Assembly (NCBI GenBank): GCA_900319835.1
Contig: ONPY01000010.1
Span: 1 to 37,816 of the forward strand
Source: an uncultured Eubacteriales bacterium
Lineage (GTDB): Bacteria > Bacillota_A > Clostridia > Oscillospirales > Oscillospiraceae
Direction of reading: 5' to 3'
Length of the DNA: 37,816 nucleotides
Below the pieces are notes generated by a model, which saw only the letters and a list, made by a program, of their open reading frames with translations, did not search any database and was not told the DNA's origin. Positions 1 through 37,816 of the stretch are shown piece by piece. A program made the translations under genes and the position numbers. Each line of letters opens with the position of its first letter. The stretch's first letter is position 1.

Positions 1-98
1 TACAATGACTTCCCCATGCGTCCTCTCGGCTGGCTCTCTCCTAAACAGGCTCTTTCTTCTTTTCCTAACTCTGTCACACATCATTGACAAACCTACAC

Positions 99-1220
99 TT
101 ACGCCACTGTCTGCAACAATTCTCGGATGGTTTCACAGGCGGAATGCAGCATATCCGCAGAGACAAAGGGCGAAAAGCTGGCGCGCAGCGTGCCGGTGTC
201 CAAGGTTCCCGCGCTTTTGTGCGCATAGGGGGCGCAGTGCAGGCCGCTTCGCAGACAGATGCCCCGCATGGCCAGCTTCTCGGCGGCCTCTTCGCAGCTC
301 ATCCCCTGGAAGCGGAATGAAACCACGCCGCTCTGACTTCCCGGCTCACCGGCAAAAACCTCCAAACCGGGCAGCTCAGCCAGCTCCTCCAGCATCAGCC
401 GACGGAGACATTCTTCATGTGCGGCGATGGTATCTGTCCCGGTTTCCAAAACGTACTCGATTCCCGCCAGGAGTCCGGCAATTCCCGGGACGTTGTGGGT
501 GCCCGCCTCCAGCCGGTCCGGAAGAAATTCCGGCATCTGCTGCAGGATGCTGTCAGAACCGGAGCCGCCGCTGATTAAAGGTTCTCCGGCCTGGGCGCAA
601 AGCAAAAGTCCGGTCCCCTGCGGGCCAAAGAGCCCCTTGTGTCCCGGCATGGCGATAAAGGCGGCGCCGAGGCTTTCCATATTCACATCCATGATACCGG
701 CAGCCTGGGACGCATCAACGATCAGCGGCACGCCCTTTTCGCGGCAGTACTCCGCCAGCTCATTGACAGGCAGGATAAATCCAAACACATTGGAGACCAT
801 GGTGCAGATCACAACTTCCGCCCAGTCAAGCTCCTTCATAAACGCATCCAGCTGGGCCGTTCGGTCAAACACCGGCGCCTCCGCCAAGCGGATCTCCGCT
901 CCCAGCATGGCAAGAGGCCGCGTGACCGAGTTGTGTTCATAGCCGGAAATCAGAACATGAGTCCCCCGTTTTGCCAGAGAATGAATGGCCAGGTTGAGAG
1001 CGTGTGTTGCGTTCATGGTGAACACCACCTGAGCGGGATCCGGGACATGGAACAGCTCTGCTGCCCGTTCCCGGCAGCGGAATACCACTTCTGCCGCCCG
1101 CATAGCCGGTCTGTGACCACCGCGGCCGGGACTTGCGCAGGTTTCCATGGCATTTCGCACCGCACGCTCCACCGACACAGGCTTGATCAGGGTGGTTGCA
1201 GCATTATCCAAATAGATCAT
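99..1220 (-). CDS. Cysteine desulfurase-family PLP enzyme
   Basis: A 373-residue fold-type I, class V aminotransferase of the cysteine desulfurase family. Such enzymes remove sulfur (or selenium) from cysteine (or selenocysteine) as an enzyme-bound persulfide. The N-terminus IYLDNAATT is the family signature. The PLP-binding lysine is K195 in MPGHKGLFGPQGTG, and the likely persulfide cysteine is C329 in RSGLHCAPYAHK. Length is normal for the family and no residue appears lost. The start codon lies inside the end of the upstream DUF3343 gene (17-base overlap), so the two are probably translationally coupled. That pairing suggests a specialised sulfur or selenium transfer task rather than housekeeping Fe-S assembly, since no sufB/iscU gene is adjacent; this is inference. 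Family assignment is firm, substrate is not. Confidence 0.92.
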   Translation of the reverse strand: MIYLDNAATTLIKPVSVERAVRNAMETCASPGRGGHRPAMRAAEVVFRCRERAAELFHVPDPAQVVFTMNATHALNLAIHSLAKRGTHVLISGYEHNSVTRPLAMLGAEIRLAEAPVFDRTAQLDAFMKELDWAEVVICTMVSNVFGFILPVNELAEYCREKGVPLIVDASQAAGIMDVNMESLGAAFIAMPGHKGLFGPQGTGLLLCAQAGEPLISGGSGSDSILQQMPEFLPDRLEAGTHNVPGIAGLLAGIEYVLETGTDTIAAHEECLRRLMLEELAELPGLEVFAGEPGSQSGVVSFRFQGMSCEEAAEKLAMRGICLRSGLHCAPYAHKSAGTLDTGTLRASFSPFVSADMLHSACETIRELLQTVA

Positions 1221-1467
1221 ATTCTGACACCTCGCGGTATTCTCCGTTTTCCTCTTTTCGATACAGTCTCCCGGTCAGCAGCCGTTGTTCACGCAAAATA
1301 ACCACAGCCTCCGGGAAACGGCGGGTCAGACTCAGCGCGTACCCGCAGCCGTGCTCACGCAGATGCTGCGGCGCCTTGATGATTCCGGCGTTGATCCCCC
1401 TGCGCTCCAGCGCTGCCGCCGCTCTCTGGGCATAGGTCAGCGAACGGCAGAGTATCAGATATCTCAC
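1204..1467 (-). CDS. DUF3343 small protein
   Basis: An 87-residue protein starting at a GTG (1465-1467) preceded by GGGAGGAAGAA; a longer reading frame back to 1527 has no comparable ribosome binding site and would run through a terminator. The N-terminus RYLILCRSLTYAQRA and the later SLTRRFPEAV match what I know of DUF3343, a family of small putative sulfur/selenium carrier proteins, some of which are fused or linked to YedF/SirA and cysteine desulfurases. It carries cysteines at C7 (ILCRS) and in HGCGYAL. It overlaps the cysteine desulfurase gene by 17 bases, which supports a joint sulfur or selenium relay. The biochemical role of DUF3343 is not established and the assignment is from memory of the family pattern. 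Confidence 0.8.
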   Translation of the reverse strand: MRYLILCRSLTYAQRAAAALERRGINAGIIKAPQHLREHGCGYALSLTRRFPEAVVILREQRLLTGRLYRKEENGEYREVSEYDLFG

Positions 1468-1501
1468 ACTTCTTCCTCCCTTGCCGTATGGGCAACAGAA
1501 T

Positions 1502-1543
1502 AAAAAAGGAGCTTCACACGGTCTCACCGTGCAAAGCTCTTTT
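1502..1543 (-). terminator. Terminator after ispF
   Basis: A hairpin with 14-base arms at 1509-1522 and 1526-1539, two mismatches and a 3-base loop. On the minus strand it is followed by six U (1507-1502). It lies 50 bases beyond the ispF stop and closes the ybaK-to-ispF operon. The other side is also U-rich, but no plus-strand gene arrives there. Confidence 0.85.
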
Positions 1544-1592
1544 CTTGTCTACGCACAGGCGCATTCCATCCTATGCGTCAATACAGTTTTGG

Positions 1593-2066
1593 TTATTCTT
1601 CCTCCAAAAGCGCCACCGCGTGTGCTGCGATGCCCAGCCCCTGCCCGGAAAAGCCGAGGCCCTCCTCCGTGGTGGCTTTGATGCTGACACGGTCTGCCGT
1701 GGTGCCCATGGCAGCGGCAAGTCTCTCCCGCATCAGCGGGATGTGCGGCGCAAGCTTCGGGCGCTGTGCGATCACCGTGCAGTCCACATTTCCAAGACGG
1801 TAACCGTGTTTCTGCAGCAGCGCCATCACCTTTTTCAAAAGCTCTACGCTGTCCGCCCCTTCATAATCGGGATCGTTGTCGGGGAACAGCTTTCCGATGT
1901 CACCCAACGCTGCGGCGCCCAACAACGCGTCCATCAACGCGTGGGTCAGGACGTCGGCGTCCGAGTGACCAAGCAGGCCCTTTTCATATGCGATCTCCAC
2001 CCCGCCGAGGATGAGCTTTCTCCCCTCGACCAGCTTGTGGACATCATACCCATGTCCGATTCGCAT
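1593..2066 (-). CDS. ispF: 2-C-methyl-D-erythritol 2,4-cyclodiphosphate synthase
   Basis: IspF, the fifth step of the MEP isoprenoid pathway, cyclises 4-diphosphocytidyl-methylerythritol 2-phosphate to the 2,4-cyclodiphosphate with release of CMP. The 157-residue length is standard. The metal ligands D8 and H10 (GYDVH) and H42 are present, as is the GHSDADV loop (33-39) that shapes the active site. The C-terminal half holds the conserved [14 protein letters not shown] and TTEEGLGF segments. The start codon lies 23 bases inside the end of ispD, so the two consecutive-pathway enzymes are translationally coupled. A terminator follows the stop. Cytosolic homotrimer by family. Confidence 0.97.
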
Positions 2067-2790
2067 TCCAGTCTCCTTTGGCTTTTACAATGGCCTCCGC
2101 CGCAACCAGATCGTTGGGCGTGGTGATCTTGATGTTGTCGGGGTCGCCGTCTACCAGGAAGGTTTTGACCCCCATCATATCCATGGCGGAGCAGTCGTCC
2201 GTGAGCGGTAATGCCTCGTTGACCGCCTTGGTCAGCGCCCCTTTGATGAGATCCGCATCAAACACCTGGGGCGTCTGGACGCGCCAGGTAGTGGCCCGAT
2301 CCACAGACCCGCAGACAAAGCCCTCTTCATCTCTGGTTTTCAGCGTGTCGGTGCTCGGGATTGCCGGGACGGCGGATCGATACTTCTGCGCGGCATAGAC
2401 AGCGCGCTCAATGACCTCCTGACTCACCAGAGGCCGTGCGCCATCGTGAATGGCGATCAGTTCCGCGCCGTGGCGCACGGCGGAGACACCGGCAAGCGCC
2501 GACTCCATCCGCGTGCTGCCGCCGCTGACCACCTGCTTGACCTTGTGCAAGCCGTTGTCATGGCAGAGCTTGGCGATCTGCTCGAGCTTTTCGTTCCGTG
2601 TGACCACAATAATCTCGTCGACAAGTGCGCAGTTTTCAAAGGCAAGAATGGTTCTGCAGAGCACCGGCATGGCGCCGAGCTTCATGAGGATCTTGTCGCT
2701 GCCCATGCGCTGGGAACTGCCGGCCGCGACAATCACCGCCGAGCAAACCGGCGGCTTTTCCTTTTTCTTCAAAACAGAGCCGAGATTCAT
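2044..2790 (-). CDS. ispD: 2-C-methyl-D-erythritol 4-phosphate cytidylyltransferase
   Basis: IspD transfers CMP from CTP onto methylerythritol 4-phosphate, the third step of the MEP pathway. The CTP-binding glycine-rich loop [12 protein letters not shown] lies at about residues 22-33, the [10 protein letters not shown] and HDGARPLV motifs are central, and TPQVF (substrate pocket) is near residue 190. The protein is 248 residues, about 15 longer than usual, because of a lysine-rich N-terminal extension (VLKKKEKPP) before the first beta strand. The start ATG is 14 bases after mreB, with the SD-like AAGGAGG just upstream. It overlaps ispF by 23 bases. Complete and normal in its motifs. Confidence 0.97.
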
Positions 2791-2804
2791 TTCCCTGCCT
2801 CCTT

Positions 2805-3836
2805 TTAACCGCGAAGCTGTCTCTTCCGGTAGAAGTTCATCATACCGTCCTGCAGGGTATCCAGATGCATCAGCATCTTGCCCGCGCCGTAGGCAGCGCA
2901 GGAGACAGCATCGTCCACCACCATGGTACGGATGCCGGTGCTGCGTTCGATCAGCCGGTCGATGCCATAGATCAGACTGCCGCCGCCGGACATGATGATT
3001 CCATTTTTGTCCAGATCACCAACCAACTGGGGCGGCGTGCGCTCCAGCACCGCATGGATGGTCTCCAGGATCCGGTTCATCGGTTCCACAAAGGCCTCGA
3101 TCAATTCCGTAGAACTGACTCTGACGGTCTTTGGCAGGCCGTTGGTCAGATCTCTGCCCTTGACTTCCTCATAGCTGATATCCGGGCGCTGGATCACGCA
3201 GCCGATACTGCGTTTGAGTTCCTCCGCCGTGCTCAGGCCGATCAGGAGATCGAACTTGCGGCGGATGAATTTGACAATGGCCTCGTCGAAACTCGTTCCG
3301 GCGATCTTGATGGACTCACACTCCACCACGCCGCCGCCGGAGACAATGGCGACCTCGGTGGTGCCGCCGCCGATATCGATAACCATGTGGCCGTCCGCCT
3401 TGGAGATATCGACACCCGCGCCCATGGCCGTGGCAATGGCAGTCTCCAACAGGTAGACCTTTCTGGCCCCGGCCTCAATGGCGGCGTCGATGACCGCGCG
3501 CTCCTCCACGCCGGTGATGGAGCTTGGCACGCAGGCCAGCACGCAGGGCTTGAACAGGCTGAAGGACGTGATGCGCCCGATCAGCTCCCGGAGCATCTGC
3601 GCCGTGATCTCATAATCCGAGATCACGCCGGCACTCACAGGATGGATGGCAACGATATTGGCTGGGGTCCTGCCCAGCATCTTCTGCGCGTCCTGTCCAA
3701 TTTTCAGGATCTTCCCGCTGAATTTGTCCACCGCAACCACAGTCGGTTCTCTGGCGACGACGCCCTTGCCCTGCTCAAACAGCAGTGTGGACGAGGTGCC
3801 CATATCAACGGCAATATCTCTTTCAAACAGGTTCAT
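2805..3836 (-). CDS. mreB: Rod-shape protein MreB (actin-like)
   Basis: A 343-residue bacterial actin of the MreB/Mbl family. It polymerises under the membrane and guides peptidoglycan synthesis along the cell side wall. Phosphate-1 loop DMGTSSTLLF (11-20), phosphate-2 loop VIDIGGGTTEVAIV and the adenosine motif MSGGGSLIYG are all visible. The first loop reads GTSSTLLF rather than the common GTANTLIY, a mild divergence that suggests an Mbl- or MreBH-like paralogue rather than the mreBCD copy; no mreC or mreD follows. It sits between comF (36 bases upstream) and ispD (14 bases downstream) in the long operon. Amphipathic N-terminus (MNLFERDIAV) fits membrane binding. Confidence 0.93.
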   Translation of the reverse strand: MNLFERDIAVDMGTSSTLLFEQGKGVVAREPTVVAVDKFSGKILKIGQDAQKMLGRTPANIVAIHPVSAGVISDYEITAQMLRELIGRITSFSLFKPCVLACVPSSITGVEERAVIDAAIEAGARKVYLLETAIATAMGAGVDISKADGHMVIDIGGGTTEVAIVSGGGVVECESIKIAGTSFDEAIVKFIRRKFDLLIGLSTAEELKRSIGCVIQRPDISYEEVKGRDLTNGLPKTVRVSSTELIEAFVEPMNRILETIHAVLERTPPQLVGDLDKNGIIMSGGGSLIYGIDRLIERSTGIRTMVVDDAVSCAAYGAGKMLMHLDTLQDGMMNFYRKRQLRG

Positions 3837-3872
3837 GCTCTCTCTCCTAAAACTCAGTTCAAGTACTCTTCT

Positions 3873-4523
3873 TTAATTCCGCGAAGCTACAGCTACGCCG
3901 CAGATCTCCGCCGCTCCTGCGGTATGGAGCATTTTGGCACATTCACAGAGGGTGGCGCCTGTGGTGACAATATCGTCCACCAGCAGAATGCGTTTCCCTT
4001 CGATCCTGTCCGGCTGCGGACAGGCATAAACCCCGGCGGCGTTGGCTCTGCGCTTCTCCGCGCTGCCTGTGCCGGACTGCGGCTTGGTATCCACCCGCTT
4101 GACCAGCAGCTTTTCCGCCGGTTTATGCAGGATTTGGGACAATTCCTCCGCAAGCAGCCGCGCCTGGTCATAACCGCGCTTACGCAAGCGCCTCCTGCTC
4201 AAAGGCACCCATGTGATAATATCGCAGGAAATTTCGTTTTCGTCAATACATTTTGCGATAAATTCCGCATATGTTCTCGCGTATGCTGTCACGCCGCCGA
4301 ATTTATACCGGTGCAGCGATTCCCGTACCGGCCCCTCATAGGCAAAGGGCGCCGCTGTCAGCCGGATTCCGTCCAGTTCGCGTCTGTAACCGCCGACGGG
4401 CAGCGCCTCAAAGCGTTTCCGGCAGGCCGGGCAGAGTCTGTCCGCACTGCTTTTGAGCAGTCTCTGGCAGAAGGGACAGCGCGGCGGATACAGCAGATCC
4501 AGCAGCCAATCGATCGCTCTCAT
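3873..4523 (-). CDS. comF: ComF-family phosphoribosyltransferase-like protein
   Basis: A 216-residue ComF/GntX-type protein. The N-terminus has a four-cysteine zinc-binding knuckle (C16, C19, C31, C34), followed by a type I phosphoribosyltransferase-like fold with the PRPP-loop signature VDDIVTTGAT at 182-191. ComF proteins are needed for uptake of single-stranded DNA during natural transformation in Bacillus, where they act with the ComFA helicase and DprA. No comFA lies here. The start overlaps the recD2 stop by 4 bases (ATGA), so it is coupled to a DNA repair helicase, which fits a DNA-processing role. Competence of this organism is not shown by the window. Confidence 0.93.
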   Translation of the reverse strand: MRAIDWLLDLLYPPRCPFCQRLLKSSADRLCPACRKRFEALPVGGYRRELDGIRLTAAPFAYEGPVRESLHRYKFGGVTAYARTYAEFIAKCIDENEISCDIITWVPLSRRRLRKRGYDQARLLAEELSQILHKPAEKLLVKRVDTKPQSGTGSAEKRRANAAGVYACPQPDRIEGKRILLVDDIVTTGATLCECAKMLHTAGAAEICGVAVASRN

Positions 4524-6742
4524 GACACACCGCAGAGCTGGCGCAGTCGTACCCGGAGCGCCGTGTAGCGCCGCGACTGACGTAAGTTGTCAATCATCTG
4601 GTGGGCCTGGTTCTCATCACCCACCAAAATCAGCAGCTCTTTGGCCCGGGTCACCGCTGTGTATAAAACACCGCGTGTCATCAGCATCTGGGACGAGCCG
4701 CCCAGCGCAAGGATCACCGCCCTGTACTCGCTGCCCTGTGCCTTATGGACCGTGATGGCCCAGGCGTGTTCCAACTCGATCAGTGCGTCAAAGCCGTAGC
4801 TTGCAATGCGCCCGTCAAAATCGATGGTCAGTGTCTCGCTGTCAGGGTCGATGGTGAGCAGCGTACCAATATCGCCGTTATAGATCCCGGTCCCCGCCTC
4901 GGTCATCTCGGCGTTATGCCAGAGAATATCGTAGTTATTCCGGATCTGCATGACCCGGTCGCCCTCCCGGAAAATGACGTCTCCGAAGGGCTTTTCCCGC
5001 TTGTCTGGTGCGGGAGGGTTGATGGCCTGCTGCAGCTTTTTGTTCAGGGCCACGGTGCCGGTCTCCCCCTTGCGTGTGGGCGAGAGAACCTGAATCTCCT
5101 CCGTGGGAATGTGCATCTTGTTCGGCAGGCGGACCGTGCAAAGTTCCGTGATGGTCTCTACCGAGGTCCCAGCCTGCAGGCGCTTGAGTCTGAAAAAGTC
5201 GCCTGCGTTCTCCGCAAAGTCCGGGTGTTCGCCCCGGTTGATCATATGTGCGTTTCTTATAATTCGGCTGCCCTCATTCTGTCGGAAGATTTCCGTAAGC
5301 CGTACCGTCGCCGCCACCTGGCTGCGGATCAGGGCAGAGAAGACGTTGCCCGGGCCTACAGAGGGCAGCTGATCAGCATCACCCACCAGGATCAGCCGCG
5401 CGTCCGGCGGAAGAGCTCGCAAAAGCGCGTCCATCAGCAGGATGTCCACCATGGAGCACTCGTCTAGGATGACGGCGTCGCAGTCCAGTCGGTCGCTCTC
5501 GTCCTTGGTAAAGACCACGCGGTCCCCTTCCTCGTCAAACTTGGCGCCCAACAGGCGGTGAACCGTGGCAGCCTCCCGTCCGGTCAGCTCCGTCATACGC
5601 TTGGCGGCCCTGCCCGTGGGTGCGCAGAGCAGACTCTTCATCCCCAGCTCGTCCAGCATCGCAAGAATCGCGCGGATGGAGGTGGTCTTGCCGGTTCCAG
5701 GCCCACCGGTGATCACCACAAGCTGATGTTTCAGCACCAGCTCCAGTGTTTGTTTTTGCTTGGGGGCATATTCAATATGCTGCTGCGCTTCCAGCTTTCT
5801 CAGCAGTTTGTCTGTGTTGAGCCGGTCAGAGAACGTGCGGCGGCACATGTGTGCAAAGCGCTCGGCCGCGTCTGTCTCCGCCTCATAAAGCTCTGGCAGA
5901 TAGCAGGCGTTGACGCCCGCGATGGCCTCATTGCGCAGACTTCCCTCCTGGATCAGCTCTTCAATGCAGTCGTCTGCCTCCTCGGGGCTGACGTCGATCA
6001 GCTCCGCCGTTACTGCGGCGAGTTTTTCTCTGGGAATAAAACAATGGCCGTTGCCGGTGTTGTGAACCAGTTCAAAGAGGATCGCGGCGCAGATGCGGTT
6101 TTTGCTGCTGCCGCCCATGCCGAGATTCAGGGCCATGGTGTCGGCCTCCCGGAAGGTGCCGCCCACCAGGGACGAGCAGAGCAGATAGGGGTTTTCCCGC
6201 AGGGACTCCAGCGCCTCGTCGCCGTAGTACTTGTACATCCGCATGGCAAGCACCGGGCGCAATCCAAAGGAGCAGACAAACTCCATCAGCATCCGGAGGC
6301 CAGCCTGCTGGCGAAAACTTTTGGAAATCTGTGTGGCTTTTCCGGTGCCGATGCCCCGGATCTGAGACAGTTCCTGGGGCTTGTTGAGGATTACGTCCAG
6401 GGTCTTATCCCCGAAGCGGTCCACGATCAGCGAGGCGGTTGCCGGGCCGATGCCCTTGACGGAGCCGCTGGCCAGAAACTGATAGATCGCCGCGGCGTTG
6501 GTGGGTAGCATCCGCTGGGCGTATTCCGCCTTGAACTGCCTCCCATGTACCGAGTGGGTCATCCAGGTTCCGCTGATGACCATGGTCTCCCCGGCGGCCG
6601 CAAAGGGGAAGCAGCCCACGACCGTCACGTTTTCTCCGTTTCCGTCTTTGAGCCTCAAAACCGTATATCCGTTCTCTTCATTTTTGAAGATGACGTTTTC
6701 GACTGTTCCCGACAGCTCCTGAAGTTCATATTCCTGATCCAT
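4520..6742 (-). CDS. recD2: ATP-dependent RecD2-type DNA helicase
   Basis: A superfamily 1B, 5'-to-3' DNA helicase of the RecD2 (RecD-like, not part of RecBCD) family, 740 residues from the ATG at 6742. That ATG follows GAGGGA at good spacing and is preferred to an in-frame TTG at 6760. An N-terminal OB-like segment (residues 10-75) and tandem helix-hairpin-helix motifs (GIGPATAS near 97, GIGTGKAT near 131) precede the motor. Walker A is GGPGTGKTT (about 346-354), Walker B is LDECSM, and motif VI is near VHKAQGSEY followed by the TRAK element. RecD2 acts in mismatch repair and replication-fork protection in Bacillus. Gene order uvrA-recD2-comF groups DNA maintenance functions. Confidence 0.96.
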   Translation of the reverse strand: MDQEYELQELSGTVENVIFKNEENGYTVLRLKDGNGENVTVVGCFPFAAAGETMVISGTWMTHSVHGRQFKAEYAQRMLPTNAAAIYQFLASGSVKGIGPATASLIVDRFGDKTLDVILNKPQELSQIRGIGTGKATQISKSFRQQAGLRMLMEFVCSFGLRPVLAMRMYKYYGDEALESLRENPYLLCSSLVGGTFREADTMALNLGMGGSSKNRICAAILFELVHNTGNGHCFIPREKLAAVTAELIDVSPEEADDCIEELIQEGSLRNEAIAGVNACYLPELYEAETDAAERFAHMCRRTFSDRLNTDKLLRKLEAQQHIEYAPKQKQTLELVLKHQLVVITGGPGTGKTTSIRAILAMLDELGMKSLLCAPTGRAAKRMTELTGREAATVHRLLGAKFDEEGDRVVFTKDESDRLDCDAVILDECSMVDILLMDALLRALPPDARLILVGDADQLPSVGPGNVFSALIRSQVAATVRLTEIFRQNEGSRIIRNAHMINRGEHPDFAENAGDFFRLKRLQAGTSVETITELCTVRLPNKMHIPTEEIQVLSPTRKGETGTVALNKKLQQAINPPAPDKREKPFGDVIFREGDRVMQIRNNYDILWHNAEMTEAGTGIYNGDIGTLLTIDPDSETLTIDFDGRIASYGFDALIELEHAWAITVHKAQGSEYRAVILALGGSSQMLMTRGVLYTAVTRAKELLILVGDENQAHQMIDNLRQSRRYTALRVRLRQLCGVS

Positions 6743-6769
6743 TGTTCCCTCACAGCACAATGAAATGCT

Positions 6770-9604
6770 TTATGTCTTGTTCAAAACCTTCCGCAAAAAC
6801 TGACCCGTGTAGCTCTCCCCGCACCGGGCGCAGTCCTCCGGCGTGCCCTCAAAGACCAGCTTGCCGCCCAGATCGCCCCCCTCGGGGCCGAGGTCGATCA
6901 CCGTATCGGCCACCTTGATGACGTCCAGGTTGTGTTCGATGACCACCACTGTGTTGCCCGCGTCCACCAGCTTGTCGAGTATGCCGATCAGCCGGTGCAC
7001 GTCTGCAATGTGCAGTCCGGTGGTGGGCTCGTCGAGCACATAGACCGTCGAGCCGGTCGAGCGCTTGGAGAGCTCAGTCGCGAGCTTGACGCGCTGTGCC
7101 TCACCGCCGGAGAGCGTTGTGCTGGACTGTCCCAGCTTCACATAGCCGAGGCCGACCTCGTAGAGCGTCTCGATCTTCCGCAGGATTTTCGGCTGGTTGG
7201 CAAAGAAGTCACAGGCTTCCTCCACTGTCATATCCAGCACATCCGCGATACTCTTGCCCTTGTACTTGACTTCCAGCGTCTCGCGGTTATAACGCTTACC
7301 GCCGCAGACGTCACAGGGCACATAAACGTCCGGCAAAAAGTGCATCTCCACTTTCACCAGCCCGTCGCCGGAGCAGGCCTCGCAGCGCCCGCCCTTGACG
7401 TTGAAGGAGAATCTCCCCTGCCCGTAGCCTCTGAGCTTTGCGTCCTGGGTTGAGGCAAAGAGATCCCGGATGTCATTGAACACGCCGGTATAGGTTGCGG
7501 GATTGGAGCGCGGTGTGCGTCCGATGGGACTCTGGTCCAGCTGGATCACCTTGTCCACATATTCAAGCCCCTCCACACCGGCGCATTTGCCGGGACGCAC
7601 CTTCACGCGGTTTTTTACGGCCGCAAGGGTCTTGTACAGTACCTCGTTGATGAGGGACGATTTCCCGCTGCCGGATACGCCGGTCACGCACACAAACTGC
7701 CCCAGGGGAATCGGCACATCAATGCTCTTGAGATTGTTCTCGCAGGCGCCGCGGATGAGCATCTGGTGCCCGCTTCCCTGCCGCCGTTTTTCGGGCACGG
7801 GGATTTTTTTTCTTCCGCTTAGATACTGGCCCGTGACAGAATCCGGGCAGGCGCAGAGATCTTCCACCGTACCCGCGGCAACCACACGGCCGCCGTTGAC
7901 GCCCGCGCCGGGGCCGATGTCGATAACATAGTCGGCAGAGCGCATGGTGTCCTCATCGTGCTCGACCACGATCAGGGTGTTGCCGAGATCCCGCAGCCGT
8001 TTGAGTGTGGCCAGCAGCTTTTCGTTGTCTCTCTGGTGCAGGCCAATGGAAGGCTCGTCCAGGATATACAGCACGCCCATCAGACTCGAGCCGATCTGGG
8101 TCGCTAGGCGGATACGCTGGGTCTCGCCGCCGGAGAGCGTCGCCGCCGAGCGGGACAGAGACAGATAGCCGAGACCCACACTGATCAAAAAGCCGAGTCT
8201 TGCCTTGATCTCTTTCAAGATCCGCTCTGCAATCACGCTGTCCTTCTCGTTCAGTTGCAGCTTTTCGATGAATTCCAGTGCCTTGACCACGGAAAGATCG
8301 GCAAAGTCCGCAATGCTCATGCCGCCCACCGTGACAGCAAGAGCGGTCTTCTTCAGCCGTCTGCCGTGGCACTCGGGGCAGTCCACCTCGGACATGCACT
8401 CCTCAATATCCGCGCGCATGGCGGGGCTCTGCGTCTCCTTGTAACGCCGTTCCAGATTGTTGATGATCCCCTCAAACTCCCGGCGAATGATGCCATAGCC
8501 CTCGTTGCGCTCATAGCGCAGCTGCAGCGGCTCTCCCTTGGTGCCGTAAAGGATGGCGTCCATGGCGTCCTTGGAGAGGTCTTTGATCGGCTCGTTGAGT
8601 CTGAAGTGATAGCGCTTGGAGAGAGCGTCAAAATACATCTTGGAGATGGAGTCGCCCTTGATGTTGTTCCAGCCTGAAGCCACAATGCCGCCGTCGAGAA
8701 TGCTCAGGTTGGGATTTGGGATAATCAGCTCCGGGTCCACCAGAAGCTGCATACCAAGACCCATGCAGACCGGGCAGGCACCGTGGGGATTGTTGAAGGA
8801 GAAGAGCCTGGGCTCCAGCTCCTCGATGGAAATGCCGCAGTCGGGACAGGCATAGTTCTGGGAGAAGCTGAGCAGCTCATCCTTCCCCACCACATCCACA
8901 TACAGCAGCCCGCCGGAAAGGGAAAGCGCAGTCTCAGCGGAGTCGGTGAGACGGCGGGTAATCTCCTTCTTGACGACCAGTCGGTCCACCACGATTTCGA
9001 TATTGTGCTTCTTATTCTTTTCCAGCTTGATCTCTTCGGCCAGGTCATAGGCAATCCCGTCTACCCGGGCGCGTACATAGCCGGACTTTTTCGCATCCTC
9101 CAGCACCTTGACGTGCTCGCCCTTTTTGCCGCGGATGACCGGGCTGAGCAGTTGAATGCGCGTGCCCTCCGGCAGTTCCAGGATCTGATCGACGATCTGG
9201 TCAATGCTCTGCTGCCGAATCTCCTTTCCGCACTTGGGACAGTGTGGCACGCCGATCCGCGCCCAGAGCAGACGCATATAGTCATAGATCTCCGTCACGG
9301 TGCCGACGGTGGACCTGGGGTTTTTCGAGGTGGTCTTCTGATCGATGGAGATGGCCGGGGACAGGCCGTCGATATAGTCCACGTCCGGTTTGTCCATCTG
9401 TCCGAGGAACATTCTCGCATAGGAGCTCAGGCTCTCCACATAGCGGCGCTGACCTTCGGCATAGATGGTGTCGAAGGCGAGACTGGACTTGCCGCTGCCG
9501 GAGAGGCCCGTGATGACCACCAACTTGTCCCGCGGGATTTCAATGTCAATATTTTTCAGGTTGTTTTCTCTTGCGCCCTTGATGAAAATGCTGTTATGCA
9601 GCAT
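6770..9604 (-). CDS. uvrA: Excinuclease ABC subunit A
   Basis: UvrA, the damage-recognising ABC ATPase of nucleotide excision repair; it loads UvrB at lesions. At 944 residues it has full length. The first Walker A is GLSGSGKS (33-40) and the second is GVSGSGKSS in the C-terminal half. Two ABC signatures, [11 protein letters not shown] and [11 protein letters not shown], are followed by DEPSIGLH and DEPTTGLH. Zinc-binding CxxC pairs (CPKC, CPDC, CPVC, CPEC, and CEAC with CDVC) are present. uvrB and uvrC are not adjacent. The start is 24 bases after ybaK, and the gene ends 27 bases before the recD2 start, so all are in one transcript. Confidence 0.98.
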
Positions 9605-9628
9605 GTGGTATTCTCCGTTCCTGCGATG

Positions 9629-10108
9629 TTATTCGGTGATCAGATCCGCGGTTTTACCGCGGGTAAGCTTGATCAGCTCTGTCGGGGCCACCTCCACCTG
9701 CGCTCCGATTTTTCCAGCGCTGACTGCGATGGTCTCCTGCTCAAGACAGCTTTCGTGATAAAAAGTTTCAAACTGCTTCTTCATGCCCACCGGCGAGCAG
9801 CCCCCGCGAATATAGCCGGTGAGCGCGTTGATCTCGCTGACATGGATCATTACGATGGACTTCTCCCCCGCTGCCTTGGCTGCTTTCTTGAGATCCAGCT
9901 CCTCTGCCACCGGGATGACAAAGACATAATTTTTCTTGCTGGCTCCGCGGGTCACCAGCGTCTTGAACACTTTCTCCGGCGCAAGGCCCGTGAGCTTTGC
10001 AACGGTCACGCCGTCCACCGCGTCCTCCCCGTGGGGATAGCTGTGGGGTGTGTAAGCAATCTTCTTCTGCTCCAAAACGCGCATCACATTGGTCTTCTGC
10101 TCGGCCAT
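9629..10108 (-). CDS. ybaK: YbaK/EbsC-family Cys-tRNA(Pro)-type deacylase
   Basis: A 159-residue trans-editing enzyme of the YbaK family, which hydrolyses cysteine misloaded on tRNA-Pro. Family features seen are the N-terminal KTNVMRVL, the long-lived HGEDAV segment, the core KTLVTRG with the catalytic-region lysine, and [14 protein letters not shown] around residue 105. The C-terminus [16 protein letters not shown] is also typical. It is the first gene of the long operon, 43 bases downstream of a strong promoter. Editing specificity (Cys versus Ala) cannot be read with certainty, but GGCSPVG is characteristic of YbaK. Confidence 0.94.
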
Positions 10109-10150
10109 GAGTGTCTCCGCCTCCCGCTTTTTGTGGTTTGTAACTGTTTA

Positions 10151-10179
10151 ATTATATCGCATTTCCTGCTGTCTTTCAA
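10151..10179 (-). promoter_or_regulatory. Sigma-A promoter of ybaK-ispF operon
   Basis: On the minus strand, -35 TTGAAA (10179-10174), 17-base spacer, and -10 TATAAT (10156-10151). It lies 43 bases before the ybaK start. No other promoter this good is seen before ispF, so the seven genes are probably one transcript. Confidence 0.85.
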
Positions 10180-10216
10180 CCAAAATACTTATTTTCTTTC
10201 CATTCCTTTTCAAAGG

Positions 10217-10244
10217 AAAACCGGGGCCGCACATGCGGCCCCGG
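10217..10244 (-). terminator. Terminator after TetR-type regulator
   Basis: A perfect 10-base GC-only stem (10221-10230 with 10235-10244), loop of four, then UUUU on the minus strand. It lies 15 bases after the regulator stop and directly upstream of the ybaK promoter. Confidence 0.85.
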
Positions 10245-10258
10245 CGCTTTCGGCTTGT

Positions 10259-10816
10259 TCAGTTTTTCTGAAAACGATCCATGATGTTTTCGATGCTGTT
10301 GTCCAGCACTCTCATGACCTTGTCCGTAGTGATTTCCTTCGGCAGCTGCATTCCCTGGTCCATCCACTGAGAGATCAGGCCCACCACGATGTTGGAATAA
10401 AACTCCACGATAAACTCAAAATCCTGCCGGTCGATCTTACGGTCCTCCGCAACGATTTCGGAGAAGCTGCGAATGCAGTTGCGCAGGCGGCCCTTGATAT
10501 ATCGCAACATATAGAGTCTGCTGTTGGAGTTGTATACGTTCAGGGCGAAGGTGGAGTTTTCATAGAGGTATTTGAACCACATGATCACGTCGTTCTTCCA
10601 GTTGTCGTAGACCACCTCGCTGGGCAGATTGGCGTTGGCGTCCTCTTCAAACACCCATTCCAGCAGATCGTACACATCGTCAAAATGGTAGTAAAAGGTC
10701 TGCCGGCTGACGCCGCAGGTCTCAACCAGATCGTTGACCGTGATACGGTCGATGGGCTTGACCACCATCATTTTCTTCAACGCATCTGCAAGCGCTTTCT
10801 TTGTGGACGTTGCCAT
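10259..10816 (-). CDS. TetR/AcrR-family transcriptional regulator (DhaS-like)
   Basis: A 185-residue regulator. The N-terminal TetR helix-turn-helix spans about residues 24-46 (ITVNDLVETCGVSRQTFYYHF), ending with the typical FYYHF. The C-terminal part (EEDANANLP... to the end), with an aromatic-rich helix bundle, resembles the TetR_C_8 domain of DhaS-like proteins, which sense small ligands or act as co-activators. The start follows GGGAGG with 7-base spacing. It is monocistronic, with its own extended -10 promoter and terminator, so its target is not obvious. It could autoregulate; no clear palindromic operator was found at its promoter. Confidence 0.88.
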   Translation of the reverse strand: MATSTKKALADALKKMMVVKPIDRITVNDLVETCGVSRQTFYYHFDDVYDLLEWVFEEDANANLPSEVVYDNWKNDVIMWFKYLYENSTFALNVYNSNSRLYMLRYIKGRLRNCIRSFSEIVAEDRKIDRQDFEFIVEFYSNIVVGLISQWMDQGMQLPKEITTDKVMRVLDNSIENIMDRFQKN

Positions 10817-10851
10817 TCGGATCCCTCCCGGATGATAGCTTTGCTTTAATT

Positions 10852-10860
10852 ATTATAGCA
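10852..10860 (-). promoter_or_regulatory. Extended -10 promoter of TetR-type gene
   Basis: Minus strand TGC-TATAAT, an extended -10 element 36 bases upstream of the regulator start. The -35 region is T-rich but has no good TTGACA match. Confidence 0.55.
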
Positions 10861-11370
10861 CAAAAAGCAAACATGAAAAGACTTTTTCACATTTTATTCA
10901 TTTTGTCAGGACAGCCGTCGTATAGTCCCCCACAGTTCATGGTATTCTGTCTAAAAATGGAGGGTTATCGATGAAAGCGATCATTTTGTGCTACGATAAA
11001 TGCAGCACCTGCAAAAAGGACGCCTGCAAGCAGGAGGGCGTTCGCCGGGTACTGTGCAGCTCTCTCCAGCGCTTCCCGGATCCTTTCGCCGGCCTCTTCC
11101 ACTTCATCGCTTGACGCCAGATCCTCAAGGAAGAGATTTGCCAAACAATCTGTTTGTTTGTTCATAAATGCCTTGCGGGAAAGCCTTTGCTTTCCGTCCT
11201 TCCTCTTTCTTCCGGAAGATGATAACATCTGCTCCAACAGATTGCAAGAAATTCCCTCACAGGATTTTACAATTCTGAAACAGAATTTCGGTATTCTGCG
11301 AAATATCTTTTTGCTATTCTATCCTTGCAAGTGAGTTTTCTTCTTTTTCATTTTTGTCCTCTATCCATAA
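10861..11370. other. Region without a confident gene
   Basis: About 500 bases between the TetR-type promoter and the terminator of the helicase gene. It contains an arsC-like scrap on the plus strand (10971-11114) and, antisense to it, an open frame 10965-11237. The minus-strand frame has an ATG at 11163 preceded by AAGG that would give 66 residues ending in one hydrophobic helix (ALLLAGVLFAGAAFIVA). A 7-base-stem hairpin with a T-rich plus-strand tail lies near 11176-11193. I cannot decide which strand, if any, is expressed. Confidence 0.4.
10971..11114 (+). pseudogene. ArsC/Spx-family N-terminal remnant
   Basis: An ATG preceded by GGAGGG opens a 47-codon frame. Its first 16 residues, MKAIILCYDKCSTCKK, look like the start of arsenate reductase/Spx-family thioredoxin-fold proteins, with the CxxC at C11 and C14. 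After that the family's following helix, the conserved arginine and the C-terminal half are missing, and the other two frames show nothing recognisable. I read it as a degraded or truncated arsC-like gene. A chance match or a real short CxxC peptide cannot be excluded. Confidence 0.35.
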
Positions 11371-11400
11371 ATTGGGGAGACCGGTTTCGGTCTCCCCAAT
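11371..11400 (-). terminator. Terminator after SNF2-type helicase
   Basis: A perfect 13-base inverted repeat (11371-11383 with 11388-11400) and 4-base loop immediately after the helicase stop at 11405. The tails on both sides are A/T-rich but not a long U run, so it may also work in the plus direction. Confidence 0.75.
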
Positions 11401-11404
11401 TTAT

Positions 11405-13591
11405 TTATTCTTTTTCGTATTGCAGGCCGGATGCATTTTCAGGAGGTTCAGCCTCCAGACGCTCCTTTTCCAGTTCGATGATCGCGGCGGCAATGCTCTT
11501 TTCCGCTTTGATAGACTCGCTTCCTGTGGCCGATTCCTCCGCAAACAAATCAAACTGCTCCTGCTTTTCCCGCAGCAGCTCCAGAATCCGCTCATCCACA
11601 GTGTTGTCACAGAGCAGGCGGTGAACCATCACGCTGCGGATCTGTCCCATGCGGTAAGCTCTGGAGATGGCCTGGTTTTCAATGGAGGGCTTGATCTGGG
11701 GCTCACAGAAAATGATGACGCTGGCCGCCTGAATGTTCAGACCCGTTCCGCCCGCCTGCACCTGACAGATCAAGACGGCACCGTCCCCGGCTCTTGTAAA
11801 CTCGTCCACGATCTCCTGCCGCTTCTGTGCGGAGACGGAGCCGGTAATGGGCTCCAGTGCCCTCTCCCCCAGCACCTGCTGCACCGACCGGATGGTCTCC
11901 CGGAAGAAGGAAAAGACAATGACCTTTCTCCCGTCCTCTTTTGCCTCATTGCAAAGCTCCACAAGGCGTTTCGCTTTTGAGGAGCGGCTGAGGTCCGACA
12001 CATCCCAGGACACCTGCCGCATGGCCATAAAGTTCTCCGACATAACCGAGAGCATATAGCATTTCCACTCCTCGGATGTCATCTCCACCCACTGCTCTTT
12101 TTCAATCAGCTCGGGCAGCTCGCTGAGCACGTTGTCCCGTGTCCTGCGCAGATAGACCGGGGCCAGTTTCTCCCGAAACTGCGGCGCGGCGGAGATATAC
12201 TTCATCTCCTTGATCTCTCCTGCGATGTCAGGCCGTAGGCACCCGACGATAAAGCACATCTCGTCCACACGGTTTTCCAGGGGTGTGCCCGTCATATACA
12301 GCGTGCGCTGCGCCTTCCGTCCAAACTGCAGCAGCGCCTGTGTACGGCGCGCCTCCGGGTTTTTGACATAGTGCGCCTCGTCCGCCACCAGCAGAGAAAA
12401 ATGAAAGTCGCGGGGCAGCGCAAAGCGGCTGATGGACTCATAGGTCGTAACGGCCACGCCGCCCCGATCCTCCCAGCGCCTGGCAGCCATATAGTCGCCG
12501 CCCTTGATGAGCGTGACCTCCAGATCACTGAATTGCCTGATTTCCCTGGCCCAGTTGACCAGGACGCTGGCCGGACAGACCACCATGAAATGTGTTGCAC
12601 CCAGTGCCTTGAGCGAGACCATCACGGCGATGGCCTGCACCGTCTTGCCAAGACCCATCTCATCGCCCAGCAACACGTTTCCTTGCCGCAGGATGTAGCG
12701 CACGCCAAACTCCTGGTAGCTGCGCAAGGTGGCTTTCAGTCCGTCCACATAGATGGGCTGCTGCTCGACCTGGCGCACCAACTCCGCCGGCAGGCCGCTG
12801 TAGCTGTTGTCGATGCCGGCCGAAATTTCGTGGTCCAAACGATCCAGCTGCGCATAAAAGGAAGCGCTGTTTCTTGTAAAGTCAGCCCATACGCTCTCAT
12901 CACTCTGGCCTTCACGCCCGCTGTAGGCCTTCAGCAGCGCGTCGGCGCGCTGTCCGTACTCGCCTGTGAGCAGGCCGTAAAGAAAGAGCGCAGCATCGGC
13001 GGCTTTCTTTTTCTTTTCGGCGGAGGCGAACAGCCAGCGAAAGGCGGATGCCGCGGGCCTTGCGTCCTTGTAGGCTTCCGTCACACTTCCGTGGTAGGTA
13101 TCGTAGAGGTTCTGTGCTTCCCGGATATAGGGCCCGCAGACCATTTCACCCTTGAGCGCATGGAGCAGCCGGGTGCTCTCTTCATTTTGATCGTCCACAG
13201 CGATGCGCACCTTCAGTCCCGCCGAGACCTCCTGTCGAATCCGCCCCGCGATGGTGTAGATCAGGCAAGCCGCGTTATCGCCAATGCCTTTGATCTCGTT
13301 GATTTGATCCATCGTGAGGCTGCAGAGCGTGTGCATATCGGTCACACCGGCCGCGCGCAGGGATGCCACACGGATCCCCAGCTTGTCCCGGTTGATGCTC
13401 TCCACGTCCATGCCCCGCAGGATCGTCTCCGCCTCCCGCGCGCGCATCTGTGTCATGGCGTTTTCGGCGCTCTCCCTGTGCTCCTGCTCCAGGGCGGCGA
13501 TCTTTGCAATCTGCACATCATATTCCTCCACCAGAGAGAGGATGCGCTTGACCTGCTTTTTGTCCCGGAGACTCAGTCCTGTATGTTCCAT
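11405..13591 (-). CDS. SNF2-type DEAD/DEAH helicase
   Basis: A 728-residue superfamily 2 SNF2/Rad54-like ATPase (RapA/HepA-like class). These translocate along double-stranded DNA and remodel bound proteins. The N-terminal 60 residues are charged and probably coiled coil. A helix-hairpin-helix-like motif, EIKGIGDNAA, lies at 99-108. The motor begins near 285, with Walker A GDEMGLGKT (309-317), DEAH at 404-407, and motif VI AISRAYRMGQIRSVMVHRL near the C-terminus. It has no SWIM zinc finger or nuclease domain. It is not in an evident defence cluster. The start follows GGTGAG. A hairpin lies between it and the upstream pheB gene, so expression could be by read-through. Its biological role is unknown. 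Confidence 0.9.
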   Translation of the reverse strand: MEHTGLSLRDKKQVKRILSLVEEYDVQIAKIAALEQEHRESAENAMTQMRAREAETILRGMDVESINRDKLGIRVASLRAAGVTDMHTLCSLTMDQINEIKGIGDNAACLIYTIAGRIRQEVSAGLKVRIAVDDQNEESTRLLHALKGEMVCGPYIREAQNLYDTYHGSVTEAYKDARPAASAFRWLFASAEKKKKAADAALFLYGLLTGEYGQRADALLKAYSGREGQSDESVWADFTRNSASFYAQLDRLDHEISAGIDNSYSGLPAELVRQVEQQPIYVDGLKATLRSYQEFGVRYILRQGNVLLGDEMGLGKTVQAIAVMVSLKALGATHFMVVCPASVLVNWAREIRQFSDLEVTLIKGGDYMAARRWEDRGGVAVTTYESISRFALPRDFHFSLLVADEAHYVKNPEARRTQALLQFGRKAQRTLYMTGTPLENRVDEMCFIVGCLRPDIAGEIKEMKYISAAPQFREKLAPVYLRRTRDNVLSELPELIEKEQWVEMTSEEWKCYMLSVMSENFMAMRQVSWDVSDLSRSSKAKRLVELCNEAKEDGRKVIVFSFFRETIRSVQQVLGERALEPITGSVSAQKRQEIVDEFTRAGDGAVLICQVQAGGTGLNIQAASVIIFCEPQIKPSIENQAISRAYRMGQIRSVMVHRLLCDNTVDERILELLREKQEQFDLFAEESATGSESIKAEKSIAAAIIELEKERLEAEPPENASGLQYEKE

Positions 13592-13609
13592 GTTCTCACC
13601 GCCTTTGTC

Positions 13610-13644
13610 AAAAAGAATGCCGCAGAAGCTGCGGCATTCTTTTT
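13610..13644. terminator. Bidirectional-type terminator between pheB and helicase
   Basis: A perfect 11-base stem (13615-13625 with 13629-13639) with 3-base loop, A5 before and T5 after, so it has a U tail on either strand. It sits 13 bases after the pheB stop and 19 bases before the helicase start. Confidence 0.85.
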
Positions 13645-13656
13645 CGAATATGCCAA

Positions 13657-14094
13657 TTACTCCACTGCGAGAAGTCTGACCTGTTCCACACCCGCGGTCA
13701 GTGCAAGCGAATCGATCAGATCGCTCATATTTGCCTGCATCTCGCTGATATCGATGGAGATGGTCACGCTCGCCTTTCCACGGATGGGAAGGCTCTGTGT
13801 GATGGTCAGCACATTGGCCCGGGCCTCGGAGATCTTGATCAGCAGCCCGCTCAGCACGCCCTGCTCGTGGGTGAGCATCATGGAGAGCACTGCTTTTCTG
13901 CCGCCGGTAAAATCCGTTGGTTCAAGGATATAGTCCTTATACTTGTAGTATGTGCTGCGCGAAATCCCCACCTGACGTGCCGCCTGGCTGACATCCTTGA
14001 TCTTTCCGTCCTCCAACAGATGCCGCGCTTCCAATACCTTCTCATAATAATCAGGCAGGATACTCTTGTGGATAATCAGATACTGATCGAGCAT
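13657..14094 (-). CDS. pheB: PheB/UPF0735-type ACT-domain protein
   Basis: A 145-residue protein starting at the ATG at 14094, after AAGGAGG; longer frames upstream are non-coding. Residues 1-70 hold a helix-turn-helix-like part (VSQAARQVGISRSTYYKYKD), and the C-terminal half is an ACT domain (ISEARANVLTITQSLPI...VTISIDIS), the small fold that binds amino acids. This is the arrangement of UPF0735/PheB proteins of Firmicutes, linked historically to phenylalanine biosynthesis in Bacillus. It has its own promoter at 14116-14144 and faces the flavoprotein gene divergently. The actual ligand and whether it binds DNA are not established. Confidence 0.9.
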   Translation of the reverse strand: MLDQYLIIHKSILPDYYEKVLEARHLLEDGKIKDVSQAARQVGISRSTYYKYKDYILEPTDFTGGRKAVLSMMLTHEQGVLSGLLIKISEARANVLTITQSLPIRGKASVTISIDISEMQANMSDLIDSLALTAGVEQVRLLAVE

Positions 14095-14115
14095 TCGTCT
14101 CCCCTCCTTTACTTT

Positions 14116-14144
14116 ATCATAACCCGTCCGTCCCAAAAAGACAA
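14116..14144 (-). promoter_or_regulatory. Sigma-A promoter of pheB
   Basis: Minus strand -35 TTGTCT (14144-14139), 17-base spacer, -10 TATGAT (14121-14116), 22 bases before the start codon. Confidence 0.7.
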
Positions 14145-14202
14145 GTGTGTTTTTACAATTTTCGGCAGCTGTACAAATACGATCATTCTGGTCGAAATAA
14201 GC

Positions 14203-14229
14203 TTGAAAACGGATGTGATATATGATAAT
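14203..14229 (+). promoter_or_regulatory. Likely promoter of flavoprotein-hypA operon
   Basis: TTGAAA at 14203-14208 with GATAAT at 14224-14229 (15-base spacer), or with TAATCT at a 17-base spacer. Both give a start about 60 bases before the flavoprotein ATG. The site is in the 200-base divergent gap with pheB. Confidence 0.5.
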
Positions 14230-14294
14230 CTTTGAATGGTTAAGCATGCAAACATGTCGGATTGTTTGATTCATATATGGAAAGGAGCCACAAT

Positions 14295-17003
14295 ATGGCA
14301 AGAGAGATTCTGTTTGACCTCGGCAAAATGATCACCGACCGTCTCCCGTACAAGTTCGGCATCAAGAGACTGACAGAGGAAGACCCGGAATACATCATTC
14401 TGGATCGCGCATGTTCCAGCGATGAGATCGCAGAGATCATGCTGAAAATGGGCCTGCGCAAGCCCAAGACCACTGCTGAAATTGCAAAGATCACCGGCAA
14501 GAGCGAGGACCGCATCGTTGAACTGCTGACGGACGCCGCCAATCACGGCATCGTGGAGTACAACTGGGAGAATCCCCAGCACGAGAAACAGTGGTACGTC
14601 CAGCTCTTCGTTCCCGGTATTGCTGAGATGACCAACATGGTACTCGAGCAGGTGGAGAAATACCCCGAGCTGGCGGATAGCTTCGACAAAATGACCTTCC
14701 TGCCTCTCGAAGGCAAGACCCATCTGATCCCTCCCGGAGGAGACGGCATCGGCATGCACGTCATCCCTGTGGAGAGCGCCATCCCCGCCAAGAACGAGTC
14801 TGTCTCCATCGAGCACATCTCCCACTGGCTGGACAAATATGATGGTCAGTTCTCTGTTGGCTACTGTTCCTGCCGCAATGCCCGCCGCCTGTACGGTCAG
14901 GGCTCCGGCGAAATCCAGGACGACTGCTGCATCGGCCTCGGCGATTTTGCCGACTACCTGGTAGAGACCGGCAAGGGCCGCCGCATCACCAAGGAAGAGG
15001 TTCTGGAGATCTGTAAGCGCGCTGAGGATAACGGCTACGTCCACCAGGTCACCAACATCGACGGTCAGGACAAGATTTTTGGTCTCTGCAACTGCGACGT
15101 GGGCGTCTGCTTTGCCCTGCGCACCAGCCAGTACTTCAACACCCCCAACCTCTCCGCTTCCGCTTACCGCGCGCATGTCGACAAGGACAACTGCGTTGCC
15201 TGCGGCAAGTGCGTGGAAGTCTGCCCCGCCGGCGCCGTCAAGCTGGGCCAGAAGCTCTGCACCAAGAGCGGCGAAGTGGAGTATCCCAAGCAGGAGCTTC
15301 CCCTCGGTCTCAAGTGGGGTAAGGACAAGTGGAACCCCAACTATGTGGTCGATAACCGCAAGAACTGCCACGAATCCGGCACTGCTCCCTGCAAAACCGC
15401 GTGTCCCGCGCACATCGCCATCCAGGGCTATATCAAGCTGGCCAAGGAAGGCCGTTATCTTGACGCTCTGAAGCTCATCAAGCAGGACAACCCCTTCCCC
15501 TCCGTCTGCGGCTATGTCTGCAACCGCCGATGCGAGGACGCCTGCACCCGCGGCTCGCTGGATAAAGCCCTCGCCATCGACGAGATCAAGAAGTTCATTG
15601 CCGAACAGGATCTCAAGAGTGAGGAACGCTACGTCCCTGACCGTCTCTACCGCCGCCCCATCGACAAGGGCTACGACCAGAAGGTCGCCATCATCGGCGC
15701 CGGCCCTGCCGGTCTGAGCTGCGCCTACTACCTGGCCCGCATGGGTTATGAGAACGTCACTGTCTTTGACCGCAATCCCGCCCCCGGCGGCATGCTCGTC
15801 ATGGGCATCCCCAGCTATCGTCTGGATCGCAAGGCCCTCAACGGCGAGATTGAGATTCTGGATAAGATGGGCGTCAAGTTCCAGATGAACACCGAGATTG
15901 GAAAGGACGTCACTATCCAGCAGTTGCGTGATCAGGGCTACAAGGGCTTCTATGTCGCCATCGGTGCGCAGAAGAGCTCCAAGCTCAACATCCCCGGCGA
16001 AGACCTGGCTGGTGTCTACGGCGGTGTGGACTTCCTGCGTGAGGTCAATCTGGGCAACAAGCCTGAGATCGGCGCCAAGTGCGCGGTCATCGGCGGCGGC
16101 AATGTCGCCATGGATGTCTGCCGCACCGCTGTCCGCCTCGGCGCGGAGACCTATGTGATCTACCGTCGCAGCGAAACCGAGATGCCCGCCGATAAGGAAG
16201 AGGTCGCAGAGGCCAAGGAAGAGGGCGTGAAATTCTGCTTCCTCAATGCTCCCGTCGAGATTGTCGGCGAGGACGGCAAGGTCAAGGGTCTGAAGGTCGA
16301 GCTCATGGAACTCGGCGAGCCCGATGAGAAGGGCCGCCGCAAGCCTGTCGGCACCGGAAAGTTTGAGACCATCGAGGTCGACTCTGTTCTGGCCGCCGTC
16401 GGTCAGTCCATCGACTGGGGCGGGCTGGATATCGGCGCGCTCAAGACCGGCAAGAAGGGCAACGCCATTGCCGATCCCGTCACCTACCAGACCGAGCAGG
16501 ACGACATCTTCGTCGGCGGTGACGTGTACACCGGCCCGAAGTTTGCCATTGATGCCATTGCCGCGGGCCGCGAGGGTGCCGAGTCCCTGCACCGCTTTGT
16601 CAACGACGGTCAGAGCCTGACCGTGGGCCGCAACCTGCGCGAGTTCTACGAGCTGAACAAAGACGACATCGTGGTCGGTGTGGACTGCTTCGACCGTCCC
16701 GCCCGTCAGCCCATTCTGCACGACGCCAGCAAGGCCCGTTCCTTCGAGCATGACCGACTCACCTTCACCGAGGAGCAGGTCAAGGCCGAGGCCAGCCGCT
16801 GCCTGGGCTGCGGCGTGAGCGTAGTCGATCGCAACCGCTGCATCGGCTGTGGTCTGTGCACCACCAAGTGCATGTTCGACGCCATCCATCTCCAGCGCGA
16901 CGTGCCTGAGGCTTCCACCATGGTTCGCTGCGAAGACAAGGTCGGCCCGATGCTCAAGAACGTTGCCAAGAAGAGCATCCGCATCATTCGCAAGGATAAG
17001 TAA
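14295..17003 (+). CDS. Multi-cluster Fe-S/FAD oxidoreductase (GltD/NfnB-like)
   Basis: A 902-residue cytosolic flavoprotein starting at the ATG at 14295 after AAAGGAG. Order of parts: a winged-helix-like segment (30-90); a cysteine-rich region (C191, C193, C211, C212, C265, C267, C272); a ferredoxin motif C300-C303-C306-C310; the GltD-type Fe-S segment with CHES...CKTAC (358-370) and C405, C409, C413, C417; the FAD motif GAGPAG (468-473); the pyridine-nucleotide motif GGGNVAMD; and a C-terminal CIGCGLCTTKC ferredoxin. This resembles glutamate synthase small subunit and NfnB, but with extra N- and C-terminal clusters and no large subunit nearby. It probably moves electrons between NAD(P)H and ferredoxin or an unknown partner. 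It is coupled to hypA by a one-base stop/start overlap (TAATG). The substrate is unknown. Confidence 0.88.
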   Translation: MAREILFDLGKMITDRLPYKFGIKRLTEEDPEYIILDRACSSDEIAEIMLKMGLRKPKTTAEIAKITGKSEDRIVELLTDAANHGIVEYNWENPQHEKQWYVQLFVPGIAEMTNMVLEQVEKYPELADSFDKMTFLPLEGKTHLIPPGGDGIGMHVIPVESAIPAKNESVSIEHISHWLDKYDGQFSVGYCSCRNARRLYGQGSGEIQDDCCIGLGDFADYLVETGKGRRITKEEVLEICKRAEDNGYVHQVTNIDGQDKIFGLCNCDVGVCFALRTSQYFNTPNLSASAYRAHVDKDNCVACGKCVEVCPAGAVKLGQKLCTKSGEVEYPKQELPLGLKWGKDKWNPNYVVDNRKNCHESGTAPCKTACPAHIAIQGYIKLAKEGRYLDALKLIKQDNPFPSVCGYVCNRRCEDACTRGSLDKALAIDEIKKFIAEQDLKSEERYVPDRLYRRPIDKGYDQKVAIIGAGPAGLSCAYYLARMGYENVTVFDRNPAPGGMLVMGIPSYRLDRKALNGEIEILDKMGVKFQMNTEIGKDVTIQQLRDQGYKGFYVAIGAQKSSKLNIPGEDLAGVYGGVDFLREVNLGNKPEIGAKCAVIGGGNVAMDVCRTAVRLGAETYVIYRRSETEMPADKEEVAEAKEEGVKFCFLNAPVEIVGEDGKVKGLKVELMELGEPDEKGRRKPVGTGKFETIEVDSVLAAVGQSIDWGGLDIGALKTGKKGNAIADPVTYQTEQDDIFVGGDVYTGPKFAIDAIAAGREGAESLHRFVNDGQSLTVGRNLREFYELNKDDIVVGVDCFDRPARQPILHDASKARSFEHDRLTFTEEQVKAEASRCLGCGVSVVDRNRCIGCGLCTTKCMFDAIHLQRDVPEASTMVRCEDKVGPMLKNVAKKSIRIIRKDK

Positions 17004-17347
17004 TGCACGAGTTAGGAACCATCTATTACGTCATTGACACCGTGGAAAAGCTGATGGTGGAGAACAACCTGACCAAGGTTGCCTCCATCACACTGGAAGT
17101 CGGTGAGGTCAGCGGGATCATCCCGGAGTACCTGATGGATTTCTGGCAGTATGCCAGAGAAAAATCCGAGCACTTCAAGGAGACCGAGCTGAAGATCGAA
17201 AAGCTGGAGGCTGTCACCTACTGCCAGGACTGCAGAAAGACCTATCCCACCATGGTGTACAAGAAGATCTGCCCCTACTGCGGGAGTGAGAATACCTTCC
17301 TTGTCACCGGCAATGAGTACAATATCAAGGAAATAGAGGCCATGTAG
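17003..17347 (+). CDS. hypA: HypA-type nickel/zinc metallochaperone
   Basis: A 114-residue HypA/HybF-family protein. HypA delivers nickel to NiFe-hydrogenase precursors (and to urease in some species) with HypB. The nickel-binding N-terminus MHE is intact, and the structural zinc site has C74, C77, C90 and C93 (CQDC and CPYC). The length is typical. The ATG overlaps the flavoprotein stop by one base, so translation is coupled. No hydrogenase or other hyp gene is present in the window, so its partner is unclear. It may serve the neighbouring flavoprotein or a hydrogenase elsewhere. A terminator follows. Confidence 0.88.
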   Translation: MHELGTIYYVIDTVEKLMVENNLTKVASITLEVGEVSGIIPEYLMDFWQYAREKSEHFKETELKIEKLEAVTYCQDCRKTYPTMVYKKICPYCGSENTFLVTGNEYNIKEIEAM

Positions 17348-17360
17348 CCTCCATCAGAGC

Positions 17361-17392
17361 AAAAACCGGGAGCCTGTCGGTTCCCGGTTTTT
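17361..17392. terminator. Terminator shared by hypA and ligase-like gene
   Basis: An 11-base stem (17361-17371 with 17382-17392) starting with A5 and ending with T5, so it works on both strands. It lies between the convergent hypA (+) and O-antigen-ligase-like (-) genes. Confidence 0.88.
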
Positions 17393-17401
17393 GTATCTTG
17401 T

Positions 17402-18856
17402 TTACTTTTGAAAAGCACTTCGTTCGATCTCGGTAAAAATACCGCTCACGATCAGAAAGCTCAGTGAGGCAAAGCCTACCAGGCGGCTGAGCAGAACCTC
17501 CGCCATACCATAGAGCAGCAGCACTGCCAAAAAGACAACCAGCACCTTGTCCGCAGTGCGGACTCTTTCCGGTGGAGCAAAATAGAAGCGTACCATACGG
17601 ATCAGCTGCAGCAGCGCGAAGGCAGCCAGAAGCAGCGCGCCGGGAATGCCAGTCATCACAAGAGCCTGGATCACCATGTTGTGGGTGTGCTGCTTGACCT
17701 CCCGATAATCCCCGCGGGCATTGACCGCGTCCATCATCCCCTCTTCGGTCTGACCGAAGAGCGCTACCCTGGGTTCATCCCGCACGAGCCGCAGCGAGGC
17801 CTGCCAGATGTTGGTACGCTCCGTAAGCGTCAGAGCGTCGTGCAGAAAGCTGCGCGCATCCGAACCGGCACTCTGCGGAGCCGTTTCCGTTTCAACAGTC
17901 TCCTGGTCGTCAATCCCTGCCGCTTTCTGGGCCTCCTCCACCAATTTCATATATTCCTCATACTCCTGCTGATCGCGCTGTGAGACCTTCAACCCTTTTG
18001 CAAAGACGTCGGCACAGGTCCCGGTGGCCTTGAAGCACACCAGCAGCCCCAGTGCAGCGACCAGCGCCACCGCTCCCACGCGGATCGGCAGTGCCTTTTT
18101 CTGTATATGCGGCAGCAGCGCCAAGACAGCCAGCATTCCCACGCCGACGGAGGTCGCCACCTGGATGGAGCGGCAATGCTGCAGAGAAATCATCACCAGC
18201 ATGAGCGCCATATTGACCGCAATGGGAAAGCGCCACAGGCGTTTTTTGCAGGCGACCCACTCATAGGCAAGCAGGAAAAACGCCACTGCAAACCAAGCGG
18301 CGCTCATGTTGCGGACGGTCTGGAAAAACTCGATATTCTGTACCGCAAAGAGCGGATTGACGTTGATAAACCGTGCCAGTCCCGGGAAGGCGTCCTCGCC
18401 GCCGAACCAGACCAGCAGTCCCAAAATGGAGAGGACAAACAGCCAGCCGCCCGTGAGTCCGCAAAGCCAGTCCAGCAGCAGGCGCCGGCGTGCGGGATTT
18501 AAATACGCGCCTGCGGCAAAGATCCCCACACACACGGCGCTGAAATATAGGGAGGCAAAGAGCGTAAAATCGCGGTTGATGACGCGCGTGATCAGTACCC
18601 AGGCGCAGTAGGCCGCCAGGAGCCATAACTCCGGGGCAAAGCCGCGCCGCAGCTTGAAGGCAAAGAGCGCAAGCAGCAGGACGATCAATACCGCATGCAG
18701 GGCGCGCAAGGCATCGAATATCGGCTCACGGCCGGTCCAAATCAGATAGCGTTCCGCGAACAACACCAGATAATGCAGCGTGATCAAGAGTGCGAGAAGC
18801 CCGTAGAGATCGGCAATCCGCGCGGATTCCCGTATGTTTTTCAGCCGCTCCTTCAT
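17402..18856 (-). CDS. O-antigen ligase/polymerase-like membrane protein
   Basis: A 484-residue multi-pass membrane protein with about ten hydrophobic segments. A large outside-facing loop (about 275-375) contains TLTERTNIWQASLRLVRDEP, then GQTEEGMM, and HTHNMVIQALVMTGIPGALLL. The pattern R-x-x-x-W...HN...G-x-x-G is that of the Wzy_C/O-antigen-ligase superfamily, which joins or polymerises undecaprenyl-linked glycans at the outer face of the membrane. In Gram-positives such proteins make capsule, teichoic-type or glycoprotein glycans. It lies just beyond the surface-protein operon with its own promoter (18893-18921). It might glycosylate or decorate the pilus or wall, but this is context inference only. 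Confidence 0.75.
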   Translation of the reverse strand: MKERLKNIRESARIADLYGLLALLITLHYLVLFAERYLIWTGREPIFDALRALHAVLIVLLLALFAFKLRRGFAPELWLLAAYCAWVLITRVINRDFTLFASLYFSAVCVGIFAAGAYLNPARRRLLLDWLCGLTGGWLFVLSILGLLVWFGGEDAFPGLARFINVNPLFAVQNIEFFQTVRNMSAAWFAVAFFLLAYEWVACKKRLWRFPIAVNMALMLVMISLQHCRSIQVATSVGVGMLAVLALLPHIQKKALPIRVGAVALVAALGLLVCFKATGTCADVFAKGLKVSQRDQQEYEEYMKLVEEAQKAAGIDDQETVETETAPQSAGSDARSFLHDALTLTERTNIWQASLRLVRDEPRVALFGQTEEGMMDAVNARGDYREVKQHTHNMVIQALVMTGIPGALLLAAFALLQLIRMVRFYFAPPERVRTADKVLVVFLAVLLLYGMAEVLLSRLVGFASLSFLIVSGIFTEIERSAFQK

Positions 18857-18892
18857 GGGCGCACCCCTTTCCGTTGCTTTACAAGCTGGTTT

Positions 18893-18921
18893 ATTGTAAA
18901 ATATCCGCCCTGAGAAGTCAA
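18893..18921 (-). promoter_or_regulatory. Sigma-A promoter nested in terminator hairpin
   Basis: Minus strand -35 TTGACT (18921-18916), 17-base spacer, -10 TACAAT (18898-18893), 36 bases before the ligase-like gene. The -35 is in the loop, and most of the spacer is the 3' arm of the preceding terminator. Confidence 0.65.
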
Positions 18922-18938
18922 GCCTTCCCAGGGCGGAT
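18903..18938 (-). terminator. Terminator of surface-protein operon
   Basis: A 10-base stem (18903-18912 with 18929-18938) plus a small inner GAAG/CTTC pairing, followed on the minus strand by ATATTTTA. It lies 8 bases after the fusion gene stop. Confidence 0.75.
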
Positions 18939-18946
18939 TCCCTTGT

Positions 18947-20437
18947 TCAAGGCGCCAAGACCGCATCCGTCATCGGCACGCCGCCGGCAGAGCTGGCAGG
19001 CTCCATCAGGCCATGAATGACTGAACGCGCGTTTTCAAATACGTAGGCGCAGGTAGACAGCAGCACATATTTGCCGTCGGGAGACACTTCCACGTCGGCC
19101 TTCACGGTCGAAAGTTCCAGCGCCGTATAGAGATACCGCTCAAGCCCGGGTGACCGTTCGGGGAAAACCCGGTAGGTGTCCGAATAGGCCGAAATGGTAT
19201 AGGCACTGAACAGAGCGATTCGGTAGTCCTGCTCCGGTGTCAGCAGCCACATATAGGGGTGCTCGTCCAGATAGCTCTGCACCTGCCAATGGTCCAGGGT
19301 GGCAAACATGCTCTTGTCGCCCATGTGATGGCCATAAAGGATATTGTTGGCGTCCTGGAAATCCCGGCTGTTGGTCTCCTCCACAAAAATGGAGCCGGCT
19401 GCGTTGTAGCTCTTGTCATAGCTGTGGTGGAGATAATCGTCGTTGGTATCGCCGTGCAGAACGGGATAGTTGATGATTGTACCGGGGCAATAGATCCAAC
19501 CCGTGATATCCGGGTTGATCTTTTTCAATTCCGTAAAGTCTACCGTGATGGGCGCGACCTCAGGGATGCGCCTGGTCTCAGGATGGGAGTGGAAATCCAC
19601 ATCCGGAACCTCAAATACGATCGGCTCCGAAAACGCGGTAAACTTTGCCGCGGCCTCGTCGTAAATCTCCTCACTGATACGGTACTGGTGCCGGATAAAC
19701 AGGACCTGGGCGCCGGAGGCGCAGAATATCAGCAGCATCAGCCCCATGATCACGCCGCGGATCACCCGTTTCTTTTTCTTTTTTGAGGGCTTGGTGGACG
19801 CATCGTCGTCTTTGCCGTCTTTGAGCGCCTCCCCGTTCCCAATGCCCAGCTCCTGCAGGTTCATCTCCCGCAGGAAAGCGGACTCTGCAATCAATTCCCT
19901 CTCGTGATTGCGGCGCCGCAGGCGGCTTGCCAGGATGTTGAACATGACGCCGCAGGCGGCCAGACCCAGCAGATAGATTTTGCCAACCGTTCCGGTCAGC
20001 AGCGCCATGAAGCGCCCAATCACGGGGATGTGGCGCTCTACCCTGCCAATCAGGTTTTCATAGGGAATGGGCTCAAAATCATTGATCTCGTTGGCATCGC
20101 CCTTGGTGATAAATTTCCCGTCAAAGCCGTAATTCTCTACCACGCGGTGCGTCACGACATCCTCTTCACCGCGAGAAAAGGCAATGACGTCGCCGGGCTC
20201 GATCTCCTCAGGCGGGACCACTTTCGTATAGACGATACTGCCAACCGGAATCTCCGGCTCCATACTGCCGCTTATCACTTCAAACATCTCGTATCCCAGA
20301 ATTCTGGGCACGGTAAGCGATGCGCTGACGGCAATCACAGCCAGAAGAATCAGCGTTCCCAGAATGCCGCAAAGGGCGGGAAGAACGTTCCCGCCCTTGG
20401 GTTTACTTTCTTTAGAGGTAGGCATTGTTGTATTCAT
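18947..20437 (-). CDS. SipW-like signal peptidase fused to class B sortase
   Basis: One 496-residue open frame with two catalytic units. Part one (20-165) is a signal peptidase of the SipW/ER type: TM helix 20-42, Ser box SGSMEP with S58, H97 in VTHRVV (histidine where bacterial enzymes have lysine), D114 in KGDAN, and a second TM near 142-165. A charged, probably cytoplasmic linker (170-224, lysine run at 219-223) leads to a third TM (226-248). Part two (265-480) is a class B sortase: YGHHM with H370/H371, catalytic C463 in LSTCAY, and R471. SipW enzymes mature TasA-like fibre proteins, and class B sortases attach or polymerise surface proteins. Both substrate types are encoded just upstream. 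It overlaps the preceding gene by 4 bases. The frame is continuous, so this is a true gene fusion barring sequencing error. Confidence 0.9.
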   Translation of the reverse strand: MNTTMPTSKESKPKGGNVLPALCGILGTLILLAVIAVSASLTVPRILGYEMFEVISGSMEPEIPVGSIVYTKVVPPEEIEPGDVIAFSRGEEDVVTHRVVENYGFDGKFITKGDANEINDFEPIPYENLIGRVERHIPVIGRFMALLTGTVGKIYLLGLAACGVMFNILASRLRRRNHERELIAESAFLREMNLQELGIGNGEALKDGKDDDASTKPSKKKKKRVIRGVIMGLMLLIFCASGAQVLFIRHQYRISEEIYDEAAAKFTAFSEPIVFEVPDVDFHSHPETRRIPEVAPITVDFTELKKINPDITGWIYCPGTIINYPVLHGDTNDDYLHHSYDKSYNAAGSIFVEETNSRDFQDANNILYGHHMGDKSMFATLDHWQVQSYLDEHPYMWLLTPEQDYRIALFSAYTISAYSDTYRVFPERSPGLERYLYTALELSTVKADVEVSPDGKYVLLSTCAYVFENARSVIHGLMEPASSAGGVPMTDAVLAP

Positions 20438-21345
20438 ATTCTTTCATATTCTTCATCACGCCGTTTCTTTTTGCGGAAGAACAGCAGATACCAGTAAACC
20501 ACTGAGACCACACAGAAGAGCAACAGCACCAAAAGAATGATTCTCCACTTCGGAATCAGTCGGGAGGACTTTTCCGTTCTGCCCAGGATGGATGGGAAGT
20601 TGGCTGAGTTGCTGCCGCTGCCTCCGGCCAGAGGCACGTCCAGATCCACGATCTCCTGGGTTTCCGGGAACTCCTGCGCTGCGGTGGGCTGATTGCCGGT
20701 AGGATTGCCTGTCCCCGCGTTTGCTCCGGCATTTGCATTGGCATTTCCGCCCGCAGCGCCGCCGGTCTGTATGACTGTGGTTGTCGTTGTTGTGGTTGTC
20801 GGATAGTAAACAACGGATTCTGTTCTGTTCGACGTACCAAGTCTTGCCGTTGCGAAGTTCGCGCTGGGGCGGTACCCTTCAACATACGGGGTTTTGATCA
20901 GGATGGTGCTGTTCGGCTCGCCGTAGAAAATCTCCTGCACGCCAAGGTCGGTTCCGTCTGCGGTTGTACACCGGATGGTGAGGGCTACCTCGTTGCCGGG
21001 AATGCCATAGGCGACAACATAGTCCTGATCCCGCACCACTCTGACGTTCACCTCGTTCGTGCTGCTGGACGGTGTAATGATTTCCGAGTTGTCCTTTCCG
21101 CTCTCACGCAGTCCTCTTACGACATACTTGGAATTGGTGACCGTGACATCCGACTGAATGTTGAACGTAAAACTGCCGTCATAGGGGATATTGGCCTGAG
21201 TTGCGTGGTTTACAACGCTGCCCTGGTTGCCGCCAAAAACGCGAACTGTGTAGCTGTATTCACCGTCTGCCCACGCTCCGATTCCGAAACTCAAAAACAC
21301 CGTCAGCACAAAAAACAGAACGAAAAACTGTCTGCATTTCTTCAT
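20434..21345 (-). CDS. Membrane-anchored surface protein with MucBP-like domain
   Basis: A 303-residue exported protein. Signal peptide 1-26 (cleavage after AWA), then two beta-rich segments (30-120, and 121-182 resembling MucBP-type repeats: TTADGTDLGVQEIFYGEP...VEGYRP). A run of eight threonines (183-190) and a low-complexity Gly/Asn/Ala linker follow. A DVPLAG segment (236-241) resembles the stretch that often precedes sorting signals in clostridial adhesins. It ends with a TM helix (267-289) and an RKKKRRDEE tail, with no LPXTG. It is therefore likely held in the membrane, possibly as the base or anchor of the appendage. Overlaps the fusion gene by ATGA. Function is inferred from context. 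Confidence 0.75.
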   Translation of the reverse strand: MKKCRQFFVLFFVLTVFLSFGIGAWADGEYSYTVRVFGGNQGSVVNHATQANIPYDGSFTFNIQSDVTVTNSKYVVRGLRESGKDNSEIITPSSSTNEVNVRVVRDQDYVVAYGIPGNEVALTIRCTTADGTDLGVQEIFYGEPNSTILIKTPYVEGYRPSANFATARLGTSNRTESVVYYPTTTTTTTTVIQTGGAAGGNANANAGANAGTGNPTGNQPTAAQEFPETQEIVDLDVPLAGGSGSNSANFPSILGRTEKSSRLIPKWRIILLVLLLFCVVSVVYWYLLFFRKKKRRDEEYERI

Positions 21346-21348
21346 GCC

Positions 21349-22071
21349 TCAGCCTCTCTTTCCGTACTTGCGATCGGTGATCGCGTCAAGAGCCAGATAG
21401 AGGAACACAAGACCGCTGATAATCATGGCGATGTACAGCGGAACAAGGCGGTATTCGTCACCTGTTTTGACAATCGTGGTTCGCCTGGAGTTTTCCTGAG
21501 GCACTTCAACGGCAAAGCGCATGTTCAGCTCACCCTGGGTGTTTTGATACACATTGCTCTGTGTTTCACCGTCCAGCGTAACCGTTAAGTCCACTCTTCC
21601 GCTCTGGTTGCTGCCGATCGCGCCCAGCAGGAAGTAGTTCTCCAGACCGCTTGTGGCTTCCTTCATGCCCTCGCGTCCGTCAATTCCGGCTTCGCCGCCG
21701 ACGGTTGCGCTGTTAAAGATTTCCCGGGAAACGCCGGCCGGGTCGGTATAGGTCAGCAAATAGCTGTAGGCGCCATTGGTCGCGGAGCTGTGGGTCTCCA
21801 GAGATTCAACGACCTTGTTCCACATATAGAAATCGGCGCTCCTGGAATACAGATTGTTCAGCGGGATTTGAAGGACCATGGTATCCCCTGGCTCAAGCCG
21901 GGAAAGCGCCTGCGTCAGGTCCGCGTTCTTAAAGCGGTTCTCCATCTTTGCCGATGAAGTAAAATCCACGTTCCAATCTGAGCCTACCGTGTAGGTCTCC
22001 GCATAGGCAGAAAGAGAGAGACTGCCGAACAAAAGCAGCATCAGGAGCAAACTGATCATTCTTTTTTTCAT
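21349..22071 (-). CDS. Surface protein with non-canonical KTGDE sorting-like tail
   Basis: A 240-residue exported protein, unnamed to me. Signal peptide 1-24 (SAYA/ET), then about 175 residues of probable beta structure containing WNVDFTSSAKMENRF and GRVDLTVTLDGETQ. The C-terminus reads IVKTGDE (200-206), then a hydrophobic stretch (211-231) and DRKYGKRG. Motif, hydrophobic helix and positive tail in this order are what a sortase sorting signal looks like, with KTGDE in place of LPXTG. It could be a substrate of the class B sortase domain or simply membrane anchored. The start follows AAGGAGGAGC. It is 3 bases from the next gene, so tightly coupled. Confidence 0.72.
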   Translation of the reverse strand: MKKRMISLLLMLLLFGSLSLSAYAETYTVGSDWNVDFTSSAKMENRFKNADLTQALSRLEPGDTMVLQIPLNNLYSRSADFYMWNKVVESLETHSSATNGAYSYLLTYTDPAGVSREIFNSATVGGEAGIDGREGMKEATSGLENYFLLGAIGSNQSGRVDLTVTLDGETQSNVYQNTQGELNMRFAVEVPQENSRRTTIVKTGDEYRLVPLYIAMIISGLVFLYLALDAITDRKYGKRG

Positions 22072-22082
22072 TTTGCTCCTCC

Positions 22083-22829
22083 TTATTGATAAGTGCCCCA
22101 GGCGCTAATTCTTGCTGCGTCGCCGTTATGGGTCTGCACAGCATCCACCTGAACTTCGACTACGAAACCGATTCCATTGTACGCGTAATTGTAAACGGTC
22201 TTGCTGCCGTCCTCTGTGATGGTTTCTTTCACATACTTCAACACGTCACTTTTTACCGTCAGTTTATCGGCAAAAGGCGTGGAAGTCTCGCCCGGGTTCA
22301 AAAAATTCTGATAATAAAGCACCGTTCTCTCTTTTGATCCAACGCTGGCCTCATCATCAATTACCCATCCGTTGCCGGTAACAAAATGAAGGTCAATCAA
22401 ATCCGGGTCAAGGAAAACCTTCTTTTTCCCTTCACCGTCGATCCAGCCGTTTTCAAGCCGTCTGCCGTTGTGATCCACCCAGTACTTATACACGGACACG
22501 CGAACCATCTGCGCGATGCCGCCCTGTTCAATGGAAGGCGCACTGTTTTGGACCTGTAAAACTGTGTCATAGCTGCGGCCGATCTGGAAGCTCTCCCCTT
22601 CTCCGACAAGGGATGTGAGGATATCCCCCCGCTGGCCGTCGCTGGCAATGAATTTCTCGTTTTCCAGCAGCGCAACGCTGATATTCCCCAAACGAATCTG
22701 AGAATCGTAAATATCCGACTCGATATTCAGTGCCGCGCGCGTGCCGCCGACAGAACCAAACGCGAGCAGAAACACAGCCAGCAGAAGCAGGGCTGCGGAG
22801 AAGATCGGTGAACGAAAGACTTTTTTCAT
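22083..22829 (-). CDS. TasA/camelysin-like SipW-dependent protein (long)
   Basis: A 248-residue exported protein. The leader ends GSVGGTRAALNIESDIYDSQI, which is the look of SipW-processed leaders (G-x-x-x-RAAL then an aromatic/acidic segment), followed by LGNISVALLEN, typical of TasA-like beta-sandwich proteins. The centre carries VQNSAPSIEQGGIAQMVRVSVYKYW, resembling the strand where TasA proteins bear their conserved arginine. No C-terminal anchor. TasA of Bacillus forms biofilm fibres after SipW cleavage. Overlaps the gene before it (22826-23335) by 4 bases. The SipW-like domain encoded at the end of this operon is the obvious processing enzyme; the pairing is inference. Confidence 0.75.
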   Translation of the reverse strand: MKKVFRSPIFSAALLLLAVFLLAFGSVGGTRAALNIESDIYDSQIRLGNISVALLENEKFIASDGQRGDILTSLVGEGESFQIGRSYDTVLQVQNSAPSIEQGGIAQMVRVSVYKYWVDHNGRRLENGWIDGEGKKKVFLDPDLIDLHFVTGNGWVIDDEASVGSKERTVLYYQNFLNPGETSTPFADKLTVKSDVLKYVKETITEDGSKTVYNYAYNGIGFVVEVQVDAVQTHNGDAARISAWGTYQ

Positions 22830-23335
22830 GATTCGCTCCCTCCCACCTTCTCAACTTTTCCGATCTCCCAGGAGGTTTTCAAATCCGCCTTTCCATCCGT
22901 TGTGTAGGCCACGGGAACACTCTCACAGACGACAATGACGTTAAAATGATCGTCTTTGATGTTCTCTTCGGGGATGCCGCTGATGCTGATTGTGATGTCT
23001 CCGGTGAGAGCGCCGCCTTCAACGGGCAGCGTATAGCGCCAGAAGCCGTCCTCATCCACCTCCCAATTCTCTCCGCTGTACTGGAGTGGGAATGCATCGC
23101 CGGAAAAGCCTTTCACTCGCACAAAGACCGGCGCGGCGGTCTCCTTGTTTTCGACGGAGACAATTTTCCTGCGCTCACCATACTTTTCGTGGATTTCCGT
23201 CTCTCTCCCGTAGGTCAGGATATAGCCGCCCTTTGCGGTGGTATACGTGGTAAAGTACGCCATGGCGGGTCCAACGCCCGCCCCCAGGACCAGAACAAGC
23301 GCAAGCAGGGCGAGCAGCCATTTTTTTATCTTCAA
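22826..23335 (-). CDS. TasA-like SipW-dependent protein (short)
   Basis: A 169-residue exported protein with a leader ending GPAMAYFTTYTTAKGG. AYFT immediately after the hydrophobic core is the hallmark of SipW-type substrates (ATLAYFTD in TasA). The rest contains PVFVRVKGF (an RVK strand like the TasA core), WEVDEDGFWRYTLPVEGG and FNVIVVCESVPVAYTTDG, a two-layer beta pattern. No transmembrane helix or sorting signal at the C-terminus. It overlaps both neighbours by 4 bases, so it is made in fixed ratio with them. Likely a fibre subunit or chaperone-like minor component; not proven. Confidence 0.75.
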   Translation of the reverse strand: MKIKKWLLALLALVLVLGAGVGPAMAYFTTYTTAKGGYILTYGRETEIHEKYGERRKIVSVENKETAAPVFVRVKGFSGDAFPLQYSGENWEVDEDGFWRYTLPVEGGALTGDITISISGIPEENIKDDHFNVIVVCESVPVAYTTDGKADLKTSWEIGKVEKVGGSES

Positions 23336-24546
23336 TTGCTCTCGCCTCCGTCCGTTATGTCTCGAATCACGTCAGGATCCGTGTTGGTGGGATTAGCCCA
23401 GCCGGAGCCATTGTTGGTGTAGTGGTTGACAATGCCGCTGCCGTACGTTACGGTCTCATCCCATTCGTTAGTGAACGCCGCGCTTGCCAGGGTCTCTCCA
23501 TTCAGGATCAATCCGTTCTCGGCCATGATCGCGGTCAGAGTTTTCTGCCCGGCAGACTGATAATGTGCCCCGGCATATTCCTCCGTCACGGTGACCTCCG
23601 CGCCGATCGGGATCGCCTTTTCAAGGGTCAGTTCTTTTGTTCCCGCGCTGGAGAAGGTGATGGATTTAACGTCGCTGTACACTGTTTTCTTGTTTTCGCC
23701 ATCCCCCATGGTCGCTTCAATGCGGAAGATGAAAAATGCGTCCTCCGGGCCAACCGCTTTGGAAAGCGTTTTGGTAATCTTCAAATCTGCCAGGCGGTCT
23801 TCTGCGGTAGGTTTCAGCACCGCTTCCACTTTGTAGATCCATTCGCCGGGAGTCTCGGTTGAAACCGCGCCATCGACTGTGTCCTTATAGGGTACGGTTA
23901 CCAGCGCCGGCGTATAGATGAAGTTTTTATCATCAGAATGGACAATGCTGGCCAGGGTGTTGGGCGCCCCGTCTTCCCCCTCAATCTCTTTCCAATAATC
24001 GCGCTCATCTGTGTGCGCAATCAGCAAATAAAGACCAAGATTGGCGTTTGCAGCCTCCGGCTCTTCCTCCTCCGCTTCACGCTTGCCGACAGACAGGGTT
24101 GCCTTTTTCGTCAAGCTCTCCTTTCTGACCAGCGCGGCGGCATCCTGTGCCAGTCTGCTCCAGGTATCGCTGGTGATTTTCTGGTCGGATGCAATCTGTC
24201 CAAACCCGCCGAGGACTTCTTTTAATTCTGTCCTCGGTTCTTCCTCCCCGTCGGCAGGAGGCGTCTGGGTCTCAACCCAGAGCGGCAGATCCCGGCATTC
24301 CTCTGTAAACGTGAATTCAAAGCGTCCGCCGTTATCCATGCTTACATCCGCTACCTGATAGATGTCCACATATACCTTGACATCTTTCAAAGCCTCTTTC
24401 AATTCCTTGTTCGAATCAGACGCGGGCTTTGCCGTAATCGTCGCATCTTCCGCGAAGGCGGCCGGGGCGAGCGCCCAGACAAGGCATGCCGTCAGCAGCA
24501 GCGCAAGGAGCCTGCGGCCATATTTCCTTTTCACAATCATCTCCAT
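23332..24546 (-). CDS. Pilin-like protein lacking a wall anchor
   Basis: A 404-residue exported protein from the ATG at 24546 (AGAGG at good spacing; an ATG two codons upstream is too close). Signal peptide ends APAAFA. The C-terminal half (from DLKITKTLSKAV) is like the FctA/Spy0128 pilin domain: a lysine near the start, VTVTEEYAGAHYQ around the glutamate, and AFTNEWDE with the asparagine expected to close an isopeptide bond. It ends without LPXTG or a membrane helix. About 20 residues from its end is NPTNT, reminiscent of the NPQTN motif read by class B sortases, but no hydrophobic helix follows. Probably a minor or tip pilin joined by an unusual route. Stop overlaps the next gene by 4 bases. 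Confidence 0.75.
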   Translation of the reverse strand: MEMIVKRKYGRRLLALLLTACLVWALAPAAFAEDATITAKPASDSNKELKEALKDVKVYVDIYQVADVSMDNGGRFEFTFTEECRDLPLWVETQTPPADGEEEPRTELKEVLGGFGQIASDQKITSDTWSRLAQDAAALVRKESLTKKATLSVGKREAEEEEPEAANANLGLYLLIAHTDERDYWKEIEGEDGAPNTLASIVHSDDKNFIYTPALVTVPYKDTVDGAVSTETPGEWIYKVEAVLKPTAEDRLADLKITKTLSKAVGPEDAFFIFRIEATMGDGENKKTVYSDVKSITFSSAGTKELTLEKAIPIGAEVTVTEEYAGAHYQSAGQKTLTAIMAENGLILNGETLASAAFTNEWDETVTYGSGIVNHYTNNGSGWANPTNTDPDVIRDITDGGESN

Positions 24547-24576
24547 AGACATTCCTCTTTCTCATGCGACTCCGTG

Positions 24577-25485
24577 TTACAGGTCAAAGGTGTCGTCAAA
24601 AAGGTCGTCCTCCATGCCGGGGATTTTTTTCTTTCTTCGGGTCATGAACAGCATCACGACCAGGAAAATAAACAGCAGCGGGATTCCCACTGCGGGAATG
24701 GTCATATAGCGCGGCAGCATGACCGCCTCCGCACTCACTACCAGTTCCCCGGCCTCGTTTGCGACGCGGGTCCCGCGAACCAGCAGACGGTGAGTGTTGA
24801 TACCATAGGGCGTACAGGTGACCAGCGTACAGTAATCTTCGCCGGGTACGGTGGCGAGATCCGAAACATCCCCGGGTTCCACGATGCGGATTTGATCCAC
24901 CTCATAGGTGATGGTCTGGTTGAGCACCGTGATGGTGAAGCGGTCTCCCTCCTTGATCCGGTCCAGATCGGTAAAGAGCTTGGCGCTCGGCAGGCCTCTG
25001 TGCCCGGACAGCACCGTATGGGTGCTCTCGCCGCCAACAGGAAGCGCGGTCCATTCCACATGGCCCACAGCGATTTGCAGCACAGATTCCTCCGTGGTGT
25101 GATAAACTGGAATGTTGACCTTGATGGAAGGGATCTGGATATAGCCCATCAGACCGGTACCGGAGAGGTTCAGGAGATTGTTGTAGGCCTCCATATCCTC
25201 GTCCGTCATGGCAAAGGGGTTCTCCTTGTCCAGCAGTGCGCGGTTGTATGCCCGCGCCGCTTCCAGCATGGCTTCCAGCTCTCCGGTGTCGGTCTCCTCC
25301 ACCTGTTTGGAGTAGGAGGCGATGGCCTGTGTGGAGTGGAAGGAGTTCCACCAGTCGCTGACCGTGGGATACGCCATGATGGCCGCGCCCAGGAACATGA
25401 TCAGCAGCAGGATCCAGGTGGAGCCGCCGGACTTTTTCTTTTTCTTTTTTTGAAGAGTGGCCGCTTCCGGCGTTTGTACGTTCAT
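24577..25485 (-). CDS. srtC: Class C (pilin-polymerising) sortase
   Basis: A 302-residue class C sortase. It links pilins by joining the LPXTG threonine of one subunit to a lysine of the next. N-terminal TM 23-40 follows a lysine run (13-18). Catalytic residues are H162 (LSGHRG), C224 (LVTCTP) and R233 (THRLLVRG). A second TM near the C-terminus (263-282) and RRKKK tail are typical of class C. The lid that covers the active site normally has DPF/DPW; here it reads NPF (89-91), with asparagine for aspartate. Start follows GGAG at 6 bases. Its substrate is most likely the LPSTG pilin encoded just upstream. Confidence 0.93.
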   Translation of the reverse strand: MNVQTPEAATLQKKKKKKSGGSTWILLLIMFLGAAIMAYPTVSDWWNSFHSTQAIASYSKQVEETDTGELEAMLEAARAYNRALLDKENPFAMTDEDMEAYNNLLNLSGTGLMGYIQIPSIKVNIPVYHTTEESVLQIAVGHVEWTALPVGGESTHTVLSGHRGLPSAKLFTDLDRIKEGDRFTITVLNQTITYEVDQIRIVEPGDVSDLATVPGEDYCTLVTCTPYGINTHRLLVRGTRVANEAGELVVSAEAVMLPRYMTIPAVGIPLLFIFLVVMLFMTRRKKKIPGMEDDLFDDTFDL

Positions 25486-25577
25486 ACTAAGCTCCAGATG
25501 TTGTTTTGCTGCGCTTGGCCGGACGATTGTCCGTTGCTCGCCGCACGCCGCGGGAAGGCGTCAGCTTGTGCGGCAAA

Positions 25578-25608
25578 GCCCCGGGACGGGTAAACCCGTC
25601 CCAGGGGC
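25578..25608 (-). terminator. Hairpin between pilin and class C sortase
   Basis: A GC-rich stem (25578-25590 with 25595-25608, one bulged or mismatched base) and 4-base loop, 16 bases after the pilin stop, followed on the minus strand by GCTTTGCCG. The U tail is weak, so it likely acts as a partial terminator or mRNA stabiliser, keeping pilin above the downstream genes. Confidence 0.6.
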
Positions 25609-25623
25609 GAAAATCAGAGGGGA

Positions 25624-27249
25624 TTATTTGTCGTTGTCGACACGCTTCTTGGTCACAAGCAGGACACCGCCGACGACCAGGAGCAGACCGCCGACCACGT
25701 AGAAGATGGTGGTGCCGATGCCGCCGGTGCTGGGCAGCTCAGTGCCGGCCATGTTGACAATGTTTTCGCTCTGGGAGAGATTCTCGACGCTGTAGTTGCC
25801 CGCGGCAATGGTGATTGCAGGAATCTTTCTTGCCTCGTTGTAGCCGGCGGGAACCGTCTTCTCCACCAGGGTGTAGGTGCCATTGGCAAGGCCGGTGAAG
25901 GTAATCTTGGCAACCTTCTCGGTCTTGTCGCCGACGGTCTCCTCTTTTACCTCGGTGATGTACTCGGTCGCATCCTCAACGCTGTCAACCCAGACAACAC
26001 CTGCGGGCTGTGCGTCCTTGGCCGGGACATAGTCGCTTGCGCCCTCAGTTCCCTGAGCGGGAACGGCCTCAACCGCTTCTGCATTGAACTTGTAGTACTT
26101 GCCATCGGCATTCTTCAGAACAAAGCCGGCCCCGGCAAGGGCTGCGCTCTTGTCGTCAACCTTGAAGACGGTGATCTCAGCGGTCCAAACCTTGGACTGG
26201 TCCTCGGTATAGTCCTTTACAGTCTTGTGGCCCCATTCGAGTCTGGCAGAGTTGTCATTGCTGTTGGAAGCCACAACAGCATCCTTGTTCAGCGTTGCGG
26301 TGTATTCGATCGTGATCGTCATATCGGCAGAGATAGTATTCAGATAGGCATTTGCAAAGCTGACGGTAATGACCTGACCGGTGACGTCGACAGTGTAGTC
26401 AACTCCCTCCTGAGCGGCCTCTCCGGCCTTTACGGCCTTTACGGAGACAGCGCTTGCAGCAGGAGGAGTCAGTCCGGCCGCAAGGGTATCGGTCACGACG
26501 TAGTTCTCAGCGCCGGGCTTGGCCCCGATCGTCAGCTTGTAAGTAATGGTGTCGCCGATCTGAGCGATCGCATGCTCATTGGCGCCTTGGCCAACGTCGG
26601 CCATTTCGGCGGATGCAGCCTCTCCCTCACCGGTGACATTGGAGATACTGCCGTGGGAAACCGCGGTGATTACCTTATCCAGCGTGGGGGGGTTGTTCTT
26701 GTCCTGAACGGTCACGTTGGGATTGTTGCTGTCCACGCTGACAAAGGAACCGAGGGAGGAGTCCACAAAATAGTAGCCAAAAGGCAGATCCGCCCACTTG
26801 ACTTCCGTTTCAGCGGAAGCGGCAGTGATGGGATCTTTCCCAGCCACTTTCACGCCGAACGCACGGGCCCAAGCCATAGCATCGGCGTCCTTGGCCCACT
26901 GGGCGTTCACACCGTCAGCCGCGACAACATAGCCATTTTCGACTTTGAACCACTGGCGCACTTTGCTTTCGGAAACCTTGTACTTCAGAGCATCTTCGTC
27001 CTTGCCTTCGGGGAGTGTGTACGTGACAGCAATCATGTTTCCATCGTCATCAAAGCTCATTCTTGCATCAAAGAGCTTATAGAGCGTATAGGTCTGGCCA
27101 ACGTTCGGAGAAGCAACCTGCACAGAACCGCTGGTCGGCTGGGCGACCGGCTCATCGTCAGTTGCATACGCAGTCAGGGAACCAAGGGAGATGACCAGCA
27201 CCGCCGCGAGAAGGAATGCAAGAAATTTCTTCACCTGTTTCATTTTCAT
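25624..27249 (-). CDS. Major LPXTG pilin, SpaH/EbpB-like
   Basis: A 541-residue surface pilin backbone. Signal peptide ends LTAYA (about residue 29). The likely pilin-motif lysine is K192 in PPTLDKVI, the acceptor for polymerisation by a class C sortase. A middle D-type domain begins near KPGAENYVVTDTLAAG, and a Cna-B-type domain near the end contains the E-box YTLVEKTVPAGYN. The sorting signal is LPSTG (505-509), followed by a hydrophobic helix and KKRVDNDK. This is the classic SpaA/SpaH/EbpB backbone layout. Two starts four bases to six bases from the RBS are possible (27249 or 27243). It is preceded by its own promoter and followed by a hairpin and srtC. Confidence 0.94.
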   Translation of the reverse strand: MKMKQVKKFLAFLLAAVLVISLGSLTAYATDDEPVAQPTSGSVQVASPNVGQTYTLYKLFDARMSFDDDGNMIAVTYTLPEGKDEDALKYKVSESKVRQWFKVENGYVVAADGVNAQWAKDADAMAWARAFGVKVAGKDPITAASAETEVKWADLPFGYYFVDSSLGSFVSVDSNNPNVTVQDKNNPPTLDKVITAVSHGSISNVTGEGEAASAEMADVGQGANEHAIAQIGDTITYKLTIGAKPGAENYVVTDTLAAGLTPPAASAVSVKAVKAGEAAQEGVDYTVDVTGQVITVSFANAYLNTISADMTITIEYTATLNKDAVVASNSNDNSARLEWGHKTVKDYTEDQSKVWTAEITVFKVDDKSAALAGAGFVLKNADGKYYKFNAEAVEAVPAQGTEGASDYVPAKDAQPAGVVWVDSVEDATEYITEVKEETVGDKTEKVAKITFTGLANGTYTLVEKTVPAGYNEARKIPAITIAAGNYSVENLSQSENIVNMAGTELPSTGGIGTTIFYVVGGLLLVVGGVLLVTKKRVDNDK

Positions 27250-27341
27250 TACCTCTTCCTTTTCATCAATATTCGGATGCCCGCTGCCGGACTTACGGAG
27301 CGCCGTCGGGGCGTCTCGTGTTCTCTTGCCTTTGTGTCTAT

Positions 27342-27371
27342 ATTAAAACACATCCAGCATCAAGAAAGCAA
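27342..27371 (-). promoter_or_regulatory. Probable pilin promoter
   Basis: Minus strand -35 TTGCTT (27371-27366), 18-base spacer, -10 TTTAAT (27347-27342), giving a leader of about 85 bases before the pilin start. The match is moderate. Confidence 0.5.
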
Positions 27372-27470
27372 TCAATAAATCGACAAAAAATGGAACTATG
27401 ATGGTTTTTATTGTCTGTAAAAAAATTGGACTTCCTATCCGATTGCAAAACGGAATCGCCATATATGGGT

Positions 27471-27522
27471 CTTGGCCTGTCCCGCAACCGTCAGCGTTGA
27501 GACGGGTACAAGGCAGGCCAAG
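27471..27522 (-). other. Large compound hairpin upstream of pilin
   Basis: Nested pairings: 27471-27479 with 27514-27522 (9 bases, perfect), then CCCG/CGGG and CAAC/GTTG inside. It lies between the signal peptidase gene and the pilin promoter. There is no U run, so a terminator role is uncertain. The rest of 27372-27627 shows no gene. Confidence 0.6.
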
Positions 27523-27627
27523 CTCAAGAAGCACATAGGCGCGGCAAGCCGGTGCTTTCAACGCTCTTGCGCACAAAACTCTATTGAATTGTCCTCCGCG
27601 ATAAGCGCCCGCCTGATTGTCCGCCGG

Positions 27628-28209
27628 TTACTTAACAGTACCAAAAGCGTTCAGCGGCCACACGCGCCACAAAAGGCGCCCCACAACGGCATCGTCGCTG
27701 ATGCATCCAACGGTGCTGTTTCGGCTGTCCACGCTGGTCAGCCGATGATCCCCCATGACGAAGCACTTTCCGTCCGGGACCTGATACGGGAAGCCGATGT
27801 TGCATTCTCCGAGCGCTTTCTCTTCCAGATAGGGTTCCTCCAACTGAACACCGTTGACGTAGACGTTACCGTCGCTGTCAATATCCACCCAGTCTCCGGC
27901 GTATGCGATCACGCGTTTGACCAGAATGCTGTTGTTGAAATAAAAGGCGATGACGTCTCCGGTCCTGTAGGCGTGATCGTTGACTGTGACCACGATGTCC
28001 TTGTCCTCCAGCGTCGGGGACATGGATTCACCGCTGATCTGCAAAACCGGCAGCAACAGCACAGAAAGGATCACCGCGACCGCCATCACGACCAGCAGGG
28101 AGTAAATGGTACTCCGCAGTGTCCTGCCGTAATTCTTTCTGTAGCGTTCCTTCTTCAGCGCCTCTTCCAGCTGTTCGGCGGTAGGAAACCATATTTCGTT
28201 TTCTTCCAT
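27628..28209 (-). CDS. lepB: Type I signal peptidase (bacterial Ser-Lys type)
   Basis: A 193-residue signal peptidase I from the ATG at 28209 (a GTG four codons upstream has no room for a ribosome binding site). A 30-residue charged N-terminus precedes one TM helix (33-56), then the catalytic serine S62 in GESMSP, and K98 in LVKRVIA. GDHR...DSR near residue 150 is the conserved box E, so the enzyme is complete. It removes ordinary Sec leaders. It sits in the pilus locus 27 bases downstream of the coiled-coil gene, as signal peptidases often do in pilus islands. It differs in mechanism from the SipW-like domain in the fusion gene. Confidence 0.94.
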   Translation of the reverse strand: MEENEIWFPTAEQLEEALKKERYRKNYGRTLRSTIYSLLVVMAVAVILSVLLLPVLQISGESMSPTLEDKDIVVTVNDHAYRTGDVIAFYFNNSILVKRVIAYAGDWVDIDSDGNVYVNGVQLEEPYLEEKALGECNIGFPYQVPDGKCFVMGDHRLTSVDSRNSTVGCISDDAVVGRLLWRVWPLNAFGTVK

Positions 28210-28236
28210 GTGGTCCCCCACCCTTCTGCTTCTGAT

Positions 28237-29034
28237 TTAATCCTTCGGACCTACCAATGACCAGATCCTCGTCCAGAGCTCCCGGATCTCATTGTCGCGC
28301 TGTTCCAGCTTGGAATTGAGCTCCTGGATTTCTCTCTCCTGATCCAGCGTATCCGCCTGAACCGGGGCGGCCTGCGCAAAACCGGCTTTCAGTTCGGCAA
28401 ACTGTTCCCTGATGATCGTCTCCAGATTGTCGCGTTCCGAAGTCATGCGGCAGATGGAATCCAACTGAGCCTCCTTGGCGTTCAGCTGTTCCACCAGCTT
28501 CCGGTTCTTCTCGTTGAAATCGTCTATCAGCAGATCCAGATCGCCGAGCGATTCCACCGGCTGCCTTTCATTGAGTACATCCAGTTTCTCTTTGCAGCGC
28601 TTGAGCTCGCTTTCCTTCTGCGCAAGCTGCGCCTTCAGCTCTCCGATCTCGCCGTTGAGCTCGCCCACCTGCTGCAGAAGGGAGGCGTTCTCCTTTTGCA
28701 GCGTGATGAAATGCTCGTCAGACTGGGGAGCCCCCTGCAGTCTGTTATCCAGTTCTTCCTGTTTCTCCTCAAGGAGTTTGTCTTTATCGTCAAGGCGTTT
28801 TTTCAGCTTTTCCAGCAGCGCGTCCTTTTCGTTCAGCCTGCCCTTGAGCCGCTCGATGGTCTCGTCCTTTTCATCGAGCTTCGCCTTCAGCCGGTCAATA
28901 CTTGCGGTGTTTTCTTCTGCCGTTGTCGTCATCTCGCTGACGATTGTTTTTTGCCGCGTGAGCTCCTTGCTCTGGGCCAGCATCAGCTTCAGCAGGTCTT
29001 CGCGGGATAGTTTATGTAAGTCCTTATCTGTCAT
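28237..29034 (-). CDS. Long coiled-coil protein
   Basis: A 265-residue hydrophilic protein from the ATG at 29034 after AAGGGGA. It has no signal peptide or TM, so it is cytosolic. Residues 8-25 (KLSREDLLKLMLAQSKEL) form a conserved-looking amphipathic start, followed by heptad-rich coiled coil to about residue 125, with repeated RLKxKLDEKDE, RLKGRLNEKD and KLKKRLDDKD units. A second coil runs from about 130 to 240. Proteins beginning this way are seen beside signal peptidase and sortase genes in Clostridia, but I know of no function. First gene of the transcript that includes lepB. It could organise the export or assembly machinery at the membrane. Confidence 0.8.
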   Translation of the reverse strand: MTDKDLHKLSREDLLKLMLAQSKELTRQKTIVSEMTTTAEENTASIDRLKAKLDEKDETIERLKGRLNEKDALLEKLKKRLDDKDKLLEEKQEELDNRLQGAPQSDEHFITLQKENASLLQQVGELNGEIGELKAQLAQKESELKRCKEKLDVLNERQPVESLGDLDLLIDDFNEKNRKLVEQLNAKEAQLDSICRMTSERDNLETIIREQFAELKAGFAQAAPVQADTLDQEREIQELNSKLEQRDNEIRELWTRIWSLVGPKD

Positions 29035-29312
29035 ATGTCCCCTTCTTTCGCTTGATTGTGGGAAGCATGCATTTCTGTTTAACACAATACCATGGGCACA
29101 AACAAATCACAATATCGCGTCGGGGAAATCTTCACATTTTTCACATAGCCATTTGAACAGATGCGGCATCAAAAGAGAAATCTATCGAAGATCGTTTTTC
29201 CCGGAACAGCGGCACGTCCGTTTACCGTACATGATAATCCTATTTTGATTTATTATAGCGCTTGCTCATTTTTGTTTCAACTACTTTTCGGAATTATTTG
29301 GCAGAAAGCGCT
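29035..29312 (-). promoter_or_regulatory. Promoters and long leader of coiled-coil/lepB operon
   Basis: On the minus strand a strong promoter has -35 TTGAAA (29280-29275), a 17-base spacer and -10 TATAAT (29257-29252). Its transcript would have a leader of about 210 bases. A second, weaker candidate (TTGTGA, 17 bases, TATTGT) lies about 65 bases before the start codon. Nothing else coding is seen in this gap; the leader shows no riboswitch I recognise. Confidence 0.7.
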
Positions 29313-29348
29313 GAAAGGTGTCAATCCAAAAGCGGATTGACACCTTTC
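29313..29348 (-). terminator. Hairpin after copA
   Basis: A perfect 15-base stem (29313-29327 with 29334-29348) with a 6-base loop, 22 bases after the copA stop. The U tail is poor, so it may be a weak or factor-aided terminator. Confidence 0.55.
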
Positions 29349-29369
29349 CATTCCGTGAGATGGGTGGTT

Positions 29370-29573
29370 TTACTCCTTGCCAAGTACTTTGTAATCCTGT
29401 GCTTCCACAGCGGCCTTCAGGATTTCAAAGTCCACGCTGCCGGTGACAACTGCGGTTCCCTTCTCATGGCTGACGACAGCGCTCTCCACGCCTTCGACGG
29501 CCTCCAGGGCCTTCTTAACACGGGCTTCGCAGTGCGGGCACATCATACCTTCAATCTTCATGGTCGTGATCAT
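29370..29573 (-). CDS. Possible internally started CopZ-like copper chaperone
   Basis: Inside the copA frame, AGGAGG (29587-29582) is followed after 8 bases by ATG (29573). Starting there gives a 67-residue protein consisting only of an HMA domain with GMMCPHC, exactly the size and content of CopZ. CopZ carries Cu(I) to CopA. The likeliest history is a csoR-copA-copZ operon whose copA stop was lost, joining the two frames while leaving the copZ ribosome binding site in place. Whether the free form is produced is not shown by sequence alone. Confidence 0.55.
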
Positions 29574-31892
29574 CGTTGTTTCCTCCTCAGTATTTTGAAT
29601 TTGTATGGTTTGACTTGCCAGATTCTTTATTCTCGGTTTATCATGGCTCGCGTCATGGACCTTGATGAGATTCAGCCGCAGAGCGTTGGATACCACGCAG
29701 AAGCTGGACAGGCTCATAGCCGCAGCGCCCAGCATGGGATTGAGCGTCAGGCCCGCCCACACGAAGACGCCAGCTGCCACCGGGATGCAGATGGCATTGT
29801 AGAAGAACGCCCAGAAGAGATTCTCATGGATATTGCGCAGCGTCGCCCGGCTGAGCCGTATGGCAGCGGAGACATCCAGCAGGCTGCCGTGCATCAGCAC
29901 CACGTCCGCCGCGTCCACCGCAATGTCTGCGCCGGCGCCGATAGCAATACCAATATCAGCTCGCGTGAGGGCGGGCGCGTCGTTGATCCCATCGCCCACC
30001 ATGGCCACCTTGCCGTATTTGGAAAGAGCGCGTATGGTGCTCTCCTTTCCGTCAGGCAACACGCCCGCGATCACCTGATCGACACCGGCCTGACGGCCGA
30101 TGGCATCGGCGGTGCGCTGGTTGTCGCCGGTGAGCATCACAACCTTGACGCCGAGATTTTTCAGCTCCTGAATGGCCTGGGCGCTGTCCGGCTTCATCAC
30201 ATCAGCCACGGCAATGACGCCCAGCAGCTTTCCGTCCAGGGCAAAGAGCAGCGGCGTCTTTCCCTCTCCGGAGAGCGTGTCACACCTGTTCTGCAGCGTT
30301 TGAGGAATGTCAGCTAGTCCGCCGATATACTTCCGGCTCCCGCCGATCAGCGTGCTCCCATTGAGCGAAGCTCTAAGTCCGTTGCCGGGCAGCGCTTTGA
30401 ACTCTGTCACGCTCGCGGGGACAAGGCCCTGCTCCGCCGCATAGGCCATCACTGCGCTTGCCAGCGGATGTTCGCTCATCGCTTCAAGCGAAGCCGCGGC
30501 AGAGAGCAGCTGCTGCTCAGTGCAGCCCTCCGCAGGGATCAAATCTGTCACCCGGGGCGTACCTGCCGTGATGGTTCCGGTCTTGTCCAGCGCCACCACA
30601 TCCACGCGTCCTGTCTCTTCCAACGCGGCCGCGGTCTTGAAGAGGATCCCCTGCTTGGCGCCCACGCCGTTGCCTACCATGATGGCCACCGGCGTTGCCA
30701 GTCCCAGTGCGCAGGGGCAGCTGATCACCAGCACGGAGATACCGCGCGCCAGCGCAAATCCGATGTCCTTACCACAGAGCAGCCAGACCACGGTTGTCGC
30801 CAAGGCGATGGACATGACCACCGGGACAAACACACCCGAGACCTTGTCCGCGACCTTCGCGATCGGCGCTTTCGTCGCCGCGGCATCGCTGACCATGCGG
30901 ATAATCTGGCTGAGCGTTGTATCCTCTCCCACGCGGGTCGCTTCGCAGCGGATAAAGCCCACCTGGTTGACCGTGGCCGCAGAGACCAGGTCCCCCGGCT
31001 CCTTGTCCACTGGAATACTCTCGCCTGTCAGTGCGGATTCATCCACAGCGCTGGTGCCCTCCAGAACAACCCCGTCCACCGGAATATTCTCCCCCGGCCG
31101 CACGACAAAAATATCACCCTTTTTCACGTTCTCAATGGGGACGGTTTTCTCTTCCCCCTTGATCACAAGCGTCGCCGTTTTAGGCGCGATCTTCATCAAA
31201 CCCTTGAGCGCGTCGGTGGTCTTGCCCTTGGAGCGCGCCTCCAGCATCTTGCCCACCGTGATCAGAGTCAGGATCATGGCGGCGGATTCAAAGTAGAACT
31301 CATGCATCCAGGCCATGGCGGCCTCTGAGCCTCCGCTGACTTGTGCCCCGGTCATACGAAAGAGCGAATAGGTGCTGTAGACAAAGGCCGCGCTGGAGCC
31401 CAGCGCCACCAGCGTATCCATATTGGGCGCTCGATGGAGCAGGCCCTTGAAGCCGCTGATAAAAAACTTCTGGTTAATCACCATGACCGTGATGGCCAGC
31501 AGCATCTGTATCAGGCCCATGGCCACATGGTTCCCGACCAGGAAGGCGGGCAGCGGCCAGCCCCACATGCTGTGTCCCATAGAGACATACATCAGCAGCA
31601 GCAGGAAACCAAGGGAGGCGAAAAGTCTCCGTTTCAAAACCGGCGTGTCGCGGTCTGCCAGTGCATCCTCATCGGCAGAGGCCGCTTTTTCCGCCCCCTT
31701 GAGACTGGCACCGTAGCCGGCAGCTTCCACAGCGGCAATGATGCTCTGATCGTCCGCCGTCCCCTCAACACCCATGGAGTTGGTCAGCAGGCTGACGGAG
31801 CAGGCTTCAACGCCCGGCACGCCGGACACCGCTTTTTCTACCCGGGCGGAGCACGCGGCGCAGCTCATGCCGGTCACATTATATTGTTTCAC
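29370..31892 (-). CDS. copA: Copper-exporting P1B-type ATPase with C-terminal HMA domain
   Basis: An 840-residue CopA. It pumps Cu(I) out of the cytosol. N-terminal metal-binding HMA domain with CAAC (11-14), eight expected TM helices, CPC motif in [13 protein letters not shown], phosphorylation site DKTGT, SEHP, and [10 protein letters not shown] are all present. Unusually, a second HMA domain with CPHC (785-788) is fused to the C-terminus. The DNA just before it carries AGGAGG at the correct distance from an in-frame ATG, so that domain may also be made alone. The gene starts 14 bases after csoR and shares its copper-controlled promoter. Confidence 0.96.
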
Positions 31893-31906
31893 AGTGGTTC
31901 ACCCTC

Positions 31907-32221
31907 TCACTTCATCAGCTTCTGGAGCGTCGCAAGCAGCTCGTCAACGATCTCGTCATTCCCGGCACGGACGTCGTTGACCACGCAGGAACGAATGTGA
32001 TTGGAGAGCAACTCCCGGCTGAAGGCGTTGAGCGCGGCATTGGCCGCCGCAGCCTGTGCCAGAATATCGGGACAATAGGCGTCACGCTCCAGCATCCCGC
32101 GGATGCCGCGGATCTGCCCCTCAATGCGGCTTAGCCGATTGACTAGCTTTTTATACTCCTCGGGAGATCGGTTTTTTGTTTTGTGGCAGCAGCATTCTTT
32201 TTCGTTTTTCTCTTCATCCAT
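31907..32221 (-). CDS. csoR: CsoR-family copper-sensing repressor
   Basis: A 104-residue four-helix DUF156 repressor. The Cu(I) ligands expected for CsoR are present: C50 (AYCPDI), H75 and C79 (SNHIRSC). The DNA-contact motif RLSRIEGQIRGI is at 29-40. An extra CCCH cluster at residues 10-13 is not part of the standard site and might hold metal. In the metal-free state CsoR binds a G/C-tract palindrome and blocks transcription; Cu(I) releases it. Exactly such a palindrome lies in its own promoter. Starts after GGGGGGA, 8 bases away. Confidence 0.95.
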   Translation of the reverse strand: MDEEKNEKECCCHKTKNRSPEEYKKLVNRLSRIEGQIRGIRGMLERDAYCPDILAQAAAANAALNAFSRELLSNHIRSCVVNDVRAGNDEIVDELLATLQKLMK

Positions 32222-32250
32222 TTCACAAGTCCCCCCTCTCTGTCGTCGCC

Positions 32251-32279
32251 ATTATATACCCCCATGGGGTATATGTCAA
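32251..32279 (-). promoter_or_regulatory. csoR-copA promoter with CsoR operator
   Basis: Minus strand -35 TTGACA (32279-32274), spacer of 17, -10 TATAAT (32256-32251). The spacer holds the near-palindrome TATACCCC-x-x-GGGGTATA type operator (about 32253-32275), so bound CsoR would cover the polymerase site. It begins 30 bases before the csoR start. Confidence 0.88.
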
Positions 32280-32283
32280 GTCT

Positions 32284-32313
32284 AAAAGCAGCCGCCTTTT
32301 TTCCGGGCGGCTG
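32284..32313 (-). terminator. Terminator after lipoprotein gene
   Basis: An 8-base perfect stem (32289-32296 with 32306-32313), 9-base loop, then CUUUUAG on the minus strand. It separates the lipoprotein gene from the csoR promoter 5 bases further on. Confidence 0.78.
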
Positions 32314-32347
32314 TTCTTCATCTCTATAGGTTTCGGGATCCCCGGTC

Positions 32348-32941
32348 TCAGGGATAGTATACCTCAAAGGGCTGGGAGATCAAAACCTTCTCATTGGTAA
32401 CGCCGTTGTTCTCCGCTGCCGCACTGAGCTCATAGACATAGCTGCCCGGCTCAAGTCTGCCAAAGGTCAGCACAGCGTTGACCGTTCCCGCAATGCTGCA
32501 GTACGGGGCATAGGGGTAATCAATGCACTCCTGTCCTTCGACCACATTGCCGTCCGCATCCAGGATGACGCCGCGAACGAATGTGATCATGCCCTTGTCG
32601 GTAGTGATTTCTCCGAGCAGTTCCTGTATCGAATATTGCGACATGTTCTGCGGGAGCGTTTCATTTTCAATGCTCAGATGCGGGGTATTCACATCCTCCG
32701 GCTCCGGGGTGGGGACCGGCGTCGGTTCGGGCGCAGGCTCCGGGGTGGGCTCCGGCGTGGGTTCCGGGGTCGCTGCGGGCGTTGGCTCCGGTGTCACAGT
32801 GGGGCTGGGGGGCGGCGTTTCGGTCACCGGCGTGGGCAGTGGCGGCAGCGTGATCCGCGTGAGTCTGCTGCAGCCACAGAGAAGCAGGCAGCAAACAGCA
32901 AGCAGGATAACAGCGATGCGATTTATTTTCACATTCCTCAT
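32348..32941 (-). CDS. Proline-rich lipoprotein
   Basis: A 197-residue exported lipoprotein. The leader has a positively charged start, a hydrophobic core and a lipobox LLCGC with the lipidated cysteine at C24 (the cysteine at -2 is unusual). Residues 34-82 are a Pro/Thr/Glu spacer made of repeated TPEP/PEPTP units, which would span the peptidoglycan. The C-terminal 110 residues (NTPHLSIENETLPQNM onward) form a beta-rich domain ending FEVYYP, unknown to me; the strand pattern fits an Ig-like or carbohydrate-binding fold. It has its own promoter and terminator. Confidence 0.82.
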   Translation of the reverse strand: MRNVKINRIAVILLAVCCLLLCGCSRLTRITLPPLPTPVTETPPPSPTVTPEPTPAATPEPTPEPTPEPAPEPTPVPTPEPEDVNTPHLSIENETLPQNMSQYSIQELLGEITTDKGMITFVRGVILDADGNVVEGQECIDYPYAPYCSIAGTVNAVLTFGRLEPGSYVYELSAAAENNGVTNEKVLISQPFEVYYP

Positions 32942-32970
32942 GTTGACTCTCCCTAAACAAAGTAGTCTAC

Positions 32971-32999
32971 ATTATAGCGGGTCTTCTCTCAAAAAGCAA
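32971..32999 (-). promoter_or_regulatory. Sigma-A promoter of lipoprotein gene
   Basis: Minus strand -35 TTGCTT (32999-32994), spacer 17, -10 TATAAT (32976-32971), 30 bases before the start codon. Confidence 0.75.
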
Positions 33000-33000
33000 C

Positions 33001-33040
33001 AAAAAAGCGGACCTTCACAAAAAACTTGGGAAAGTCCGCT
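33001..33040 (-). terminator. Terminator after LysM protein gene
   Basis: Outer 7-base stem AGCGGAC/GTCCGCT (33006-33012 with 33034-33040), partly paired loop, then six U on the minus strand. It is 15 bases beyond the LysM gene stop. Confidence 0.75.
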
Positions 33041-33055
33041 ATACCCTTGTCAGTG

Positions 33056-33727
33056 TCAGACCAGCGGAATCAGGAGCTTTTCACCGGCGGAAATCTTCGC
33101 AAGATCCTTGCCGCCGTTGTAGGATTCCAGCTTGGAAAGATTCTTGTAGTAATCCACGCCGTAGCCCGTGATAATATCATAGGCGGTCTCTCCGCGCTGC
33201 ATCACATGTGACATGACTGTGGTGTACACGTCGGTCTTGAGATTCTCCGCTGTCGTTGGAAGCAAGTAAATCGCGCCCACATAGAGCAGGTCCAGATTCT
33301 CCACGCCGTTGAGGGACTTGATGTCCTCCACATAGTTCTCAAAGCGCAAGCCCCAAAGCCAATAGACATGGGCAATGGTATCACCCTTTTCGATCACGTA
33401 GGGAATCACATAGTATTCCACTTTGTCGGAAGTGGAAATCACATTCTGGGTCGATGCGGCGCTCATCTTGGAAGGGAGCTTGATGGTGTCCCCCGCGCGC
33501 AGGAAGCTGAGCTGGCTCTCCAGATCCATCCCGTTGAGAACCATGATGGCGTTCTTTTCCGTCTCGTAATCCAGGCCGTTTGCCTTGCACAGACTGTAAA
33601 CCGTGTCGCCCTTCTGAAGCGTGACCGTAAAATAGTCGGACGCTGCATAGGCGGCCGAACCGATCCCGCTGAGCAGTGCGGCCAGCAGGCAAACGCACAA
33701 AATCACACGGAACAGACGTTTTTTCAT
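33056..33727 (-). CDS. Secreted multi-LysM protein
   Basis: A 223-residue exported protein. Signal peptide 1-28 (AYA/AS). Three LysM-like modules follow: VTLQKGDTVYSLCKANG (about 34-85), PYVIEKGDTIAHVYWLWG (about 108-155) and HVMQRGETAYDIITGYG (about 174-223). LysM binds N-acetylglucosamine of peptidoglycan. There is no catalytic domain, so it is a wall-binding protein of unknown task. The start is preceded by AAGGAGGT. A TATAAT lies 35 bases upstream of the start, but with no convincing -35. Confidence 0.87.
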   Translation of the reverse strand: MKKRLFRVILCVCLLAALLSGIGSAAYAASDYFTVTLQKGDTVYSLCKANGLDYETEKNAIMVLNGMDLESQLSFLRAGDTIKLPSKMSAASTQNVISTSDKVEYYVIPYVIEKGDTIAHVYWLWGLRFENYVEDIKSLNGVENLDLLYVGAIYLLPTTAENLKTDVYTTVMSHVMQRGETAYDIITGYGVDYYKNLSKLESYNGGKDLAKISAGEKLLIPLV

Positions 33728-34112
33728 CCAGGCTCGACCTCCTTCTATATTTAGTGATTATAAAATACCACAAGAAATAAATTATGTAAAGCGAATTATT
33801 ATTTTCATGAATATTCAACAAGTTCGCCCTCCATTCTCTCGTCATTTTGCACAAATGCGTAAAGTACCATATTTAGTGGCAGAATTGGGATCTTCATCGC
33901 GTATCTTGAACTTGAGTCTCTTCTTCCGGAGAACGTCTCCCTTTATCTGGGATTTACGTTCGACTCTTTTGTAATGCATTTGTAACGTTTCGTAGGAATA
34001 TATTCATTGTTATGGAAACTGCGCAACATAAAAGGGCCCTGACTTCCATCACAAGATCTTGTGACGGAAGGCAAAGGCTGCCAAGCCGTTTTATCTGAGC
34101 CAAAGGAAACAC
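33728..34112. other. Gene-free stretch before tRNA-Leu
   Basis: About 385 bases with no credible gene on either strand. It holds the LysM gene leader and an almost perfect palindrome at 34044-34069 (arms TTCC and TCACAAGA, centre AGATCT). Nothing else recognisable. Confidence 0.6.
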
Positions 34113-34141
34113 TTGAATTCTGTGCGAAAATGAGATATACT
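34113..34141 (+). promoter_or_regulatory. Promoter of tRNA-Leu
   Basis: TTGAAT (34113-34118), 17-base spacer, TATACT (34136-34141), 12 bases before the mature 5' end of the tRNA. Confidence 0.7.
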
Positions 34142-34153
34142 TTGCAGCAGCAC

Positions 34154-34239
34154 GCCGGTGTGATGGAATGGTAGACGTAGCGGATTCAAAATCCGCCGAT
34201 GGCGACATCGTGTGGGTTCGAGTCCCACCACCGGCACCA
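34154..34239 (+). tRNA. tRNA-Leu(CAA)
   Basis: An 86-base class II tRNA. Acceptor arms GCCGGTG (34154-34160) and CACCGGC (34229-34235) pair fully, discriminator A, and CCA is encoded. Anticodon stem GCGGA/TCCGC encloses the loop TTCAAAA, giving anticodon CAA for UUG leucine codons. A long variable arm (CGATGGCGACATCG) and GGTTCGAGTCC T-arm confirm a leucine tRNA. It lies next to the end of the mobile element. Confidence 0.96.
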
Positions 34240-34240
34240 T

Positions 34241-34294
34241 GGCGAGTGTTCTTATAGCATTTGAAAGGCTGTAAGAACACTCGCCTTTCTTTAT
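34241..34294 (+). terminator. Terminator of tRNA-Leu
   Basis: A perfect 14-base stem (34241-34254 with 34272-34285) with 17-base loop, then TTTCTTTAT. It starts one base after the CCA end and runs to within 4 bases of the recombinase stop codon. Confidence 0.85.
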
Positions 34295-34297
34295 GTG

Positions 34298-36007
34298 TCA
34301 TATAGCGATTTGGCATGGGGCGTAGTTGACGACTACGCCTTTTCTCGTATTCACGGACACCTGCGGGGCGGGTAAAGGGAACACATCGGGAATGAAGATC
34401 GCTCCCACACAGTTGTAATGAATGGTCAACCTCTGTTCCCACTTGCCGTCGATCTTCTCCGCCTGATGGACCTCGATGCGCTCGATCAGCTCATTCAGCA
34501 TCCTGGGCGTCAGTTTCTTGGCCCGTGTGTATTTGCGGACGGTGGAGATGAACATATCAGAAGTCATGGCCCTGCTGCCCAGCGCGTCCATTTCGGAGCG
34601 GAGCGCCTTGATCTTTTCAGCAAGCTCCTTCTGCTCCTGTTCATACCGGCGGGACATTTTGGCAAAACGGTCGTCGCTGAGCTTGCCGGAAACATTGTCC
34701 TCATAGATACGCTCAAACAATCCATCCAGTTCTTCGTCACGGGCTTGCAGCGACGCAAGCTCTTTTTGTTTCAGCCTGCGGCCAAGCTCCACGCTTTCCT
34801 GGGTGCTGCCCATCACCGCTTTTACGAAATCGTCCTCATAGTGACTGGCAAACTTCGTCAGCCGCTTGATCTCACCAAGCACCACCTGTTCCAGAAAGTC
34901 CACCCGGACATAATGGGTAGAGGTACAGGTCCCCCGGTTGCCCTTATAGTTGGAACAGTTGAAATACTTGATATCGGGGTTGCCCTGGTTGAAATGGAAG
35001 TGGAGGTTATTGCCGCAATCGGCACACACCAGCAGACCGGAAAACATATTGCGTTCCCCATCGTTGGTACGGCGCTTGCGTATCTTTCCTCGCTTCTGCT
35101 GGACCTGCTCCCACATGGCACGGTCAATGATCGGCTCATGCACATCCTTGAAAATGACCCAGTTTTCACGGTCATTCTCAATCCGCTTTTTGTTCTTGTA
35201 GGATTTGGAATAGGTCTTGAAGTTGAGGATATCGCCGCAATACTCCTGCAGGGACAGTATCTTTGTGATGGTGGAGCTGTTCCATTTCGTCGGAGGCTGC
35301 TGCTTGCCTTTTCCGGGCCTCTTGATGCCCTTCTGGAGCCAATAGGCCCGCGGGGTGAGGATACCTTCCCGCTCAAGCTGGGCGGCGATCTGCTCCGTCC
35401 CAAGCCCGTCCAGGGTCATGCCGTAAATGTGTCTGACCACCTGGGCCGCTTCATCGTCCACGATCCAACGCTTAGGATTGTCGGGGTCTTTGATGTACCC
35501 GTAGGGAGGTTGTCCCATCGGCTCACCGGCGTTCCCCTTGATCTTGTTGCTGATACGGCGCTTCTTGCTGATATCGCGTGCGTACCATTCGTTGAACAAA
35601 TTGCGGATCGGAGCCAGCTCATTTTCACCTTCGGCGGTGTCGATGTTGTCGGATACCGCCACCAGGCGGATGTCATGTTCCGGGAAAAATTCCTCGGTCA
35701 ATCGTCCGACCTCTATGTAGTTGCGGCCCAGACGGGAAAGGTCCTTTACGAACACGGCAGCAGCGCGTCCTTCTTCAAGCTGACGGATCATCTCCACAAA
35801 ACCGGGGCGGTCCATCGTGACGCCTGAAATACCATCATCCAGGAAATGCACCAGGTTGGTATAGCCTTTCTCCTTTGCCACTTTGGTGAGGAGCTTCTTT
35901 TGGTTGCCAATGCTATAACTCTCACCTTCCAGATTATCGTCACGGGAAAGCCTCTCATAGAGGAAGGCCGTCACGTCACGGGATTTTTTGTTGTTCGACT
36001 GTCTCAT
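34298..36007 (-). CDS. Large serine recombinase of an integrative element
   Basis: A 569-residue site-specific recombinase from the ATG at 36007 (AAGGAGG). The resolvase-type catalytic domain (1-150) has S21 in YERLSRDD and the conserved VFVKDLSRLGRNY. The Recombinase domain follows (about 170-290), then a zinc-ribbon with CADC...C...C, a long coiled-coil region, and a C-terminal DUF4368-like end (RKGVVVNY). This is the type found in Tn1549/Tn916-like elements of gut Firmicutes. It would cut and rejoin att sites for integration and excision. It is the last gene of the element and its stop almost touches the tRNA-Leu terminator. Complete, with no frameshift. Confidence 0.95.
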   Translation of the reverse strand: MRQSNNKKSRDVTAFLYERLSRDDNLEGESYSIGNQKKLLTKVAKEKGYTNLVHFLDDGISGVTMDRPGFVEMIRQLEEGRAAAVFVKDLSRLGRNYIEVGRLTEEFFPEHDIRLVAVSDNIDTAEGENELAPIRNLFNEWYARDISKKRRISNKIKGNAGEPMGQPPYGYIKDPDNPKRWIVDDEAAQVVRHIYGMTLDGLGTEQIAAQLEREGILTPRAYWLQKGIKRPGKGKQQPPTKWNSSTITKILSLQEYCGDILNFKTYSKSYKNKKRIENDRENWVIFKDVHEPIIDRAMWEQVQQKRGKIRKRRTNDGERNMFSGLLVCADCGNNLHFHFNQGNPDIKYFNCSNYKGNRGTCTSTHYVRVDFLEQVVLGEIKRLTKFASHYEDDFVKAVMGSTQESVELGRRLKQKELASLQARDEELDGLFERIYEDNVSGKLSDDRFAKMSRRYEQEQKELAEKIKALRSEMDALGSRAMTSDMFISTVRKYTRAKKLTPRMLNELIERIEVHQAEKIDGKWEQRLTIHYNCVGAIFIPDVFPLPAPQVSVNTRKGVVVNYAPCQIAI

Positions 36008-36112
36008 TAGTCCTCCTTTCCGGGAACAGCCGGACAACTTTTTTCTCGCACGATATCTTCATGCTTATATTATACCGCGCCCAGCGATCCCTTGTCAGCC
36101 GGTTTTGATAGG

Positions 36113-36301
36113 TTATCTGCTATTTTCACAATCCGCCTGCATAAGACGAAGAAGGATCGCCCCAAGCGTATTTGCGTTTTCCTTTTTGAATACCGGCTGT
36201 ACGACAAACGACCTGCCTTCGATATGGTAGGTCGTTCTTTCCTCCAGAGGACTTTGATTAATATGTTCATGATTGCCTTCAGGCAATTTCTTTTCTTGCA
36301 T
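36113..36301 (-). CDS. tnpW: TnpW-family element protein
   Basis: A 62-residue protein. The core ERTTYHIEGRSFVVQPVFKKE...LGAILLRLM matches the TnpW family, small proteins encoded just upstream of recombinase genes in these elements. The start follows AAAGGGGA at 5 bases. Roles in excision or regulation have been suggested for its position, but none is established. A longer overlapping frame on the same strand (36070-36435) has no such match. Confidence 0.82.
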   Translation of the reverse strand: MQEKKLPEGNHEHINQSPLEERTTYHIEGRSFVVQPVFKKENANTLGAILLRLMQADCENSR

Positions 36302-36689
36302 AGTTTTCCCCTTTCAGTAACATACAAAATGAAAACCGAATAGGCAAACACGGATGGCTGTTGGCACAGCTCCACGGGAGTCTCACCCCGGCCCATGCTG
36401 ATGGGTGCGGCACGCAATGCTTTGTGGGCGTTCAACGCGCGAGTATCTTTGACCTGCCTGTATGTCGTCGCCCGCAGGCTGCCACGCCTGCTTTGCGGCC
36501 TGATGTGGATCGCTCGCTCAAAGAGAGGTCATGGCGCACCGGCCGTATGGCTCGATACAGAACAGAATGTATCCGTCTGCCTTATACTGCACCGGCGGCC
36601 TCCCACCGGGCTTTCTTTGTCAAAGAGCATGGAACTTCATTGCCGGACCGTTGGAGCAAGGAAAGGGAGAGAAACATGCTCCGCAGGTT
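36302..36689 (-). other. Element-borne gap with many short stems
   Basis: 388 bases between the HTH gene and tnpW with no credible protein. The left part (36357-36491) has perfect stems in a row: GCTGT/ACAGC, CTCC/GGAG, CCCAT/ATGGG, TGCG/CGCA, GCGTT/AACGC and GCAGGC/GCCTGC. Another (TCTTTG/CAAAGA) is near 36615. This suggests a structured RNA or a cis site for the element; it could be read from either strand. Confidence 0.45.
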
Positions 36690-36929
36690 TTAGGCCGGCA
36701 ACACCTTAAAGCCCGTTACGATGCTGTGGATCAGCTTCGTTTCCAGCCTGAGCCGCATATCTTCATCGACATACAGGTATGTATTCCCGTATTCGTCCTT
36801 CAGCGGCCTGGTGGCAAGAGCCCGGATGTACTTCTGATAGTGAGCGACCACGGCGGCAAGGGCGTCCTCGTCGCCGTTCACGGCTGCCAGGATCACAGGC
36901 ACCGGGATCGGTTTCACTTGTCCGTCCAT
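36690..36929 (-). CDS. HTH-domain protein of conjugative element
   Basis: A 79-residue protein like the small helix-turn-helix proteins (HTH_16, Tn916 Orf8-like) of Tn916/Tn1549 elements. It begins VPVILAAVNGDEDALAAVVAHYQKYI, the region-2-like helices, and ends with RLRLETKLIHSIVTGF. Its start lies 16 bases inside the sigma-like gene, with GGAGGG before it, so the two are coupled. Probably works with that protein as a split sigma-like regulator of transfer genes. Confidence 0.85.
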   Translation of the reverse strand: MDGQVKPIPVPVILAAVNGDEDALAAVVAHYQKYIRALATRPLKDEYGNTYLYVDEDMRLRLETKLIHSIVTGFKVLPA

Positions 36930-37348
36930 TCAAATCCCTCCTTCATCAGATACTCGCGTAATTCTTTCAGCGTGGTAAGCCGCCGTTTGGATACAGTCTG
37001 ATGGACGACGTTCAGCTTCTCGCTGATCTCGCGGTCCGTCATACCCAGGAAGTAGGACAGCAGGATCACATCCCGCTTATCCTCCGGCAACTGTGCCAGA
37101 GCGTCGGCCAGAAGATCGCCGGTCACAACAACCGGGAGCCCCTGCACTTCAAAAACATGCTCGTCCATGAAATGCTTGTCCCAGGTGGCGGTCTGCTCCA
37201 GCTCGGAAGCTGTCAGCTCGCCCAGGGATTTTTCCCGGTCCCGGAGTCGGGTATATTCACGCTGAATATACCGGGCCTCATTCTTCAAAACCTTGACACA
37301 GAAAGCGCCAAACTGATTTTGAATACGCTGCTCATAGGAGTCTTTCAT
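36914..37348 (-). CDS. Sigma-70-like regulator of conjugative element
   Basis: A 144-residue sigma-70 family protein (Tn916 Orf7-like). The C-terminal half is a region 4: LPEDKRDVILLSYFLGMTDREISEKL then VVHQTVSKRR as the recognition helix. The N-terminal half is charged and helical with little region 2 character, which the neighbouring HTH protein might supply. Start after GGGAGGTGAG. In Tn916-like elements this pair sits downstream of accessory cargo and helps switch on excision and transfer genes. Confidence 0.88.
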   Translation of the reverse strand: MKDSYEQRIQNQFGAFCVKVLKNEARYIQREYTRLRDREKSLGELTASELEQTATWDKHFMDEHVFEVQGLPVVVTGDLLADALAQLPEDKRDVILLSYFLGMTDREISEKLNVVHQTVSKRRLTTLKELREYLMKEGFEWTDK

Positions 37349-37532
37349 TTTCTCACCTCCCTTTGCGCCGCACGGGTGCGGGGTGGTGATCTCCTCCCTT
37401 TCGCCTCAGTAATGCAAGGCTTGCGATTTTGGCAACCGCGAGCGGGAAGAAATTTTTATGAAAGGCTCCGCTGTATGGCGAAGGCTCGCATAAACAACAA
37501 AAAGCGCCTGTCTGCAAAACGCAGACAGGCGC
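37349..37532 (-). promoter_or_regulatory. Leader of sigma-like gene with hairpins
   Basis: A minus-strand leader bounded upstream by a perfect 12-base terminator stem (37504-37515 with 37521-37532, loop AAAAC, then five U at 37503-37499). Just before the start codon is a 6-base stem (37368-37373 with 37376-37381). An 11-codon frame (37456-37491, MRAFAIQRSLS) lies between, without a good ribosome binding site. This may be an attenuation leader as in Tn916; not proven. Confidence 0.5.
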
Positions 37533-37590
37533 AAATGAACTATTAAACGCTTTTATGTAATCATACAGTTCATACTCATGAGCAAAATGT

Positions 37591-37616
37591 GCCCCGGTGG
37601 TGACCGGGCTTTTTTT
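37591..37616 (+). terminator. Plus-strand terminator-like hairpin
   Basis: A GC-rich stem (GCCC, one bulge, GGT paired with ACCGGGC) followed by seven T. No plus-strand gene precedes it in the element, so an unannotated short transcript is possible. Confidence 0.55.
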
Positions 37617-37640
37617 GAAAGGTTAGGGGGATGGAAAAGG

Positions 37641-37680
37641 AAAAAGGACACGGCGATACCTCCCGGACACCGCCGTATCC
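37641..37680 (-). terminator. Terminator of gene beyond right edge
   Basis: A 10-base stem with one mismatch (37646-37655 with 37671-37680) followed by five U on the minus strand. It would end transcription arriving from the right edge. Confidence 0.65.
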
Positions 37681-37716
37681 TTAAAAAAGGGCGACTTTAA
37701 TACACCCCCCGTATTC

Positions 37717-37816
37717 TCATTTTTTGAAAACGGCGGCCTTGATGTATTCAAAACCGCCATCTGTTAGACATAAAATGGGCATGGAAAATAGTCTGCCAAG
37801 CAGCGGTTTTTTTCTT
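37717..37816 (-). CDS. Possible C-terminal end of a gene cut by the window
   Basis: A minus-strand frame open from the window edge for 32 codons, ending LTDGGFEYIKAAVFKK and a stop at 37717. It is followed after 36 bases by a terminator. The amino-acid mix looks natural and the position fits a gene of the element, but too little is visible to name it. Confidence 0.35.
   Translation of the reverse strand, partial: RKKPLLGRLFSMPILCLTDGGFEYIKAAVFKK

Follow-up and report, generated by a model that had tools for sequence, protein, structure and literature searches.

The fused protein and its two active sites

The window, i.e., the whole 37,816-nucleotide stretch of DNA analyzed here, carries on its minus strand a single uninterrupted frame (20437..18947) that runs from an ATG at 20437 to a stop codon ending at 18947 and encodes 496 amino acids; the plus strand across 18947..20437 contains stops. 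The protein consists of a SipW-type signal peptidase domain (residues 15–166), a K/R-rich linker (about 171–224), and a class B sortase domain (residues 224–474). The first domain scored 99.7 bits against TIGR02228 (ER/SipW-type signal peptidase I, NCBIfam; cut-off 51.85) and the second 174.9 bits against TIGR03064 (class B sortase, NCBIfam; cut-off 153.75). The first-pass annotation, which gave no strand, had proposed a fusion of the two enzymes in one frame, and this is borne out, both domains exceeding their curated cut-offs. Against NF046067, the Bacillus SipW equivalog, the score was 84.1 bits, below the cut-off of 190; the N-terminal half is SipW-like and is not classed as the Bacillus SipW equivalog. 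Pfam reported the sortase domain and not the signal peptidase, and sequence searches against solved structures returned sortase B over residues 296–469 and, more weakly, SEC11 signal peptidase subunits over residues 51–148 (E 3.5e-7). Each part of the fusion belongs to a known family. An account of the fusion itself was not found among the papers that searches of open-licence full texts listed, judged by their titles and the beginnings of their abstracts, and excerpts of two reviews treating SipW and sortases (PMC5817068 and PMC12445088) do not mention it.

A protein database search for the same architecture scored 7994 candidates and retained 780 proteins at E ≤ 0.001, the best 120 of which were aligned together with the window's own sequence. 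Both domains are present in 120 of these 121 sequences (P0110 lacks the signal peptidase domain by this test), and 118 are nearly full length. An artefact, namely a missed stop or a chimeric contig, is extremely improbable: the window's fusion is read from one contig sequence, but there are 119 other two-domain sequences, one of which is 99% identical and stands for 26 member sequences, and residues 170–250 are free of stops. Chance or misassembly is thus excluded in practice, and homologues are not always encoded by two genes. Source annotations, where the relatives carry them, refer to a single half, as class B sortase, sortase B, or signal peptidase I.

Signal peptidases I of the ER/SipW type have a Ser–His catalytic pair, as opposed to Ser–Lys. 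The residues assigned to this site in the first-pass annotation, S58, H97, and D114, were found as claimed and are kept in 118, 118, and 120 of the 120 two-domain sequences, respectively; D120 is kept in 119. For the sortase, C463 (120/120) and R471 (119/120) were likewise confirmed. The sortase histidine had been given as H370/H371: H370 is invariant (120/120), whereas position 371 is H in 109 and N in 11 of the 120 sequences and does not fit a catalytic histidine. All six of S58, H97, D114, H370, C463, and R471 occur together in 116 of the 120 sequences, the exceptions being P0029, P0046, P0094, and P0117. This conservation bears on the idea that the signal peptidase half docks leaders and does not cut them. 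Such a dock has a model in SipA of Streptococcus pyogenes: according to excerpts of PMC4049620, pilus polymerization depends on SipA although its catalytic pair is missing. However, the pair that is missing in SipA is kept in the fusion, and we regard a dock as quite improbable.

Three hydrophobic segments start at residues 19, 151, and 230. The linker (171–224) contains 28% K/R (15 of 54 residues), compared with 8% and 7% for the outer domains. By the positive-inside rule, this arrangement places both active sites outside, so the earlier claim of three transmembrane helices with outward-facing sites holds as a prediction. Inspection of the linker by eye revealed no start preceded by a ribosome-binding site, though the sortase might still be translated separately. 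An AlphaFold model based on an alignment of 24 sequences (mean pLDDT 80.2, pTM 0.56) begins with a helix, followed by a beta domain, a pair of long helices interrupted at 198–217 by a stretch of low confidence, and the sortase. In this model the C-terminal half has the SrtB fold: Foldseek gave 4lfd as the best match (E 2.7e-20, TM 0.79 on target), with a probability of 1.00 for 4lfd, 1ng5, 5b23, and 3psq, the last being the class B sortase Spy0129. Sortases account for all 50 Foldseek rows shown; that list therefore does not address the signal peptidase half.

The genes upstream of the fusion

The fusion closes a series of minus-strand genes in the order class C sortase, g406, g169, g248, g240, g303, and fusion, with intergenic gaps of −4 to 24 bases. 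The class C (pilus) sortase (24577..25485) matches NF033745 with 276 bits (cut-off 160). The product of g406 (23332..24552) is secreted, has no anchor, and matches DUF7601/DUF5979 under their cut-offs. Two BsaA-like proteins without an anchor follow, each with a SipW-type leader: the short g169 (22826..23335; TTG start as called) and g248 (22083..22829). TIGR04090 (BsaA family) was matched at E ≤ 0.01 by 7 of 10 aligned g169 family members and by 34 of 56 aligned g248 family members (55 of the best 120 of 239 relatives listed, with the window's own); neither of the window's proteins gave a match. A sequence search for g248 relatives among solved structures returned nothing useful (best E 0.75).

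The protein g240 (21349..22071) has an ordinary-looking leader, a beta-rich domain that is perhaps weakly TasA-like, and an IVKTGD motif followed by a transmembrane segment and a positive tail, which makes it a candidate SrtB substrate. Throughout its family the tail carries a near-invariant, sorting-like [VA][KQR]TGD. Seven of 121 aligned g240 relatives (the best 120 of 631 and its own) match TIGR03063 (sortase B target), the window's g240 giving no match. Among solved structures, the best hit by sequence was 8qag, an entry with a designed-type name (E 0.0034), which covers the transmembrane tail only; a comparison of g240 with g248 by hhalign gave 19.5% probability over 37 columns. The last upstream protein, g303 (20434..21345), has a leader, a C-terminal transmembrane segment, and a positive tail in which a sorting motif is not conserved, and its gene overlaps the fusion by 4 bases. 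MucBP was matched by 8 of 10 aligned g303 family members, and not by the window's g303.

Further upstream on the minus strand lies a SpaH/EbpB-type major pilin with an LPSTGG anchor (25624..27249), whose gene ends 138 bases before the class C sortase gene. An ordinary signal peptidase I (27628..28221, minus strand; TIGR02227) is encoded 378 bases upstream of the pilin gene, within the locus and outside the conserved cassette described below. Four other minus-strand genes of the window may be mentioned: one for an O-antigen ligase-like (Wzy_C) membrane protein (17402–18856), which lies 90 bases downstream of the fusion, a copper-type P-type ATPase in which residues 776–836 are CopZ-like (29370–31892), a SNF2-type helicase (11405–13591) whose best NCBIfam match is the "pilus expression-regulating Snf2 family helicase" (216.7 bits against a cut-off of 1100), and a recombinase (34298–36037) that resembles those of the Ccr and XisF types without reaching their cut-offs.

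The earlier claim that the upstream genes encode SipW-type leaders and sorting-like tails agrees with the leaders of g169 and g248 and the IVKTGD tail of g240, g303 having a C-terminal transmembrane segment without a conserved motif. A second claim, that both enzymes act on the same substrate, is not supported: g169 and g248 have SipW-type leaders and no sorting tail, whereas g240 has the sorting tail and an ordinary, type I-looking leader, the leader types being judged by eye. Since the two signals reside on different proteins, any coupling would be between subunits of one assembly.

Distribution and origin of the fusion

The relatives listed come from metagenome-assembled genomes of Oscillospiraceae, Eggerthellaceae, Atopobiaceae, and Coriobacteriaceae. 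Fused proteins are present in both Clostridia and Coriobacteriia. Species genomes were sampled from the class of G003 (197), the order of G001 (197), and the family of G007 (299), with a match threshold of E ≤ 1e-60. Matches were obtained in 3, 13, and 51 genomes, respectively, and a fused frame in 1, 1, and 3 of these, the first two being the center genomes themselves; the fused relative in G001 scored 140.7 bits against TIGR03064, under the cut-off of 153.75. With fused frames in 5 of 693 sampled genomes and relatives across these taxa, the architecture is widespread but sparse. Plasmid records that match part of the fusion number 44, and none covers 80% of the query.

For comparison of gene contexts, 80 of at least 587 confirmed loci were combined with those of the genome samples and the window (148), and 129 remained after 19 short duplicates were dropped. 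Near-copies among the 129 include L019/L141 (405 of 434 residues alike), L008/L010, and L044/L113, among others. The loci comprise 96 with SrtB only (some cut by contig ends, surely L007 and L012), 14 with split SipW and SrtB genes, 11 with SipW only, and 8 with the fusion. A conserved cassette emerges, consisting of a class C sortase, g406, two BsaA-like proteins, a KTGD-tailed membrane-anchored protein, a MucBP-like membrane protein, and SipW, at the end of which SrtB is absent, encoded by a separate gene after SipW, or fused.

The active-site residues are kept in all eight fused loci. The first-pass annotation had asked whether the fusion always sits with TasA-like genes, and it does not: BsaA-like genes lie beside it in five of the eight. 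The cassette accompanies it in the window, in L001, and in L140 (class C sortase not recognized), while the near-copies L019 and L141 have three BsaA-like genes and a separate SipW in addition to the fusion. In L003, at a contig edge, g240 is the only cassette gene. No cassette gene occurs on the contigs of L004 (10.5 kb), where the fusion stands among other genes, or L139 (7.8 kb), where it adjoins a CHAP-domain protein.

SipW precedes SrtB in all 14 split loci, and 13 of these have cassette genes upstream, the exception being L006. Among the SipW-only loci, seven of 11 clearly have the full cassette (L128, L129, L130, L131, L133, L143, and L144). As for the others, the contig of L147 ends 747 bases past SipW, in L145 SipW is preceded by 409 bases of sequence, cassette genes are missing from L132, and L050 contains two unrelated signal peptidases on the minus strand. 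The KTGD tail is kept in SipW-only cassettes, which tells against the function proposed below for the sortase half, and no link between the presence of SrtB and the KTGD tail was found across the 129 loci. A class B sortase is encoded elsewhere in all nine genomes with a SipW-only locus (seven over the cut-off; 6/7 with clear cassettes), in 24 of 24 genomes searched overall (21 over the cut-off), and in none of 14 control genomes, a pattern that supports the proposed function weakly. Since split and SipW-only cassettes exist, the fusion is not required.

Several further features of these loci were observed. In L128 (10398–12560), a second protein matching the g303 profile, of 720 residues, occupies the usual place of SrtB after the SipW-only cassette. 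A gene pair of about 380–430 and 160–175 residues, possibly regulatory, lies beside the cassette or SrtB in L005 (6501–8368), L006 (1835–3688), L012 (618–2373), L129 (10116–11747), and L133 (1787–3573), its first member occurring alone in L145 (5894–7138). L143 (3218–5012) and L144 (4106–5865) have two tandem class C sortases in SipW-only cassettes. Genes that we take to encode small pseudopilin-like and PilC/PilT-like proteins follow SipW/SrtB in L008 (12402–16235), L129 (12724–15282), L133 (11449–15327), and L145 (2013–5792).

Trees were calculated for each half. The SipW-domain tree was built from 32 of the 121 aligned relatives together with the loci; 65 of 67 rows were kept, the number of split rows decreasing from 14 to 12. 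The fused label needs five changes on it, at least three of which are forced by starred branches. The SipW-only locus L128 falls within the fused group containing the Coriobacteriia, suggesting a loss of the sortase half. One sortase tree took 20 of the 121 relatives and every second solitary SrtB, and it carries a warning of joined long branches. Another, of 63 rows, with 13 of the 121 relatives and about every fourth solitary SrtB plus six named ones, contains one starred clade composed of 17 of 20 fused rows, all 14 split rows, and three solitary rows (L014, and, at contig edges, L007 and L012). Unresolved forks in this clade mix fused with split rows, so that a single origin is not evident within it either. 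The fused L140, L019, and L141 are placed among solitary sortases. For this tree, AU tests rejected a single clade of all fused sortase halves (p 0.00087) and of all SipW-linked sortases (p 0.00014). From these sequences, the fusion probably arose at least twice. The second event is likely, not certain, because long stems lead to L140, L019, and L141.

These data also bear on a neutral explanation, in which adjacent, co-translated genes ran together, the halves work independently, and joining adds only equal dosage. Split genes are indeed close. In L138, SipW and SrtB abut in one frame with a single in-frame TAG between them; the L005 genes overlap by 4 bases; and 16–51 bases separate them in seven of the 14 loci. 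Spacing is longer in L009 and in L006, whose sequence begins at a contig edge and whose two genes are separated by a 181-residue frame. For L134, L135, and L146 no gap is given, since their starts as called probably lie too far upstream. Moreover, the linker between the two domain matches varies from 23 to 262 residues across the two-domain sequences, split and SipW-only cassettes persist, and the fusion is rare in the sampled genomes. On the other hand, its presence in two classes and its probable recurrence with another SrtB lineage, as suggested by the AU test on one fused clade, weigh against a neutral origin, though short of proof. We give this explanation perhaps one chance in four.

Known systems and a proposed function

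SipW cleavage prepares TasA for assembly. The fusion resembles SipW of Bacillus subtilis, with TasA, and of Clostridium perfringens, with BsaA, in passing TIGR02228, in its Ser–His site, and in its BsaA/TasA-like operon; it differs in its C-terminal sortase and in its score below the NF046067 cut-off. With class B sortases (Staphylococcus aureus SrtB, Spy0129, and the SrtB of C. perfringens and Clostridioides difficile), it shares TIGR03064, the fold, and Cys–His–Arg. Yet the solved class B sortases listed are sortases alone, whereas in the fusion a signal peptidase precedes the domain, and its clade is for the most part linked to the SipW cassette.

The nearest operon parallel is the pilus operon of S. 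pyogenes, in which excerpts of PMC3019223 and PMC4049620 describe the class B sortase Spy0129, the signal peptidase-like SipA, the class C sortase Spy0135, and a T/G cut; there, these are separate proteins, and BsaA-like proteins are not mentioned in those excerpts. This parallel raises the possibility that the fused sortase links or polymerizes pilins and is not a wall anchor. Spy0129 polymerizes the S. pyogenes pilin, cutting EVPTG between T and G with SipA needed (PMC4049620, in part), and its structure is among the Foldseek matches of the fusion. However, a class C sortase next to an LPSTGG pilin is already part of the cassette, which argues weakly against this role, and we consider it unlikely.

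In C. perfringens, SipW, BsaA, and class B sortase genes are also found together, as separate genes, in a sipW-bsaABCRSD operon with srtB in its 5′ flank; a class C pilus is not mentioned in the excerpts of PMC7395162 on which this account draws. According to the same excerpts, BsaA stays in the cell without SipW, and deletion of srtB leaves BsaA polymers and pellicles unchanged, which speaks against the sortase as BsaA polymerase. The TasA–CalY filaments of Bacillus cereus are described as sortase-independent in a portion of PMC13082335; a sortase-anchored version would therefore differ.

On sequence grounds, we lean slightly toward reading the fusion as a bifunctional membrane enzyme that builds an anchored, SipW-dependent surface structure. 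Its N-terminal half (Ser58–His97, with Asp114/Asp120) would remove the SipW-type leaders of g169 and g248, allowing them to polymerize. Its C-terminal half (His370–Cys463–Arg471) would cleave the IVKTGD motif of g240 between T and G and join g240 to the wall, or to the neighboring pilus, as the anchored end subunit of the same fiber. One chain would hold both steps at one membrane site in a 1:1 ratio. The interpretation put forward in the first-pass annotation is thus supported in part: a single chain, conserved active sites predicted to face outward, an operon with leader- and tail-bearing genes, and recurrence across taxa, probably from more than one origin, are borne out, and the shared substrate is not.

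A more specific version is offered tentatively, at about one chance in three: a maturase-anchorase that releases TasA/BsaA-like subunits and covalently fixes a TasA-like, KTGD-tailed end subunit, yielding SipW fibers that, in contrast to those of Bacillus, are sortase-anchored and stand beside a class C pilus, and that may have been selected at least twice for setting the ratio of free to anchored subunits. Generally, leader removal and wall anchoring are described as distinct steps, each with its own enzyme. With a fusion that is conserved and probably recurrent, their coupling becomes open to direct test, and the making and anchoring of a surface fiber may be physically coupled. The cassette joins two systems usually treated apart, SipW/TasA-type matrix fibers and sortase pili, and the proposal predicts an anchor protein, g240, for SipW-made fibers.

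Sortase fusions of another kind were also encountered: in L046 (5912–10810), L061 (1930–6852), L075 (5891–10813), L076 (5900–10813), and L078 (5918–10819), a class B sortase domain lies at the C-terminus of proteins of 1632–1640 residues.
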